Of a DNA stretch of 64,000 bases, positions 1 through 64,000 are shown in pieces; the stretch's first letter is position 1; each line of letters opens with the position of its first letter. The position numbers and the translations under genes are program-made. The notes below the pieces were generated by a model, which had not been told where the DNA came from, made no database searches, and saw nothing but the letters and a program-made list of their open reading frames with translations. The DNA comes from Acidobacteriota bacterium (GTDB lineage: Bacteria; Acidobacteriota; Blastocatellia; UBA7656): positions 310,001 through 374,000 of the forward strand of contig JBBPIG010000003.1 in the NCBI GenBank assembly GCA_038040445.1, read 5' to 3'.

Positions 1-779
1 GTCCGTACCAACGGAATCTCGGGCTCGAACCGAAGGCGGTGTTTCCTTCGCTGCTCGTCCCAGATCAAGAAGCCCGGAACAACTGGGGCGTCAGCGCGCA
101 GAGCGAAGACCGCGAGTCCGGTGGTGGAACAAGCTGGTATCCCGAAAAAATCGCAGAAGATACCTTGATCCGGCAGCGTATTTACATCGATCAGCAATCC
201 CACGTCCTGGCCACGCCGCAGAATCTCGAGCACGGGCTTGACCGCGCGGTTCTTATTTATCGTACGGTTCCCAGAGATTTCGCGGTAGTCGGTGATTATG
301 CGATCCAATAGCGGATTGTCGAGCGGCCGAACCAGAAAGCTCAGCGGGTGGCCATAGACCCCCTGAGCAAACGCGCACAGTTCCCACGCCCCCACGTGGC
401 CGGTAAGCATCAGCACACCTCGCCCGCGTTCAGAGGCTCGCTTGTAATTCTCGAACCCATCGTACTCGACGAGCTTTGCGATGTTCTGGCGAGTGATCTT
501 CTTGAACTGCGAGAATTCTCCCAGCAGCCTTCCGAGATTCATGAAAACTTCCCTGATGATTACACGCCGCTCGCCGGGATTGAGTTCGGGCATGGCGAGC
601 GCGAGGTTTCTGTAGCCTACGCGTCGCAGCCTGCCGTGCAGATGGTATGCGGCGGTTGCAATCAGTTTGCCGGCACCGATCGCAGCTTCGCGCGGCAAGA
701 CCGCTAGCAGCTTTAGCAGCAACCACGCCGGGACAAACTCGATCAGATTGCGGAACGCGCTTCTCTTTCTGGCAGGCAC
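1..779 (-). CDS. LpxL/HtrB-family lipid A acyltransferase (3' end outside window)
   Basis: Minus-strand reading frame of 259 codons that runs off the left edge. The translation has a hydrophobic N-terminus, then the acyltransferase motif LMLTGHVGAWE with the H-x4-E catalytic pair at about residues 119-124, and later DVNTLPDQGIFCDFFG, which matches the second conserved block of the LpxL/LpxM/HtrB family. These enzymes transfer an acyl chain to lipid A precursors at the inner membrane; related proteins acylate other lipids, so the substrate is not certain. GTG at 777-779 is the first start after an in-frame TAG. No clear ribosome binding site is visible. The family is usually about 290-310 residues, so roughly 40 residues are missing. 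Confidence 0.85.
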   Translation of the reverse strand, partial: MPARKRSAFRNLIEFVPAWLLLKLLAVLPREAAIGAGKLIATAAYHLHGRLRRVGYRNLALAMPELNPGERRVIIREVFMNLGRLLGEFSQFKKITRQNIAKLVEYDGFENYKRASERGRGVLMLTGHVGAWELCAFAQGVYGHPLSFLVRPLDNPLLDRIITDYREISGNRTINKNRAVKPVLEILRRGQDVGLLIDVNTLPDQGIFCDFFGIPACSTTGLAVFALRADAPVVPGFLIWDEQRRKHRLRFEPEIPLVR

Positions 780-1025
780 GCGGTCAAACTAGCACGGCAC
801 TTCGAGGGTGTCAATTTTGGGCGGGCGCCACGAGCCGGCGGACGATCTTTTCGATCATAGCGATTACGGGGATAGTCGGTAGGAGCGCGCCACAACTGCT
901 ACCTGAATTCGCCAATTCGATATCGACCTTTACTCTTGCGCCCCATGCCTACGCGGGGTATTCTTTCGCCAGCCTGCCCCTTTTCCTGATTATCCCTTAA
1001 GCCAATCACGCGGGAGCGACAGCTT

Positions 1026-1934
1026 ATGAGAAGCCTTCGGCGTATCGCCGCGACGGCGACGAAATGCTTTCTTCCTCGACTCATCTTTGCGCTAGCGCTA
1101 ACTCTGCTCTGGCTCACAACGACCGGCGCTCAACAGCCAGCTAACCGGCACAGGCCGCCGAGGCTCACAACAGATGACGTCATGCGCCCGCGGGTCGAGG
1201 AGCCGAGTACCGAATCGAAAGAAGCGGCGGTTAAGCCCGCAGATGCCGGCAAGGCTGGAGCCGCCGACGCGAAGGCGGGTCAACCGAAAGCAAGCGAATC
1301 CAAAGCTAATCCTGAGGAGTCTTCGTGGCGAGATAACGTCGGCAAAGCCCGGGACCGAGCGAAGGAGATGGAGCGATCTGCGGAAGAGGCCGAGCTTCGA
1401 ATTACAAAGCTTCGAAACGACCTGGGTGTTTCAGGCCAAAGCGCGAGGTACCGAAACGAGACCGCCGCTGAGCTTGATCAAGCCGGTCAGCGACTCTCTG
1501 AACTTCGAGCTCAAGCTCGAGCCGCCGCCAATGATCTTGCGCAACTGATTGAATACGGCAAGCAAAAAGGATTCACCGACGCCGAAGATCCGAAGCCGAC
1601 TGCTGAAGAGGGGAAACCAAACGAACTGTATTATCGCGGTCAATTCGACAAACTCACCGAGAGGCTTGAGAGCGCGCAACGCCGCATTCAGCTATACGAC
1701 GACCGAGTCCGCGACCTCAATCAACAGCTATCGACAAACAGCAGCGGAAAAGATAAGAACGGGCGTAACACGGGGGGCGACAGCTTTTTTGCCAGTCAGC
1801 TCCAGAAAGACCGCGAAGAGGCACAGCAAAAATTGGATGAGGCTCGTGGGTCGTTTGCGAAAGCTCAAGCGGATCTCGATTCTCTCAAAGAAGAAGCCCG
1901 GCGAGCCGGCCTGCCGCCTGGCTTGTTCAGATAA
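1026..1934 (+). CDS. Secreted coiled-coil protein of unknown function
   Basis: 302 residues. The N-terminus is basic, followed by a hydrophobic stretch ending in TTTGAQQ, which looks like a Sec signal peptide cleaved near residue 36. The rest is rich in Ala, Glu, Lys and Arg with heptad-like spacing (about 100-180 and 205-295), so long coiled coils are expected. No catalytic motif was recognised. The stop lies 17 bp before the downstream response regulator, so the two may be co-transcribed. The hydrophilic linker at about 55-100 is Lys/Ala/Glu-rich and low in complexity. It could be an envelope scaffold or adaptor, but its function is unknown. Confidence 0.7.
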   Translation: MRSLRRIAATATKCFLPRLIFALALTLLWLTTTGAQQPANRHRPPRLTTDDVMRPRVEEPSTESKEAAVKPADAGKAGAADAKAGQPKASESKANPEESSWRDNVGKARDRAKEMERSAEEAELRITKLRNDLGVSGQSARYRNETAAELDQAGQRLSELRAQARAAANDLAQLIEYGKQKGFTDAEDPKPTAEEGKPNELYYRGQFDKLTERLESAQRRIQLYDDRVRDLNQQLSTNSSGKDKNGRNTGGDSFFASQLQKDREEAQQKLDEARGSFAKAQADLDSLKEEARRAGLPPGLFR

Positions 1935-1951
1935 GACAAGCGCAAATTTCG

Positions 1952-3334
1952 ATGTCGGAGATACTACTCGTAGAAGACAAAGACAGCCTCAGGCAGATGT
2001 TGCGCCTGACGCTCCAGAATGCAGGCCACTCCGTCGATGAAGCCCGCGACGGCGCGGAGGCGCGCCGCATGCTCAACGAAAGCCGGTACAACCTCGTTCT
2101 CACGGATCTGAAAATGCCGCGCGCCGACGGGCTCGAAGTTTTGCGCGCCGCGAAGTCCGCGGATTCAGATACGGCAGTGATTATGCTGACCGCGTATGGG
2201 ACAATCGATGAAGCAGTCCAGTCGATGAAGGAAGGCGCGTACGAGTTCCTTCAAAAACCCGTCGACAGCCGGCATCTGCTTTTGCTTGTGCAGCGCGCGC
2301 TTGAAGAAACCAGGCTTCGAGCTGAGAACGTCTTGCTGAAAGATGTCTACGCAAAGCGCTATGGGTTTCCCAAAATAATCGGCGACTCGGCTGCGATGCA
2401 GAAGGTCGGCCGCGAGATTCAACAGGTCGCATCAACTCCAACCACGGTCCTTCTGCTGGGCGAGTCTGGAACCGGCAAGGAGCTGTTCGCGCGAGCAGTA
2501 CATCATCTGAGCCAGCGGCGCGACGCGCCCTTCATCGCCATCAATTGCGCAGCTATTCCGGACACGTTGATCGAGAATGAGCTGTTCGGTCACGAAAAGG
2601 GCGCCTATACCGGGGCAGACCAACGTCGAGTCGGCAAGTTCGAGCTCGCAGCCAGAGGAACTATTTTTCTTGACGAGATAAGCGAAGTTGCTCCAGCCGT
2701 GCAGTCGAAGCTTCTGCGGGTTCTTGAAGAACGGAAGATCAACCGGCTCGGCGGTTCGGCCGACATCGAGGTTGACGCGCGCGTCGTCGCGGCGACGAAT
2801 CGCGACTTGAAGGGCGCCGTCGCGACCAAGCAGTTTCGCGAGGATCTCTATTTCCGCCTGGCAGTGTTCCCCGTTCACATACCGGCGCTGCGGGAACGGA
2901 GAACTGACATAGGCCAGCTCGCCGGGTTCTTCGCTGCGAAGTACGGCCGGGAGCTACGCCGCGCGCCGCTCAAGCTGACTGACGAATCTGTCCGCGTGCT
3001 CCAGGAATACGATTGGCCCGGCAACGTGCGCGAGCTTGAAAACTGCATCGAGCGCGCATGCATTTTGGCTCACGGCGTTGAGATCACACCCGCCGACCTG
3101 AACATCAGCCCACCTTCGGACTACTCGCAGCGGGAGCAAGCGGCTCTGCTCGACGGCTTTGATCTGCGCGGTTCGCTTTCTGAAGTGAGCGGGCGGGCGC
3201 AGCGCCTAGTCGAGCGGCGAAAGATAGACGCGACGCTCAAGGAGTGCGACTACAACAAGTCGCGCGCGGCCGAACGACTGAGTGTCAGCTACAAGACGCT
3301 TCTCACCCGCATCAAGGAACTCGAGCTCGAATAA
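1952..3334 (+). CDS. Sigma-54-dependent response regulator, NtrC family
   Basis: 460 residues with three domains. The receiver domain (1-120) has acidic residues at 8-9 and the phospho-acceptor Asp52 in TDLKMP. The AAA+ domain (about 142-370) has Walker A GESGTGKE at 170-177, the sigma-54 contact loop GAYTGA at 217-222 and Walker B FLDE at 239-242. The C-terminal Fis-type helix-turn-helix (about 415-460) contains NKSRAAERLSVSYKTLLTRI. Such proteins bind upstream enhancers and drive sigma-54 open-complex formation after phosphorylation. No histidine kinase is adjacent; the preceding gene encodes a secreted coiled-coil protein. The partner kinase and targets are unknown. Confidence 0.95.
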   Translation: MSEILLVEDKDSLRQMLRLTLQNAGHSVDEARDGAEARRMLNESRYNLVLTDLKMPRADGLEVLRAAKSADSDTAVIMLTAYGTIDEAVQSMKEGAYEFLQKPVDSRHLLLLVQRALEETRLRAENVLLKDVYAKRYGFPKIIGDSAAMQKVGREIQQVASTPTTVLLLGESGTGKELFARAVHHLSQRRDAPFIAINCAAIPDTLIENELFGHEKGAYTGADQRRVGKFELAARGTIFLDEISEVAPAVQSKLLRVLEERKINRLGGSADIEVDARVVAATNRDLKGAVATKQFREDLYFRLAVFPVHIPALRERRTDIGQLAGFFAAKYGRELRRAPLKLTDESVRVLQEYDWPGNVRELENCIERACILAHGVEITPADLNISPPSDYSQREQAALLDGFDLRGSLSEVSGRAQRLVERRKIDATLKECDYNKSRAAERLSVSYKTLLTRIKELELE

Positions 3335-3450
3335 TCTACCTCTGTTCAATACAACCAGTATGAATGCGTCTGCAACTAAGCCGAGCTTTGAGTTGCGCTT
3401 CTCGTTCAGGTCTTGGAATAGCTTTCTCAAAGCGGATAGAATCAAGGCCG

Positions 3451-5103
3451 ATGACCCAGCAGCCACCTCGCAAGCGTTCGAGCGTAGTTCGCTCAGCAGG
3501 AATCGTGAGTATGGCTGTGATGGCCAGCCGCGTGCTCGGGCTCGTACGCGAGATGGTGTTCGCATATCTCTTCGGCGCATCGAAGAGTTTTGCCAATGAC
3601 GCTTTTGTCGTCGCGTTCCGGATTCCGAACCTGCTGCGTGATCTGTTTGCGGAAGGCGCGTTATCAAGCGCCTTCGTCAGCGTCTTCTCCGACTATCTCG
3701 TAAACAAGGATGAGAAGGAGGCGTTTCGACTCTCGAACCTCGTCACAACCGGGCTAATCGTCGTCCTTGGGACCTTAGTTGTGCTTGGCATCATCTTCGC
3801 CCCGCAAGTGGTCACGGCAATCGCCGGGGGACTCCAAAACGACAAGGAGAAATTCGACCTCACCGTCCGACTCACGCGGATAATGATGCCATTCATATTG
3901 CTCGTGGCGTTGGCCGCGCAAGCGATGGGCGTGCTGAACGCGCGGGATCGTTTCGGCATGCCGGCGTTAGCATCAACATTCTTTAATATCGGTTCAATCG
4001 CCGGCGGACTCGCCGCCGCCGCGCTGTTGACCGATCCGACTTTTTCCCACCCGATAAACGCGATCGTCGAGAAGCCCATTGAAGGCATTATCGGGATGGC
4101 TTACGGCGTGCTGATCGGAGGGTTCTTGCAATACGCGGTGCAGTGGCCCAGCTTGCTCAGCGCCGGGTTTCGGTATCGGCCGATGCTGAGCTTCAGCGAT
4201 CCCGGCGTGAGGCGAATCTTCAAACTAATGGGTCCGGCGGTAGTGGGTGCGGCCGCAGTCCAGGTGAACGTTCTGGTAAATACGAACTTCGCTACGAGCA
4301 TTCCAGGCGGAAGCGGTCCGGTATCGTGGCTGAACTATGCGTTTCGCCTGATGCAATTTCCCATCGGCGTGTTTGGCGTCGCGATCGCAACGGCTACCTT
4401 GCCTTCCATATCCAGAAGCGCAGCGCGCAAAGACCTGAATGAATTTCGCCATACTCTCGCCGGTTCAATTCGGTTGGCGTTCCTGTTGACGATACCGTCG
4501 GCGGTCGGGCTGATCGTTCTAGGGCGCCCGATCATCGCGCTGATCTACGAGCACCGTTCCTTTGGGCCAAACGACACAGAGCATACCGCCGCGGCGCTGG
4601 CCTTCTATGCGATCGGACTTGCCGGTTACTCAGCGGTGAGAATACTCGCTCCAGCCTTCTATGCTCTCGATGATGCACGAACGCCGATGATGATAAGCCT
4701 GCTTTCGATGGCGATCAACTTCGTCATGAACTGGATGCTGGTTGGCGTGCTGGAGGAACGCGGACTCGCGCTGTCGACTTCCACCGTGGCGCTCATGAAC
4801 TTCGCGCTGCTGTACGCAATCATGCGTCGTCGAGTTGATGGTATCGAAGGCCGAAGGACGGCCGTCACCGTTTGCAAGATCCTGGCTGCTTCCGCCGTTA
4901 TGGGCGTTGTATGCTGGTTGATCAGCAGCGTCATCGCGAAGACTGCCGGGTTTGGTTTCGCGGCAAGAACAATGAATGTGTTCGCGTCGGTATCCGCGGG
5001 CGCGGGCGTCTTCTACCTCGTCGCAACCGCGCTTGGCGTACCGGAGTTGAAAGCTGCCACCGATGCCGTCGCCAGCCGCTTCGGCCGAAGGCTTCAGCGC
5101 TAA
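3451..5103 (+). CDS. murJ: Lipid II flippase MurJ (MviN)
   Basis: 550 residues from the chosen ATG at 3451, preceded by AAGG about 5 bp upstream. The frame stays open back to 3364, but those 29 residues do not resemble the family. The protein starts with a charged segment, then ASRVLGLVREMVFAYLFG and the N-terminal MurJ signature around FRIPNLLRDLFAEGALSSAF, and continues with about 14 hydrophobic segments. MurJ moves lipid-linked peptidoglycan precursor across the inner membrane. Length fits the family (about 510-550). It stands between the sigma-54 regulator and the TetR operon and appears to be transcribed separately from the latter. Confidence 0.95.
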   Translation: MTQQPPRKRSSVVRSAGIVSMAVMASRVLGLVREMVFAYLFGASKSFANDAFVVAFRIPNLLRDLFAEGALSSAFVSVFSDYLVNKDEKEAFRLSNLVTTGLIVVLGTLVVLGIIFAPQVVTAIAGGLQNDKEKFDLTVRLTRIMMPFILLVALAAQAMGVLNARDRFGMPALASTFFNIGSIAGGLAAAALLTDPTFSHPINAIVEKPIEGIIGMAYGVLIGGFLQYAVQWPSLLSAGFRYRPMLSFSDPGVRRIFKLMGPAVVGAAAVQVNVLVNTNFATSIPGGSGPVSWLNYAFRLMQFPIGVFGVAIATATLPSISRSAARKDLNEFRHTLAGSIRLAFLLTIPSAVGLIVLGRPIIALIYEHRSFGPNDTEHTAAALAFYAIGLAGYSAVRILAPAFYALDDARTPMMISLLSMAINFVMNWMLVGVLEERGLALSTSTVALMNFALLYAIMRRRVDGIEGRRTAVTVCKILAASAVMGVVCWLISSVIAKTAGFGFAARTMNVFASVSAGAGVFYLVATALGVPELKAATDAVASRFGRRLQR

Positions 5104-5154
5104 GCTGACAGGTTTCGGCTTCCCCGTAAATCGAGCAGGCAAGAACACTTTTGC

Positions 5155-5183
5155 TTGACCGCGGTTTGACCCCTCGCTATTCT
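5155..5183 (+). promoter_or_regulatory. Predicted sigma-70 promoter of the efflux operon
   Basis: TTGACC at 5155-5160 and TATTCT at 5178-5183 are separated by 17 bp, a good match to vegetative -35 and -10 elements. The predicted transcription start near 5190 falls inside the palindrome at 5186-5201. Confidence 0.55.
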
Positions 5184-5185
5184 CC

Positions 5186-5201
5186 AATCAAACGTTTGAT
5201 T
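5186..5201. promoter_or_regulatory. Perfect 16-bp palindrome, likely TetR operator
   Basis: AATCAAACGTTTGATT is a perfect inverted repeat lying 9 bp before the TetR start codon and overlapping the predicted transcription start. A dyad of this size directly upstream of a tetR-type gene is the usual layout for autorepression. The assignment to this regulator is inference from position. Confidence 0.7.
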
Positions 5202-5210
5202 AATTAAGGT

Positions 5211-5906
5211 ATGGCTCGACCAAAGACAGACGATCCGAAGGCGAGGGCGCAAATAGCGGCGGCGGCTGAGGAGCTGTTCGCCGAGCGCGGCTACGATGGC
5301 ACTGCTGTTCGCGACATCACCAGGAAGGCCGGCGTCAACAGCGCGATGATTCATTACTATTTCGGCAGCAAGGCCGGATTGTACCAGGCGATACTGGAAG
5401 GCGCGGCTTCGAAAGTGCGAGCCTTGCTGGTCGAGACATCCGGCGGCTCTGATTCGACGAAAGCGCGGCTGGCGAGCTTCGTCGATGCGTATGCCGCATA
5501 TATCCTGAGTCATCCAAATCTGGCTCGCATCCTTTATAGAGAAATGCTGACTGGCGGTAAGCACATAATGGAAATTGCCCGGAAGTATGCCGTGACCAAC
5601 TACACGATTCTGAGAAATATGATCGCGGACGGCGTGCGAAGCGGGGAGTTGCGGGCAATTGACGCCGAACTCGCGCCAATTAGCCTGATGGGGATGGTAG
5701 TTATCTTTCAGTTCCTCCGGCCGATTATTTCGGTCGCGCTCGGCAAAACGCAGTACGATGAGCGATTCGTGGACAGAATTGCGGCTCATACCATCGATCT
5801 CTTTCTCAACGGCGCGGCGACCGGCGGAAGCCGCTTGAAGGAATCCGCGACCGCCGCGAAGAAGCCCACGCGAAGCACAAAGAGCCGCGCAAAGGTGCAT
5901 GCATGA
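5211..5906 (+). CDS. TetR-family regulator of the efflux operon (CecR-like)
   Basis: 231 residues. The N-terminal helix-turn-helix (about 8-55) reads RAQIAAAAEELFAERGYDGT, then VRDITRKAGVNSAMIHYYFG, typical of TetR DNA-binding domains. The C-terminal ligand-binding half resembles the CecR/YbiH group, and the last 30 residues are a basic Ser/Lys-rich tail. The ATG follows TAAGGT closely, so the ribosome site is poor or the mRNA short-leadered. The stop overlaps the start of the HlyD gene (ATGA), indicating translational coupling. By analogy with E. coli cecR-ybhGFSR, it probably represses its own operon through the palindrome at 5186-5201. The ligand is unknown. Confidence 0.9.
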   Translation: MARPKTDDPKARAQIAAAAEELFAERGYDGTAVRDITRKAGVNSAMIHYYFGSKAGLYQAILEGAASKVRALLVETSGGSDSTKARLASFVDAYAAYILSHPNLARILYREMLTGGKHIMEIARKYAVTNYTILRNMIADGVRSGELRAIDAELAPISLMGMVVIFQFLRPIISVALGKTQYDERFVDRIAAHTIDLFLNGAATGGSRLKESATAAKKPTRSTKSRAKVHA

Positions 5907-7054
5907 AGCCAGGGCGTTTTCGAAAGACAATCTTCTTCGGTGTAGTGTTCCTGATGCTTCTTGGGCTGGCGGCGGCGTGGAAGTATTTGAGCGGACGCGC
6001 GGCAGCCGGCAAACAGGTGCTCTCCGGCACGATCGAGTCGGACGAGATACACGTCGGCTCGAAGGTCGGTGGCCGCGTCGAAGTTGTGCTGGTCAAAGAA
6101 GGTCAAGAGGTCAAGCAAGGCGAGCCGATCATCCGATTTGAGCGCTACGATCTGGACGCTAAACACGCGGATGCAGTGGCGGCAGTCGCGCAGGCCGAAG
6201 CGAATCTTCAAAAGAACCTCAGGTGGTCCAGACCGGAGGAAATCGCGGCTGCCAAGGCTCAGGCAGAGGCCGCGTGGATGAACTATGAGCTTGCGCGCAA
6301 CGGTCCTCGCAAGCAGGAAATCGATGCTGCGCGCGCCGATCTCGCGGCCGCCGAGTCCGACTATCAGGTGGCGAAGGTAACGGCCGCCAGAGTTGCCAAA
6401 CTTGTGAGCAATGGAGTGCAATCGCAGCAAGAGCTCGACAACGCCAAGTCTGCTTACGAACGCTCGGCAGCGCAGCGCGAGGCTGCGCGTCAGAAGCTGG
6501 ACTTGCTGCTGGCCGGGACGAGACCGGAGGAAATAGATCGGGCCGACCGTCTGTTCAAACAAGCAGCGGCAAATCTCGAATTGGTGCAGCGGGGCGCTCG
6601 CAAGGAGGACATTGATGCGGCGAAGGCTCAGGTGGCGCGCGCTCGCTCGGCGGTGCAGCAGATCGAAACGCAGCTTGCAGAACTGGAGGTCAAGGCTCCC
6701 GCAGATGCTTTCGTCGAAGTGCTTCAATTGAGACCGGGCGATTTGATTAGCCCAGGTTCTCCGGTGGCGACGCTCGTTGAAGTCAATCGGCTCTGGGTGC
6801 GCGTATACGTGCCCGAACCCGAGCTGGGTGAAATGCAATTGGGTAAAGAAGTGTCCGTGAGCGTCGACACCTTTCGCGGCGAAAGCTTCCTGGGACGTAT
6901 CGAGGAGATAGCGAGCCGGGGGGAGTTCACCCCGCGTAACGTTCAGACACGGGACGAGCGAGCGCATCAAGTATTCGGCGTTCGCGTGCGGCTCGACAAC
7001 AGCGCGCACAAGCTTCGAGCGGGGATGGCGGCAGACGTCACGATACCGAAATGA
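5903..7054 (+). CDS. HlyD-family periplasmic adaptor of an ABC exporter
   Basis: 383 residues. One N-terminal membrane segment (about 8-28) is followed by a biotinyl-lipoyl-like half (GTIESDEIHVGSKVGGRVEV), a long alpha-helical hairpin rich in Ala, Glu and Gln (about 85-250) and the returning beta-barrel part ending in AGMAADVTIPK. This is the layout of YbhG/HlyD membrane fusion proteins that link an inner-membrane ABC transporter to an outer-membrane channel. It overlaps the TetR gene by 4 bp and precedes the ATPase and permease genes. No outer-membrane TolC-like gene is in the window. Confidence 0.92.
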   Translation: MKPGRFRKTIFFGVVFLMLLGLAAAWKYLSGRAAAGKQVLSGTIESDEIHVGSKVGGRVEVVLVKEGQEVKQGEPIIRFERYDLDAKHADAVAAVAQAEANLQKNLRWSRPEEIAAAKAQAEAAWMNYELARNGPRKQEIDAARADLAAAESDYQVAKVTAARVAKLVSNGVQSQQELDNAKSAYERSAAQREAARQKLDLLLAGTRPEEIDRADRLFKQAAANLELVQRGARKEDIDAAKAQVARARSAVQQIETQLAELEVKAPADAFVEVLQLRPGDLISPGSPVATLVEVNRLWVRVYVPEPELGEMQLGKEVSVSVDTFRGESFLGRIEEIASRGEFTPRNVQTRDERAHQVFGVRVRLDNSAHKLRAGMAADVTIPK

Positions 7055-7064
7055 AATGGAATGA

Positions 7065-7122
7065 CGACCGCAGACGGACGACCATCGACGGTCGCCCGTC
7101 GCCCGTCGTCCGTCGCCTGACT
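7065..7122. repeat. Short-word palindromic spacer (GACGACCG/CGTCGCC type)
   Basis: Between the HlyD and ATPase genes the sequence has GACGACCGCAGACGGACGAC followed after a short gap by CGTCGCCCGTCGTCCGTCGCC, so the second half is roughly the reverse complement of the first. It is a short member of the spacer class seen throughout the window. Confidence 0.6.
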
Positions 7123-7142
7123 CTATCACGCATCACTGAACT

Positions 7143-8105
7143 ATGTCGGCAGCAATCGAGATCAACGGACTGACTAAGAGATTCGGCGTAGTGACTGCCG
7201 TCGACGGCCTCAGCCTCTCCGTCGAAGGGGGCGAGATATTCGGCTTTCTAGGTCCCAACGGATCCGGCAAGTCGACGCTGATCAGGATGCTGTGCGGCTT
7301 GATATCTCCGACGGCTGGCAACGCTCGGGTTGCCGGCTTCGACATCCTCACTGAAACCGACGCCGTTCGCCAGACCATCGGCTATATGTCGCAGCAGTTC
7401 AGTCTCTATCAAGACCTGACCGTGTGGGAGAACGTGAACTTCTACGCGCACGTTTACGGCTTGACGGGCGAGAGGCTCAAGCGGCGGCGCGACGATGTCA
7501 TAGAGCTGACCCACATTGGACCATTTCGCGATCGTCGCGCCGGCGCCCTATCGGGCGGATGGAAGCAAAGGTTAGCTCTGTCGTGCGCGCTCGTGCACGA
7601 GCCGAAGATCATCTTTCTTGATGAGCCAACGGCGGGCATCGACCCGGTTGCGAGACGCGAGCTGTGGGATTTGTTCTTTCAACTATCGGGGAAGGGCATA
7701 ACGTTGTTCGTGACGACGCACTACATGGACGAAGCCGAACGCTGCACGCGCGTCGGCTACATCTTCAACTCGAAACTGATCACTTACGGCAGACCCGATG
7801 AGTTGAAGCAACTATCCGATGTGACACCGGCGGACGCGAAATGGGTTGAAGTGACTTGCCCCAACACGACTGTCGCGCTTGGTGAATTGAAGAGCGCGGC
7901 CTATGTGCGCGACGCGACGATCTTCGGCCAGTCGATTCATTTGCTCATGGACGCAAGCGAGCCGCTCGATCGAATTAGACAGACGCTCGCGCAGATAGGC
8001 ATCACCGAGGCGGAGATCACTCCTGCGCACCCGTCGCTTGAAGATGTGTTTGTGACTCTGACGAAACGGTTCACGGAGAATGGGAGCGGGGTTCCGAGTT
8101 CGTAG
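7143..8105 (+). CDS. ABC transporter ATP-binding protein (YbhF-like, single domain)
   Basis: 320 residues. Walker [10 protein letters not shown] is at 37-45, the signature reads LSGGWKQRL and Walker B is [13 protein letters not shown], followed by the H-loop in [12 protein letters not shown]. The Trp at the last signature position, where most ABC proteins have Gln, also occurs in the YbhF group, so it is not a defect. The C-terminal 80 residues are the usual extension of exporter ATPases. It powers the adjacent permease. E. coli YbhF is a fusion of two ATPases whereas this is one domain, so a homodimer is expected. Confidence 0.93.
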
Positions 8106-8175
8106 TTCCGGGTTCCGGGTTGATTCGATGCTCCAGTCCAACTCGGAACTCTGAACCCGAAACGCGGAACTGAGT
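8103..8175. repeat. Short-word palindromic spacer (GTTCCGGGTT type)
   Basis: The spacer between ATPase and permease carries GTTCCGGGTTCCGGGTT, then a loop, then AACTCGGAACTCTGAACCCG and a further CGGAACT, the approximate reverse complement. It lies inside an operon, so the mRNA should carry the hairpin. Confidence 0.65.
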
Positions 8176-8179
8176 TTCT

Positions 8180-9307
8180 ATGTTCAGAGGGTTCAGATCA
8201 ATCTTCTACAAAGAAGTCATCCAGATCAGCCGCGATCCACTGACGCTGTTGTTGATGCTGGCCATGCCGATGATCCAGCTATTGGTCTTCGGGTACGCGA
8301 TCAACACCGACGTTCGAGACATCAAAACGGCCGTTTACAACCTCGATCCCGGGCCTCAATCGCGCGACTTGCTCCAGGCATTTGAGAACACTGACTACTT
8401 CCAAATTGTGCGGTATGTCGGTTCCGATGAAGAACTGAACAACGCGATCGTCGCGGGCCGGGTCAAAGTCGGCATAAAGATTCCGCCGGACTACTCCGGC
8501 CGACTGCTCGCGAATCGACAAGCCACGGTGTTGGTGTTGATCGACGGCTCTGATTCGAGTATCGCTACCCAGAGCCTCCAGGTGGCATCGCAGGTTGGGC
8601 TCACCGAGTCGCTCGCCCGGCTGAGTAACGAGCTGCAAAGCTCTCAGAACCGCGCATCGCAGCTTCCGATCGAGGTGCGACCGAAGATGCTCTTCAACCC
8701 CGATTCGCGATCTGCGAACTTCATGGTGCCGGGTCTGATAGCGGTGATTCTTCAGATCATCACCACGCTGCTGACCGCCTTTTCGATCGTACGTGAACGC
8801 GAGCGCGGCACGCTCGAGCAGTTGCTGGTCACGCCGGTGCGGCCGTTCGGGCTGATGCTGGGCAAGCTCGTGCCTTATGGCCTGATCGGGATCGTGGAGA
8901 CGTTCACAGTATTGACGGTGATGAGGCTGGTCTTCGATGTGCCCATCAAGGGTTCGCTTCCGCTGCTGATCTCGCTATCAATTCTGTTCCTGTTCACGGC
9001 GCTGGCGATTGGTCTTTTGATTTCCACGAAGGCCCAGAATCAAATGCAAGCCCTGCAGTTGGCCTGGCTCATAATGCTGCCGTCGGTGCTGCTGTCCGGG
9101 TTCATGTTTCCGCGCGACTCGATGCCGGTGGTGATGCAGATAATCGGCTATCTGGTGCCGGCGACCCATTTCATGGAAATAATCCGAGGGATAGTCTTGC
9201 GGGGTGCAACTCTTGTGGATCTTCTGCCCGAAGTCGTCACTCTGGTTGTGATGGGAATAGTGCTGCTGGTGCTGAGCGCTTTCAGATTCCGCAAGAAACT
9301 CGCGTGA
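8180..9307 (+). CDS. ABC-2 type permease (YbhS/YbhR-like)
   Basis: 375 residues. One N-terminal membrane segment (about 22-42), a large extracytoplasmic domain (about 45-170), then five hydrophobic segments toward the C-terminus, which is the ABC2_membrane_3 layout. The stretch ERERGTLEQLLVTPVRP is the conserved cytoplasmic loop of these exporters. It ends the tetR-hlyD-ATPase-permease operon. Only one permease is present, whereas the E. coli system has two, so it probably homodimerises. Drug or lipid export is plausible; the substrate is not known. Confidence 0.92.
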   Translation: MFRGFRSIFYKEVIQISRDPLTLLLMLAMPMIQLLVFGYAINTDVRDIKTAVYNLDPGPQSRDLLQAFENTDYFQIVRYVGSDEELNNAIVAGRVKVGIKIPPDYSGRLLANRQATVLVLIDGSDSSIATQSLQVASQVGLTESLARLSNELQSSQNRASQLPIEVRPKMLFNPDSRSANFMVPGLIAVILQIITTLLTAFSIVRERERGTLEQLLVTPVRPFGLMLGKLVPYGLIGIVETFTVLTVMRLVFDVPIKGSLPLLISLSILFLFTALAIGLLISTKAQNQMQALQLAWLIMLPSVLLSGFMFPRDSMPVVMQIIGYLVPATHFMEIIRGIVLRGATLVDLLPEVVTLVVMGIVLLVLSAFRFRKKLA

Positions 9308-9316
9308 GCCGTCGCA

Positions 9317-9389
9317 CAGACTTTAGTCTGTTTCTGGTGGACTTGGTTTGCCTGTTAGCTGACAAAACAACAACACAGACTAAAGTCTG
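9317..9389. repeat. Inverted pair of CAGACTTTAGTCTG motifs
   Basis: CAGACTTTAGTCTG at 9317-9330 and its reverse complement CAGACTAAAGTCTG at 9376-9389 lie just after the permease stop. Each half is itself nearly palindromic (CAGACT/AGTCTG). The first copy is followed by TTTCT and could act as a weak terminator for the operon. The layout suggests a small mobile palindrome. Confidence 0.6.
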
Positions 9390-9404
9390 CGCTACAAAAA
9401 AGTG

Positions 9405-9439
9405 CGGGCGCCGCGGCCAACCTACAGCCTCGGCGCCCG
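9405..9439. repeat. GC-rich hairpin
   Basis: CGGGCGCCG at 9405-9413 pairs perfectly with CGGCGCCCG at 9431-9439 across a 17-base loop. A second small hairpin CCAAGCG-ACA-CGCTTGG follows at 9464-9480. Their role is unknown; no T-tract follows. Confidence 0.5.
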
Positions 9440-9744
9440 GTGAGTAATGGAGGAGGATTCACCCCAAGCGACACGCTTGGACTAACAAGTAGGACTCCGA
9501 CTATCAGGCGCATTAGAATTCATCGTAGTCCACATTGTTCACTCACACGTCTAATAACGCGGGCCGCCAGGTTCGGTTTCAAAAAAAGTGCCGGAGCGTG
9601 TTAGAAAAAACGTTAAAGTTTTTTAATTCTCATTTGGAGCGCCGCAAGGCTATGGCTTGAAGTTCAGGTGTGCATCGTCAGGTTCTTGACAATAGAACAA
9701 GCGGCGCCGCGAAGTCGACACAAAGGGTTTGAACCAGGCGATTC
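9440..9744. other. Intergenic stretch without recognisable gene
   Basis: No open frame here has convincing codon use or similarity. The sequence is AT-richer than its surroundings around 9590-9650, with an A-run and T-run pair near 9605-9625. Confidence 0.5.
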
Positions 9745-9780
9745 AAAAAAGTTCGGGGCGCTTCTGCAAGCGCCCCGAAC
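9745..9780 (-). terminator. Intrinsic terminator for the SprT-like gene
   Basis: GTTCGGGGCGCTT at 9751-9763 pairs perfectly with AAGCGCCCCGAAC at 9768-9780 around a 4-base loop. On the minus strand the stem is followed by six T residues (9750-9745). This is a textbook Rho-independent terminator pointing away from the SprT-like gene, 159 bp after its stop. Confidence 0.85.
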
Positions 9781-9914
9781 GAAGGAGAAGGATTGTCTAC
9801 TCTGTTCTGAACTCAGGTCCCGATCGGCGAAGAAAATCGTTTGCACATCCCTCTTAGCCGCGCCGGAATCTTTCGCTCATCCATTTGAACGCATCGGCTG
9901 CGATTTTGTTCCCG

Positions 9915-9950
9915 CTAGTTACATCGCTAGTTACATCGCTAGTTACAGGG
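9915..9950. repeat. 12-bp tandem repeat (CTAGTTACATCG) x3
   Basis: Two exact copies and a third that diverges in its last three bases. The third copy contains the stop codon of the minus-strand SprT-like gene, so copy number changes could alter the 3' UTR without affecting the protein. Confidence 0.85.
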
Positions 9951-10718
9951 CCGGCGACGGCGCCTACGAGTTTTTCCGCGCGCTGCGGCCGGTACCTTTT
10001 CCAGCCATTTGAGAGCTTCGTCGAATCGCTCGAATAGCCGTTCGTCTTCGCGAAACGAGCGGCCGTGATAGATAGTGCGGCCCGAGACCAGGCGCGCCGG
10101 ATGCTTCACGTGCAGCATCTCGTGATACAGCACGTACTCGACTACGAAGCGTGGAATGGCCGCGTCATCGAGCGTGCTGCTAATGATGATCGCGCGATGC
10201 ACGTTGTCATGGTGGCCAAGAACGCGCCGCGTTTGGCGCTGGCTCCAGGAGAGGGTGGGGCGTTCGAGCCGGCCGTCGAAGTACCGTGCATTCAGTTGTG
10301 TGAACATCTCGGCCAGGTCGTATGCCTTGCCAAGGGAAGAAGTCGTAATCTTATACCCGCGCCGGCGTCGAGCCGCCTGCGATGCATCCAGGATCGGAGG
10401 ATGAAGAGCGTGCTCGCGATATATGCGCTCGTGCGCCTTTGACGTTTTTAGCCGATAGAGCTTTGCCACAAGTATGCAAGCCAGGGCAAAGAGGACCTCG
10501 CGCGGAGAGCCGACGAGTATGTCCGACACTCGAGCCAAAACCCGCCCCTGGCGCAGCCTGATGGTGGACGAGAGGCCCGCGTACGGATAGAAGCGAGCTT
10601 CAACCTTCGGCCTCGGCTCTTTCTTCAACAGTGCTCCGAGCGCTTGTTCGAACACCGATTCGAGGATGTCGTCTGAGGTGACCGGTGAGTAGAGATGTAG
10701 CTGTTCGTATTGGCTCAT
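9939..10718 (-). CDS. SprT-like zinc metallopeptidase
   Basis: 259 residues. The zinc-binding motif HEMLH is at 199-203 in VEYVLYHEMLHVKHPA, and a likely third ligand His lies near 218 in IYHGRSF. The region around 138-180 (LNARYFDGRLERPTLSWS) matches the SprT-like fold (YgjP/SprT/Spartan relatives), where Y-F-x-G-x-L-x-x-P is conserved. The first 120 residues have no match I recognise and may be a lineage-specific extension. The C-terminus is an Arg-rich tail (GKTRRRRRRP), which could bind nucleic acid. The substrate is unknown; DNA-bound proteins are possible by analogy with Spartan but unproven. Confidence 0.85.
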   Translation of the reverse strand: MSQYEQLHLYSPVTSDDILESVFEQALGALLKKEPRPKVEARFYPYAGLSSTIRLRQGRVLARVSDILVGSPREVLFALACILVAKLYRLKTSKAHERIYREHALHPPILDASQAARRRRGYKITTSSLGKAYDLAEMFTQLNARYFDGRLERPTLSWSQRQTRRVLGHHDNVHRAIIISSTLDDAAIPRFVVEYVLYHEMLHVKHPARLVSGRTIYHGRSFREDERLFERFDEALKWLEKVPAAARGKTRRRRRRPCN

Positions 10719-10800
10719 GACCGGCGACCGAAGACCGACGACGGATGACAGCTCGGGTGTCGGCCGCCGACGTCGGTCGCCGGTCCTCGGTCGCCGGTCG
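10719..10800. repeat. Short-word palindromic spacer (GACCGGCGACCG type)
   Basis: GACCGGCGACCGAAGACCGA near 10720 is mirrored by GTCGGTCGCCGGTCCTCGGT near 10773, with TCGCCGGTCG after it. It separates the SprT-like and VWA genes on the minus strand and could form a long hairpin. Confidence 0.75.
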
Positions 10801-10805
10801 TTGTG

Positions 10806-12005
10806 CTACTTCTTCTTGGCGTTCGGATTGTCATCCGGCTCGATGTACTTTTCGCGGTAGTGCAGATCAAGCTGCTTGTTGTCAGGCGTGCCGTCGCCGT
10901 CTATGTCGACTTCAACCTTGAGCTTGCGATCTTTGCCCTCACGCCGCGTGTTTGTGGGTGAATACCCCAGGCTGTACTGGCTGCGAAGCATCGCTTCAAT
11001 GCTTCGCATGATCGAGGGAATCTCGCTCTCGAAGGTCATCGGGAAGTATGCGCCGCCGCTCAGCTTCGCGAAGGTGTTGAGCCCGTTGTACGCCTGCAGG
11101 AACTCAAGTCTTGTTTCCGGCGGAAGTCTGTCTCCGTACTTCTTGAAGAAAAGGTTGCCGACCCCGACGATGAAGATCGGCACTCCCGCGCGGGCCACTA
11201 TTTTCATCGCCTTGTCATAGGTGAGGCGGCTAAACGTATCGATCCCTAAGGTCACCAGAATGACCGCCGAGTGTCCTTCGATCTCCTGCAAGCCGGTGTA
11301 TTGGCTCTCACCCGAGTCCTCCTCAAAAAGCTGCAGCGCTTTGCCGCCCAGCAATACGAAGGAAAGCGAGTCATAGATATTCGCTTCGCTGAAGTTCAAG
11401 GTGTCACGATAGGCGGTGATCACTGCCTGATATAACCGCCCGCTGTCTCCAGTGAAGTCCTGAATGACTTTCGGCCTCATGCTGTAGGTCACAACCGCAA
11501 GATGATCGTCCGGCTTGACGAAGCTGCGCACAAATGTCGCGGCGGATTGAAAGATCTCCTGCGCGAACGTCGGGTCGTAGTAGTTAGTCCATCTCCGGTT
11601 CCGAAAACTGTTCTCGAGCAGGAGCACCGCGGTCATCGGGCCTTCGCCGGAAGCGAAGTTTGTGGTCTCTTGTTTCACACCATCTTCATAAATCGTGAAG
11701 TTCTTCTTGGTCAGGTTCGAGTAAAGCCGTCCGCTCTTCTTGTCGACCACGGTGACGTCTACGTTGACGACCTGGGTAGAGAGCTTTATCGGCGGCTCCT
11801 GTTTGAAGTCCTTCGGTAAAGGTGGAACTGGCTCCTGAGGCTGCTCGGATCCCTTTTTCTCGTCGGTCTTCTTTTCTACCTTCTTCTTCTCCGGCTGGCG
11901 TCCGCTCTGCGCCGTCACACTCGATCGCGGGACAGCGGAGGTGGTCAACAAAACAGCTAGAAGAGCGGCGACTACCGCTGCTCTGATGAGCGCAAATGAC
12001 TTCAT
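10806..12005 (-). CDS. Secreted VWFA-related protein, acidobacterial type
   Basis: 399 residues. The signal peptide covers about 1-32, followed by a Lys/Glu/Pro-rich linker (35-75) and a beta-rich start PIKLSTQVVNVDVTVVDKKSG leading into a von Willebrand A-like domain (about 120-345). This layout is the acidobacterial VWFA-related family (TIGR03436 type). The usual MIDAS motif D-x-S-x-S is replaced by LLLENSFRN, so metal-dependent binding may be lost. The C-terminus has YSLGYSPTN and RKLKVEVD, also typical. It is probably exported and may bind proteins at the cell surface. It is transcribed alone or with the SprT-like gene. Confidence 0.85.
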   Translation of the reverse strand: MKSFALIRAAVVAALLAVLLTTSAVPRSSVTAQSGRQPEKKKVEKKTDEKKGSEQPQEPVPPLPKDFKQEPPIKLSTQVVNVDVTVVDKKSGRLYSNLTKKNFTIYEDGVKQETTNFASGEGPMTAVLLLENSFRNRRWTNYYDPTFAQEIFQSAATFVRSFVKPDDHLAVVTYSMRPKVIQDFTGDSGRLYQAVITAYRDTLNFSEANIYDSLSFVLLGGKALQLFEEDSGESQYTGLQEIEGHSAVILVTLGIDTFSRLTYDKAMKIVARAGVPIFIVGVGNLFFKKYGDRLPPETRLEFLQAYNGLNTFAKLSGGAYFPMTFESEIPSIMRSIEAMLRSQYSLGYSPTNTRREGKDRKLKVEVDIDGDGTPDNKQLDLHYREKYIEPDDNPNAKKK

Positions 12006-12118
12006 AAATCCTCCGGCTCTGACTGAATCGGGCTGGAACTATCCGAGCACTCCTCAACGAATCTTAGCAGAGAGTCATAGACATTCAAACTGGGGTCGAT
12101 GATGGTCGGTCGGCCGCT

Positions 12119-12262
12119 CACAGGGTTCAGGGTTTCTGGCTTCGGGTTTCTGGTTTCTGGTTCTTGACTACGACAGTGGACATCGGACGCCAGAAGCCGA
12201 TACCAGTGACCAAGAACTAGAAACGAGAAACCACAAACCAGAAATCACAAACCAGAAACTAT
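12119..12262. repeat. Short-word palindromic spacer (TTTCTGG type)
   Basis: GTTTCTGG words repeated near 12129-12165 (GGGTTTCTGGTTTCTGGTTC) are mirrored by AACCAGAAA words near 12210-12260 (CACAAACCAGAAATCACAAA). The arms are imperfect. The whole 12006-12411 interval contains no other feature except the ribosome site of galT. Confidence 0.75.
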
Positions 12263-12411
12263 GCGCTATCCGGGCGGCAAACCACCCACGCGACGCTAGC
12301 TCATGGGATCGAATCCTGCTACTCTAATGCGCTGTTTTGCTACGAGCCGTACCCCAGTTGCGGTGGACTAACAGAGTTGAAACCTTAATAAGAAGGCTAG
12401 TGGAGGAGAGC

Positions 12412-13515
12412 ATGGCTGAATTCAGTCCGGAGCTGCGGAAAGATACGATCAGCGGCCGGTGGGTAATCATTTCGTCGGCGCGCGCCCAGCGGCCCGAAGC
12501 TCCGGAGCCGCGACGAGAAGAAGAGACGCCGGAGGCGCGCGCGCGTTGTCCCTTTTGTTATGGGCGAGAGGACCAGACTCCCCCCGAGATATTCGCTATG
12601 CGAAAAAAGGACGAGATTCCAAACACTCCCGGATGGCTCACCCGCGTGGTGCCTAATAAGTTTCCCGCATTCGGGATCTTTCCTGAGATCAATCTGCGTC
12701 GAGTTGGCATGTTCCAGATCGCAACCGGTTACGGCGCGCATGAGGTCGCGATCGAATCGCCCGACCACGACACCTACCTTGAGCACCAGCCGCTTGACCA
12801 GATCGCCCGCATTGTCGACACCTGGTGGGAACGGCACGTCGATCTCGAACGTGACCGCAAGCTGAAATACGTGTTGTTATTCAAGAATCACGGCAAGGCT
12901 GCCGGCGCTTCGCTCACTCACCCGCATGCTCAGATAATCGCGACGACGGTCATCCCCGACGCGCTTAAGAGCAAGCTGCGCCATGCGAAGGACCATTTCG
13001 TCAACGGCGAGGGCTGCATTTGGTGCCGCCAGCTCGATCAGATGTTCTACTACGAGAACAAGATCTACAACCCGGACGGGACAGTGCTGGTAGCGGTTCA
13101 TCAGCGCGATCGCGTCGTGGCGGAAAACGAGAAATTCGTCGCGTACATCCCGTTCGCTCCGCGCATGCCCTACGAGATTCACATACTTCCGAAGAACCAT
13201 CAGTGCTCGTTCATTCAAACATCGTCCGAAGAGCGATTAGAGCTTGCGAAGATGTTGAAGCTGGTGTTGATGAAGGTCTACAAGATGCTGGGCAATCCGG
13301 CGTACAACTTCTACATTCATTCGGCGCCCAATCTAAACGTTATGCCTAGAACCGGCGACTACGGCACGATCCGCGAAGACTTTCACTGGCACATCGAGAT
13401 ACTGGTGCGAACTACCATATGGGCGGGATTCGAGCAAGGGAGCGGCATGTACATCAATCCGCTCAACCCGACCGACGCCGCGCGGTATCTGGCAGAGACT
13501 GAAGTTGATGCGTGA
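12412..13515 (+). CDS. galT: Galactose-1-phosphate uridylyltransferase
   Basis: 367 residues from the ATG at 12412, which has a strong ribosome site (GGAGGAGAG at 12402-12410); the frame stays open back to 12337 but without support. RKDTISGRWVIISSARAQRP starts the family, CPFC is a zinc-binding pair, and THPHAQ is the HIT-type active site whose second His carries the UMP intermediate. A second C-x2-C (CIWC) may complete the metal site. The enzyme exchanges UMP between UDP-glucose and galactose-1-phosphate (Leloir pathway). No other galactose gene is adjacent. Some short GalT-like proteins act on other nucleotide sugars, so specificity is likely but not proven. Confidence 0.9.
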   Translation: MAEFSPELRKDTISGRWVIISSARAQRPEAPEPRREEETPEARARCPFCYGREDQTPPEIFAMRKKDEIPNTPGWLTRVVPNKFPAFGIFPEINLRRVGMFQIATGYGAHEVAIESPDHDTYLEHQPLDQIARIVDTWWERHVDLERDRKLKYVLLFKNHGKAAGASLTHPHAQIIATTVIPDALKSKLRHAKDHFVNGEGCIWCRQLDQMFYYENKIYNPDGTVLVAVHQRDRVVAENEKFVAYIPFAPRMPYEIHILPKNHQCSFIQTSSEERLELAKMLKLVLMKVYKMLGNPAYNFYIHSAPNLNVMPRTGDYGTIREDFHWHIEILVRTTIWAGFEQGSGMYINPLNPTDAARYLAETEVDA

Positions 13516-13624
13516 AGGGTGATGCGTGAAGCGTAATGCGTGATATGCAGAGCCCGCTTGGGATTCTAAGGCCGCAGTCACGCATCATGGATCACGGATC
13601 ACGCATCACGCATCACGTATCACT
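13516..13624. repeat. Short-word palindromic spacer (GATGCGTGA type)
   Basis: GGGTGATGCGTGAAGCGTAA with more ATGCGTGA words (13518-13543) is mirrored by CACGGATCACGCATCACGCA words (13578-13622). It lies between the convergent galT and yraN genes and overlaps the last codons of yraN. In RNA from either strand it would fold as a long hairpin. Confidence 0.8.
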
Positions 13625-14092
13625 CCTGAAGTATCTGCTCCTTTGAAACACTCGATCGTCGAAGTACCCGCGCAGCAACTCGATCTCATCGCCGCTCGCG
13701 CCCGGCAGAACGGTCACCACGTCGTAGCGGTAGGGCTCCTCGAAGACCTTCATCAACTGGCGATATCGCCTTGCGGCTTTGGCTATTTGGCGCTGCTTTC
13801 TCAGGTCGACCGCTCGTTCGGGCGCCGCCAGATCGTCCGACGTGCGCGTCTTCACTTCGACAAATGTCAGCGTCTTGCCATCGTAAGCGATGAGGTCAAT
13901 CTCAGCGGTCAGCTTCTGCCCGCGAAGTCCTCTTCCAAGCGGCACTCGAAAGTTGGTGGCTACGATTTGATAACCCTCGTGCTCTCTTAGGTAGTCGAGC
14001 GCGATCCGTTCGCCGCGTGCGCCCAGTTCCAAATGGGCCGCGCGAGCCGGGCCGATTCGCCTTCGTAAGACCCCTTTGATCCCGTCAATCAT
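13613..14092 (-). CDS. YraN family protein (UPF0102), predicted nuclease fold
   Basis: 159 residues. LGARGERIALDYLREHEGY and then AEIDLIAYDGKTLTFVEVKT carry the conserved E-x-D and E-V-K residues of the PD-(D/E)xK-like UPF0102 family. The core ends near residue 125; the last 30 residues are less conserved and finish in the palindromic spacer. The biochemical role of the family is not settled. It is convergent with galT and divergent from der. Confidence 0.9.
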   Translation of the reverse strand: MIDGIKGVLRRRIGPARAAHLELGARGERIALDYLREHEGYQIVATNFRVPLGRGLRGQKLTAEIDLIAYDGKTLTFVEVKTRTSDDLAAPERAVDLRKQRQIAKAARRYRQLMKVFEEPYRYDVVTVLPGASGDEIELLRGYFDDRVFQRSRYFRSDT

Positions 14093-14227
14093 AAAATCAT
14101 AGTGAAGACACGCCGCCGTCGTTTGTCTGCATAGCGACGCGATGACCGCGACCAGCGCATCTTACTCAATACCCGCTGCTTGTAAAAGCTCCGAGCCGCA
14201 AGCTACAGTGAAGCTCTGCGATCAGAC

Positions 14228-15619
14228 ATGGAAAAGATAGAAACAACATCAGCGGCAGTCGCGCAATCGGAGCACGCCAAGGCTCCGACCGTCGTCATAC
14301 TCGGCCGCCCAAATGTCGGTAAGTCCACCCTGTTCAACAAGCTCACCGGTAGACGGCGCGCCATCGTTGGAGACGAGTCGGGCATCACCCGCGACCGAAT
14401 CTACGGCCGCGCCGAGTGGGGAGGACGCGAGTTCCACCTGGTCGACACCGGCGGAATAATACCCGATGACAAGGAACTGATTCCCGCAAACATTTTGAGT
14501 CAGGCTCGCACCGCGCTCGACGAAGCATCGCTGATCCTCTTTGTTGTGGACGCGCGCGCCGGGATCACCCCGCTCGACGAAGAGCTTGCGGAACTCGCGC
14601 GCGTGACCGGCATACCCGTCTTCGTCGCGGCCAACAAGGTGGACACCGCCAAGCTTGAAGCCGACTCGCTGGAGTTCGAACGCTGGGGACTGGACGCGGT
14701 GTTTCCGATCTCAGCCGAGCACGGCAGCGGAGTAGCCGAGATGCTCGATGCCGCGCTCGAAATTCTCGCAGCGCCCGAAGTCCACGAACAGCATCGCCGC
14801 GAAATCCGGCTCGCAATCGTCGGCCGTCCAAATGTCGGCAAGTCGTCTCTAGTGAATCGTCTGGTTGGCGAAGAGCGCGTGATCGTCTCTCCCATACCCG
14901 GCACAACACGCGACGCGGTCGATACCGAGCTCGAGTATCAAGACACTCACTTTCGTCTGATTGATACCGCAGGCATTCGCCGCAAAGGCAAGACTGAGCT
15001 TGTCGCCGAGAAGATTTCAGTGGTGATGGCGCGCCGAAGTCTCGAAGACGCCGATGTCGCGATCTTGATGATCGACGCCATCGAAGGCCCTACGGCGAAC
15101 GACGCTACGATCGGCGGCTACGCTCACGAAGCGGGCGCGAGCATGATCATCGCCGTCAACAAGTGGGACGCCGTTGAGAAGACAGCCGATACCACCAAGG
15201 AGTATGCGCAGCGTATACGCGATATGATGAAGTTCGCGGAATACGCGCCGATTGTGTTCATCTCGGCAAAGAGCGGTCTGCGCGTGACGAAACTCCTCGA
15301 GCTTGCGCGGCACGCTCACCAGGAACGCAACAAGCGAGTCTCGACTTCAGAGCTGAACCGTTTCTTCGAGCGGAATCTCGAACAGCCTCGCGCGACCACA
15401 CCTTCGAAGTATCCCTTGCGCGTCCTCTACATGACGCAAGCCGGGACCAGTCCGCCGACCTTTGTGGTTTTCACATCGTCCCGCAGCCCAAAAGCTAAGC
15501 TGCATTTCTCCTACGATCGCTACCTCATCAACCGGCTCCGCGAGGAGTTCGGTTTCTTCGCGACACCGATTCGAATCAAGCAACGCAGGAAGGCGAGCCA
15601 AGCATCGCAAAGTCGCTGA
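14228..15619 (+). CDS. der: Ribosome-associated GTPase Der (EngA)
   Basis: 463 residues with two consecutive GTPase domains and a C-terminal KH-like domain (about 375-455). G1 motifs GRPNVGKS are at 26-33 and 200-207; G3 DTGG and DTAG, and G4 NKVD and NKWD are all present. Der is needed for maturation of the large ribosomal subunit. Length is normal. An N-terminal extension of about 20 residues precedes the first G domain. The gene is followed closely by a small secreted protein. Confidence 0.96.
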   Translation: MEKIETTSAAVAQSEHAKAPTVVILGRPNVGKSTLFNKLTGRRRAIVGDESGITRDRIYGRAEWGGREFHLVDTGGIIPDDKELIPANILSQARTALDEASLILFVVDARAGITPLDEELAELARVTGIPVFVAANKVDTAKLEADSLEFERWGLDAVFPISAEHGSGVAEMLDAALEILAAPEVHEQHRREIRLAIVGRPNVGKSSLVNRLVGEERVIVSPIPGTTRDAVDTELEYQDTHFRLIDTAGIRRKGKTELVAEKISVVMARRSLEDADVAILMIDAIEGPTANDATIGGYAHEAGASMIIAVNKWDAVEKTADTTKEYAQRIRDMMKFAEYAPIVFISAKSGLRVTKLLELARHAHQERNKRVSTSELNRFFERNLEQPRATTPSKYPLRVLYMTQAGTSPPTFVVFTSSRSPKAKLHFSYDRYLINRLREEFGFFATPIRIKQRRKASQASQSR

Positions 15620-15678
15620 GCCGCACCGTTCCTGGACTACGAACCGACAAATTGATTTCTGTGATCGGAGGGAAACCG

Positions 15679-16140
15679 ATGCGTTCCACCCTGTTTATTC
15701 TCGTTCTCAGTTTGCTCATTCCCCTTTGTGTCGCCGCGGACGACCAACCCGCTCGAATACGAGTCCCGGATCTCGACAAGACGCCGATTGCGGCGGGACC
15801 GCTGAAGATCAGGATCACCAAGCTCAAAGGAAGCTTCATGAAGGTGGGCAACGGCAGCATCGAAGTGGAGGTCGAGAACGGCTCGACGGGGTTCGAGAGT
15901 TTCTCGCCGCAACGACTATCGCTGATAAACAAGGACAACCTTCAGATCAACGTTGTGGGCGCGAGACGAAGCTCCTACAGAACTGTTCCCCCATACGATC
16001 CCCGGATGCCCAGCGGTCCGCTTGACAGAAGGATAGCGCCCGGCGCGCGCATCAAAGAGACTTATTCGCTGAGCGGGAAAGTGCACCTGCCGATGAGGTT
16101 GTACTACGACGAGAAGCTTTTGGCTGAGATTGTGGAGTGA
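15679..16140 (+). CDS. Small secreted protein of unknown function
   Basis: 153 residues from ATG 15679, with ribosome site GGAGGG at 15667-15672; an in-frame TTG at 15652 is the alternative. The signal peptide MRSTLFILVLSLLIPLCVAA is followed by a beta-rich domain with IRITKLKGSFMKVGNGSIEV and VEVENGSTGF, suggesting an Ig-like or beta-sandwich fold. No enzyme motif is visible. It follows der by 59 bp. Confidence 0.7.
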   Translation: MRSTLFILVLSLLIPLCVAADDQPARIRVPDLDKTPIAAGPLKIRITKLKGSFMKVGNGSIEVEVENGSTGFESFSPQRLSLINKDNLQINVVGARRSSYRTVPPYDPRMPSGPLDRRIAPGARIKETYSLSGKVHLPMRLYYDEKLLAEIVE

Positions 16141-16198
16141 GCCGAAAGTTTCCTCCCGGAGCGCGCGCGTTGAAAGTCGATGGAACAGAAAGGGACAA

Positions 16199-16312
16199 GA
16201 ATTGAAAATTGAAAATTGAAAATTAGAAATTGAAAATTGCGGCACGGCTTTGGAGTCTCCGGCCAATTTGAAATTTTCAATTTCTTCTAATTTCAATTTT
16301 CAATTCTCTCTC
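16199..16312. repeat. Short-word palindromic spacer (AATTGAA type)
   Basis: AATTGAAAATTGAAAATTGA words (16200-16238) are mirrored by AATTTCAATTTTCAATTCTC words (16265-16308). It lies between convergent genes and is much more AT-rich than the surroundings. The same layout occurs with other words elsewhere in the window. Confidence 0.85.
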
Positions 16313-16334
16313 GCTTCTTAGCGCGCTCTCTAAC

Positions 16335-17663
16335 CTATGTCTTCGACGGCGCCTCGTTGCCTGCCTCAATCGCGGCCTTGCGGACATTCACTCTCGCCAG
16401 CAACGCCAATCCCACAATAAAGAAGACGATCAGCGACAGAATCGCTATCCGATAGCTGCCCGTGAACTGAAGCGCCAACCCAAACATCAGCGGCGCAAGC
16501 CAGCTCGTTCCCTTGTCGCTCACTTCATAGAGACTGAAGTACTCCGCCTCCTGACCCTTTGGAATCATCAGAGAATAGACCGAGCGGCTCAGCGCCTGAC
16601 TCCCTCCCAACACGATCGCGATCACCGCGCCGAGAATAAAGAACTGCAGCCTGGTCTGTAACAGCCCATATGCGTAGATCAACACGCCCGTCCAAATCAC
16701 CAGGCTGACCATGATCGCGCGCTTGTTGCCAATCGCCTTCGCCACCCAATTGAAAAGCAGCGCCCCAAAGAACGCGGCGAACTGCACCAACAAGATCACC
16801 TGCACAAGCGTGGATTGATCCAGTTTCAACTCCTCCGCGCCGAACACCGACGCAAGCGCGATCACCGCCTGAATGCCATCGTTGTAGAACAAGTACGCGA
16901 TCAGAAACAGCAGAGTCTGCGGATAGCGCCGCGCCGTGCTGATCGTGTGACGTAGCTGCTTGAAACCCGCCGCGACGTAGTTCTGGCCCGCCGGAGGGGC
17001 TTTGACCGGCAGCCGGTTCTTTAGCGTCGAAAGCGGAATCAGGGTGAACACCGCCCACCACGCGCCCGATGACGCGAGGCTTATCCGCACCGCTTGGCCC
17101 GGAGTCAGCCCGAACGACTCTGCCTTCGAAAACAAGTAGAGGTTCAGCGCCAACAACACGCCGCCGCCGAGATAACCGATCGCCCAGCCGACCGACGATA
17201 CGCGATCGCGATCTTCAGCGCTTGCGATGTCGGGCAAAAACGAATTGTAGAAAACCAGGGACGCGCCGTAGCTGAGGTTGGCAAGCACGAACAACCCCCC
17301 GCCAAGCAGGTAGTTGGCGCCTTGCAAAAAGTACAGCCCAACCGTCGCAAACGACCCGAGGTAGGCAAAGAGCGCGAGCATCTGCTTCTTGCGATGAGAG
17401 GAGTCGGCTATCGCGCCCAGTATCGGCAGGAATACCATCTGCAACCCTACCGACAGCGCAACCACGTAGGGAAAGAACGAGCCGTAGAAGACCTTGATTC
17501 CGAGCGGATAGACAAACGTGTTGCCTTCGCCCAGCGATTCAGCAGCGGCTTTGGCTATGCCCGTCAGATAAGGCCCCAGAAAGACGGTGATAACCGTCGT
17601 GTAAAACGCCGAGTTGGCCCAGTCGTAGAAGTACCACCCAATCTGTTCGCGGCGATTGTTCAT
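16335..17663 (-). CDS. MFS transporter, Atg22/UMF1 family
   Basis: 442 residues with 11-12 hydrophobic segments. It begins GWYFYDWANSAFYTTVITVF, the hallmark of the UMF1 (Atg22-like) branch of the major facilitator superfamily; the A-motif-like loop DSSHRKKQ follows the second segment. Yeast Atg22 exports amino acids from the vacuole; the substrate of bacterial members is unknown. It is transcribed alone, with a MITE in its upstream region. Confidence 0.88.
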   Translation of the reverse strand: MNNRREQIGWYFYDWANSAFYTTVITVFLGPYLTGIAKAAAESLGEGNTFVYPLGIKVFYGSFFPYVVALSVGLQMVFLPILGAIADSSHRKKQMLALFAYLGSFATVGLYFLQGANYLLGGGLFVLANLSYGASLVFYNSFLPDIASAEDRDRVSSVGWAIGYLGGGVLLALNLYLFSKAESFGLTPGQAVRISLASSGAWWAVFTLIPLSTLKNRLPVKAPPAGQNYVAAGFKQLRHTISTARRYPQTLLFLIAYLFYNDGIQAVIALASVFGAEELKLDQSTLVQVILLVQFAAFFGALLFNWVAKAIGNKRAIMVSLVIWTGVLIYAYGLLQTRLQFFILGAVIAIVLGGSQALSRSVYSLMIPKGQEAEYFSLYEVSDKGTSWLAPLMFGLALQFTGSYRIAILSLIVFFIVGLALLARVNVRKAAIEAGNEAPSKT

Positions 17664-17738
17664 GGCTCGCTGAGGTGCTGATGAAGCGTGATGAACGTGC
17701 AGGATACGGTACGCGGTCTACCTTATCAAGCATCGGCG

Positions 17739-17961
17739 GGTAGTGTCCTAATCTTGTGTTGATATTTGCATATGGCCTGGCGACGACCCGATTACGGCGA
17801 CCGAATATTTGGACTGCGGCGGCCTTTGTGCGTTGCCGACGCTTTTGGTTATCGCCCCCCAAACGACAGAAAGCGGTGGCAACGCAAAGACGCCACCGCA
17901 GTCCAAATACGCGGTTGCTTGATCGTGTCCTAGTCGACCAACACTAGATTAGGACACTACC
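17739..17961. mobile_element. 222-bp MITE-like element with 23-bp terminal inverted repeats
   Basis: The ends GGTAGTGTCCTAATC... (17739-17761) and its reverse complement (17939-17961) match over 23 bp with one mismatch. Inside, a second inverted repeat starts TATTTGGACTGCGGCGGC and is mirrored near 17875-17910 by GCCACCGCAGTCCAAATA, so the whole element folds as a nested hairpin. No transposase is encoded. A TA next to each end would fit an IS630/Tc1-type mobiliser, but the family is not established. Confidence 0.8.
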
Positions 17962-18109
17962 GCACGCTTTGCGCCGCCGGCGTAGCGGGCGAAAGCTTTC
18001 TAGTCCCGTTGTTGCGGAGCAATCGACGCTGCTAGGATTGCCGGGCACGAGTAACTTTCTCAAGAAGGATGCCTGGTCCATCTCAGCCGAAGGGCGCAAC
18101 ACGATTTCG

Positions 18110-18835
18110 ATGGAAGCCTACAAGGACGATCTAGCTTTCATTCACGATGTTGGGTTCGGCGATTTCGCGAAGAACTCTGCGCCGGGACTGCTTGAGATCC
18201 TGCGTAAGAATGGAATCAAAACGGGGCTAGTCGTGGACCTGGGCTGCGGAAGCGGGCTCTGGGCACGGGAACTCTCGAAGGCGGGTTACGATGTTCTGGG
18301 AGTAGACATTTCGGCGGCGATGATCGCGATGGCCCGCAAGCGAGCACCGCGGGGCGAATTCCAGACAGCGTCTCTTCTGAAGGTCAAACTCCCGCAATGC
18401 GACGCGGTCACCTCGCTCGGGGAGTGTTTGAACTATCTGTTCGACAAGAGCAATCGCATGAGCGAACTTCGCCGGCTGTTTCGTCGCGTCTACACCGCTC
18501 TGAAGCCGGGCGGTCTCTTCTTATTCGACATTGCCGAGCCTGGACGGGGAAAGGGCCCGCGTCAGAAACATCGCGAAGGACGTGACTGGGCCGTTCTGGT
18601 AGAAGTTGACGAAGATGCAAGAACCAACCGGCTGACGCGCCGGATAACAACGTTCCGAAAAGTTGCCAGGCTCTACAGACGCGATGAAGAGATTCATCAA
18701 CTGCAACTCTACAAACGAGCCGAGGTGGCGAACGAACTTCGTCGTGTGGGGTTTCGAGTACGCACTATCGACGGCTACGGAGCGCAACCGATGATCGAGG
18801 GCTGCACGGGGTTCGTAGCGCGGAAACCTTCATAA
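18110..18835 (+). CDS. Class I SAM-dependent methyltransferase
   Basis: 241 residues from ATG 18110; the frame is open from 17969, next to the MITE, but the first 47 residues do not look like part of the fold. Motif I is VVDLGCGSGLWARELSKAGY, followed by VLGVDIS with the acidic residue that binds the ribose of SAM, and later LKPGGLFLFDIAEPG. This is the Methyltransf_25/11 type. No substrate can be assigned. The start is uncertain because no clear ribosome site is present. Confidence 0.85.
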   Translation: MEAYKDDLAFIHDVGFGDFAKNSAPGLLEILRKNGIKTGLVVDLGCGSGLWARELSKAGYDVLGVDISAAMIAMARKRAPRGEFQTASLLKVKLPQCDAVTSLGECLNYLFDKSNRMSELRRLFRRVYTALKPGGLFLFDIAEPGRGKGPRQKHREGRDWAVLVEVDEDARTNRLTRRITTFRKVARLYRRDEEIHQLQLYKRAEVANELRRVGFRVRTIDGYGAQPMIEGCTGFVARKPS

Positions 18836-19021
18836 GTTCCAAAAGGGTCAAGTCGCTTCACTTGGCAACGGGGTATCCGCGAAAATCGGCCGAATCAGTG
18901 TCATCCGTGGTCTATCCGAACTCATAGACCACCGATCACACGGGTTTGACGAATTCGCACGGATTGTTTCGTACCCACTTGATCGGTAGCCAAACGGCTA
19001 TTACTCACTAGTAAAGACCAA

Positions 19022-20656
19022 TCACGCGCCATGTTTCGACCTCACTACGATGCCGCTGCCGGGGCCGTGCTGCTCGCCGTACTCGATCATCGTTCGGCCT
19101 TCGACAATCACGTGCTCGATTCCAACCGGAAACTGTTTTGAATCTTCAAAGGTCGCGCGGTCCATGACTCGCTGGGGATCGAACACCACGATATTCGCTT
19201 GCATGCCCTCGGCAATGAGGCCGTACCTTTCAAGCCGGAAGGTCTCCGCGGCGAGCCCGCTCATCTTGCGCACAGCCTCTTCGAGCGTCAACAGGTTCTG
19301 CTCGCGCACGTAGCGGCCGAGTATGCGCGGATACGTGCCGTAAGCGCGCGGGTGAGGCTTGCCGCCAAGCAACCCATCCGTGCAGACGTTCACATAAGGC
19401 TCGCACATGATTTTTTTCACGACTTCTTCTGACTGGCTGAAAGAGATCATGCCGATGCCCATGCGCTCTTGGGCGAGGAGATCGAACGCGAACTCGACGG
19501 CCGCGACTTCGTTTGCGGCGTCGCCGTCCGGCAGTGCTATCGCTGTCGCCTCCGCGAGGTTCTTGCCGACCCATTCCGGATGATGGCCCGAAGGAATGTC
19601 GGAGATGATGATTCCTTCCGGCCCTGACCACTTCCAAAAGTTGTCCCACTCCGAGCGCGAGCGGTCGAGCATCGCGTCGCGCATGCGTCCGCGCTCGTCA
19701 GCGCTTGCTAAACGCCCGAGCGTCGATTCGACTCCTCCCGCGTGAGCCCACGGCGGCAGTATCGCGCCCAGCATCGTCGAGCCTGCGATGTAAGGATACT
19801 GATCAGCCGTCAAGCGCATGCCTTCCGCGCGAGCGATCCGAACCATTTCCAGCACGCCGTCGATTACCGGCCAGTTTTCGCGGCCGGCAACTTTGAAATG
19901 CGATATGTGGACTCGCGCGCCCGAACGCTTGCCGACTTCGATCATCTCCGCGACCGCGTCTTCAAGATAATCGCTCTCGCTGCGCATGTGGGCGACAAAG
20001 ACTCCATCGAATTCGGCAACCGCTTTGCACAGCTCGATCAACTCAGCGGTATCCGCGAAGCAACACGGTGGATAGATCAAGCCGGTCGACATGCCCATCG
20101 CGCCTTCACGCATGGACCGGCGAATAAGTTCTTGCATCGCGATGATCTCCGCGGGCGTTGCGCGGCGATCTTCCATACCCATCGAGTTCAAGCGAACCGC
20201 CCCGTGCGGGATCAAGTAACTGCAATCGAGTGCCGGACTGGCGCGCTCGACCGAGGTCAGGTACTCACCAACCGACTCCCAATCCCATTCGCGATCGAGC
20301 TTGCCCAGCAGCCCCGCGAGCGAGCGTTCCATCTGCGGGCGATCGGCTTTTCGAATCGGGGCAACGGAGATGCCGTCCTGACCGAAGACTTCGAGGGTGA
20401 TGCCTTGTCGAACTTTCATCGGCAGCTCGGGCTCGGTGAGCACGCGAAGGTCCGAGTGGCTATGCGTGTCGATGAAGCCGGGGGCGATGACCAGCCCGTT
20501 GCAGTCGAGTTCTTCGGGGGCGCCTTCAAGAGAGCCCGGCGCATCGATGGCGAGAATCCAATCGCGCCGGATCGCTACATCGCCGATGATTCCAGGGAGG
20601 CCGGTCCCGTCGATGATTGTACCTCGCTTGAGAATGAGGTCTGGCGACTTGATCAT
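19022..20656 (-). CDS. N-acyl-D-amino-acid deacylase (D-aminoacylase family)
   Basis: 544 residues. APGFIDTHSHSDLR carries the H-x-H metal pair at 65 and 67; STGLIYPPCCFADTAEL and FVAHMRSESD follow, as in D-aminoacylases of the amidohydrolase superfamily. The C-terminal end has GMQANIVVFDP, the typical return to the small beta domain. The reaction is hydrolysis of N-acyl-D-amino acids. No signal peptide, so it is cytoplasmic. Its start overlaps the stop of the VOC gene by 4 bp (ATGA), implying translational coupling. Compare the exported paralogue at 43056-44765. Confidence 0.9.
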   Translation of the reverse strand: MIKSPDLILKRGTIIDGTGLPGIIGDVAIRRDWILAIDAPGSLEGAPEELDCNGLVIAPGFIDTHSHSDLRVLTEPELPMKVRQGITLEVFGQDGISVAPIRKADRPQMERSLAGLLGKLDREWDWESVGEYLTSVERASPALDCSYLIPHGAVRLNSMGMEDRRATPAEIIAMQELIRRSMREGAMGMSTGLIYPPCCFADTAELIELCKAVAEFDGVFVAHMRSESDYLEDAVAEMIEVGKRSGARVHISHFKVAGRENWPVIDGVLEMVRIARAEGMRLTADQYPYIAGSTMLGAILPPWAHAGGVESTLGRLASADERGRMRDAMLDRSRSEWDNFWKWSGPEGIIISDIPSGHHPEWVGKNLAEATAIALPDGDAANEVAAVEFAFDLLAQERMGIGMISFSQSEEVVKKIMCEPYVNVCTDGLLGGKPHPRAYGTYPRILGRYVREQNLLTLEEAVRKMSGLAAETFRLERYGLIAEGMQANIVVFDPQRVMDRATFEDSKQFPVGIEHVIVEGRTMIEYGEQHGPGSGIVVRSKHGA

Positions 20657-21051
20657 CCGGCTGCCTCATTGCCTGCGCTGCTCTTCGAGCTGTTGACGGC
20701 AAGAAGCTCGAGCTGGTTCCCATCCGGATCGTCAAAGTAAAGCGAGGTCGAATTCATCCATTGATGAAAGACCGGACCCTCGACTTCAACGCCTCGCTCG
20801 CGCAGCATTGTCGCGGCGCGCTCAATATCGGCTTCATCGATCGTGAATGCGAAGTGCTGCAACGGCCATTCGCTTTTGTCTTCTTGAAGGACGACCATTC
20901 CGGCATCGCCGCCAGCTTTTAAGAACAGCCAGTTGCGTTTCTGATCACGAATGCCGACTTCCAGGTCCAGCACGTCGAGATAGAACGGCTCTGCCTTTGC
21001 GAGATCCTTCACTCTAATCGCGACTTCATAGACTCCACGGATCGGTAGCAT
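20653..21051 (-). CDS. VOC family protein (glyoxalase/dioxygenase fold)
   Basis: 132 residues. YEVAIRVKDLAKAEPFYLDV at the N-terminus and YFDDPDGNQLELLAV near the C-terminus are the paired signatures of the vicinal oxygen chelate fold, with the C-terminal Glu as a metal ligand. It is coupled to the D-aminoacylase gene downstream, suggesting a shared pathway, but the reaction cannot be predicted. Confidence 0.88.
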   Translation of the reverse strand: MLPIRGVYEVAIRVKDLAKAEPFYLDVLDLEVGIRDQKRNWLFLKAGGDAGMVVLQEDKSEWPLQHFAFTIDEADIERAATMLRERGVEVEGPVFHQWMNSTSLYFDDPDGNQLELLAVNSSKSSAGNEAAG

Positions 21052-21074
21052 ACGCTTTCCTCCTTTCGAACTGC

Positions 21075-21344
21075 TTACGCGGCCAGGAGAGGCGACACTT
21101 CGCTCGGCTCAACGGGGCGAACGTTGAGTTTCGTGAGGACCTCATTTAGCACGTCCGCGCTGACCTGATCCGGAGCCGTAATCTCAATGCCGATCGGCTG
21201 GCCACCCTTTCCGTAGTCGATCAAGAGTCCGTTTCCAGCCTTTTCTGTGCGCTTACTCTTCTCCCCCGGCTCTCTCGGAAGATATAGGTAAGCGGCAACC
21301 GCCTTGCCCTTGCGAAACGTGATTTCTAAGTAACGATCTTTCAT
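21075..21344 (-). CDS. DUF2283-like small protein
   Basis: 89 residues. The segment ending GNGLLIDYGKGGQPIGIEI resembles DUF2283, whose members carry a D-x-x-G-x-x-x-G-I-E-I pattern. It overlaps the preceding DUF4258-like gene by 4 bp (21341-21344). DUF2283 and DUF4258 genes often occur as neighbours and have been suspected to form toxin-antitoxin-like pairs; this is from memory of the families, not shown here. Confidence 0.7.
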   Translation of the reverse strand: MKDRYLEITFRKGKAVAAYLYLPREPGEKSKRTEKAGNGLLIDYGKGGQPIGIEITAPDQVSADVLNEVLTKLNVRPVEPSEVSPLLAA

Positions 21345-21619
21345 TTTGACCCCTTAGGGACAGGATAGGCCGTAACAACGACCAACAGCTTCAGCGGCTC
21401 ATCAGGTTCAACGATGACTTCCCATTTCCGCCGTCTGTATCTTGTATCTATCACCCATCGTCCTTGGGCAACGTCCGAACGATAGCCAGTCGCTCTTTCA
21501 AGCATCGCACGCAAATCAATCTCGTTGAAATCGCGATCCAGCATCCTCTTTTCCAGATGGGCGGTAAGCTCTAGTTCCCATTCCCACCATTCGGGCCACT
21601 TAGGCATTCTGGTCGCCAT
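21341..21619 (-). CDS. DUF4258-like small protein
   Basis: 92 residues. LTAHLEKRMLDRDFNEIDLR followed by YRRRKWEVIVEPDEPLKLLVVVTAYPV fits the DUF4258 pattern (H-x3-RM-x2-R, then a beta hairpin ending in V-T-A-Y), a small fold similar to RelE-type toxins. It is the first gene of a coupled pair with the DUF2283-like gene. Toxin activity is inferred only from this arrangement. Confidence 0.7.
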   Translation of the reverse strand: MATRMPKWPEWWEWELELTAHLEKRMLDRDFNEIDLRAMLERATGYRSDVAQGRWVIDTRYRRRKWEVIVEPDEPLKLLVVVTAYPVPKGSK

Positions 21620-21756
21620 CCAACTTGGTTTGATTGCCGCGCTCGAACTGCGCGCGAGGGTAGGTTAACACGGAAGCGGAGACTCCTTGCAAGCAGTTGG
21701 GGGTTTGCTATGATGCATCCGCCGCTTACGCGCACTTGTAGTTCTGGGAGCCAAAC

Positions 21757-22758
21757 ATGCCTGCCTCTTCAAGCCGTGTCGCCCTTTACCTTCAAGACAA
21801 ACACCCGCTGCGCGAAGCCATCGATTACGTCCGTTATGCCGAATCGCGGGGCTTCGAAGCCGTGTGGCAAGCCGAATCGCGACTCGTGCGCGATGCTATC
21901 GTCCCGATGGCCGCATACGCCGCGACCACCGAACGAATCAAGATCGGATCGGGTGTAATCAACAACTGGACTCGCAACGCGGCGTTGATCGCTGCGACGT
22001 TTTCGACGCTCGACGATTTGGCGCCGGGCCGCGCGATGTGTGGACTCGGCGTGTGGTGGGAGCCGCTTGCGACCAAGGTCGGAGTAAATCGCCGCAAGCC
22101 GCTTCAAGCGATGCGTGAGACGGTCGAAGTCGTGCGCCGATTGCTGGCGATGGAGAAGGTCACCTTCAAAGGCGAGTTCGTTCAAGTCGAGGACATCGAG
22201 ATTGACATCGTTCACGGCGAGCGCTCGCCGAAGAACGTTCCGATCTACATCGGGGCTACTGGAATGAAGATGATGGAGCTCGCGGGTGAGATAGCCGACG
22301 GAGTGTTGCTCAATTATCTCGTCTCGCCCGCCTACAACCGCGAAGCGATGGGCCATCTCCGTGCCGGAGCCGAACGCTCCGGTCGCAGCATTGAACAAGT
22401 CGATCGTCCCCAACTGATCGTCTGTTCGTTGGACAAAGATCGCTCGCGAGCTTTGGACAACGCCCGTGAGCTAGTCACACAGTACCTGGGCCAGCAACCG
22501 CACATCATGAAAGCTAGCGGGGTGAGTCAGGACCTGCTCGATGAGATCGGCCGCGTGTTGACCTGGCCGGCGGAAGAGCATCAGATCCGCGAAGCGATGA
22601 AGCTAGTCCCCGACGAAGTCGTTCAGCTCATCACGGCTTCGGGCACATCCGACGAATGCCGCGCGAAGGTGAAAGAGTACATCGAAGCGGGCTGCACTTG
22701 TCCGGTGCTATATCCGCTCGGGGACGACGTGCGCGCGATGATCGATGCCTTTAGCTGA
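21757..22758 (+). CDS. LLM-class flavin-dependent oxidoreductase (F420- or FMN-dependent)
   Basis: 333 residues, a single luciferase-like monooxygenase domain. Typical features are [20 protein letters not shown] near the N-terminus, [20 protein letters not shown], and [20 protein letters not shown]. The ATG has GGGAGC about 6 bp upstream. It resembles F420-dependent methylene-tetrahydromethanopterin reductase-like proteins, but cofactor and substrate cannot be told from sequence. Confidence 0.88.
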
Positions 22759-22777
22759 GTTAAGTGATCGCTGAGGT

Positions 22778-23061
22778 CTAGCAGGGTGCTGAAAAAGCCA
22801 AACGGGGCCACACTAGGGAGGGCCGAGAATCCCACCAACGCAGTTGGTGGTTCGTTCATATCCGACCTGGCTCTGATCAGCCGGAAAATGAATCGGAGCG
22901 GAGAATTAGGCTGGGTATGAACGATCCACCAACTGCGTTGGTGGGATTCGGGACCCCGGCCCAGTGTCTCGTGTAGGCTGGGTATGAACGATCCACCAAC
23001 TGCGTTGGTGGGATTGCATCTGAATACTCGTGTATCATCGGCTTTTTCAGCACCCTGCTAG
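22778..23061. mobile_element. 284-bp MITE-like element with 22-bp perfect terminal inverted repeats
   Basis: The ends CTAGCAGGGTGCTGAAAAAG... at 22778-22799 and its exact reverse complement at 23040-23061 define the element; CTAG at each end may be a 4-bp target duplication. Inside are three copies of the hairpin CCACCAAC(GCA/TGC)GTTGGTGG at 22832-22850, 22926-22944 and 22993-23011. The second and third lie in a direct repeat of about 40 bp (GGCTGGGTATGAACGATCC...). No coding capacity; it was presumably mobilised in trans. Confidence 0.85.
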
Positions 23062-23127
23062 GCGCGCTAAACGGGGCGTTGCACGCAGGTCGAGCGCGAG
23101 GATGCGTTGGAAGATGGAAAATCGCAA

Positions 23128-23958
23128 ATGGAAAATGGAAAATCCCTTCAGCCTTCTGGAGTGAGAACAGTAACTGCCACGAGGTATGTCACCCCGTTAC
23201 GCGAGGGTGGATCGCTTCCAGCGATAGTCGAAGCCGATGACGATGGAATGTATGTGCTCAAGTTCCGTGGCGCGGGTCAGGGACCCAAGGCTCTAATCGC
23301 GGAGCTAGTGGCGGGGGAGATAGGCCGTGCAGTAGGGTTGCCCGTGCCTGAGATTGTCTTCGTTGAACTCGACCCCGAACTCGCTCGCACCGAGCCGGAC
23401 CCCGAGATCCAAGACCTGATCAGGGCGAGCGCCGGTCTAAACCTCGCCCTCGACTACCTGCCAGGTTCCGTAACGTTTGATCCGGTTGCCGAGAAGCTCG
23501 ACGCCGAACTCGCCTCGATGGTCGTGTGGTTCGACGCTTACGTGACTAATGTTGACCGTACGCCGCGCAACGCGAACATGCTCATGTGGCACCGCCGGCT
23601 CTGGCTCATTGATCATGGTGCAGCCCTCTACTTCCACCACACCTGGACCAACTACTTGGAGCGCAGCCGCGACGCTTTCCCCTGGATCAAAGACCATGTC
23701 TTGCTGCCGTCTACATCTCCGCTCTCTCTTCGCGAGGTAGACTCGAAGATGACCGAGCGGACCACACCAGACATCATTTGCGGTATAGTAGAACTCATTC
23801 CCGACGCTTGGTTGGCCGCTGAGTCTCAGGTTAGCGACTCCCCGTTTGGCGGGTCCGCCGAACATCGGGATGCTTACATCGAGTATTTGCTGAGCCGGCT
23901 CGAGGCGCCGCATGTTTTCCTGGAGGAGGCGATCCGTGCGCGATCACTATCCGTATGA
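23128..23958 (+). CDS. HipA-like kinase family protein
   Basis: 276 residues from ATG 23128; TTG 23107 and GTG 23161 are alternatives. The first codons (ATGGAAAATGGAAAATCC) resemble the short-word spacers, so GTG 23161 may be the true start. YVTPLREGGSLPAIVEADDD, then VLKFRGAGQGPKALIAELVA, and NVDRTPRNANML followed by LWLIDHGAALYFHH show the kinase-like fold with the catalytic Asp/Asn and metal-binding Asp. It lacks the HipA N-terminal lobe of about 100 residues. The next gene is DUF3037 and overlaps by 23 bp, a recurrent pairing. The substrate is unknown. Confidence 0.82.
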   Translation: MENGKSLQPSGVRTVTATRYVTPLREGGSLPAIVEADDDGMYVLKFRGAGQGPKALIAELVAGEIGRAVGLPVPEIVFVELDPELARTEPDPEIQDLIRASAGLNLALDYLPGSVTFDPVAEKLDAELASMVVWFDAYVTNVDRTPRNANMLMWHRRLWLIDHGAALYFHHTWTNYLERSRDAFPWIKDHVLLPSTSPLSLREVDSKMTERTTPDIICGIVELIPDAWLAAESQVSDSPFGGSAEHRDAYIEYLLSRLEAPHVFLEEAIRARSLSV

Positions 23959-24346
23959 TTACGCCGTATTCCGCGTAGTTCCGAGAGTCGAGCGTGAAGA
24001 GTTCGTGAACGTCGGAGTGATAGTCTCGTGCCCCGCCAGAAAGTTTCTCGAGGCCCGCGTTGAACTGGATGAGCAGCGGCTTATGGCCCTTGATTCATCG
24101 CTTGATATCGAATCAATCCGAGTTCATCTGGCGACCATCCCGGCTATCTGTGCCGGCGGAGAGCAGGCAGGTCCAATTGGTCTACTATCACAGAGGGAGC
24201 GCTTCCACTGGTTGGTGGCGACCCGAAGCACGACTATCCAGGTATCCGCAGTGCACACCGGTAGCTGCAAGAACCCAACCGAAGTGCTCGAGCACTTGCT
24301 CAACACGATGGTGCGCCCGCCTCGCTCAGCGACAGACCCCGCCTAG
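23936..24346 (+). CDS. DUF3037 protein coupled to HipA-like kinase
   Basis: 136 residues. GTG 23936 is chosen because GGAGGAGG lies 6 bp upstream at 23922-23929; ATG 23912 is in frame but less supported. The start YPYDYAVFRVVPRVEREEFVN followed by VGVIVSCP is the DUF3037 signature. It overlaps the HipA-like gene, so the two are translated together. The family has no established function; pairing with HipA-like kinases suggests a partner or substrate. Confidence 0.85.
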   Translation: MRDHYPYDYAVFRVVPRVEREEFVNVGVIVSCPARKFLEARVELDEQRLMALDSSLDIESIRVHLATIPAICAGGEQAGPIGLLSQRERFHWLVATRSTTIQVSAVHTGSCKNPTEVLEHLLNTMVRPPRSATDPA

Positions 24347-24362
24347 CGATTTAGCCATCCTG

Positions 24363-24658
24363 TCACGGCCTCGTCTTCCAGGTGCAGGGATGTCGGTGTT
24401 GATCAGGACAGCGAGGATCGCAACCTCTTTCGCTTCAACTGTGAAATAAACGGAGTAGGGGAAGCTGCTGAGCAGCGCGCGCCGAGCCCTCTCGTCGATA
24501 GCCGGAAACATTAAAGCGTTGTCTCCGATGCGTCTGATTGCGGTTCGAGCTTCGAGTTTGAAACGCATTCCCAGACCGGGCTCTTGGCTTTCATACTATG
24601 ATGCAGCCTCTTTAATATCGGCCTGAGCGTCTGGTCGAATCGAGACGTGTCGTTTCAT
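24363..24658 (-). pseudogene. Decayed ParE/RelE-type toxin (nonsense plus frameshift)
   Basis: Reading from ATG 24658 gives MKRHVSIRPDAQADIKEAAS, then an in-frame TAG at 24596-24598, then YESQEPGLGMRFKLE and the ParE core RRALLSSFPYSVYFTVEA. Near 24402-24403 one base is missing; shifting frame there restores QHRHPCTWKTRP and a stop at 24363-24365, the usual ParE ending. The intact product would be about 98 residues. It starts 3 bp after the antitoxin stop in a normal antitoxin-toxin order. Two independent lesions argue for genuine decay rather than sequencing error. A shorter ORF of 80 residues (24326-24568) is only the remnant. Confidence 0.85.
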
Positions 24659-24661
24659 TGG

Positions 24662-24907
24662 TCACTCGACCGATTTTGAATCTCCCAGTGTGAGTTCCTC
24701 TTCAAATTCCTCCCAAGTCTTTCCCTCACTCGGGCTCGCATCATAGGCTGCCAATCGCTCCGCGAGTATCTGGCGATGCCAATCAGGCACCGGAACCTCT
24801 TCTGGTCGCGCTGCAATGTGGTCCCAGAGAGACTGGACGTAGTCGATTTGCTCTTCAACGGATAGCGCGTCAAATCCGGGCGGTGGGAGTGGCAATGTCT
24901 GAGACAT
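24662..24907 (-). CDS. Addiction-module antitoxin, TIGR02574 type
   Basis: 81 residues from ATG 24907, which has GAGGA about 7 bp upstream; ATG 24931 adds 8 residues. ALSVEEQIDYVQSLWDHIAA, then WHRQILAERLAAYDASPSEG and TWEEFEEEL are the hallmark of the 'putative addiction module component' family. These antitoxins precede ParE/RelE-type toxins. The adjoining toxin is broken, so this is an orphan antitoxin that may still bind its promoter or neutralise a related toxin. Confidence 0.88.
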   Translation of the reverse strand: MSQTLPLPPPGFDALSVEEQIDYVQSLWDHIAARPEEVPVPDWHRQILAERLAAYDASPSEGKTWEEFEEELTLGDSKSVE

Positions 24908-24965
24908 CGGAATTTCCTCGAAGCCGAGCATACCACGGCTGCACGTCAGGGTACCGCGAGATCAT

Positions 24966-26558
24966 CTAACTACTCGGTGTCTCCTCAGCGAGCGGCGGGA
25001 TGTCGAAGTATTTCTCCAACATCATGTCAGCCGTTTGCAAAGCGCCTTCGACCCAGCCTTGAGCGTCCGAATAAGCTTCACCGCAAATGTAGAGCGGCGC
25101 GTCCGCAGGCTTGAGAATCTTCTCCTTCACGGTCTGGCTCTTCACGCCGATGTTCCATGAGTTCCAACCGCCCCCGAACGGATCGTCGCCCCAGTCCTTG
25201 AAGCTCGCATCGATCACGTCAGGGATAAACCCGAGCCCGTGGATCACCGCCAGTTGACGCTGGACCTCTCGCACCATTCGCCGAGGCGCACGATACTTGA
25301 GCCACCGAGCATTGGCGTTTTCTTCAGCGCTTCCCGCAAACCATTCCATATCGGTCGTGGCGCGAACGCCTGCGCGCCAGCCGACCCCGCGTTTCGTGCG
25401 GAAGCCGTCCCAGAAGCCGATGTTGACCCCGTCGTCATAACTCGCCATCAGCATCGCGCGGCCTCCCAGCGCCGGCTCGCCGTCAAACCTTGGCCAGTAG
25501 TAGGTCTGGCGCACCGGCAGATCGGTTGTCGTTCGTCCTTTCTCGACTCCCGCCGGCAGCCACCACGGATTCAGATAAGTCGTGAACAGTTTGAACAGTG
25601 GCCTCGGGGTGACGCTCTTGATCAGAGTCACGACACTCTCCTGTTGAAGCAGCGGGCTCGCAGGTGCGAGCAGCTCGAGTGCCCGTCGAGGCATCGCCAG
25701 GATCAACGCTTTTGCTCGAACCGGCTTTCGATTCTTAAACCGTATCTCGAACGTGCCGCCCTTATGCTCGAAGCCGGTCACGTGCGCGCCGCAATGAACT
25801 TTGCCGTGCCCTTTCTTGACTCGCGCCTCAAGGGTCAGCGGTACCTGCTGAAATCCTTTTTTGAATCCCAGGTATTCAGGGTCCACGCCAAAGTCCGACA
25901 AGAACCACGGTATCGCATCCGCCGCATTCCAATTCGACAACGTAGTCTCGTACCCCCCGGCGGCGAGCGCGAGTTGATAGGCTTCTCCGCTCATCACCCG
26001 CGAGAGCACTCCCCAGAACCCTTGCTTGTAAAGAGGCTGGCCGGCGAAGCTCGTGCTCTGAGCCATCTGTCTGCGCTGCTCATCGTTGAGACCGGGGTTG
26101 GTAATGCCCGGCACTATTTGTTCGATAGCGCTCACCGCGAGCTGGCCCGGTGTTTGACCTTGCTCCTGGAAGGTCAAACGGTATGGAACGGGAGAAGGGG
26201 TCTTGCCGAAATCCGACAGCCGCAAGTGGACTCCGCGCAGATACGAGATGTTGTCAGGCTGATCGACCGGAAACGGATAGGTTTCGATGTAGTCGTCGGG
26301 TTTGGCGTCTTTGTTCAAGACGTCGATCAATTTGGTGATGCGCGGTTGCACGGCAGGCAGAATGCGCATGCCTCCCAGTTCGGCCTTCATGAAAGGAATG
26401 TGCGGCGGCGTAACCGACAGCAGGCGGCCGCCGATCTCGTCGCCCGCCTCGAAGACTGCGACGTTCTTCTTGCCGCCTTCGGTCATCAGTCTCCAAGCCG
26501 AATACACGCCGGATACCCCGCCTCCGACAATTGCTACATCAAGGATCTCGTCAGCCAT
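24966..26558 (-). CDS. FAD-dependent amine oxidase family protein
   Basis: 530 residues. The dinucleotide-binding motif VAIVGGGVSGVYSAWRLM is at the N-terminus, followed by VFEAGDEIGGRLLS. Near the C-terminus, APLYICGEAYSDAQGWVEGA is the FAD-contacting segment of flavin amine oxidases. This family oxidises amines or amino acids to imines with release of hydrogen peroxide. No signal peptide. The neighbours include a nitrilase-family enzyme and two amidohydrolases, suggesting nitrogen compound catabolism, but the substrate is not known. Confidence 0.88.
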   Translation of the reverse strand: MADEILDVAIVGGGVSGVYSAWRLMTEGGKKNVAVFEAGDEIGGRLLSVTPPHIPFMKAELGGMRILPAVQPRITKLIDVLNKDAKPDDYIETYPFPVDQPDNISYLRGVHLRLSDFGKTPSPVPYRLTFQEQGQTPGQLAVSAIEQIVPGITNPGLNDEQRRQMAQSTSFAGQPLYKQGFWGVLSRVMSGEAYQLALAAGGYETTLSNWNAADAIPWFLSDFGVDPEYLGFKKGFQQVPLTLEARVKKGHGKVHCGAHVTGFEHKGGTFEIRFKNRKPVRAKALILAMPRRALELLAPASPLLQQESVVTLIKSVTPRPLFKLFTTYLNPWWLPAGVEKGRTTTDLPVRQTYYWPRFDGEPALGGRAMLMASYDDGVNIGFWDGFRTKRGVGWRAGVRATTDMEWFAGSAEENANARWLKYRAPRRMVREVQRQLAVIHGLGFIPDVIDASFKDWGDDPFGGGWNSWNIGVKSQTVKEKILKPADAPLYICGEAYSDAQGWVEGALQTADMMLEKYFDIPPLAEETPSS

Positions 26559-26768
26559 CGACTTTCACCTCCTGGTCTTGGGAAGGGAATGAGACTCCCA
26601 TTCGTCAAACGCGGTGAATCTTACGCTGTGGGCTTTGGCATATCAAGCGGTGGGTGTAGAGGCCGGTCGGGTCCCCATCGGGAACGGAAAGGGTGAACGC
26701 TGCTTGGTGATCACCAGTCTTCTCTTCGCATCAGAACGTAGCGAAGCCTCAAGAAAAGAAGTTATTCA

Positions 26769-27638
26769 CTACTGACCACAAAGCGGGCCGTACATTTCCG
26801 GCCGCCGGTCGCGATAGAACTGCCAGTGCGTTCGCACTTCTTTGATCTGGTCGAGGTCCAGGTCAGCCACGATCAACTCGTCTTTGTCCTCGCTGCCCTT
26901 AGCCAGTATTCGGCCGTCCGGGTTCGCGAAGTACGATGAACCGAAGAACTCGCCGATGTTCCAGGGCGCTTCCGTGCCCACTCGATTGATCGTCCCAACG
27001 AAGTAGCCGTTGGCTACCGCGTGCGCCCGCTGCTCCAGCTCCCACAAATAATCGGCGTGTCCTTTAGTAGTCGCGGACGGAATGAAAACGATCTCCGCGC
27101 CGTTTAACCCTAAGGCTCGCGCGCCCTCAGGAAAGTGCCGGTCGTAACAGATGTACACTCCGATGCGCGCGTACTTGGTTTCAAAAGTCGGAAAGCCCAG
27201 GTTGCCCGGCGTGAAATAGAACTTCTCCCAGAAGCCCGGCAGACAATGCGGTATGTGAGACTTGCGATACTTGCCGAGATACTTCCCATCAGCATCAATG
27301 ACAGCGGCGGTGTTGTAGTACACGCCGGTCATCTCTTCCTCGTAGATGGGTACGACCATCGCCATTCTGTGCTGACGCGCAATCTCGCACATCAGTTGAG
27401 TCGTCGGTCCATCGGGTATGCGTTCGACCAGATCGTACCAGTGAGGGTTCTGTTCGGCAGGGAAGTAAGGTCCATAGAAAAGCTCCTGGAGGCAGATGAT
27501 CTGCACGCCTTTCTTCGCCGCGTCGTCGATCATCGAGACGTGCTTATCGACCATGGCTTTTTTGATTTTCTCGATTGAGCTTTCGGCTGGTTCTACATTG
27601 GCGGCTTGTATCAGTCCGCATCTGACTATTCTTGGCAT
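26769..27638 (-). CDS. Nitrilase-superfamily amidohydrolase (beta-ureidopropionase/carbamoylputrescinase-like)
   Basis: 289 residues. The catalytic triad is visible: Glu52 in CLQELFYGPYF, Lys126 in LGKYRKSHIPH and Cys164 in YICYDRHFPE. These segments match the N-carbamyl amidase branch (beta-ureidopropionase and N-carbamoylputrescine amidase) rather than true nitrilases. It would hydrolyse an N-carbamoyl amine to amine, CO2 and ammonia. No dihydropyrimidinase gene is next to it, so pyrimidine breakdown is not assured. The lipoprotein gene lies 36 bp upstream. Confidence 0.9.
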   Translation of the reverse strand: MPRIVRCGLIQAANVEPAESSIEKIKKAMVDKHVSMIDDAAKKGVQIICLQELFYGPYFPAEQNPHWYDLVERIPDGPTTQLMCEIARQHRMAMVVPIYEEEMTGVYYNTAAVIDADGKYLGKYRKSHIPHCLPGFWEKFYFTPGNLGFPTFETKYARIGVYICYDRHFPEGARALGLNGAEIVFIPSATTKGHADYLWELEQRAHAVANGYFVGTINRVGTEAPWNIGEFFGSSYFANPDGRILAKGSEDKDELIVADLDLDQIKEVRTHWQFYRDRRPEMYGPLCGQ

Positions 27639-27674
27639 TTTCCGATTTCTCCTATCGTTCGATCACTATGGACC

Positions 27675-28469
27675 TCACCACCTCATCAGTCGATTGATGA
27701 TATCGACTACGGCCGGGTCATCAGGGAAAATCACCGGCGTATCTTTGACGCGCACGGTCCGATCGCCGGCTCGGCGCGCCAGTACGTGGACCGGACAGCC
27801 GCACGCGCTGTAGATGAAAGTCAGGTCGCGCTCCTGACCATCCGGCCAGATGTCCCGCACGGGCAAGTCCCCGGGTTTGACCTTCGCATCGATGATCGAG
27901 TTGGGATTGGCTGAGCCGTCTACGGTCAGCGTGGTCCCTCTTCCATTGTCCAGCAGAATGGTCAGATTCTTGGGCTGAATCGGCTGCGACGTTGGATTGA
28001 TCTTGCCACGCCACAGCGTCTCGCCCGTTCGCTTGAAGACTAGCCATCCAAGACCGGGCTTCTCGCTGCTCACGTGCATCGACATGTGCAGCTTGCCATC
28101 GGGCGTCGGTTCGCCGTACGCATCAAGAACGGCAAACGTGCGGCCTTGACCGTCGTCTGGTTGGTAGCGTCGTTCGACCTGGGTCAACGCTTGCGCGATG
28201 GACGGGACCTTCGGGCCGAAGTCCAGCTCGACCGTAACCATCACGGCTTTAGCTACGTCCATCGTCACCAACTCAGAAGCCGCCTTCGGCTGTTCGGCCA
28301 CTGGCGCCTGCGGTGGAGCAGCAGGACGCGCAGGCGAGGGTTGTGTGGGCGGCTCGCTCTTTGCGCAACCGGAGAGCACTAGCAAAGCCAGGATGGCGGC
28401 GCGCTGCAGCCATCTGCGGGCCGCGGCAGCGTCGGGGTGATTGTCGTTCCTTGCGACTTCGTTTGACAT
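27675..28469 (-). CDS. Predicted lipoprotein of unknown function
   Basis: 264 residues. A long n-region is followed by a hydrophobic stretch and lipobox LVLSGC at about residues 30-35, then a Pro/Ala/Gln-rich linker (35-65). The remainder has no domain I recognise; it contains a C-x-C pair in YSACGCPVHVLAR near the end and is beta-rich. It lies between the nitrilase-family gene and the inverted-repeat element and may be co-transcribed with the former. Confidence 0.75.
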   Translation of the reverse strand: MSNEVARNDNHPDAAAARRWLQRAAILALLVLSGCAKSEPPTQPSPARPAAPPQAPVAEQPKAASELVTMDVAKAVMVTVELDFGPKVPSIAQALTQVERRYQPDDGQGRTFAVLDAYGEPTPDGKLHMSMHVSSEKPGLGWLVFKRTGETLWRGKINPTSQPIQPKNLTILLDNGRGTTLTVDGSANPNSIIDAKVKPGDLPVRDIWPDGQERDLTFIYSACGCPVHVLARRAGDRTVRVKDTPVIFPDDPAVVDIINRLMRW

Positions 28470-28562
28470 TCGAATTCGATCTTTCGGTTATTGCCGAGAT
28501 TTAATTTGATTGAAAGCTAAAAGTAGCAAACGCATTGCTGAAAGGGCAACAGAGGCGGCGGT

Positions 28563-28679
28563 GCGCGTCAGGTTTTCGCGGATCATCTCTGACAGAGACT
28601 ATGAAAACTCCGGGAATACCACCCCACGGCAGTGGGTGGATAGTCTCTGTCAGAGGTGATGCGCGAAAACCTGACGCGC
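28563..28679. repeat. 117-bp palindromic element, nested hairpins
   Basis: A 40-bp left arm starting GCGCGTCAGGTTTTCGCG (28563-28602) pairs with 28640-28679 with two mismatches. Between them a smaller hairpin CCACCCCACGGCAGTGGGTGG lies at 28619-28639. The loop hairpin resembles the CCACCAAC...GTTGGTGG hairpins of the MITE at 22778-23061. It sits in the 28470-28730 intergenic gap, which holds nothing else. Confidence 0.85.
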
Positions 28680-28730
28680 ATCAAGAGGTTGCTAGAGCGA
28701 AGCCTGTACGTCAGCAGATGAAAGCCTCGG

Positions 28731-30044
28731 TCAAATCTCTCGCAGCTTAGTCCACAGCTTCTCGCTCGCCTTTCGAGCCTCGTCGTAAAAATCATCACCA
28801 AGCGCCGAGCATCGATCTCTGATCACGAATCTGCCGTTCACCATCACGCTTTCAACCGCGCTCGAGTTCATCCCAAACAGAAGATGCCACGCGAGATTGC
28901 CGGCAGTCAGCGGCGTAGGCGATTGGTAGTCGAGCACGATCAAGTCGGCGATCGAGCCGGCGCCGAGCGAGCGCAGATCGCCGCCAAACATTTCTGAAGC
29001 CAGGCCTTGATTGTTAGCCAGGACCCGCAGCCAGTCATCGGCGCCAAAGCCTGTGCGAGCGTCGCGGCCTTTGAAGAACGCGAAGTGCGATTCTTCAAAC
29101 ATATCAGCCCCGATTCCGTCGGTGCCCAGCACTACACGCTCGCCGAACTTCGCCACCGGTGCATAGCCGACTTGATTGTTCATATTCGAGCGCGGATTGT
29201 GTGCGAACCACACGCCAGCCGATCGCGCAATCTCGAGGTCCTCGCCGGATAGGTGTATTCCGTGAGCGAGGATGGTTTGACTGTTGAGCGCGCCGTGCTT
29301 CGCAAGCCGTTCGACGACTCCAAGGTCATACCGAGATCGCGCGTCCTCGACGTCACACTTGTCTTCGGCCACGTGAATGTGAAGTCCGGCGTCGAACTCA
29401 CGCATCAGTTCTGCGCAAGCGTCGAGCGATTCGTTCGAAAGAGTGAACGACGCGTGAGCCCCAACCATCGCGCGAAAAAGTGCAGGCGTCGTTTGCGGCG
29501 CCGGCCGGCGGGTCCAGCTCAGGAAATCGCGGTTCTCTTCCAACCCGTGATCGCGCTCCCGAGTGCCGCCGCGATCGGTTACCTCGTAGCAGAGCACGGC
29601 TCGCAGTCCAGCTTTCTCGATAGCCTCTCGCACGATCTGAAGCGAGCCCGTGATATGCGACGGCGAAGCGTGATGATCGAACAAGCAGGTTGTCCCGGCG
29701 CGGGCTGCGTCCATTGCACCGGCCATCGCGCTCCAATAGATTGTTTCTTCATCGAGCGCGCGATCCAGCCGCCACCAGATCAGTTCGAGAGTCTCTTTGA
29801 AGTTCGCGGGTGTTCGTGGCGGCGCGGGCATGCCTCGTGCGAGCGCCGAGTACAGGTGAGTGTGAGCGCAGACCATACCCGGCATCACGAGCTTGCCGTT
29901 CAAGTGAATGATGTCGTCGCCGGGTTGCGACTCAAGCTCGTCGCCGCGCTCCACCACGAGCCCGCCGTCAACTCTGAGGTCACCGCGGCAGACGCTTGGC
30001 GGTCCAAGCGTAATGATACTGGCGGATTTGAACAGGTAGGACAT
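28731..30044 (-). CDS. SsnA-like amidohydrolase (aminohydrolase/chlorohydrolase)
   Basis: 437 residues. VMPGMVCAHTHLYSALARGM has the H-x-H metal pair, AGLHIHVAEDKCDVE and LAHGIHLSGEDLE supply further His residues, and LGTDGIGADMFEE the catalytic Asp. The closest described group is SsnA within the ATZ/TRZ and guanine/cytosine deaminase-like amidohydrolases. In enterobacteria ssnA lies with purine/selenium-dependent hydroxylase genes; none are here. Deamination of a heterocycle is likely. The Uma2 gene lies 18 bp upstream. Confidence 0.87.
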   Translation of the reverse strand: MSYLFKSASIITLGPPSVCRGDLRVDGGLVVERGDELESQPGDDIIHLNGKLVMPGMVCAHTHLYSALARGMPAPPRTPANFKETLELIWWRLDRALDEETIYWSAMAGAMDAARAGTTCLFDHHASPSHITGSLQIVREAIEKAGLRAVLCYEVTDRGGTRERDHGLEENRDFLSWTRRPAPQTTPALFRAMVGAHASFTLSNESLDACAELMREFDAGLHIHVAEDKCDVEDARSRYDLGVVERLAKHGALNSQTILAHGIHLSGEDLEIARSAGVWFAHNPRSNMNNQVGYAPVAKFGERVVLGTDGIGADMFEESHFAFFKGRDARTGFGADDWLRVLANNQGLASEMFGGDLRSLGAGSIADLIVLDYQSPTPLTAGNLAWHLLFGMNSSAVESVMVNGRFVIRDRCSALGDDFYDEARKASEKLWTKLREI

Positions 30045-30062
30045 TTGCAGGCGTGCGTGGAC

Positions 30063-30668
30063 TCAACCTGGATTGACAGGTGGTTCGGGTTCGTCGGCCG
30101 GCCACGGCCGAAGAATAACGTCCTCATAGACGTCTTTGACCGCGATCTCCAGATTCACTGACTCAAGCTCGAAAGAATGCTCGGGTCCGTAGGTTTCGAG
30201 CCACCAGTGGCCATGTTTGTCCAGGCGATAGATTTCAACCCTCATCTCGTGCTGCCCGATCATCACATACTCTCGAAGGCTTGGCAGCTTCTGATAAGCA
30301 AGTAGCTTCTCGCGATGGTCGGTGACGGTTGTCGACGGCGAAGTCACCTCGACTATGAGGGCTGGGCGGGTCTTGGCGTAGCGGCCGGTGTCTTCCGGAT
30401 CGCAGGTCACAAGAACATCGGGGTAATAGAACACGTCCGTAATCTCGATCCTTACCTTCATGTCTGAGATATAAACGCGACAAGGCCCGCCGCGCAAACG
30501 CGATCGAAGCAGGGTCGCGACATTCAACGCAATTGTGTTGTGTTCGTCGCTGGCCCCCGCCATCGCATAGATCTGACCCGCAACGTATTCGTGACGTACA
30601 GCAGCGTCCTCTTCTGCCTCCAGATACTCCTCAACAGAAAGCTTATAGACCGGAACTCGTGAAGCCAT
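30063..30668 (-). CDS. Uma2 family protein (DUF820, predicted nuclease)
   Basis: 201 residues. KLSVEEYLEAEEDAAVRHEY and VAGQIYAMAGAS at the start, DVFYYPDVLVTCD in the middle and RPALIVEVTSPSTTVTDHRE are the Uma2 pattern, with the PD...E-V residues of a PD-(D/E)xK-like core. The family is widespread in cyanobacteria and Acidobacteria and has no firmly assigned role. It precedes the SsnA-like gene closely on the same strand. Confidence 0.9.
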   Translation of the reverse strand: MASRVPVYKLSVEEYLEAEEDAAVRHEYVAGQIYAMAGASDEHNTIALNVATLLRSRLRGGPCRVYISDMKVRIEITDVFYYPDVLVTCDPEDTGRYAKTRPALIVEVTSPSTTVTDHREKLLAYQKLPSLREYVMIGQHEMRVEIYRLDKHGHWWLETYGPEHSFELESVNLEIAVKDVYEDVILRPWPADEPEPPVNPG

Positions 30669-30775
30669 GAACGTCTCCTTGTCAGAGGCCGCACCGCATT
30701 CTGTTCGCGGTTCGCAGGCTCATTATATCGCGTCGAGCTCGCCGTTGCTCAAGAATCAAAGCGCCGCAAGCGGGG

Positions 30776-32026
30776 TTAGCGATCCGACCGCCGTCGCTGC
30801 TCTTCCGCTAATCGGCGGGTCAACTCGTCCAGATCCGGCCGCATTCGCAAGGGCTCCTTAACTGCCCGCCGCGCGGAGTCGATGTCTTTCAGTCCGTTGC
30901 CGGTAAGCATCAGCAATAAGCGTTCGTCTGATCTTAGCGCCCCGCTTTCACACAACTCCATAAAGCCGGCGTAGGCCGCCGCCGCCGCAGGTTCCACGAA
31001 GACACCTGTCTCGCGAGCAAGCTGCGGAATCGCGGCTATGATCTCGTCGTCGCTCACTTTGACGCCCCGTCCTTTCGACTCTCGAATCGCGCGAACCGCC
31101 ATCGTTGCGTCGCGAGGCTTTCCAACGTTTATGCTGTCGGCCATCGTGTGAGCCGGACCTTCTCGCACAATGCCATCGCCGTTTGCCGCGTCCACGATCG
31201 CCGAAGCCGTCTCCGATTGCACGCCGATCATCTGAGGCAGGCGATCGATGAAGCCGATCTGATGGAGATCATTGAATCCCTTCCACAATCCGCTGATGAT
31301 GTTGCCATCGCCGACCGCGACAAACACTTTGTCGGGAACGTCCCAGTTCAACTGCTCCTCGATTTCAAGCGCGGCGGTTTTCTTGCCCTCGCGAGTGAAA
31401 GGGTTGTAGCCGGTGCTGCGTTGATACCAGCCGAACCGCCGCGAAGCCTCGATGCACAAGTCATAAGCCTGATCGTAGCTTCCGTCGATGAGCACGACTC
31501 TCGCGCCGTAGACTTGAAGCTGTGCGATCTTGGCCGCCGGAGCAGAAGCAGGCACAAAGATCACGGATTCCATCCCGACACTGGCGCACATGCCGGCGAG
31601 CGCGCTTCCGGCGTTGCCCGACGAAGCGGTAGTGACGATCGCCGCTCCTGCTTCTTTTGCTTTGACGACGGCCAGCGCACTTGGGCGATCCTTAAACGAC
31701 CCGGTTGGATTGCGGCCGTCGTCTTTGATCAGCAGTTGCCTGATCGCGTAACGCTCGGCTAAATGGGTACAGTCGTAGATCGGAGTCCAACCCACGGTGA
31801 GCGGCGGGATAAAAGATAAATCTTCAATCGGTAAGAGCGCTCGGTAACGCCACATCGTGAAGTTGCGATCATCGGTAAGCCGGGCCTTGGTCAGCAACGC
31901 GCGGACCCGGTCGTAGTCATAAAACACGTCCAGGTTTCCATCGCACGATGCGCAGATATATTCGACCTCACCGACGCGATACTCTCGTCCGCACTCGACG
32001 CACTTCAGTCCTGCAACGTTGCTCAT
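30776..32026 (-). CDS. thrC: Threonine synthase
   Basis: 416 residues. A zinc-ribbon N-terminus (CVECGREYRVGEVEYICASC) precedes the PLP fold, in which NPTGSFKDRPSALAV holds the PLP-binding Lys and SSGNAGSALAG the phosphate-binding loop. The enzyme converts O-phospho-homoserine to threonine. The zinc ribbon and length match the type common in archaea and many bacteria. No other threonine genes adjoin it. The order with the cysteine synthase nearby reflects two PLP fold II enzymes, not one pathway. Confidence 0.93.
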   Translation of the reverse strand: MSNVAGLKCVECGREYRVGEVEYICASCDGNLDVFYDYDRVRALLTKARLTDDRNFTMWRYRALLPIEDLSFIPPLTVGWTPIYDCTHLAERYAIRQLLIKDDGRNPTGSFKDRPSALAVVKAKEAGAAIVTTASSGNAGSALAGMCASVGMESVIFVPASAPAAKIAQLQVYGARVVLIDGSYDQAYDLCIEASRRFGWYQRSTGYNPFTREGKKTAALEIEEQLNWDVPDKVFVAVGDGNIISGLWKGFNDLHQIGFIDRLPQMIGVQSETASAIVDAANGDGIVREGPAHTMADSINVGKPRDATMAVRAIRESKGRGVKVSDDEIIAAIPQLARETGVFVEPAAAAAYAGFMELCESGALRSDERLLLMLTGNGLKDIDSARRAVKEPLRMRPDLDELTRRLAEEQRRRSDR

Positions 32027-32091
32027 CCAGAGACGCTCGCTTGAATCATCTCGACTACTTCGATGTCATTGTCCTTCTTGTGCGACTCGTG

Positions 32092-33738
32092 TTAGTTGGC
32101 GGCGATAAACTTCTTCGCGTGCGCAAGCTCAGGCCTGTCGCTGTCAGCCTTTGCGCATATGGCAGCCAGCTTCAGATAGAACTCCCTGGCTTTTTTGCGA
32201 TCCTTCGCCATCTCGGCCGCGCGCCCCGCGCCGTAGAGTCCGCCGAATCGATTGGGGGACGTGCGAAGCGATGCTTCGTATTCCTTGAGCGCCTCGGCCG
32301 GCCGCGCGAGTTCCAGCAACAGATCGCCGAGCAATTCGCGCGCTGGAAGAACCGCGCCAGGCGTGACCGGATGTTTGTCCGTCGAGTCTTCCAACTCCGC
32401 GGCCGCTCGCATGCTTCTCACCGCGTCTTCGTTTCTGGATTCCGCTCTTGCGATCCAGGCTTCAGCAGCTAGTTTCTGAATCTCCACTTGCGTCGGCCAG
32501 TAAGGGTCCTTTGAAGCGATCAGCTTCTGGCGAAGCGCTTCGAGCCGCTCAGCGTCCTTGCGTGCCGAGGCGGCATCGCCGCTTCGGGCCGAACCGATCG
32601 CTCGGCTGAAGATGGCGATAGCCTCTGCATGGGGGAAACGATTCCACGGAAAGCTTGCCGGATAGAGCGTGAGGCGCGCGGCGTCCGCCCACCGGCCTCG
32701 CTCGAGCGCGTAACGAGCAGGCGCTGCTGCGAATGAATAGGCCGCGGCGATGACGTAGTCGTCAAGCTTGTCCATCGTCTTCATCTCATCCAGGACCTGT
32801 TGCGCCTTCCGGTCCTGCGCGCCCTGCAGATACGCGTACATCAGATAGTCCATCGCGTGGAGCTGATCGAACGAGCCGGCTCCAGGGTGCGTCTTCGCTA
32901 CCAGACGACGGGCTGCGTCGGCTGACGTCAAATTCGATTGGATTGACTCCGGCCAAAGCCCCAGCCTTGTGAAGATGTGCGACGGCATGTGAAGCGCGTG
33001 AGGAGAAGAAGGCGCGATCTTCGAATAGCTGAGCGCGGCCGGCAACGCCATGCTTGCAAGCTCTGGAAAGTCGTAGCTGTGAATAATATAGTGGGCGATG
33101 CCCGGATGTTCTGGCTGCTTCTTGAGTACGCTGTTCAGGATTTCAGCCGCGCGCTTCTGCTTTGAGAAGGTCTTGTCGACCGGGCGCGAGCTTGCCGTCC
33201 CCAACATCGAAAGGGCGTAGAAGACTGCGCCCTCCAGGTCATCGGGGTAGCGCGCGAACACCTGTTCCATCGCTTTCTCATACGCCATCGTGCGAGTCGC
33301 ATGGTCGACTTTATCGTAGTCCTTATAGAAGGCGTCGATTGCCGCAAGGTAGTCGCGCTCGCGCTCGGTCCCGACGTTCATCGACTTTGCCTTCTCTAAC
33401 GCGGCAGATGCCTTCTTCAACTCGGCCGGGGTGGGAGGCGCCCAGAGCGGATGATTCTGAGTCATCGCAATGCCCCAGTAAGCCATCGCGCAGCCAGGAT
33501 CGGTGGTCAGGACCTCGGTGAACGCCTTCCCCGCCTGCTCGTAGCCAAACGAGTGAAGCAGCGCTGCCGCGCGGTTGAATTGGTTCCCGACGCGCGGCGA
33601 GCAAGAGGTTCGGAAGTTAACTTTGCCAATCTTCTCGCCGGCGTCGTGATGATGTTGATGGTCGTCCTGCGCTCGGGCGGTTACCGACACGAAGAAAACA
33701 AAGAACGTGGTAGTAGTTAGCAGGTGAAGTCTTTTCAT
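32092..33738 (-). CDS. Secreted TPR-repeat protein
   Basis: 548 residues. The signal peptide MKRLHLLTTTTFFVFFVSVTARA is followed by a His-rich stretch (DDHQHHHDAG) that may bind metal, then helical repeats with TPR spacing: FNRAAALLHSFGYEQAGKAF near 55-75, later YDFPELASMALPAAL and a final pair of TPRs at about 470-530. It resembles uncharacterised Acidobacteria proteins annotated only as tetratricopeptide repeat. GAGG lies upstream of the ATG. Function unknown; periplasmic or outer-surface location is likely. Confidence 0.8.
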   Translation of the reverse strand: MKRLHLLTTTTFFVFFVSVTARAQDDHQHHHDAGEKIGKVNFRTSCSPRVGNQFNRAAALLHSFGYEQAGKAFTEVLTTDPGCAMAYWGIAMTQNHPLWAPPTPAELKKASAALEKAKSMNVGTERERDYLAAIDAFYKDYDKVDHATRTMAYEKAMEQVFARYPDDLEGAVFYALSMLGTASSRPVDKTFSKQKRAAEILNSVLKKQPEHPGIAHYIIHSYDFPELASMALPAALSYSKIAPSSPHALHMPSHIFTRLGLWPESIQSNLTSADAARRLVAKTHPGAGSFDQLHAMDYLMYAYLQGAQDRKAQQVLDEMKTMDKLDDYVIAAAYSFAAAPARYALERGRWADAARLTLYPASFPWNRFPHAEAIAIFSRAIGSARSGDAASARKDAERLEALRQKLIASKDPYWPTQVEIQKLAAEAWIARAESRNEDAVRSMRAAAELEDSTDKHPVTPGAVLPARELLGDLLLELARPAEALKEYEASLRTSPNRFGGLYGAGRAAEMAKDRKKAREFYLKLAAICAKADSDRPELAHAKKFIAAN

Positions 33739-33828
33739 GGTGATACCTCGATTTCTCTTTTTAAAGCAAAGGGTCGTTGAATACTATCGTAAAGCTCGAC
33801 GCTTCGGGCAAGCCTCGGCGCGTGTGTT

Positions 33829-34284
33829 CTAACCGCCCTTTCGCTTGCGCGCCTCGGCTTCATCCAGCCATCCACGCTTCAGCCCTTCGGCCGGCGCGCT
33901 CGACAGGTAAGGCTTGATGTCGAGGATTGGCGTGCCGTCAAGCATGTCAACGCCCCGAACATACAGGCGCGGACCTTCGCGGCGGATCAATTCAACAACC
34001 GTCAGGCCGATCGGGTTGGGCCTGTACGGCGATCGAGTTGCGAACACCCCGTGCGGCCGGTTGTCGGTTGGCGGCGTGCCGAGCAGCGAGGAGCCCTCCG
34101 CTTGATGAAACACCCAGATTATGAACAGGTGCGAGAAGCCTTCGATGTCAGTCAGGCCCAGCTCGAAGTCAGGAAGTATTTCGAGCACGCCTTCGGCTTC
34201 GTGTTTTGCTCCGCAGCCTTTTGGGATCTGAGAGGTTTCAGAGTAAGGGCTGCGAACGAATCCGATGGGTTGCATTTCGAACAT
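33829..34284 (-). CDS. trmO: tRNA N6-methyltransferase TrmO (TsaA-like)
   Basis: 151 residues. PIGFVRSPYSETSQIPKG at the N-terminus and ATRSPYRPNPIGLTVVELIR in the middle are the TsaA/TrmO signatures, with MLDGTPILDIKPYL near the end. TrmO methylates the N6-threonylcarbamoyl group of A37 in some tRNAs using SAM through a beta-barrel fold. The short version lacks a C-terminal extension found in E. coli. Confidence 0.9.
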   Translation of the reverse strand: MFEMQPIGFVRSPYSETSQIPKGCGAKHEAEGVLEILPDFELGLTDIEGFSHLFIIWVFHQAEGSSLLGTPPTDNRPHGVFATRSPYRPNPIGLTVVELIRREGPRLYVRGVDMLDGTPILDIKPYLSSAPAEGLKRGWLDEAEARKRKGG

Positions 34285-34372
34285 TTCGTTATGAGTGCCG
34301 CCTTTAGCCAGGTGGGATATTCTTGATTCGGAATGAGCTCCGCCAGTAGCGGTGCTCTGAACTCAAACCTCG

Positions 34373-35416
34373 CTAGTCGATTATCTCCCAAGACCCTTGA
34401 TACTTGTCGAGTTGTACCCGCGTGTACTCATCAATCGGGTGTTCGCGCTCGGGCGACACGACGTGCTTGGGCGAACCGCACAGCTCAGTCGAGAAGTAGC
34501 GCTGTCCCGAGTCGCAGATCATCGTAACGATTCGTTTCATCTTTGGATGACGGTTTGCAAGCTTGATCGCGGCGACGACATTTGCGCCGGACGAAATGCC
34601 GCAGAAGATCCCTTCCTCTTTAGCCAGCCGTCTGGCCATCTCAATCGCTTCATCCGACTTGATGGTCACTATTCCGTCGAGCAGGCTCAGATCGAGATCG
34701 CGCGGAACAAAGCCGTCGCCGATTCCTTCGATCTTGTGTTCGCCCCATTCGCGGCGCGACAGCAGCGGGCATTCCGCGGGCTCGCCGGCATAGAGCTTGA
34801 CCTTCTTTTTTTTCTTGCGCAGATATCGGCCGATGCCGGTCAACTGCCCGCCGGTTCCTTGCGTTCCGACGTATGCGTCAATCTTTCCTCGGGTCTGTTC
34901 CCAGATTTCGGGGCCGGTCGTTTTGTAGTGAGCCTTGATATTGTCGGGGTTGTCGAACTGCGAAGGAACCCAGTACTTCTCGGGTTCGAGTTCTCGAATG
35001 CGCTCAAGCTTTTGAAGCGCGAGGTCAACGTCAGACTCGCCGCCCGGCGTGTAGACCATCTGCGTGCCGTAGGCGATGTCCATTTTTTTGCGTTCCTCGC
35101 TCATGCCTTCGGGCATAACGATGATGCAGGGGTAGCCTTTCACCGCGGCGACGAATGAGCAAGCAATACCGGCATTGCCCGTTGAGCATTCGAGGATGGT
35201 CATCCCGGGTTTAAGGTGGCCTCGCGCCTCGGCTTTCTCGATCATGTTCAGATAGATTCGGTCCTTGAGCGAGCCCGATGGGCTGAAGTATTCGAGCTTG
35301 ACGAGAATCTCGGGGGCAACGTCTTTAGTGACGCGGTTGAGGCGAACGAGAGGCGTATTGCCTATTGCTTGAAGTATTGATTTGGAATGTTTTCGTTGAC
35401 GGTCCCATGTGAGCAT
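34373..35416 (-). CDS. Cysteine synthase family PLP enzyme
   Basis: 347 residues. QAIGNTPLVRLNRV opens the fold; the PLP Lys51 lies in SPSGSLKDR, STGNAGIACSFVA binds the substrate carboxylate, GTQGTGGQLTG is the phosphate loop and GISSGANVVAA follows. It belongs to the O-acetylserine sulfhydrylase/cystathionine beta-synthase group; the absence of a CBS domain and the short length fit a cysteine synthase. The ATG has AAGG 8 bp upstream. O-acetylserine versus O-phosphoserine use cannot be decided. Confidence 0.88.
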   Translation of the reverse strand: MLTWDRQRKHSKSILQAIGNTPLVRLNRVTKDVAPEILVKLEYFSPSGSLKDRIYLNMIEKAEARGHLKPGMTILECSTGNAGIACSFVAAVKGYPCIIVMPEGMSEERKKMDIAYGTQMVYTPGGESDVDLALQKLERIRELEPEKYWVPSQFDNPDNIKAHYKTTGPEIWEQTRGKIDAYVGTQGTGGQLTGIGRYLRKKKKKVKLYAGEPAECPLLSRREWGEHKIEGIGDGFVPRDLDLSLLDGIVTIKSDEAIEMARRLAKEEGIFCGISSGANVVAAIKLANRHPKMKRIVTMICDSGQRYFSTELCGSPKHVVSPEREHPIDEYTRVQLDKYQGSWEIID

Positions 35417-35598
35417 ATGAAGCCTTCAGGAGTCCTTTCTCTCTTCTTGTGGAACTGGGCGCTACTTTAGCAGAGTGGTCAACCCGAGGACAAACGCAAG
35501 GAGGAAAGGCGTCGTAGTCTGCACCAACTTGAGTTAAACTGTGCGCCGAGCGATTCCTAACAACACAAGCCTGCTCAATAACGTGAGATAGGAACGGG

Positions 35599-38500
35599 AT
35601 GATGAGTCCGTTTTGCTGGCGGCGAGGTGTGAAACTGGCAGCCATTGCCGCAATACAATGTGTCGTTGCGGGGGGCCTTGTTAGCGCTCCTGAAGTCTAC
35701 TCCCAGCAGCTCTCGGTCCGCCGCTACTCTGTGAGTGATGGATTGCCGCACAGATCGATCAGATGCATATACCAGGACGCCAAGGGCTATCTATGGTTCG
35801 GCACTGCGGACGGACTTAGCCGTTTTGATGGCTATCGCTTCATCAACTACGCAGCCCATGATGGACTCGAGCATCCCGTCGTCAATTCAATTACCGAAGA
35901 TCCGCAGGGTCGTATGTGGGTCGGCACCTGGGGTAGCGGAGTGGCCCGCCTGGTAAGTGAACCTCAAGAAGCCCTCTCGTTGAGACAGAGAAACTCTCGG
36001 ACGACCGCGCGGAAGTTTGTGACATATCCCGTGGGTAGTACGCAAGGATCGAATGAAGTATCCAAAATTCTTTTTGATGCAGACAGCAGGCTCTGGTGCT
36101 TTACTAACGGCGGGATTTATCGCGCGCTTGCGACCGAAAGTGAGGACCCTCAGTTTGAACTCGTTCTACCAGCTAAAGGGCCGGCTTTCGCCGATAGCCG
36201 AGGGCATCTATGGTTTGTGGTTGGCAAGGAGTTACTGCTTATCGTCAAAGGCCAGGTGATCAGATATGGCTTATCGGACGAGGTTGTCCGCTCTTCGGTG
36301 GTGAGCATGGTAGAGGATCAACGGGGAAGACTGCTTGTCTCGAATTCCGGCGGTGTGTTTGAGTTCATTCGGCCAACGAGTCCGCAAGAATCAACCCCGG
36401 TTTCAAATACCAGTCCAGATCCCAAAGGCATTGGACGATGGGACAGACTGCCCATAACCCTGATGCGAGACGAGAGAATTCTTACTATGGCCAACGGCTC
36501 TTCAGGGGTACTCTGGATTGGCACATCGAAGGGATTGATCAAGTACCAAGACGGCTCGCAGAGCAACTACACGAGTGCCCAGCTCTCCGCTGAAATCGGA
36601 TCACTGTACGAAGATAGGGACGGCAATCTGTGGATGGGCACCCGGTCAGGTCTGTTGTGCAAACTTTCGGGTGAGGCAATCGTCAGCTTCACAGAAGCAG
36701 AGGGACTTCCCGACCAAAATGTCCAAAGGGTAATCGAAGATCGCGAAGGACGGATGTATGCCAGCACTCATGATGGCGGCATTGTGGAAATTTTGAACGA
36801 AAAAGCTGTGCCGGTCCCCGGCTCGCAGGCGCCACCGTTCAACAGTGTACGCAAGCGTGTTCTCCAGGACCGTCGAGGAGACTGGTGGATAGGCACTGAC
36901 AAAGGCCTGTATCGTTTCCCCGGACCGAAGTTACAGCTCCAACACGGCAAGAAGGTCACCGCAGGCGATGGAAGGTCGGAGATACCGGTTTTTTCGGGAC
37001 CGGGGATGCATGAAGACCCGGGCGGAAAGCTGTGGATCAGCTCTAGAGGCAACCTCTTTTTGTTTGGTCCGGGGCGACAAGGCAGTCACACCCGAGAGCG
37101 CTTTCAATTGGCGAAGATGTCTTCGACCATCACAGATGCAGTTTTGGTGATGATAGGCGACTCCTCAGGGGCGCTATGGTTAGGCGGGTATGGAGGGCTT
37201 GGTAGATTGATAAACGGGAAAATCCAGGTCGTTGAGCCGGCCGAAGGGCTACCTGATGTTCAAGCGCGCGCGTTCTTTCAAGATAGTCGGGGCAGACTCT
37301 GGATAGGATTGCGCTACAGAGGCGTCTCGATGACGACCGATCCGACAGCAGAACCCCCGAAGTTTGTGAATTATTCAACTGAGAATGGCCTGGCCAGCGA
37401 CACTGTCCACTCTATAGCCGAGGATAATCTCGGTCGGCTCTATTTCGCAACAAACAAGGGAGTCGACCAAGTCGATTTAACAACTGGGAATATCCGCCAC
37501 TTCACGACGGCGGACGGGCTGGCCGGGAATGAAATCAACGATTGCTTCAGGGACAGTCGAGGCGATATTTGGATTGGAACGGAGACGGGACTATCGAGAT
37601 TCAACCCGCGCACCGAGCTGACGGTAAGGCAACCCCCGCCCATTTACCTAAGTCGGCTTCAGGTGGCGGGCGAAGAAGTGCCTTTGCCCGAGACCGGCGC
37701 CATTAGCCTGCCTGCCTTCACTCTGCCAGGCTCACAAAACAATATCATGATTGAGTACGTCGGTCTGAGTTTTCAAGGTGGGCGTCAGCTTAAGTATCAA
37801 TACAAGCTCGAGGGTGTGGATGCGGACTGGAACCCGCCCACCGAACAGCGGTCGCTGAATCTCGCGCGACTCGGTTCCGGTGCGTATCGGTTTCTCGTTC
37901 GAGCGATAGATGAAGACGGCCTGGCGAGCCCTGAGCCGGCGATGCTGGAGTTTCGCATCCTCTCGCCGATCTGGCAGCGATGGTGGTTTATGACACTTGC
38001 CGCGATGTTGGTTGGATTGGCGGCTTATGCAATTGTCCGTTATCGCGTGGCGCGGTTGATCGAGCTCGAACGTGTACGGACGCGCATCGCCACTGATTTG
38101 CACGACGACATCGGATCGAACCTGTCACGGATTGCGATCCTTAGCGAAGTTGTCAGTCAGCAGGTGGACAAGGGTAACTTGCGGGTTATAGAGCCGCTCT
38201 CAACAATTGCAGCCACTTCGCGAGAGCTTGTGGATTCAATGAGCGATATAGTCTGGGCGATAAACCCAAACAAGGACCATCTCAGCGATCTGACGCAGCG
38301 CATGCGGCGGTTCGCAAGCGACATCTTCACCGCCCGCAAACTCGAGTTTAGCTTCCGCGCGCCAAGCGCCGAAGCATACACGAAAGTGGGCGCGGATGTC
38401 CGCCGTCAGGTGTTTCTGATTTTCAAGGAGAGCGTCAGCAACCTGATGCGTCACTCCGCATGCACGAGAGTGGATATCGAGTTACAAATCGAAGGAGGAT

Positions 38501-38706
38501 GGCTCGACTTGACCTTGAAGGACAATGGCAAAGGCTTCGACCTCTCTCACGTCAGCCACGGTCATGGGCTCAAGAGCATGACCGCCCGGGCAAAAAGCCT
38601 CGGTGGTCAACTCGACATCATTTCAAATAAAGCAGAAGGCACGATTGTGACGCTGAAAGCGCCCCTGGCGGCTACAGTGAAGCGAAAAGGGTACGGCGAG
38701 CGATAG
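35599..38706 (+). CDS. Hybrid-style sensor histidine kinase: beta-propeller, Y_Y_Y, HisKA_3
   Basis: 1035 residues. After a signal sequence, about 12-14 propeller repeats of the form DxxGxLWxGTxxGLxR fill residues 40-680 and would form two seven-bladed propellers. A Y_Y_Y domain follows (about 690-780), then a membrane segment near 800-820 and the kinase. The phospho-acceptor is His835 in TDLHDDIGSNLSRIA, of the HisKA_3 (NarX/UhpB) type. DNGKGFDLSHVSHGHGL is the ATP-binding N/G1 region. It should sense a periplasmic ligand, possibly a glycan as in related Bacteroidetes systems, and phosphorylate the regulator at 38838-39515. Confidence 0.93.
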   Translation: MMSPFCWRRGVKLAAIAAIQCVVAGGLVSAPEVYSQQLSVRRYSVSDGLPHRSIRCIYQDAKGYLWFGTADGLSRFDGYRFINYAAHDGLEHPVVNSITEDPQGRMWVGTWGSGVARLVSEPQEALSLRQRNSRTTARKFVTYPVGSTQGSNEVSKILFDADSRLWCFTNGGIYRALATESEDPQFELVLPAKGPAFADSRGHLWFVVGKELLLIVKGQVIRYGLSDEVVRSSVVSMVEDQRGRLLVSNSGGVFEFIRPTSPQESTPVSNTSPDPKGIGRWDRLPITLMRDERILTMANGSSGVLWIGTSKGLIKYQDGSQSNYTSAQLSAEIGSLYEDRDGNLWMGTRSGLLCKLSGEAIVSFTEAEGLPDQNVQRVIEDREGRMYASTHDGGIVEILNEKAVPVPGSQAPPFNSVRKRVLQDRRGDWWIGTDKGLYRFPGPKLQLQHGKKVTAGDGRSEIPVFSGPGMHEDPGGKLWISSRGNLFLFGPGRQGSHTRERFQLAKMSSTITDAVLVMIGDSSGALWLGGYGGLGRLINGKIQVVEPAEGLPDVQARAFFQDSRGRLWIGLRYRGVSMTTDPTAEPPKFVNYSTENGLASDTVHSIAEDNLGRLYFATNKGVDQVDLTTGNIRHFTTADGLAGNEINDCFRDSRGDIWIGTETGLSRFNPRTELTVRQPPPIYLSRLQVAGEEVPLPETGAISLPAFTLPGSQNNIMIEYVGLSFQGGRQLKYQYKLEGVDADWNPPTEQRSLNLARLGSGAYRFLVRAIDEDGLASPEPAMLEFRILSPIWQRWWFMTLAAMLVGLAAYAIVRYRVARLIELERVRTRIATDLHDDIGSNLSRIAILSEVVSQQVDKGNLRVIEPLSTIAATSRELVDSMSDIVWAINPNKDHLSDLTQRMRRFASDIFTARKLEFSFRAPSAEAYTKVGADVRRQVFLIFKESVSNLMRHSACTRVDIELQIEGGWLDLTLKDNGKGFDLSHVSHGHGLKSMTARAKSLGGQLDIISNKAEGTIVTLKAPLAATVKRKGYGER

Positions 38707-38837
38707 ATTTGATTCGGCGGAAAGCGCTCCAACGGGCCGTTTGCAGTGAGAAGTACCCGTCTATGCGGACGGTGACAGACCGGGTGTTTTAATGTAGTCT
38801 CGGTGACTAGCAGCCAGCCGCCGGAGGAAAACAGTCA

Positions 38838-39515
38838 ATGGAAAACAGAACTCCAGCAACCGTGCTAGCGTCGGCTCCGGCTATCATCAAAGCCGCCATC
38901 ATCGAAGATCAGCGCGACATCCGCGAAGGTCTGGCGATGATGATTAGAGGCACAGACGGCTATCGTTGCCTCGGCACTTTTCGCTCTATGGAAGAGGCGC
39001 TGGAGAAGATCGGCTTTGAAGTCCCGGACGTGGTCCTGGTGGATATTGGATTGCCCGGGATGAGCGGCGTCGAGGGTATCCCGATCCTCAAGGAACGCTA
39101 TCCGGGCATGTTGTTGCTTATGCTTACGGTATACGAAGATGACGAAATGATCTTTGACGCGCTATGCGCTGGAGCCACGGGGTATTTGTTGAAGAAGACG
39201 CCACCGGCCCGGCTGCTTGAAAGCCTGAGAGAGGCCATGAACGGGGGGGCGCCGATGTCGCCTGAGATAGCGCTTCGGGTGATCAAGTTGTTTCGAGACA
39301 TTCGCCCGCCCGCGCGGGCCGATTATAAGCTGACGCCGCATGAAATCAGGCTATTGAAGTTGTTGGTTGAAGGTCACAATTATAAGACGGCCGCGGTCGA
39401 AGCAGGCATCAGCGTCACCACGGTTGCATTCCACATGAGAAACATCTACCAAAAACTGCAAGTTCATTCCAAATCCGAAGCCGTATCCAAAGCCCTCCGC
39501 AACAGGCTGGTCTAA
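38838..39515 (+). CDS. NarL/FixJ-family response regulator
   Basis: 225 residues. The receiver has acidic residues in IIEDQRD (22-27), phospho-acceptor Asp69 in VLVDIGLPGMSG and Lys in LLKKTPPARLL. The C-terminal LuxR-type helix-turn-helix (about 160-222) reads LTPHEIRLLKLLVEGHNYKT and then TVAFHMRNIYQKLQVHSKSE. A GGAGGA ribosome site precedes the ATG. It follows the sensor kinase by 131 bp and is its natural partner. The next gene downstream encodes a secreted repeat protein that could be a target. Confidence 0.93.
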   Translation: MENRTPATVLASAPAIIKAAIIEDQRDIREGLAMMIRGTDGYRCLGTFRSMEEALEKIGFEVPDVVLVDIGLPGMSGVEGIPILKERYPGMLLLMLTVYEDDEMIFDALCAGATGYLLKKTPPARLLESLREAMNGGAPMSPEIALRVIKLFRDIRPPARADYKLTPHEIRLLKLLVEGHNYKTAAVEAGISVTTVAFHMRNIYQKLQVHSKSEAVSKALRNRLV

Positions 39516-39783
39516 TGAAGGCAAGAGCCAGAGCCGGATGGCTTCGGTATATGGTTTTCCCTTTGTCTTCCCACGCGCTCCGTTTCACAAACCTATCAGA
39601 CAGACGGTGACTCCGCCTTCATTTTGCGGTACTTGTTGTCAAGCGCACTGCTGAAGCTGTGTTCGATTGGATGAACCGTGGTAGTGCCTGCACGCCAAGA
39701 ACCGATACGCACGTCGAAGGAGATCGTTGTTGGTTGAGCGACGATTTAGTTCAGAGTACAAAGCCATCGCAAAGGAGTACGTT

Positions 39784-41973
39784 ATGAGCACTGCCAAAAG
39801 ATTGGTCACTACTACCGCAGCAATTCTGTTGTTCGTAAGCATAGTATGCGCCCAAGAGCAAAACCCAGCCAGCAGCAGCCGATCCACGATTACCGTTACA
39901 GCCGCCGCCGCTGGGGATCGTGTGCGCTTCACCGCGCCCAGCACGGTGGTGCAAATGCGAATCGAAGTCTATGCCTCAAACGGCGAGAAGCTGTTTGACA
40001 ACGAGATCAGAGGCGGCAACGTGATTGACTGGCATCTGCAGGATGGGCGAGCAGAACGGCTTTCGGATGGCTCGTATCTCTGCGTCATCACCACTAAGAG
40101 TCTATCAGGCCGGATGAGCCAGAAGTTGGGAAAAATTACGATCGCCGACGCGGCGTCTAGTATCCATCCAATAGATAGCACACATCTCACTGCTCAGCAG
40201 ACGCAGGCTGTTGGCCCGCTGAAAGAGAATGCCTCATTGACGGTGTTGACAGAAGGTAAGACGCAGACGGCAACCGTCATTGGCCATAACGGAGAGGAAG
40301 GACAGATAACCAGAGGACGAGGAGCGCTCTCTTTCCGCGTTGGAGATTTTTACAGTGGGAAAGACACCGAGCAAATGCGGCTGACGGCGGAAGGGAATCT
40401 GGGGATAGGGTTCACCCATCCGCAGGCGAAGCTTGATGTTGACGGGCTGATTCGCACAAGCGAGGGGATTGTCTTTCCGGATGGCACGATCCAAACCACA
40501 GCGGGCATTGGCAGAAGTAGTGATCAAACACGAGTAGGAAACCCACTGGGCGGGAAACTTCCCAAATCTACCGGGGAACATCAGGCATCAGGCAAAGCAG
40601 GTAAGAGCGATGGAACTTTTTCGCCACAGTTCAGTGTGGATGAAGACCTTACAGTGAACGGTAACATCATCTTCACCCCGAGTTTTTTTCGTGACATAGC
40701 GATGCAAAACAACAATGGAGGGCTGAGATTCTATGGCGCTCCTGTACTGACTAACTCACCAGGAGCGGCGGCTATACAGTTTTGGGGGAACAACTCGGGG
40801 TTTCCCGGTCAGGCGTTTATAGATTCAGGAGCGACCAACGCGGCAGCAGTGATCATCCGCACTGCGGTGACAGGAGGTACGATAGCAGAGCGAATGAGAG
40901 TGACAGCAACGGGCAACGTCGGGATCGGGACGAGCGCACCCAACCACCTGCTCACAGTCGGGAGCATTGAGACGCCTGTTATAACAAGCGCGATTCTCGG
41001 CATCTATGGCGCCAACTCCTCCTACGTGATCGCCCGCGATAGAAATCACGACGTTGAGGCGCTCTTCGGAGCAGACAATACCTCTGTTGGCGGCACTAAT
41101 GGCGCTTCGCTCTACGGTTCGGTGACCAATCACGGTGTCGACTTCCGTACCAACAATGCTTCCAGGATGGTTATCACGCCGAAAGGCGACGTCGGCATCG
41201 GGACGACAACGCCCGCGCACAGCCTGACCATCGGGACAGGGACGAACACGAACGTCACGACGGCCGACCTCGCCGTCTTCGGCGCGAGCGGGGCCTACGC
41301 CACCGTCAGGGACACAACCAACAATGTCCAGGCGCTGTTCGGAGCCGACAGCACCACGGTCGGCGGCGTAATCGGCACCTCGATCTACGGCTCGACGACG
41401 AACCACGGGGTGCAGTTCCGCACTGACAATAATACCAGGATGGCTATCACCCCGGCCGGTAACGTCGGCATCGGTACGAACGACCCTGCGGCCAAGCTCG
41501 ACGTAGTTGGGGACATCAGGTTCGCGCCTCGGACCGCGTATTACTCGGTATCGCCCACGGCATTCAACCCGGAGGTGGAAGGGTACGCCTTCAGCCAGCA
41601 AGGCGGTTTTATACACCCAAAACCATTTCCTGGCTTCAATCAGCACTGGAGTGCCCCCGTCAATCTTCCAGACGGGGCCATTATGACCGAATTCAGAGTA
41701 CTGATTGACGAGGATGATGATACTCAAAATGTAGAGATCAATTTATTTCGTGTCCCTCAAGATTATGAATACACTCAACCCGAGAAATTAGCCTCTATTA
41801 CCTCGAATACCACATCGTCCTCCAACCCGACCAAAAAATTTTACACCGATGCGACCATTGACTCGCCCGTGATTGATAACTCTACGTACACATACAGCGT
41901 TTACTTTTTAGTCAACAGCGATAAGTTCGCTATTGGGGCCGTGCGCATCAAGTATACGTACACGCACCCGTGA
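39784..41973 (+). CDS. Large secreted repeat protein with tail-fibre-like GxxGIG repeats
   Basis: 729 residues from ATG 39784, with AAAGGAG about 7 bp upstream. A signal peptide ending in VCAQ is followed by an FlgD/Ig-like part with LFDNEIRGGNVIDW (about 60-120). Then come repeats built on GNVGIGT-x2-P-x2-L (nt 40912, 41185, 41458), spaced exactly 273 bp or 91 residues apart, and a related earlier copy at GNLGIGFTHPQAKLDVDG. Such motifs occur in trimeric fibre and tail-spike-like proteins. The C-terminus is a beta-sandwich-like domain without an endosialidase chaperone motif. It is AT-richer at the 3' end (41690-41970). It probably forms a surface fibre. Confidence 0.8.
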   Translation: MSTAKRLVTTTAAILLFVSIVCAQEQNPASSSRSTITVTAAAAGDRVRFTAPSTVVQMRIEVYASNGEKLFDNEIRGGNVIDWHLQDGRAERLSDGSYLCVITTKSLSGRMSQKLGKITIADAASSIHPIDSTHLTAQQTQAVGPLKENASLTVLTEGKTQTATVIGHNGEEGQITRGRGALSFRVGDFYSGKDTEQMRLTAEGNLGIGFTHPQAKLDVDGLIRTSEGIVFPDGTIQTTAGIGRSSDQTRVGNPLGGKLPKSTGEHQASGKAGKSDGTFSPQFSVDEDLTVNGNIIFTPSFFRDIAMQNNNGGLRFYGAPVLTNSPGAAAIQFWGNNSGFPGQAFIDSGATNAAAVIIRTAVTGGTIAERMRVTATGNVGIGTSAPNHLLTVGSIETPVITSAILGIYGANSSYVIARDRNHDVEALFGADNTSVGGTNGASLYGSVTNHGVDFRTNNASRMVITPKGDVGIGTTTPAHSLTIGTGTNTNVTTADLAVFGASGAYATVRDTTNNVQALFGADSTTVGGVIGTSIYGSTTNHGVQFRTDNNTRMAITPAGNVGIGTNDPAAKLDVVGDIRFAPRTAYYSVSPTAFNPEVEGYAFSQQGGFIHPKPFPGFNQHWSAPVNLPDGAIMTEFRVLIDEDDDTQNVEINLFRVPQDYEYTQPEKLASITSNTTSSSNPTKKFYTDATIDSPVIDNSTYTYSVYFLVNSDKFAIGAVRIKYTYTHP

Positions 41974-42410
41974 GGGCTTACGCACTTTGGTAATGGGGAA
42001 AATATTCTGCAGTACGGTTGGGAATTAGAATAGCGGAAGCGCACAGAACGGCTCAACCGAATTTATGCAATCAAAGAATTGAATCGTCAGGTCGCCCGGG
42101 GCGCCAAGCTACTTCACATTTTTTGTTAAGGCTCCTGGCGATCTGTCAGTTATCCCATTTCAACCACCGACGCTGATCGTTAAATGAGTTTCAGATAGTC
42201 TCTCGGTTCGGAGGCACTGACGACGCCACATTCCAGCTTTGCCCTCGCGGCGCCGCGCCTACAGACCGATGCGACCCTCCCGGGCCGAACTCCGCACCCG
42301 GCGCAACGCTTCCTCGCAGACAAAACCGAACCCCGCTGCTTTGCCATAGCCGCGCAGCTTAATATATAACTCTTGCGTACTTGATCGCGGTCAATCAGGA
42401 GGTTCCGTTC
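41974..42410. other. Intergenic region without recognisable gene
   Basis: No supported reading frame or RNA gene was seen. The right end carries a strong ribosome site, AGGAGG at 42397-42402, for the msrB gene. The AATATATAA at 42361-42369 is a possible -10 region. Confidence 0.5.
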
Positions 42411-42968
42411 ATGAAGCTAATCCTGACAATCACACTGCTGCTTGTCTTTATTGGTGCCTACTGCTGGACGGCCGCGGTTGATACGGGCCTGTCACAGTCC
42501 CGAGTAAGCAACGCTGCCAACACAAAGAAACCGATCAAACTCTTCTCAGTAGAACGGAAAGGATCTTTTATGAGCGAAAAGGTTGTCAAGACGGACGCCG
42601 AGTGGAAGAAACAGCTCACTAGCGAACAATACGAAGTCACTCGGAGGAAGGGAACCGAGCGCGCCTTCACCGGCGAGTATTGGAACAATCACGACAAGGG
42701 AATCTACCAGTGCGTCTGTTGCGGCAACGACCTGTTCAGCTCCGATACCAAGTTCGAATCGGGCACCGGCTGGCCCAGCTTCTGGCAGCCTATTTCCGAA
42801 GAGAATGTTCTCACCGAGAGCGACCGCAGCTACGGCATGCAGCGCAACGAGGTGCTCTGCAAAAGATGCGACGCCCACCTTGGCCACGTGTTTGACGACG
42901 GCCCCAAGCCCACGGGTCTACGCTACTGCATGAATTCCGCCGCCCTGAAGTTTGTTAAGTCCGAGTAG
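42411..42968 (+). CDS. msrB: Peptide methionine (R)-S-oxide reductase MsrB, exported
   Basis: 185 residues from ATG 42411, which has AGGAGG 8 bp upstream. A signal sequence or membrane anchor covers about 1-22, then a linker to residue 50, then MsrB. The zinc Cys pairs are CVCCGNDLF and [10 protein letters not shown], and the catalytic Cys is in [11 protein letters not shown] near the end. [11 protein letters not shown] is the conserved sulfoxide pocket. It repairs oxidised Met residues in the periplasm. A second start at 42570 would give the soluble form. No MsrA is adjacent. Confidence 0.93.
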
Positions 42969-43055
42969 TCATCTTGGCGTCTTTGCGTTTCTTTGCGTCT
43001 TTGCGCGAAACCTGATATTGAATCTCCCGCAAAAACTCATCCGCGGAGAAACTCA

Positions 43056-44765
43056 ATGCCACGCAAAGCGCTCACTCTCTTACTCGCTCTAGTCCTCTTA
43101 ACTACTGCTTCGTTCGCGCAAAGCCGCCAAGACGCCGCCAAGGCCGCAAAGCCTGCGACCTTCGACGTGATCATCAGGGGTGGCACAGTCTACGACGGGA
43201 CCGGTGGAGCGCCCAAACGCGCCGACGTCGGAATCAAAGACGACCGCATCGCGGCTGTTGGCAATCTCAAATCCGCTACGGCCACCACGACCGTCGATGC
43301 AACTGGTCTCGCGGTAGCTCCGGGCTTCATCAACATGCTCTCGCACTCCGAGACTTCGCTTATCGTCGACCCGCGTTCGCAAGGTGAAATCAGACAAGGT
43401 GTGACCTCGCAGATTTTTGGCGAGGCATCGATGGGTCCGCTCAGCGACGAGATGAAACGCCGCCGGGCCTCGACCCAGGGCGACCTTAGATTCGAAACGG
43501 CGTGGACGACGCTCGCCGAGTATCTGGCCTATCTCGAGAAGCGCGGCATCTCGCAAAACGTCGCGTCGTTCGTCAGCGCGACTACCGTCCGCGAGAACGT
43601 CATCGGGCTTGAAGACAAGCCGCCCACTCCTGAACAGCTCGATCGCATGCGCGAGCTCGTACGCAAAGAGATGGAAGCCGGCGCGCTCGGCGTCACCACG
43701 GCATTGATCTATCCGCCGGCCTTCTACGCAAAGACCGAAGAGTTGATCGAGCTGTGCAAGATCGCCGCGAAGTACAAAGGCAAGTACATCGCTCACATTC
43801 GCAGCGAGGGAAACCAGTTGATCGAAGCGGTCGAAGAAACGCTTCGCATAAGCCGGGAGGCGGGGCTGCCGGCAGAGATCTATCACCTGAAGGCTTCGGG
43901 CGAAACAAACTGGAACAAGATGGACAGAGTGATCGCGATGATCAACGACGCTCGCCGCAAGGGTATGAAGATAACGGCTGACATGTACATGTACACGGCC
44001 GGCTCGACCGGGCTTGATGCGTGTATGCCGCCCTGGGTTTTTGACGGCGGCCGTGAAGCTGCCAACAAACGTCTGCAAGACCCCGATACTCGCAAAAAGA
44101 TTGCCGAGGCGATTCGCACTCCGAGCAACGATTGGGAGAATCTGTATATGCTTGCGGGTTCGCCCGATCGAATACTGCTCGTGGGTTTCAGGTCTGAGGC
44201 GTTAAAAGCGCTCACTGGAAAGACGCTCGCCGAAGTGGCCAGGATGCGCGGCAAGGATCCGATCGAGACGATCATGGACCTGGTGTACGAGGACCGTTCC
44301 CGCGTAGGGACTGTGTACTTCATGATGAGCGAAGAAAACATAAAGAAGCAGCTTCGCCAGCCGTGGGTGTCGTTAGGCTCGGACGCGGCATCGATGGCGC
44401 CCGAAGGCGGGTTTCTCAGGTCGTCCACGCATCCTCGCTCCTATGGCAACTTCGCGCGGCTGCTGGGCAAGTACGTGCGCGAAGAAAAAGTGATCACGCT
44501 TCAAGAAGCGATCAGGCGCTTGTGCAGTTTGCCGGCAACCAATCTCGGACTCGATCATCGAGGCTCACTCAAAGTGGGAATGTTCGCCGATGTCGTCGTA
44601 TTCGATGCGGCGACAATCGGAGACCGCGCAACGTTCGAGAACCCGCATCAATATTCAGTCGGCGTGAAACACGTCTTCGTCAACGGAGTTCACGTGCTTA
44701 AGGACGGCGACCACACTGGCGCAAAACCCGGCCGCGCGCTGTGGGGTCCGGGCAAGATCAAGTGA
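43056..44765 (+). CDS. Exported D-aminoacylase-like amidohydrolase lacking the first HxH histidine
   Basis: 569 residues from ATG 43056, preceded by GGAG 7 bp upstream. The signal peptide is MPRKALTLLLALVLLTTASF followed by AQS. The body matches the N-acyl-D-amino-acid deacylase family over its whole length (GVTTALIYPPAFYAKTEEL, YIAHIRSEGNQLIEAVEE, FADVVVFDA). At the metal site the sequence is APGFINMLSHSE, where the cytoplasmic paralogue at 19022-20656 has APGFIDTHSHSD, so the first His of H-x-H is Leu. Related exported proteins in Acidobacteria show similar changes, so it may be an alternative metal site rather than inactivation. Function unproven. Confidence 0.85.
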   Translation: MPRKALTLLLALVLLTTASFAQSRQDAAKAAKPATFDVIIRGGTVYDGTGGAPKRADVGIKDDRIAAVGNLKSATATTTVDATGLAVAPGFINMLSHSETSLIVDPRSQGEIRQGVTSQIFGEASMGPLSDEMKRRRASTQGDLRFETAWTTLAEYLAYLEKRGISQNVASFVSATTVRENVIGLEDKPPTPEQLDRMRELVRKEMEAGALGVTTALIYPPAFYAKTEELIELCKIAAKYKGKYIAHIRSEGNQLIEAVEETLRISREAGLPAEIYHLKASGETNWNKMDRVIAMINDARRKGMKITADMYMYTAGSTGLDACMPPWVFDGGREAANKRLQDPDTRKKIAEAIRTPSNDWENLYMLAGSPDRILLVGFRSEALKALTGKTLAEVARMRGKDPIETIMDLVYEDRSRVGTVYFMMSEENIKKQLRQPWVSLGSDAASMAPEGGFLRSSTHPRSYGNFARLLGKYVREEKVITLQEAIRRLCSLPATNLGLDHRGSLKVGMFADVVVFDAATIGDRATFENPHQYSVGVKHVFVNGVHVLKDGDHTGAKPGRALWGPGKIK

Positions 44766-45173
44766 AGGCATTTGACGCGAAGACGCGGCGGTAATCAGAG
44801 CGGCGAAGATCAAGAAGATCTAAGCGGCGCGCTTAAGATGACCCGCAAAGAGGGCGACGCTGATGAATCGACCGAAGCGTTCCCTGGCCCGACACCATGC
44901 ATTCCATTCCGGCAGCATTGGAGCACCGATACTGATTTGACAAGGCGAGAATCTGTAGTAGTATTGGCCCGCTTTACCGACAGGGATGCATTTGCGGGCG
45001 GCTTGATGCGGCAGTAGTTCAGTAACTCCCAACTTTCATATCTCGTATCTCTCGGGCGCACTCTTAAAGCTTTCTGAGCACCAGCAAATCTCGTGATCAG
45101 CAAAGGGGAAGCTGACCACATGGCTCTGAGCGGCCCCGCGATACCAAAACATTCGTTGAAAGGAGATCCCATT
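44766..45173. other. Intergenic region without recognisable gene
   Basis: Short open frames on both strands lack ribosome sites and known motifs. AAAGGAG at 45159-45165 serves the following secreted protein. Confidence 0.5.
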
Positions 45174-45623
45174 ATGAGAAGAATGCTTCTGGTCACACTA
45201 TTCCTGTTCTTTGTTTCACTCAGCGCACAAGCACAAGCCCCGGCCGCCGCGACGACACCCGGCCCGGTTTGGCGTGTTAGTCTGTACAAGGTCAAGCCCG
45301 GCAAGATGCCCGAAGTGATGGCGGACTTGAGACAGAACTTCAAGGTGGTCAACGACGAGTACAAAAAGCAGGGCCTGATTGTGGACTACAAGGTGTATAC
45401 GAATTCCACAACCGACAGTCCTGGTGATTGGGACATCGCAGTGGCGACGGCGTACAAGAATTGGGCAGCGCTGGACGAGTTAGGGAGGATGACAGACCCG
45501 ATCACGCTGAAACATTATGGGACACGAGAAAAGCGCCAGGAGGCTGGAGATAAACGCAACCAGTTGCGGGACCTAGTTTCAAGCCGGCTCATGCGAGAAC
45601 TCACGCTGAATCCGATGCCGTGA
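45174..45623 (+). CDS. Small secreted protein, dimeric alpha-beta barrel-like
   Basis: 149 residues from ATG 45174, with a strong ribosome site AAAGGAG 8 bp upstream; the frame is open from 45093. Signal peptide of about 21 residues ending SAQAQA, then VWRVSLYKVKPGKMPEVMAD and DYKVYTNSTTDSPGDWDIAVATAYKNW. The pattern beta-alpha-beta with a central DWDI resembles dimeric alpha-beta barrel (Dabb/NIPSNAP-like) folds. No active site identified. Length and composition match several uncharacterised Acidobacteria proteins as far as I can recall. Confidence 0.7.
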   Translation: MRRMLLVTLFLFFVSLSAQAQAPAAATTPGPVWRVSLYKVKPGKMPEVMADLRQNFKVVNDEYKKQGLIVDYKVYTNSTTDSPGDWDIAVATAYKNWAALDELGRMTDPITLKHYGTREKRQEAGDKRNQLRDLVSSRLMRELTLNPMP

Positions 45624-46068
45624 ACTGACCGCCACCTCGGAATTAGTGACTGTGGGGATTTGCACCCGTGGCTGGATCTAAGGGCAAGGGCGCGTTGGTT
45701 GGGCGGTGACGTGGGTGATGCTGCCGTCATTAACGGCGCGCCTTGGCAGCCGTTGTCTATCAATCCCTCGCCGCAGATGTTCGCGGCGCTTGTACTGGGA
45801 GAAATGAAGATGTGATCGCGACTCATAGGGGCTCCAACCGGTAACAATGATGACGCGATGATAGCACAGCGTCCGTTAATTCTAACAAGCCAGCTTCGTA
45901 GAGCCTTAAAGAACCGAAGTATTCGAATAAGTCCGTGCCGACTTAGGAATCCACTCTTGGCACAACAGCGTGAACCTCCCACTGCTGCCGCACGTGGCAT
46001 CCCGGCACGTCCGAGCCGTTCTGTTAGGCGCCAGCATCAGGACCCACTGCTTCGCGAGTGGGTATGCG
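45624..46068. other. Intergenic region, no supported gene
   Basis: A minus-strand frame starts with SRDHIFIS near 45840, reminiscent of the first strand of a TIR domain, but nothing after it fits. A small hairpin CCCACT...AGTGGG lies at 46043-46062. Confidence 0.45.
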
Positions 46069-46460
46069 CGAAAGGGTTTCGCTCCATTCACGAAAAGCGC
46101 CGCCGCTGCCTGCGACACTCGTTGGTAGAGGAATAGGCGGGGCAGTCCAAATGGACTTCGGCTGCCACACCTTATTTGGATCGCGGCGGCCTCCGACTAC
46201 TGGTGGACCAGGGACGCGCTCGCCGCCAGTTTTGGAGTTGAGTCAGAAACGCGAATAGTCAACGGGTCCCGAAAGTGTTTCGCGCCATCCACCCAAAGCG
46301 CCGCCACTGCCTGCGACACTCGTTGGTAGAGGAATAGGCGGGGCAGTCCAAATAGACTTCGGCTGCCACACCTTATTTGGATCGCGGCGGCCTCCGACTA
46401 CTGGTGGATCAGGGACGCGCTCGCCGCCGGTTTTGGGAGTCGAGTCAGAAACGCAAATAG
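46069..46460. repeat. 201-bp imperfect tandem duplication upstream of the kinase gene
   Basis: Positions 46069-46269 and 46270-46460 align at a period of 201 bp with few differences; long identical runs include GCGACACTCGTTGGTAGAGG and the stretch after it. Each copy holds a hairpin GGCAGTCCAAAT(G/A)GACTTCGGCTGCC, and GCAGTCCAAAT also occurs in the MITE at 17739-17961. No reading frame is conserved between the copies. The second copy ends 100 bp before the kinase start, so promoter elements may be included. Confidence 0.9.
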
Positions 46461-46561
46461 TCTTCTGGCGCCGAATGACTCGGGAAGTGATTCTCTTTCT
46501 TGCTACACTCATTCCGCGTTTGGTATATCATCGGAATCGCTTTCAACCCGAACGGTGACTT

Positions 46562-49500
46562 ATGAGTGAGGATGATTCTTTAGACACGCAAACATTAGCC
46601 ATCTCGCGCAGCACCAGCACTCAGCCCTGGACTTTGCCCGAATCGTTCTCCTCTGGCCGCTATTTCATCCAGCGCTCACTCGGGCACGGCGGGCAGAAGC
46701 TCGTCTATCTGGCCAAAGATACCCGCCTGGATCGAGAAGTGGTCATCGCTGTTCTGAAGACCGATCAACTCGGCGATGAAAGCGTCCCCCGCCTTGTTCG
46801 CGAAGCACAAGCCATGGCGCGGCTGGGCAGTCACCCGAATATCGTTACTGTCTACGACATCGAAGATGTGGAAGGCAGGCCGTTCATGGTTAGCCAGTAT
46901 GTCGAGGGCGGCTCGGTCTCCGATCTTCTGAAGAAGGCCGATAAGCACCGACTATCTATTGATGACGCCATACGGATCACCTCGCAGATTTGTCAGGCGC
47001 TGGTGCACTGCCACGGCCACGGCATCATTCATCGCGACCTGAAGCCCGGAAATGTGTGGCTCTCGCAAGACGGCACAGCAAAGCTAGGGGATTTCGGGTT
47101 AGCGGCCAGTGCGGATTTTTCGCGCATCACTTTAGAGGGCGCTCTGGTCGGCACCGTAGTCTATATGCCACCTGAGATAATGCTGGGACACCAGGCAGAA
47201 CCCAGAAGCGATCTCTACTCGTTGGGAGTAATGCTCTATGAGATTGTCACCGGCCGGCCGCCGTTCCTTGGCGATCAATTCGTCGCGATCATTTCGCAGC
47301 ATATAAACTCACCGCCGGTTGCGCCTTCGTGGCATAACCCGGAAGTTCCGCAGGCGCTCGAGACTTTGATCTTGCGGTTGCTTGCCAAGTCACCGGAGGA
47401 GCGGCCGGAAAGCGCCGCTGAGGTAGCGAGAGCCCTGGCCACCATCGGCTCTTCGGCGGCAACGGTGGGTGAGCGGGCAGTTCAGCAGGACGCCAAATCT
47501 CTATCGCGCCTGGCTGGAGGAGTCTTCATCGGGCGCGAGCAGGAAACCAAGCAGCTTCGTGTCGCGCTCAACGAGACCCTATCCGGGAACGGCCATCTGT
47601 TTATGCTGGTGGGTGAGCCGGGCAGTGGAAAGACTCGGATGACCGAACAACTGGCGACCTACGCCCGCCTCTGTAACGCGCAGGTTCTTACGGGCAGTTG
47701 CTACGAAGGCGAAGGCGCTCCTGCCTTTTGGCCCTGGCTGCAAATCGTTCGTTCTTATGCGCATGAGTTGGAGCCCGAAAAACTGTTGTCGATAATGGGT
47801 CCGGGGGCCGCGGACATCGCCCAGGTAGTTTCAGAGATCAGGGAGCGTCTGCCCGACTTGCCGGCTCCTCCAACTTTGGAGCCCGAGCAGGCCCGGTTCC
47901 GGCTCTTCGATAGCGTGACGACGTTTCTTAAGAATGCCAGCAAGCTTCAGCCTCTGGTTATTATTCTCGACGACCTCCATTGGGCGGACAAACCGTCGCT
48001 GCTGCTGCTTCAGTTTCTGGCTCGCGAGTTGAAGGATTCGTGCATGCTCGTCATCGGCACCTACCGAGACATGGAATTGGGGCGGCAACATCCCCTGTCA
48101 CAAACGCTCGGCGAGTTATCGCGACAAGGACTAAGCGCGCGCATAGTCTTGCGCGGACTCACGGAGCAGGATGTCGCGCGGTTCATCGAGATGACCACCG
48201 GGATCAAGCCCCCGGAAGCCCTCGTGAGGACCGTTTATCAACAGACGGAGGGCAATCCGTTTTTCCTAAGTGAGATTGTCAGGCTTCTGGTCGTAGAGGG
48301 TCAGTTGGAGCGCCCGCAGGCGACAAGCACTTCGAGTCTCCGAATCCCGGAAGGCGTACGCGAAGTGATCGGCCGCCGTTTAGATCAACTCTCGGATGAG
48401 TGCAACCGCGTTCTCACGACTGCTTCAGTGATTGGCCGCGAGTTCAGCCTCGATGCCCTGGAGCCACTCAGCGATATCTCGGGCGACCAGTTGTTGGAAC
48501 TACTGGATGAAGCGACGGCCGCCCGGGTTATACATGAGTTGCCTCAAGCTATCGGCCAATACGGCTTTGTCCATGCTCTGATCCGCGAAACCCTGTACGA
48601 CGAGATCAGCACCGCTCGCCGAGTGCGGTTTCACCGGCGGATTGGGGAGGTGCTCGAGAAGCTCTACGCTAACAGCCTGGACTCACACCTGCCGGAGCTA
48701 GCGTATCATTTCTTCCAGGCTTCGCCCGCCGGCAACAGCGACAAGGCGATTGATTACGCGATCCGAGCCGCCAAACGAGCCATTAGCCTGCTGGCCTACG
48801 AAGAGGCGGCGGGTCAGTACGAGCGTGCCCGCGCTGTCATCGAGCTTCAGGACGAGGTAGACCAGGAGCAACGCGGTGAGATGTCTCTCGCCCTGGGCGA
48901 CGCTCAGAAGAAGGCTGGCAATAATGCTAAGGCACGAGAGGCGTTCTTGCAGGCGGCCGACATCGCGAGGAAACGAGGGGCGCCAGAGCAGCTCGCGCGC
49001 GCTGCCTTAGATATCGGAATCGGTATGGCCGCGTCCGGGACAGTCGACGAGGTTCAGGTGAGTATTCTCAAGGAAGCTCTGAGCGCTTTGAGCGAAGAGG
49101 ATACGGCATTGCGCGCCCGGCTCCTTGCCCAACTCTCATTAGCACTCTACTACTCACCCGAACTTCGCGATGAGATCAATCAGCAGGCGGTTGAGATGGC
49201 GCGCCGCGTAGACGACCCGGCGGCGATAGTCGCTTCGCTCTACGGGAGACACGTGATACTCGAGGGCACACCGAGTGTTGAAGAACGGCTCGCCGTCGCC
49301 ACCGAGATTCTGGGCATTGCAGAACGGGGCGGCAATAAGGAGATGGAGCTGCAGATTCGCTACCGGCGCATTCTCGACTTGATGGAGTTGGCGGAAATGC
49401 CAGCGATGGACGCTGAGATTGAAGCCTACACTAAGTTGGCGGAAGAGCTCCGGCAGCCTCGCTACTTATGGCTTACGCCTTACTTCAAGGCAACGCGCGC

Positions 49501-50224
49501 ACTAACGGAGGGGCGCTTTGAGGAGTGCGGGCAACTGGCGCGGCAGGCTATGGCCATCGGGCAACGCGCGCAAGACCCGACCGCGCCGCTGTTGTTTGAG
49601 ACATTGATCAACGTGCTGCGCATGGTGCAGGGACAGGTGGAAGATCGCGAGGAAGCCATCAAGCGTTATATCGAGAATTTCCCGGAAATACCCAGCATGC
49701 GGGCCACGTTGGCCAATCTTTACTTCAGACTAGGACGGCGGGAAGATGCACAGAGAGAGTTTGACCAGGTGGCTGCGCACGACTTCGCCACCCTGCCGCG
49801 CGACGCGAGTTGGGTCGTGACCATGGCCAATCTCGCCTATATCTGCTCTTACCTCAACGATGTTCGCCGCGCGGCCATATTGTATGATCTACTCCTTCCC
49901 TACGCCCCGCGCCAGTTAGTGATCGGCGGCTCGGCCATCGGTACCGGCTCGATCTTACGCTTCCTGGGTATCCTGGCGACTACACTGTCCCGATGGGAGG
50001 AGGCGGTCACGCACTTCGAAGGCGCCTTACTAATGAATACAAGGATCGGGGCGATACCGTTTCTCGCTCTCACTCAGCAGGAATACGGCTCTATGCTCAT
50101 GAAACGCGGCGATCCCGGCGACCGGGAAAAAGCACATCAGATCCTCGATCAGGCGCTCGCAACCGCGAATGAAATCGGAATGCACGGTCTAATCAAAGAG
50201 GTGAACGCTCTCAAGTCGCAGTAG
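46562..50224 (+). CDS. Ser/Thr protein kinase fused to AAA ATPase and TPR domain
   Basis: 1220 residues. The kinase domain (about 34-300) has a Gly-rich loop LGHGGQKLV, Lys66, HRDLKPGN at 157-164, DFG at 177-179 and PPE at 203-205. It is followed by an AAA_16-type ATPase (322-620) with Walker A GEPGSGKT at 351-358 and Walker B VIILDDLHWAD at 466-476. The C-terminal half (about 720-1210) is a chain of TPR-like repeats. No membrane segment is seen, so it is cytosolic. The layout resembles STAND-type signalling ATPases and PknK, and it probably oligomerises on ligand binding. No LuxR-type DNA-binding domain is present. Confidence 0.92.
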   Translation: MSEDDSLDTQTLAISRSTSTQPWTLPESFSSGRYFIQRSLGHGGQKLVYLAKDTRLDREVVIAVLKTDQLGDESVPRLVREAQAMARLGSHPNIVTVYDIEDVEGRPFMVSQYVEGGSVSDLLKKADKHRLSIDDAIRITSQICQALVHCHGHGIIHRDLKPGNVWLSQDGTAKLGDFGLAASADFSRITLEGALVGTVVYMPPEIMLGHQAEPRSDLYSLGVMLYEIVTGRPPFLGDQFVAIISQHINSPPVAPSWHNPEVPQALETLILRLLAKSPEERPESAAEVARALATIGSSAATVGERAVQQDAKSLSRLAGGVFIGREQETKQLRVALNETLSGNGHLFMLVGEPGSGKTRMTEQLATYARLCNAQVLTGSCYEGEGAPAFWPWLQIVRSYAHELEPEKLLSIMGPGAADIAQVVSEIRERLPDLPAPPTLEPEQARFRLFDSVTTFLKNASKLQPLVIILDDLHWADKPSLLLLQFLARELKDSCMLVIGTYRDMELGRQHPLSQTLGELSRQGLSARIVLRGLTEQDVARFIEMTTGIKPPEALVRTVYQQTEGNPFFLSEIVRLLVVEGQLERPQATSTSSLRIPEGVREVIGRRLDQLSDECNRVLTTASVIGREFSLDALEPLSDISGDQLLELLDEATAARVIHELPQAIGQYGFVHALIRETLYDEISTARRVRFHRRIGEVLEKLYANSLDSHLPELAYHFFQASPAGNSDKAIDYAIRAAKRAISLLAYEEAAGQYERARAVIELQDEVDQEQRGEMSLALGDAQKKAGNNAKAREAFLQAADIARKRGAPEQLARAALDIGIGMAASGTVDEVQVSILKEALSALSEEDTALRARLLAQLSLALYYSPELRDEINQQAVEMARRVDDPAAIVASLYGRHVILEGTPSVEERLAVATEILGIAERGGNKEMELQIRYRRILDLMELAEMPAMDAEIEAYTKLAEELRQPRYLWLTPYFKATRALTEGRFEECGQLARQAMAIGQRAQDPTAPLLFETLINVLRMVQGQVEDREEAIKRYIENFPEIPSMRATLANLYFRLGRREDAQREFDQVAAHDFATLPRDASWVVTMANLAYICSYLNDVRRAAILYDLLLPYAPRQLVIGGSAIGTGSILRFLGILATTLSRWEEAVTHFEGALLMNTRIGAIPFLALTQQEYGSMLMKRGDPGDREKAHQILDQALATANEIGMHGLIKEVNALKSQ

Positions 50225-50242
50225 CCCTGGCTGCGCTCCCAG

Positions 50243-51796
50243 CTAACGAGCATCCGCCTGGTATTCCGCTGGCGCCGGCTCAGACTGAACACGCGCGCGC
50301 CGCGCGGCGAATGCCTCCCTCGTCAGCTTGAAAATCATTCGCCGATTATCAGCAATCACTCTCATCCACTCACGCTTGGTCATCTGCGGGAAATATATCC
50401 CGCGAAAGAAAAGACGCGAGATCAGATGGATCAGCCGGTGTCCGACCGATTTGTGCTGAATCTTCTCGATAGCTCTGGCGTTGGCTTCAGCGCTATACGA
50501 GGCCGACCATGCGCGATTCAACTCCTCGTGCACCTGTTCTTCGCTGATCCTTAGCGGAGTGTGCGCCATCGTGAAGGGCGCGAAGTCCAGCCAGTGCTTT
50601 GGGCGCGTGAGCCGGCCCGAGGCCTGCAGGCGCGCATACAGCGGAGTTGAAGGGAAGGGAACGAGATTGCTGAAGATCGGAAGCCCGGGCGGCCAGCTAC
50701 GCATCTGCTCGAGCGTTCGCTCGGCCACACCCGGCGTGTCGTAGTCCATGCCGAAGATGAATCCGAACATCGCAATGATATTTCGTTGCGCGAGCCGATC
50801 GAGCACAGCCCCGTACTCGGCAGGTTTGTTGAAGCCCTTTTTGACATCGGCGAGGTTCGCCGGATCGATCGATTCCAAACCGATGTACAAACATCTGGAG
50901 CCCGCCGCCGCGAGCAGATCGGCAAGTTCTTCGTCGCGTAGCAGGTTCATGCTGATCTGCGCGATAAACGGCAATTGAGCGCCGGCGTCGATGATCGCGC
51001 GCAAAAGCGACTTCGTTCGCTTGATGTTGATTGCAAAGTTATCATCGACAAAGAAAACAAAAACCTGCCCCCCGTCTCGCCTGGCGCGCCTCTTCAGACT
51101 CAACATTTCTTCGACGACACTCTCATCGGAGCGAAATCGGATGGAGTCGCCAAAGAACCCGGTCACCGTGCAGAACTCGCAACCGTAGGGACAGCCACGG
51201 CCCGACTCGATTGGAATCAAGCGAAATGTTCCGAACCCCGCGCTCACCCGTTTGAGCACCGGTCGCAGGAAACCGGGTACGAGATTGAACTGATCGAGGT
51301 CGAGCGACTCCCACGGAATCACCGGATAGTCCTGGAGGCTGGGTTTGCGCTCTTTACCCGCGGCATCGACCGGCGCGTAAACCTCTTTGAGTTGACCGCG
51401 CGCAGCGTCCTCGACAATCTGAGGCCAGAGCTCGTCGGCTTCGCCAAGCGCAATTGCATCGGCGTGACGAATGCCACCGTCTCGACCAAGCGCCTCGTCC
51501 GGCATTTCGGTTACGTGCGGCCCGCCCATCACCACCGGCACGCCTGCGCTGCGGATGGCATCGGCCATGCGATAAGCTTTGGCGACCATTCTGGTCATGG
51601 AACCGATGCCGACCAGATCGATGCGGCGCTTGCGCACGAACCGAGCCATATCGGCTTCATTCATCGCCTGTGTGTTGCCATCAATCAATAGCACCTCGTG
51701 CTCCGGCGGAGTGATCGCTTGAAGCAAAAACATCCAAAGATGCGGCATGAAATTGCGGGTGACCCCGTTGTCCGGGTTGTAGAGCAGGATCCTCAT
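50243..51796 (-). CDS. B12-binding domain radical SAM protein
   Basis: 517 residues. The first 150 residues form a cobalamin-binding-like Rossmann domain (LLIDGNTQAMNEADM, VVMGGPHVTEMPDEAL). The radical SAM cluster is CPYGCEFC with Cys202, Cys206 and Cys209, followed by VFFVDDNFAIN and FIAQISMNLLRDEELADLLA. The final part may be a short family-specific domain. Members with this layout include methyltransferases and ring-forming enzymes acting on lipids, hopanoids, tetrapyrroles or peptides; no specific one can be named. It is convergent with the kinase gene. Confidence 0.9.
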   Translation of the reverse strand: MRILLYNPDNGVTRNFMPHLWMFLLQAITPPEHEVLLIDGNTQAMNEADMARFVRKRRIDLVGIGSMTRMVAKAYRMADAIRSAGVPVVMGGPHVTEMPDEALGRDGGIRHADAIALGEADELWPQIVEDAARGQLKEVYAPVDAAGKERKPSLQDYPVIPWESLDLDQFNLVPGFLRPVLKRVSAGFGTFRLIPIESGRGCPYGCEFCTVTGFFGDSIRFRSDESVVEEMLSLKRRARRDGGQVFVFFVDDNFAINIKRTKSLLRAIIDAGAQLPFIAQISMNLLRDEELADLLAAAGSRCLYIGLESIDPANLADVKKGFNKPAEYGAVLDRLAQRNIIAMFGFIFGMDYDTPGVAERTLEQMRSWPPGLPIFSNLVPFPSTPLYARLQASGRLTRPKHWLDFAPFTMAHTPLRISEEQVHEELNRAWSASYSAEANARAIEKIQHKSVGHRLIHLISRLFFRGIYFPQMTKREWMRVIADNRRMIFKLTREAFAARRARVQSEPAPAEYQADAR

Positions 51797-52179
51797 CTAA
51801 TCTCCTCCGTTGTGGCGCGGGCCCTAATAGCGCGATAAGCGAAACTACGAATGACCGTGGTGTCTTCGTACAAGAACCAGAACGGTATCGAGGTGAAAAC
51901 AGCAAGTTCTTTGACTGAGCTTAGCGTGCAGCTTCAAATTGATGCGACGAGCGGAGTGGATGATAGCATGAACATCACAGGATTCAAGCGCCAAACTGAT
52001 CGACGGCAAGTGGCTCCTTCCGTCAGCCAGAGCAAAGGGCTAGCGGATCGCAAGCACGGGAGCAACCCGGCGCATTTAGAAGACAGCAGAAATCATTGGA
52101 AGCAACGTGCACGGCAACAGTCTTCCCAAGACTCTGATATGTCTGCTACGATCCGCCATCTCACACTCCAGGTACAACG
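51797..52179. other. Intergenic region before the restriction endonuclease
   Basis: A frame at 51851-52183 ends in ATGA overlap with the endonuclease start, but lacks motifs, ribosome site and convincing codon use. The region is AT-richer than the neighbourhood, as is the restriction-modification pair. Confidence 0.4.
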
Positions 52180-52788
52180 ATGACGGTTCGACGAAATCAA
52201 GTTGACCCAGACAAAATAAACCGCGAGGCAGTGCTGCCTTTCCAACTCCGTCTAGATGATTTCGCTCTGTCAATACAGGACATCTACGATTTTTTTTACG
52301 ACGTGAACGTTCGTCTCGTAGAACGAGGACTTGAGCGACTGGATGATATGCTGCGTCCGGCGATAATGTCCGGTCTTCTATCGGATATGTTGACGGCCAG
52401 TATGGCCAAACATTCCCGAACGCTCACCGCTAACTGCTATTTTAATGGACATCCTGACTTAATTGTCCGCGGAGTCTACCCTGACAACTGCGTAAAAGCC
52501 GGGGTTGAAGGCGTCGAGATCAAGACAACCAGAAAAACCGGAGGCGCCGTAGACACTCACGGCGCCCGCGATCAGTGGATGTGTGTTTTCGTCTATGTCG
52601 TAGACATTGAGACAGAGCCAGCACGCGAACGGGCACCTATGTCATTCACCGAGGTATATTTGGCCTTGGTTACAACGGACGACTTCAGGAAGAATCCGCG
52701 TAGTGAGCTTGGCACACGAACCGCGACGCTTCATCGTCAGGGCATTGAGAAGTTGCGCCGCGGTTGGATTTACAAGTTGAGCGGATAG
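52180..52788 (+). CDS. Type II restriction endonuclease (predicted)
   Basis: 202 residues. The catalytic core of the PD-(D/E)xK fold is visible: Pro92-Asp93 in FNGHPDLIVRG and Glu113-x-Lys115 in GVEGVEIKTTRK, separated by 19 residues, with HGARDQWMCVFVYVVD after it. It is convergent with the methyltransferase gene and overlaps it by 19 bp at the stops. The protein is short and AT-richer than nearby genes, consistent with transfer. No isoschizomer can be named from sequence, and the recognition site is unknown. Confidence 0.82.
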   Translation: MTVRRNQVDPDKINREAVLPFQLRLDDFALSIQDIYDFFYDVNVRLVERGLERLDDMLRPAIMSGLLSDMLTASMAKHSRTLTANCYFNGHPDLIVRGVYPDNCVKAGVEGVEIKTTRKTGGAVDTHGARDQWMCVFVYVVDIETEPARERAPMSFTEVYLALVTTDDFRKNPRSELGTRTATLHRQGIEKLRRGWIYKLSG

Positions 52789-53948
52789 TTCCCGCCGTTC
52801 TTAAACTTCACAAGCTTGGGAATTGCATTTTTGGCAAGGTCGAAATACCGCGGGTCTTTCTCGACCCCAACGCTCTCATATTGAACTGCCTCGGCGGCGG
52901 CCAATGTTGATCCTGATCCCGCAAAGGTATCAAGGACGAGTCCCTCGCCAAGCGGAAGGACACCTCGGATTAGCGAGCGGAGGAACGCTTGCGGCTTCAA
53001 ACTCGGGTGAGGCGCTAAGGCTCGTTCCGATTTGTGTGTGGGAGATGATGGGATCACATCGCCAAAAGGACGATCGCTCGACGGCCTTCGGAAGCCACCG
53101 GTTTTCCATTTTCGCAGATTGTCTTGTACCCGACCTTCTATTGGCTTACGAAAAACAACCCAGGGCTCCCACATAGAACGTGGCATGACACTAACACCCA
53201 TGAACTCCTCGTGGGCAGCCTTGGGCCTATCGCCGCCGCGCATGGTCATAACCAGACGGACAATTTCACCGCGTCTTTCGAGCCCGGCTCGCGCCAAAGC
53301 TCCGGAAATTGCATACGACAAGAGTGGATTGCTCGCGACCACGACATTGGCGCCGGGAACCAGTACGGGAAGCAAAGCGCGTCCCCATTCCAGGAAGAAT
53401 CTTGCAAGTTCCTCAACGTCACTTGGCGACAGTACCGTGAAGCGTGGCAAGGGGGAGCGCGTTGCACCATCGAACCTGGGCGGTATACGCCAAACGCCAC
53501 CTTTTCCCTTGCGTAGCTTTTCCTGTTGTTCGGGCGCGTATTCGACCAACCCATAAGGCGGATCTGTCACTACAGCATGAATCGAATTCTCGCTCTGTTT
53601 GCGCAACCACTCAAAGCAGTCGGCCTCGAAGAGGGTCGCGCGACCGAATTCGAACATTCTACACGTGGAGCCATTCCGTGTCTCTAAGCGAGGTTTGTCA
53701 TACGGAGCTGCAGTTTCACGGATCGAGTAAATACCTCGGTCCTCACGCCGGAAGAGCGAGTCAGAGTTCAGCCTAAGATAAGATCTAATACTTGATGAGG
53801 CAGAGTGGCCTATGAGTCCGCGAACCCCGTCTTCAATCTCAAGAATGGACGCACCCCTTGGCTTATTAGATAGTATCGTCATGATGGCGTCGCGCACCTC
53901 ACCTGGCCGACGTCGGCTTTTGCTATTGCGCTTTGTACTGGTGGACAT
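52770..53948 (-). CDS. DNA methyltransferase, beta class, with N-terminal winged helix
   Basis: 392 residues from ATG 53948; TTG 53984 is in frame upstream. An N-terminal winged-helix-like part (about 15-85) is followed by the catalytic motif IV DPPYGLVEYA, then a segment GGVWRIPPRFDGATRSPLPR, and finally motif I DTFAGSGSTLAAAE and motif II VGVEKDP. The IV-before-I order is the beta class, giving N4-cytosine or N6-adenine methylation. It protects host DNA against the convergent endonuclease. The winged helix is unusual for a methyltransferase and might autoregulate transcription. Confidence 0.9.
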   Translation of the reverse strand: MSTSTKRNSKSRRRPGEVRDAIMTILSNKPRGASILEIEDGVRGLIGHSASSSIRSYLRLNSDSLFRREDRGIYSIRETAAPYDKPRLETRNGSTCRMFEFGRATLFEADCFEWLRKQSENSIHAVVTDPPYGLVEYAPEQQEKLRKGKGGVWRIPPRFDGATRSPLPRFTVLSPSDVEELARFFLEWGRALLPVLVPGANVVVASNPLLSYAISGALARAGLERRGEIVRLVMTMRGGDRPKAAHEEFMGVSVMPRSMWEPWVVFRKPIEGRVQDNLRKWKTGGFRRPSSDRPFGDVIPSSPTHKSERALAPHPSLKPQAFLRSLIRGVLPLGEGLVLDTFAGSGSTLAAAEAVQYESVGVEKDPRYFDLAKNAIPKLVKFKNGGNYPLNL

Positions 53949-54271
53949 GCGCGGCAGTCTAAGACGTCTGGACGTCTCTGTCAACGTCGCTTTGAGAACG
54001 GGACCAGAGATAGACTCTTTGTCTGCCGTCCAACTCTCCGATTCTGGGAAAGCTCATCCTGCAAGCGGACAGTCCGCCACCGCCCTCAATTGATCCAACA
54101 GACTCGATGTGAAGTCATTCCGTTACTTAAGCGCAACCGCAACACTGGCACGCTATTTGGCTCTCACTTTGCCAAGTCTACCCGCACGAGTGTGTAAAAG
54201 AGGCGGCGACGCGTGAACTGGACCCGGCTGTTTCCAGGAAGAGGATTTCCGCAATGGAGGAAGTTTTGCAG
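53949..54271. other. Upstream region of the methyltransferase gene
   Basis: AGACGTC-TG-GACGTCT at 53962-53977 is a perfect 7-bp inverted repeat 14 bp before the methyltransferase ATG, a possible operator for the N-terminal winged helix. No supported gene in the rest. Confidence 0.45.
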
Positions 54272-54313
54272 TCGACAAGGGTCGATCCGATGGTCGCGCT
54301 CAGGTACGAATGA
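54272..54313 (+). pseudogene. 3' relic of an ADOP permease gene
   Basis: The sequence encodes [13 protein letters not shown] followed by TGA. The last ten residues [10 protein letters not shown] are identical to the C-terminus of the permease at 58293-60797 and near-identical to the other two complete ADOPs in this window. Nothing upstream resembles the rest of the gene, so only about 13 codons remain. It lies 37 bp before the secreted repeat protein and marks a former ADOP gene at this end of the cluster. Confidence 0.75.
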
Positions 54314-54350
54314 AACGATTTTGCGCAACAGAAAAAGGAGATTCGCTTTT

Positions 54351-55511
54351 ATGACCAAACTGATCAAGTCAGTTTCTCTTATGTTCGTTATCGCGCTTGT
54401 CTGCTCGCAGCCGCGCATTTCAGCATCGCAGACTGCCGGGACGAAGTCCTCAACGCATACAGAGAATTCGATCAGGCAAGAGGACCACAACTGGACCTGG
54501 CATCATCGGGACAACGAGATAGATCTTAAAGTGACGATTCGCGGCAAGGTCGAGTTTGCCGACGATGACAGCGACATCAAAAGCATCTCGCCGGATGGGT
54601 CAATCCGCGTGTCTGACGACCGCGGCGGAGTGTATCGAAAGTTCGAAGCATCGATGACCCCCAGCGGATTGAAACGATCGTACTCAATCAACGGCCAATC
54701 AACCCCGTTCAACGATGATGCGCGCGGGTGGCTCGCAAAAGTGCTAAATGACACAGTCCGGCAGGGCGGCTACGATGCAAGACCGCGAGTGCAGAGAATC
54801 CTGAAGCAAAGCGGGCCGAGCGGAGTGCTGGCGGAGATCGCGCAACTCAAAGGCGATTACGTAAAACGCATCTACTTTGACGAACTGCTCAATCAAGGCA
54901 ACCTCGACACCGGGACGGCAAGGGAGGTCCTCCGCCAGGCTTCGCGGGTGATCCATTCCGATTACGAAAAAGCGCAGCTTCTCATCAAGATGTCCGACAG
55001 CTACCTTGGCGACGAGCAGGCGCGCACTATCTATCTCGAAGGCGTGAACACGATTCATTCGGATTATGAAAAGGGCCGGGTGCTTGCCGCGCTGTTGAAG
55101 CAAGGAAGTCTGAGCGGCGAGAACCTTTTATTTACGATTCGTTCCGCGCACAACATTTCTTCCGATTATGAGAGAGCGCAGTTGTTGATCAAGATAGCAG
55201 GCGCTTTCCCGCTTGATGAACAAGCGCGCGCCGTCTATCTCGAAGGAGTTGCGACCATCAAGTCGGACTACGAAAAAGGGCGGGTGCTTTCCGCGATCCT
55301 GAAGAAGGGAGATCTTGGCAGAGAGACTCTGCTGTTCGCGCTCAAATCTGCTTCCACCATCTCTTCCGATTACGAAAAAGCGCAGTTGTTCATCAAGGTT
55401 GCCGCTGCAAGCTCGGGCGACGAGGCTGTGCGCACTGCCTTGATTGACTCGGCGCGCGGTATCAGGTCGGAGTACGAACGCGGGCGCGTTCTCTCTGCTG
55501 TCTTCAAATAG
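54351..55511 (+). CDS. Secreted protein with 34-residue SDYEK repeats
   Basis: 386 residues from ATG 54351, with AAAAGGAG 10 bp upstream; the frame is open from 54213 but runs through the ADOP relic in another frame. A signal peptide ends near SASQ. The C-terminal half has six repeats of about 34 residues (102 bp) carrying SDYEK-x(4)-L, alternating between AQLLIK and GRVLAA types, so the true unit may be 68 residues. The repeats are helical, like HEAT or TPR solenoids. The N-terminal part (FADDDSDIKSISPDGSIRVS) is beta-rich. Related proteins accompany ADOP and BlaR-like genes; function unknown. Confidence 0.8.
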   Translation: MTKLIKSVSLMFVIALVCSQPRISASQTAGTKSSTHTENSIRQEDHNWTWHHRDNEIDLKVTIRGKVEFADDDSDIKSISPDGSIRVSDDRGGVYRKFEASMTPSGLKRSYSINGQSTPFNDDARGWLAKVLNDTVRQGGYDARPRVQRILKQSGPSGVLAEIAQLKGDYVKRIYFDELLNQGNLDTGTAREVLRQASRVIHSDYEKAQLLIKMSDSYLGDEQARTIYLEGVNTIHSDYEKGRVLAALLKQGSLSGENLLFTIRSAHNISSDYERAQLLIKIAGAFPLDEQARAVYLEGVATIKSDYEKGRVLSAILKKGDLGRETLLFALKSASTISSDYEKAQLFIKVAAASSGDEAVRTALIDSARGIRSEYERGRVLSAVFK

Positions 55512-55547
55512 CAGCAGTAGAAGAATTGCCGATTTGCGATTGCCCAT

Positions 55548-55624
55548 TGCCGACGGTTCCGGGTTTGCGGTTCCGGGTTCAACCTGAACCCTGAACCACG
55601 AACCCTGAACCTGAGTTCAGGAGT
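55548..55624. repeat. Short-word palindromic spacer (GGTTCCGGG/CCTGAAC type)
   Basis: GGTTCCGGGTTTGCGGTTCC and GGGTTC are mirrored by GAACCCTGAACCACGAACCC and CCTGAAC. It separates the repeat protein from the first complete ADOP permease; its last bases abut the ribosome region. Confidence 0.75.
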
Positions 55625-55628
55625 ACGT

Positions 55629-58064
55629 ATGCAAATTCTTTGGCAAGATGTTCGTTATGGCGTGAGAACGCTGCGGGGTAATTTCAGCTTCACTCTCATA
55701 GCCATCGTCGCCCTGGCATTGGGAATCGGCGCGAACACCGCCATCTTCAGCGTGGTCAATGCCGTTCTTCTGCGTCCGCTGCCGTACCGGGATGCCGGCC
55801 GCATCGTAGCTATTCAGGAAATCACAAGAGAGGGCAAGCGCATTCAAGTGACGCCCGCGAATTTCCTGGACTGGCGCGCGCAGAACACCGTCTTCGAACA
55901 TCTGGCTGCGATTCTCGAACGCACGTCGAACCTTGCCGGCACGGACCAGGCCGAGCGCATCAACCTCGTCATGACCTCGGCAAACTTCTTTCAGGTGTTC
56001 GGCGCGCAGCCGCAGCGCGGGCGATTATTCCTTCCGGAAGACGAACAGGCCGGGCATCCTCCGATTGTCGTCCTCGGTCACGGGTTGTGGCAGCGGCGCT
56101 TCGGCGGCGACCCCGAGATCGTCGGCAAATCCGTCACGCTGGACGGCAAGGGCTACGCCGTCGTAGGGATCGCGCCGGCTGGCTTTCAATATCCCGGTAA
56201 GACCGACGCGTGGCTGCCGCCGCTCAGACTCGCGCCGGCAGTCAACGACACAATGGATGTGACGCGGGTGCGCGGCTTCGGATTCCTGAGCGCGGTGGCG
56301 TTGCTGAAGCCGGGCGTCCCGCTCGGGCAGGCGCAAGCCGAGATGGAAACGATCACCACTCAGTTGCGGGAGCAGTACCCCGAAACCAACAACAGGCGTT
56401 TCGACCGCGTCGTCACCCTGCACACGCATCTGGTCGGCGACACAAGCACGGTGTTGTGGCTGCTTCTGGGCGCGGTCGGCTTCGTCTTGTTGATAGCCTG
56501 CGCCAACGTCGCGAATCTGATGCTTGTGCGCGCAACCGCCAGGCAAAAGGAGATTGCGATCCGCACCGCGCTTGGCGCATCGCGGCTGCGCATCATTCGA
56601 CAACTGCTTACCGAAAGCGTGATGCTCGCGATTACCGGCGGCGCGACGGGACTGTTGCTGGCCTGGTGGGGAATAGACTTGCTGACGCGCCTGCTGCCGA
56701 AAGATTTCCCGAGGCTTCAAGACATCAACTTAGATCTGACCGTGCTCGGCTCGACTATCGTTGTTTCCCTGATTACCGGCATCGTGTTTGGCTTCGCTCC
56801 CGCGTGGCAAGTCTCGAGAACCGATGTTAACGAAACGCTGAAAGACAATTCGCGAGGCGCAATCGGCGGCGGCGTCGGCAACCGACTCCGCAGTCTGTTC
56901 GTCGTCGCGGAAGTCGCGCTGTCGCTGGTACTGCTGGTTGGCGCGGGACTTCTGCTTCGCAGTTTCCTTCAACTGCAATCCGTCAACACCGGCTTCAATC
57001 CGGCGCAGGTGTTGACCATACGTTTGAGTCCTTCGGGTACGAACTTCCGCGAAGATCCGCAATACATCGCCTACTACAAACAAGTGACCGAACGGATCAG
57101 TGCGATCCCGGGGGTCGAGTCGGTCGGCGCAATCAACACGCTGCCGTTGGCGAAGGGTCCGACCGCGGGTTTCCGAATCGAAGGCCGCCCGCTACTGCCC
57201 GCCGATCAGTGGCCCGGAGGAAACTATCGCAATGTCAACCCCGATTACTTCCGCGCCTTGAACATCCCGGTGGTGCAAGGCCGCGGCTTTGAGGAGAGGG
57301 ACAACGCCTCGGCTCAGCTTGTCGCGATGATCAACCAAGCTACGGCCGACCACGATTTCGCGGGCGAGAATCCGGTCGGCAAACGCATCAACTTCGGCGG
57401 CGTCGATAGCAAACGCCAACCGATCTGGTTCGAGATCGTAGGCGTTGTGGCCAACGTTCGGAGCATTGAGTTGAAGGAAGACCCGTTGGCGGAAGTGTAC
57501 ACCGCTTCGCTGCAGGATGCTTTCGTCGGCATGTCGATTGTCATACGCACGACAATCGAGCCGGCGGGTTTGACCGCCGCGGTGCGGCAGGCTGTGCAAG
57601 ACGTGGATCGAGCGCAGCCGATTTCGGAGATCCGAACGATGGACAACGTCGTCAGCGAGTCGGTAACTCAGCCGCGTTTCAACCTCACGTTGCTGGGCAT
57701 CTTCGGCGGCATCGCGCTGGTTTTGTCGGCGGCTGGAATCTACGGCGTGATGGCTTATACGGTGGCGCAGCGAACGCATGAAATCGGCATTCGCGTTGCG
57801 CTGGGGGCTAAGGCTCCCGACGTGCTGCGGATGATACTAGCTCAAGGTTTGCGATTGACGGCCATCGGTATCGTGATCGGCTTGGTGGGCTCGATGCTGC
57901 TAACAAGGTTCTTGTCCACGCTCTTATTCGGCGTGAGCCCAACCGACCCGCTGACCTTCGCGGTCGTCGCATTGTTTTTGATGGGAGTGGCTCTCGTAGC
58001 CTGTTTCGTGCCGGCCCGTCGCGCCGCCAAGACTGATCCGATGGTGGCGCTGCGATATGAATAG
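55629..58064 (+). CDS. ADOP family ABC permease, copy 1
   Basis: 811 residues with MacB-like periplasmic core domains and FtsX-like membrane segments duplicated in tandem. The start QILWQDVRYGVRTLRGNFSF and [20 protein letters not shown] are typical of the acidobacterial duplicated orphan permeases, as is the C-terminal [10 protein letters not shown]. About eight membrane segments are expected. The cognate ATPase is not encoded here, hence 'orphan'. The family is thought to be secretion or efflux related; no substrate is known. It is the first of four consecutive copies. Confidence 0.93.
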   Translation: MQILWQDVRYGVRTLRGNFSFTLIAIVALALGIGANTAIFSVVNAVLLRPLPYRDAGRIVAIQEITREGKRIQVTPANFLDWRAQNTVFEHLAAILERTSNLAGTDQAERINLVMTSANFFQVFGAQPQRGRLFLPEDEQAGHPPIVVLGHGLWQRRFGGDPEIVGKSVTLDGKGYAVVGIAPAGFQYPGKTDAWLPPLRLAPAVNDTMDVTRVRGFGFLSAVALLKPGVPLGQAQAEMETITTQLREQYPETNNRRFDRVVTLHTHLVGDTSTVLWLLLGAVGFVLLIACANVANLMLVRATARQKEIAIRTALGASRLRIIRQLLTESVMLAITGGATGLLLAWWGIDLLTRLLPKDFPRLQDINLDLTVLGSTIVVSLITGIVFGFAPAWQVSRTDVNETLKDNSRGAIGGGVGNRLRSLFVVAEVALSLVLLVGAGLLLRSFLQLQSVNTGFNPAQVLTIRLSPSGTNFREDPQYIAYYKQVTERISAIPGVESVGAINTLPLAKGPTAGFRIEGRPLLPADQWPGGNYRNVNPDYFRALNIPVVQGRGFEERDNASAQLVAMINQATADHDFAGENPVGKRINFGGVDSKRQPIWFEIVGVVANVRSIELKEDPLAEVYTASLQDAFVGMSIVIRTTIEPAGLTAAVRQAVQDVDRAQPISEIRTMDNVVSESVTQPRFNLTLLGIFGGIALVLSAAGIYGVMAYTVAQRTHEIGIRVALGAKAPDVLRMILAQGLRLTAIGIVIGLVGSMLLTRFLSTLLFGVSPTDPLTFAVVALFLMGVALVACFVPARRAAKTDPMVALRYE

Positions 58065-58276
58065 GGTCAAGGTTCAGGGTTCAGGGTTCAGAGTTCAGGG
58101 TTCAGGGTTCAGAGTTCAGGGTTCAGAGTTCAGGGTTCAGAGTTCCGGGTTCTCAGGGTCTGCTTAGAAAAACATTGAAGCTAGCGAATGAACCCTGAAC
58201 CCTGAACCCTGAACCCTGAACCTTGAACCCGAACCCTGAACCCTGAACCCTGAACTCTGAACCCTGAACCCAGGGA
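58065..58276. repeat. Long palindromic spacer of GGTTCAG words
   Basis: The left arm, about 58065-58158, is a run of GGTTCAGGGTTCAG and GGTTCAGAGTTCAG words. After a loop of about 32 bp, the right arm about 58191-58271 is the reverse complement, CCCTGAACCCTGAACC and GAACTCTGAACCC. The last word ends just before the ribosome site (AAGGAG at 58279-58284). The stem could reach about 80 bp. It contains no frame. Confidence 0.9.
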
Positions 58277-58292
58277 ACAAGGAGAAGAAGTC

Positions 58293-60797
58293 ATGGAAAC
58301 CCTTTGGCAGGATCTGCGCTTTGGCTTGCGAATGCTGTGGAAGAAGCCTGGCTTTGCGATCATAGCGGTTTTTACCCTGGCCCTGGGCATTGGCGCGAAC
58401 ACGGCGATCTTCAGCGTGGTGGATGCGGTCCTGCTCAGACAGCTTCCTTACCCGGCAGCCGAGCGGCTGGTGTTCCTATGGTCGACGATGCACGCGCAGG
58501 GTGTTCCGCAATCCGGAAGCGCGATGCCCAATTACCGCGAGTGGCGCGACCAGAATCAGAGCTTCGAGGGACTGGGCGGGTTTTACTACGGCGACTTTAA
58601 TCTTTCCACCGCCAACAACGAGCCGGAGCGCGTGCAGGGAGCTTACATCACCCACAACCTGTTCGACGTGCTCGGAGTAGCTCCTCAGTTCGGCCGCACA
58701 TTCGCAGCCGAAGAGAACCAATTCGGCCAGCATCTTACCGTGCTGCTCAGCCACGGATTGTGGCAGCGGCGTTTCGGCGGCAATCTAGACATCATCGGGC
58801 GCGATATCAGACTTGGCGGCGAGAGCTTCATCGTCGCCGGAGTGATGCCGCCCGGTATGCCCTTCTTCGACAACCTCCCCGAAGTGGAATTGTGGAGACC
58901 GATTGCTTTTCCGCCCGGCGATAGTTTGGACACACGCAACAATCACTTCGTCAATCTTGTCGGCAGGCTTAAAGCGGGCGTGACACGCGAGCAGGCCCAA
59001 GACGACGTCACCGCCATCGCGCTCGGGATGGAAGCGCAGGAGCCAGGAAACAAGGGTCTGGGCGCATCAGTGGTGCCTGTCCAGGAGCAGCTTGTCGGCG
59101 AGTCACGCGCGGCGTTGTTGGTTTTGTTAGGCGCGGTCGCGTTTGTGTTGCTGGTGGCCTGCGTCAACGTAGCGAACCTACTGCTGGCACGCGCTGCCGC
59201 CAGAGAGAAGGAACTGGCGATTCGCGCCAGCTTGGGCGCAAGCCGCGCGCGGTTGATTCGCCAGATGGTGAGCGAGTGCTTGCCGATTGGACTACTTGGC
59301 GCGGCGGCTGGACTGCTGTTGGCGAATTGGGGCATCGAGTTGATCTCATCGCTGCTGCCGGCGTCGCTGCCGCGATACAACGCAATCGGCGTCGACGGCC
59401 GGGTGCTTGCCTTCACGTTCGTGGTGTCGTTGTTGACGGTTCTTCTCTTCGGGCTTTTGCCCGCGCTGCAATCGGTAAGAGAGGACGTGCGCGAGGCGCT
59501 CAACGAAGGCGGACGCAGCGGAATCGGCGGCAAGAGGCAGGGCACGCTGCGCAAGTTGCTGGTGGTATCAGAAGTCGCGTTGGCCCTGGTGCTGCTGATC
59601 GGCGCAGGGCTGATGGCAAGGAGCTTCATCAGACTGCGCGAGGTAGACACGGGTTTCAACGCGCGCAACGTATTGACGATGGGCGTGCCGCTGCCCGATG
59701 CGAAGTATCCGATCCCGCTCAACGCAGACGATCCGCGACACCCGGCGGCGATGGCTTTCTTCGATCAATTGCTCGCGCGGGTGGAAGCGTTGCCCGGTGT
59801 GAAGAGCGCGACGATAGGCACGATTGTGCCGCTCGGGGCCGGAACCGGATGGGGTAAGTTCTTCAGCGTTGAAGGCGGCGCGGCGCCGCCGTCGATCGAT
59901 CAGGTTCCGCTGGTGCGGTTTGGGTTAATCGGCCACGACTACTTCCGGACTTTTGGCGTTGCCTTGCAGCAAGGCCGCGAGTTCACTCCGCAGGACAACG
60001 AGGACTCGCAGCCGGTGGCGATAATCAACGAGACGCTCGCGCGGCGTTTCTTCCCGAACGAGGACCCCGTCGGCAGAACAATATGGATGGGACCACCGGA
60101 ATACCTGCTCCCGCCCGAGGCCCAAACGCCCGCGAATCGGTCTCCCCGCCGGGTGATTGTCGGAGTGGTAGCCGATGTCAAAGGCCGCAGTTTGAATCAA
60201 CCGCCCTCGGCGATGGTGTACGCGCCGTATCATCAATACAGGCGCGAAGGGTGGACCAACTCGATGATGCTCGCCGTGCGCACCGAGACCGCGCCGGCGG
60301 CAGTAGCGTTGGCGATCAAGAGTAAGGTGAGCTCCCTCGACCCGGATCAGCCGGTCAGCAACGTACGAACCATCGACGAGCTGCTCGGCAGATCGCTTTC
60401 GGAATCAAAGTTTACTTTGCTGCTGCTGGGTCTTTTTGCCGGAGTGGCCCTGGTGTTGGCCGCGATTGGAATCTACGGTGTCATTGCCTACTCCGTCAGC
60501 CAGCGAACTCATGAGATCGGCGTCCGTCTGGCGCTTGGCGCGCAAGCGGGCGACGTGTTCAGGCTGGTGATAGGGCAAGGGATGATGCTGACCTTGATCG
60601 GCGTGGCAATCGGATTGGCGGCTGCGTTGGCGTTAACCAGGTTGATGGTGAGTTTGTTGTTTGGAGTCAGCGCGACCGATCCGTTGACGTTCGCGGTGAT
60701 CGCCCTGCTGCTGACGAGCGTGGCGCTGCTGGCCTGTTATATCCCGGCTCGGCGGGCGACGAAAGTGGACCCGATGGTGGCGCTGAGGTACGAATAG
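58293..60797 (+). CDS. ADOP family ABC permease, copy 2
   Basis: 834 residues, the longest of the set. [20 protein letters not shown] opens the protein and [18 protein letters not shown] follows; [20 protein letters not shown] and VALRYE at the end show the same architecture as copies 1 and 3. The internal extracytoplasmic domain differs most from its neighbours, as expected if paralogues have diversified. The ribosome site AAGGAG lies 8 bp before ATG 58293, directly after the palindromic spacer. Confidence 0.93.
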
Positions 60798-61008
60798 GTT
60801 CAGGATTCAGGGTTCAGAGTTCAGGGTTCCGGGTTCAGGGTTTCTAGTTTCTGGTTTATGGTTTCTGGTTCCAATCTCGTAACCAATAATCAGAGAGGAG
60901 ACGCCCGAAGCAGGAAACCAGAAACCAGAAACGAGAAACCCTGAACCCGGAACCCTGAACCCTGAACCCGGAACTCTGAACCCGGAAACCCGGAAACCCC
61001 GAAACCGG
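60798..61008. repeat. Nested two-word palindromic spacer (GGTTCAG then TTTCTGG)
   Basis: The left side runs GGTTCAGGATTCAGGGTTCA words and then GTTTCTAGTTTCTGGTTT words. After a loop near 60880-60915, the right side runs AACCAGAAACCAGAAA words and then ACCCTGAACCCGGAACCCTG words. The words appear in mirror order (A-B, loop, B'-A'), as needed for one continuous hairpin. GGAGG at 61007-61011 is the ribosome site of copy 3. Confidence 0.9.
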
Positions 61009-61016
61009 AGGTAACT

Positions 61017-63470
61017 ATGGAGACTTTCTTTCAAGATATGCGTTACGGTCTGCGGCTCCTGATCAAGCGGCCGGGCTTTACCGCGGTGGCGGTCATCGCG
61101 CTCGCCCTGGGCATCGGCGCCAACAGCGCGATCTTCAGCGTCGTGAACGGCGTAGTGTTGCGAGCCTTGCCCTACAAGGACCCCGAGCAACTGATGATGG
61201 TCTGGAGCAAGAGACCCTTGCTTCAAGCGCAAGTGGGCTCCGCCGAATTTCCGGTCTCGGCCGGTGACTTCATCGATTGGCGGGACCAGAATCAAGTCTT
61301 CGAACAGATCGCTGCATTTCACACTCAGCCGTTCAACATCACCGGCGCCGGTGAGCCCGAGTTTCTTGGCGGCGTGCGCGCGTCGGCCAGCTTGTTTTCA
61401 TTGCTTGGCGTCGAGCCGAAGCTCGGCCGGACCTTCACGGTTGACGAGGACCAGCCGGGCGCTGGTCAAGTGGTGCTCATCAGCCACGGGCTATGGCAGC
61501 GGCGCTTCGGCTCCGACCCGAACATAGTAGGCCAGAAGCTCACGCTCAACGATCAGCCTTACACCGTCGTGGGCGTGTTGCCGGCCGGGTTCCAATTCCC
61601 GCGCAAGGGCGAGATGCCCGCCGGCTACCAGTTCCCACGGCAAGCGGATCTCTACACACCGCTTGCCTGGACTCCCGCGCAAGCCACCAACCGCGGACGG
61701 AACTTCCTCGCGGTGATCGCGCGACTCAAGCCGCAAGTCACCATCGAGCAAGCTGGGGCCGAGATGGATGCCATAGCGGAGCAGTTGAAGCAGCAGTATC
61801 CGCAGACCAATACCAACAAGGAAGCCTTCCTTGTAGCGCTGCATCAACAAGTCGTCGGAAAAGTGCGCACGGCGTTGCTGGTGCTTCTGGGCGCGGTGGG
61901 TTTTGTGCTTTTGATCGCCTGCGCGAACGTCGCCAACCTTTTGCTGGCCCGAGCCGCTTCTCGGCAAAAGGAGATGGCGATTCGCACCGCGCTCGGCGCA
62001 AGCCGTTTTCGTGTGATCCGGCAGTTGCTGACAGAAAGCGTGCTTCTGTCTTTGGTCGGAGGAACACTCGGGCTGCTTCTCGCGCTCTGGGGGATCGAAC
62101 TGCTTCTGGCGATCAGCCCCGGCAACTTGCCTCGCATCGATACGATTGGGATTGACGGGCGGGTCTTCGCCTTCACGCTGGCGATCTCGGTGCTCACAGG
62201 AATCGGTTTCGGTTTAGCGCCGGCCATCCAGGTCTCGAAGCCCGACCTTAACGACGCGCTAAAAGAAGGCGGTCGCGCGTCATCTGTCGGCCATAACAGA
62301 TTTCGTGGCCTGCTGGTCGTCTCCGAGGTAGCTCTATCGCTGGTGCTGTTGATCGGCGCGGGACTGATGATCCGCAGCTTCGTCGCACTGCTCAACGTCG
62401 ATCCAGGGTTGAACGCGAAGAACGTACTGACCCTTGATATCGGGCTGCCGCGAACCAAGTACACGGGTCCGCAGCAGACTGCGTTCTTTGAGCAGGTCAT
62501 CGCTCGGCTGCAAGCTTTACCGGGAGTGCAGTCGGCGGGCGCGGTCTATCCTTTGCCGCTCAGCGGCGCCGAAGAAGGGATGGGCTTCAACATCGACGGA
62601 CGGCAATCGGTTCCCGGGCAGGCATTCAACGCAGGTCCGCGGTGGGTCAGCAACGAGTACTTCAACACGATAGGTATTTCGTTGCTCAGAGGCCGCGAGT
62701 TTACCGAGCGCGACAACGCCGGCTCGCCGCGAGTGGTGGTCATCAATGACGCGATGGCGCGCGCTTACTGGCCCGATGAAGATCCGCTCGGCAAGCGCGT
62801 ATCGTTCGATCAGATCAACGAAGCGCCCAATTGGCGTGAGATCGTCGGCGTTGTGAGAGACGTCAAGCACTCGGCGGTGGATGCCAATTCGAAGCCCGAG
62901 ATGTACTTTCCGTTTCCACAATTCCCTTTGTTTTTCATGACGGTGGTCGTGCGCACAACCGGCGATCCGCTCAACCTGGTCGCGGCCGCCCGTAGCGAGG
63001 TGCTGGCGGTGAATGCGGACCAACCGATCTCAAATATTCACACGATGGAAGAGCTGATCGCGAATTCCATCGCGCAACGGAGATTCAACATGCTGCTGCT
63101 GGGTATCTTTGCCGGGGTGGCGTTGTTGCTCTCCGCGGTTGGAATCTACGGCGTGATGTCTTACTCGGTCGCTCAGCGCACGCATGAGCTGGGGGTGAGG
63201 ATGGCGCTGGGAGCCCAGACTTCTCACGTCGTTTCGCTGGTCGTGAAACAGGGGATGGCGCTTGCGTTGGCTGGAGTGGGTATCGGATTGGCGGCGGCGT
63301 TCGCATTGACCCGCATAATGGCGAGCTTGCTCTATGGTGTGAGCGCGACAGACCCGCTGACCTTTTCGGTTATTGCGGTGCTGCTGGCGTCGGTGGCGCT
63401 GTTGGCTTGTTATCTCCCGGCGCGTCGCGCGACAAAGGTCGATCCCATGATCGCGCTGAGGTATGAATGA
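61017..63470 (+). CDS. ADOP family ABC permease, copy 3
   Basis: 817 residues. ETFFQDMRYGLRLLIKRPGF at the start, ALGIGANSAIFSVVNGVV, and at the end [32 protein letters not shown] marks the first FtsX-like block. It aligns over its full length with copies 1 and 2, so the three arose by duplication. GGAGG lies about 6 bp before ATG 61017. Confidence 0.93.
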   Translation: METFFQDMRYGLRLLIKRPGFTAVAVIALALGIGANSAIFSVVNGVVLRALPYKDPEQLMMVWSKRPLLQAQVGSAEFPVSAGDFIDWRDQNQVFEQIAAFHTQPFNITGAGEPEFLGGVRASASLFSLLGVEPKLGRTFTVDEDQPGAGQVVLISHGLWQRRFGSDPNIVGQKLTLNDQPYTVVGVLPAGFQFPRKGEMPAGYQFPRQADLYTPLAWTPAQATNRGRNFLAVIARLKPQVTIEQAGAEMDAIAEQLKQQYPQTNTNKEAFLVALHQQVVGKVRTALLVLLGAVGFVLLIACANVANLLLARAASRQKEMAIRTALGASRFRVIRQLLTESVLLSLVGGTLGLLLALWGIELLLAISPGNLPRIDTIGIDGRVFAFTLAISVLTGIGFGLAPAIQVSKPDLNDALKEGGRASSVGHNRFRGLLVVSEVALSLVLLIGAGLMIRSFVALLNVDPGLNAKNVLTLDIGLPRTKYTGPQQTAFFEQVIARLQALPGVQSAGAVYPLPLSGAEEGMGFNIDGRQSVPGQAFNAGPRWVSNEYFNTIGISLLRGREFTERDNAGSPRVVVINDAMARAYWPDEDPLGKRVSFDQINEAPNWREIVGVVRDVKHSAVDANSKPEMYFPFPQFPLFFMTVVVRTTGDPLNLVAAARSEVLAVNADQPISNIHTMEELIANSIAQRRFNMLLLGIFAGVALLLSAVGIYGVMSYSVAQRTHELGVRMALGAQTSHVVSLVVKQGMALALAGVGIGLAAAFALTRIMASLLYGVSATDPLTFSVIAVLLASVALLACYLPARRATKVDPMIALRYE

Positions 63471-63473
63471 AAT

Positions 63474-63567
63474 CGATTTTGGATTTTGGATTTCGGGAAT
63501 TCGATAAAAGAGAAACGAGCTCGAAGGCTTCAATCCAAAATCCAAAATCTAAAATCCAAAATCTAAA
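63474..63567. repeat. Short-word palindromic spacer (GGATTTTGGATTT type)
   Basis: GATTTTGGATTTTGGATTTC near 63475 is mirrored by AATCCAAAATCCAAAATC words near 63532-63565. AT-rich, unlike the spacers between the previous copies. It lies between ADOP copies 3 and 4. Confidence 0.85.
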
Positions 63568-63577
63568 GGGGTGATTT

Positions 63578-64000
63578 GTGGAGACTTTGCTGCACGACGC
63601 TCGGTACGCCGTACGCACTCTGTTGAGAAGCCCGGGCTTTTCGACGGTGGCGGTGTTGGTGCTCGCGCTCGGCATTGGCGCCAACACGGCGATTTTCAGC
63701 GTGGTCAACGGCGTGCTGCTTAAGGCGCTCCCTTTTCCTGAGCCGGACCGGCTGGTTGCGCTCTCTGAAAGCTCCACAAAATCGCCGGTGATGGCAGTCG
63801 CCTACCCGAACTACCTCGACTGGCGGGCGCGGCAGGGAGTCTTCGAGAATCTTGGCGCGAGAATGCCGGCAGGCGGCGTGCTTACGGGCGACGGCGAGCC
63901 CGAGCGGGTGATCGGCCGCTGGGTGACCGCGAGTTTCTTTCCCACTCTCGGAGTGCGTCCGCAACTCGGGCGCTTCTTCGATGAGGTTGAAGACAAGGCG
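63578..64000 (+). CDS. ADOP family ABC permease, copy 4 (3' end outside window)
   Basis: 141 codons visible from GTG 63578, with AAAGGGG 5-7 bp upstream. METLLHDARYAVRTLLRSPG then [19 protein letters not shown] show that it is a fourth member of the family. The periplasmic domain starts at about residue 50, and the sequence is cut by the window edge near residue 141. Confidence 0.9.
   Translation, partial: METLLHDARYAVRTLLRSPGFSTVAVLVLALGIGANTAIFSVVNGVLLKALPFPEPDRLVALSESSTKSPVMAVAYPNYLDWRARQGVFENLGARMPAGGVLTGDGEPERVIGRWVTASFFPTLGVRPQLGRFFDEVEDKA

Follow-up and report, generated by a model that had tools for sequence, protein, structure and literature searches.

What gives rise to a long DNA palindrome written in one short, tandemly repeated word between two genes, and what keeps its two arms matched? 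This question is raised by a spacer in a 64,000-nucleotide stretch from an Acidobacteriota bacterium (class Blastocatellia; assembly GCA_038040445.1, contig JBBPIG010000003.1, positions 310,001 to 374,000), here termed the window and used for all coordinates given without contig name. In the spacer at 58065-58276, two heptamer arrays with the word GGTTCAG face each other across a loop:

55629-58064, plus strand: ADOP family duplicated permease (TIGR03434, profile score 1025.9 bits), upstream neighbour
58065-58276, no strand assigned: focal hairpin, word GGTTCAG, between two ADOP permease genes
58063-58152, plus strand: 5' arm of the focal hairpin, (GGTTCAG)13 with variants, 85% match
58153-58188, plus strand: loop of the focal hairpin, about 37 nt
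58189-58271, plus strand: 3' arm of the focal hairpin, (CTGAACC)12, reverse complement of the 5' array, 92% match
58293-60797, plus strand: ADOP family duplicated permease (profile score 993.4 bits), downstream neighbour
61017-63470, plus strand: ADOP family duplicated permease (profile score 1082.1 bits)

The hairpin begins immediately after the TAG stop codon of the upstream permease gene (58062-58064), with which the 5' arm shares its first two bases, and its end is separated by 16 bp, including AAGGAG, from the ATG (58293) of the downstream permease gene. As predicted in an earlier note on this DNA, the spacer can form a stem of about 80 bp: its computed RNA fold is a single stem with -149.4 kcal/mol, compared with a mean of -75.9 (sd 5.1) for shuffled sequences (z -14.4).

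The window contains ten spacers with inverted arrays, in keeping with the at least nine given in the earlier note. Besides the focal one, these are:

63475-63567, no strand assigned: hairpin, word GGATTTT/AATCCAA
60797-60982, no strand assigned: composite hairpin (-127 kcal/mol) with outer GGTTCAG and inner GGTTTCT arms, core CTCGTAACCAATAATCAGAGAGGAGACGCC
55554-55611, no strand assigned: short hairpin, GGTTCCG/GGTTTGC arm with CTGAACC arm
16190-16316, no strand assigned: hairpin, word AATTGAA; same spacer without array in the same-genus genome G001
13492-13638, no strand assigned: hairpin, word GATGCGT, between convergent genes; present in G001 too
12124-12253, no strand assigned: hairpin, word TTTCTGG; without array in G001
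10719-10801, no strand assigned: hairpin, word GACCGGC/GACGACC; GGTCAGA hairpin in the same spacer of G001
8105-8170, no strand assigned: short hairpin, word GTTCCGG
7063-7110, no strand assigned: short hairpin, word GACGACC/CGTCGCC

The words of the window comprise GGTTCAG, GGTTTCT, GATTTTG, AATTGAA, GATGCGT, GACCGGC, GACGACC and GTTCCGG as well as mixtures. Of the originally described word of 7-10 bp, the repetition stands and the range of lengths does not, since the unit is 7 bp and no other short period is enriched. Eleven period-7 arrays were found in the window, and none at any period in Markov shuffles of it. Across 816 kb of the 6.75-Mb genome (72 contigs; sampling partly chosen for array-rich ones), 108 period-7 arrays compare with 1-8 for each other non-harmonic period from 3 to 30. 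In 520 kb of G001, the sole other genome found in the genus (about 80% identity at anchors), period 7 yields 42 arrays, period 12 yields 6 and the remaining periods from 4 to 11 yield 0-1 each, and period 7 is likewise the sole enriched short period at Pirellulales loci. Period 7 also dominates in G009 and G013, two distant members of the same class, with weaker second periods at 8-9 and 9, respectively. In G013, period 9 accounts for 17 arrays versus 53 at period 7, and at C7:47321-47471, 106228-106369 and 108871-109060 of this genome the 9-bp word GAGTCTTGG stands outside and a 7-bp word (GACAAGT type) inside.

Two further repeats were observed in the window. A 201-bp unit is present in two direct copies (93% match) at 46069-46462, just upstream of an ORF for a protein kinase-like product of 1220 aa. 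The stretch 22780-23060 is a dispersed MITE-like element with 20-bp terminal inverted repeats AGCAGGGTGCTGAAAAAGCC and copies of ATCCCACCAACGCAGTTGGTGG in its interior; in G001, related stretches are numerous and occur in both orientations.

Hairpins from the studied genome, G009 and G013 were placed relative to genes called by codon usage. In the studied genome (n=67), 52 are located in co-directional, 7 in convergent and 3 in divergent spacers, and 5 inside ORFs. Over the three genomes, divergent spacers are depleted, harbouring 5 of the 102 intergenic hairpins versus about 18% expected (p=1e-4), and convergent spacers harbour 18. ORF-internal hairpins decreased from 19 of 114 with a first greedy gene call to 10 of 113 with the codon-usage call, indicating that many of the ORFs concerned are shadow ORFs. 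In co-directional spacers, the hairpin starts at a median of 6 (studied genome), -1 (G009) and 3 bp (G013) past the upstream stop codon, and the next start codon follows within less than 40 bp in 73 of 99 cases. The median start is 3.5 in a Pirellulales sample and -0.5 in Wenzhouxiangella and other Gammaproteobacteria; the values for Phycisphaerae (216) and for Verrucomicrobiota/Lentisphaerota/Kiritimatiellae (13.5) derive from samples that are too small (n=2 each).

The polarity of the arms is fixed. Exact GGTTCAG pairs converge in all 29 cases in the three genomes, with none in the opposite orientation. Considering all words, G exceeds C in the 5' arm in 101 of 107 decided cases (56 of 62 in the studied genome, 25 of 25 and 20 of 20 in the other two), the exceptions stemming largely from words like ATTTTCC, GATTGCC and GACGACC. 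An excess of T over A in the 5' arm is found in the studied genome (52 of 67), but not in G013 (6 of 21).

An element specific for ADOP genes was dismissed: 30 of the 67 hairpins adjoin such genes, yet 37 lie elsewhere. From the side of the genes, a heptamer hairpin lies no more than 250 bp away from 33 of the 47 ADOP genes on the sampled contigs, which, with sampling partly in favour of array-rich contigs, is an association rather than a definition. The ADOP expansion of this genome is very large (69 TIGR03434 matches, 58 above cut-off), with 35 matches on the 182-kb contig C12 and further ones at C3:365638-381069 and on C10. Together with TIGR03436, this family suggests Acidobacteriota as the phylum of the genome.

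A fixed architecture of this kind had been taken to belong to no named class, which is only partly so, since the hairpins match the gene placement of inverted GGGAATC arrays in Xanthomonas, the closest known case (70-75 inverted pairs in X. campestris and X. axonopodis; Rehm et al. 2015, PMC4692102). Both share the 7-bp unit and inverted pairing, are intergenic near the upstream stop codon and rare in divergent spacers, and form converging pairs whose 5' arm is the G-rich one. However, the arrays of Xanthomonas and those of Nostoc (GGGGA(C/T)T; PMC4692102) use one word type per genome and are interpreted as G-quadruplex sequence, whereas in the present hairpins each genome uses at least a dozen words, several of them without G runs (AATTGAA, ATTTTCC), the stems are long and mirrored, and the word is replaced at a given spacer. 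In the P6b stem of the trnL(UAA) group I intron of Nostoc (Class I TDNGATT, Class II NNTGAGT; PMC4476775), two words likewise do one structural job in a stem of 7-nt repeats and lineages switch between them, but this concerns a single intronic locus and two word classes. According to Mrazek et al. 2007, as cited in PMC4679880, heptamers are the most abundant class of long SSRs in most genomes studied, a length possibly linked to the contact length of the polymerase; these are direct arrays, and the account as cited there involves neither an inverted layout nor orthologous comparison. REP/BIME elements and GTAG-/CGTC-tagged palindromes (PMC3733652) are also many-copy extragenic palindromes near gene ends, but REP/BIME belong to fixed sequence families of 20-40 bp, in contrast to about 50-250 bp of tandem heptamers without local RAYT. 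Finally, homogenised arms and inverted spacers or loops are known outcomes of template switching (PMC8604942, PMC8794818), and the surplus of 5' G-C and U-A pairs that stems display was attributed to intrastrand switches correcting to the 5' base (PMC8794818). The present hairpins resemble those cases in arm homogenisation, loop inversion and 5' G-C excess, but the latter concern RNA genes and yeast coding DNA rather than heptamer arrays.

The arms are matched beyond their word. Compared with shuffled heptads of one arm, the true heptad order yields a better match, with p<=0.05 for 58 of 81 hairpins and p<0.005 for 29 of 81, and the local variants or mixed words of one arm recur in mirror order in the other, e.g., GGTTCAG then GGTTTCT at 60797-60982. 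Such mirroring would not be expected if each arm slipped independently, in line with the earlier suspicion that plain slippage can hardly explain the layout. Age gradients from base to tip were found neither in arm complementarity (p=0.69) nor in period-7 identity (p=0.67), and inside-out growth, in which units nearer the loop are younger, was discarded on these grounds.

Comparison with G001 covered 43 orthologous spacers: 8 carry arrays in both genomes, 4 only in the studied genome, 2 only in G001 and 29 in neither. Co-occupancy has a Fisher p of 1.2e-4 at the permissive array threshold of 9 and of 0.058 at either 10 or 12; hardly any arrays of period 6 or 8 occur at orthologous spacers. The word is changed at five of the eight shared sites, and a sixth changed site was seen separately (studied genome/G001):

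C3:114525: GTAGTCC/TTGGTCA
C3:121474: AATTGAA/GGGGTTG
C3:130830: AGCAAAG/GGCAGAA (also GGCAGTA)
C3:134510: GACGACG/GTAGTCC
C3:320719 (window 10719): GACGACC/GGTCAGA
C3:256385: GTAGTCC/GGCAGAA (sixth site, from the first gene call)

Three of the eight shared sites retain the word, and at 13492-13638 the units are altered relative to G001 with arms complementary in both species. Constancy of layout under a varying word, first noted between loci of the window, thus extends to two species at one spacer. The partner arm is short or lost at C3:114525 and C3:194666, and a full second arm is not established for every G001 array. Relics of the sister species' word at the hairpin edges (C3:114525, 130830 and 134510) point to a stepwise takeover by the new word inside a standing hairpin. 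The dominant words differ as well, being of the GGTTCAG type in the studied genome and GGCAGAA, GGTCAGA and GTAGTCC in G001.

Palindromes also occur in apparently nested form. The spacer at C3:246810-246916 contains the palindrome CCTGGGAGCGCAGGC, and its counterpart in G001 (L258) a GTCAGAA heptamer hairpin after CCTGGGAGCAGGC, as if one palindrome were nested in another. A further palindrome, CCGCCTTCAGGCGG, and its reverse partner are nested concentrically in heptamer arms at C12:32906-33051 and C30:6836-6954 of the studied genome (G000) and at C7:24167-24367 of G013; the pair is also found by itself close to a Y1 transposase gene (L205).

Among the options raised in the earlier note, growth or upkeep of the palindromes by template switching appears to fit best, considering the mirrored heptad order and the word replacement at orthologous spacers; the argument proceeds from this pattern and not from observed mutations. 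The G-rich 5' arm agrees with the 5' G-C excess (PMC8794818) in all three genomes, the T-over-A half of the same prediction in the studied genome only. We regard it as moderately probable that these palindromes are long-lived residents of the spacers, that slippage replaces their units and polymerase template switching restores the match of their arms, and that some of them also spread as a whole.

Alternatively, the hairpins may be selected as RNA structures, i.e., as 3'-end or inter-cistronic stabilisers or for decoupling genes, a role for which any pairing word would serve. Their very stable fold, their start at a median of -1 to 6 bp past the stop codon in all three genomes with the next start usually less than 40 bp away, the depletion from divergent spacers and the coincidence of arrays with different words at orthologous spacers agree with such a role. 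Selection for RNA pairing would, however, be expected to tolerate G-U and so to favour it over A-C mismatches on the sense strand, and little of this tolerance is seen, G-T and A-C mismatches between the arms amounting to 173:146 (p=0.15); moreover, four occupied spacers of the studied genome lack an array in the sister species, and a search of the window against Rfam 15 at gathering score gave 0 matches. This second option of the earlier note thus lacks support at the RNA level and is considered unlikely. A DNA-level process, combined with a tolerated position past the stop codon, is therefore placed first, with RNA function and transposition kept as possible contributors.

Transposition would imply mobile MITE- or REP-like families, one per word, that land repeatedly in tolerant post-stop sites and replace or nest in each other. 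Part of the hairpins is indeed dispersed as whole units: about ten relatives of the composite hairpin at 60797-60982, sharing its core CTCGTAACCAATAATCAGAGAGGAGACGCC, occur in the studied genome, several of them beside unrelated genes, where similarity stops at the element ends, and cores lie either way relative to the flanking genes, as expected from loop inversion by template switching (PMC8604942, PMC8794818). Dispersed cores were also found in G009 and several Pirellulales MAGs, and the different dominant words of the two sister species likewise suit such families. The loops, initially described as unique, are unrelated in most same-word hairpins, but not in this core-sharing subset, which alone shows the dispersed copies with unrelated flanks typical of MITEs; hairpin boundaries are blurred by the heptamer arrays. 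The exact GGTTCAG hairpin recurs on 70 contigs (Planctomycetota, Gammaproteobacteria (Wenzhouxiangella), Verrucomicrobiota, Lentisphaerota, Kiritimatiellae, Methylomirabilota and one Nealsonbacteria bin), a search with one word that reveals recurrence rather than relative word frequency. Contamination is possible for single MAG contigs; Wenzhouxiangella limi C33, listed as a strain and not a MAG, has two GGTTCAG hairpins (NZ_JAAGSC010000039.1). Identical words in several phyla would fit mobile families, and the cores are unrelated between phyla. Against such families stand the many same-word hairpins with unrelated loops, the arms made of variable-length tandem heptamers instead of fixed terminal repeats, and the sister-species word relics at three swapped sites. 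None of the seven Y1/RAYT transposases of the studied genome is encoded within 1.5 kb of an array, which also led to rejection of RAYT-driven REP spread. Carriage by phages was rejected as well, the exact GGTTCAG hairpin being present in only 6 stretches (4 contigs) of 2.9 million viral contigs. Mobile families as the general explanation are hence judged improbable, to about the same degree as a selected RNA structure.

Bidirectional or intrinsic transcription terminators would account for the position past stop codons and for the 18 hairpins in convergent spacers, but TTTT within 12 nt after the stem accompanies only 4 of 99 co-directional hairpins. This scarcity of T-runs, together with mostly scant room for a promoter before the next start codon, speaks against intrinsic termination and makes a terminator function very unlikely. 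The hairpins are therefore neither intrinsic terminators, Rfam RNAs nor RAYT-linked REPs. Assembly artefact or chance is practically refuted already: contigs C3 and C23 do terminate in or near arrays, but independent assemblies from several genera and phyla are all dominated by period 7, and shuffled sequences contain no arrays.

In the favoured process of slippage and template switching, heptamer units would be gained, lost and converted through replication slippage, and in a folded-back strand the polymerase could copy one arm from the other (quasi-palindrome correction). Such copying would preserve complementarity despite drift of the word and could flip the loop; it would thereby allow a new or variant word to take over both arms with layout and place unchanged. 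Finished hairpins may occasionally be copied whole into other spacers, and their persistence just past stop codons would be due to insertions there harming neither coding sequence nor promoters. Hairpins with the next start codon less than 40 bp downstream (73 of 99 co-directional cases) are probably transcribed, and one may guess that they then act as inter-cistronic mRNA hairpins like BIMEs. Several points stand against this process: drift alone does not predict the recurrence of GGTTCAG in several phyla, co-occupied spacers could just be insertion-tolerant ones, co-occupancy weakens to p=0.06 at stricter array thresholds, and no base-to-loop age gradient was detected.

As far as the literature searched shows, the use of so many words, the length and mirroring of the stems, the recurrence in several phyla and the word replacement at orthologous spacers are new. 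Tentatively, and with some doubt, one may speculate that post-stop heptamer hairpins represent a widespread intergenic class in several phyla, inherited as place and shape, in which the word is replaced within a genus and the structure is kept by template switching or selection on the stem alone. They offer a natural system of many loci for studying the origin of long DNA palindromes and the upkeep of their match, as the hairpins of a single genome number from dozens to hundreds, each with two arms to compare and units that are small and can be counted. The finding bears on the dominance of heptamers among long bacterial repeats, on base-pair asymmetry in stems, and on the question whether intergenic structure can last without any conserved sequence, which would escape homology searches.
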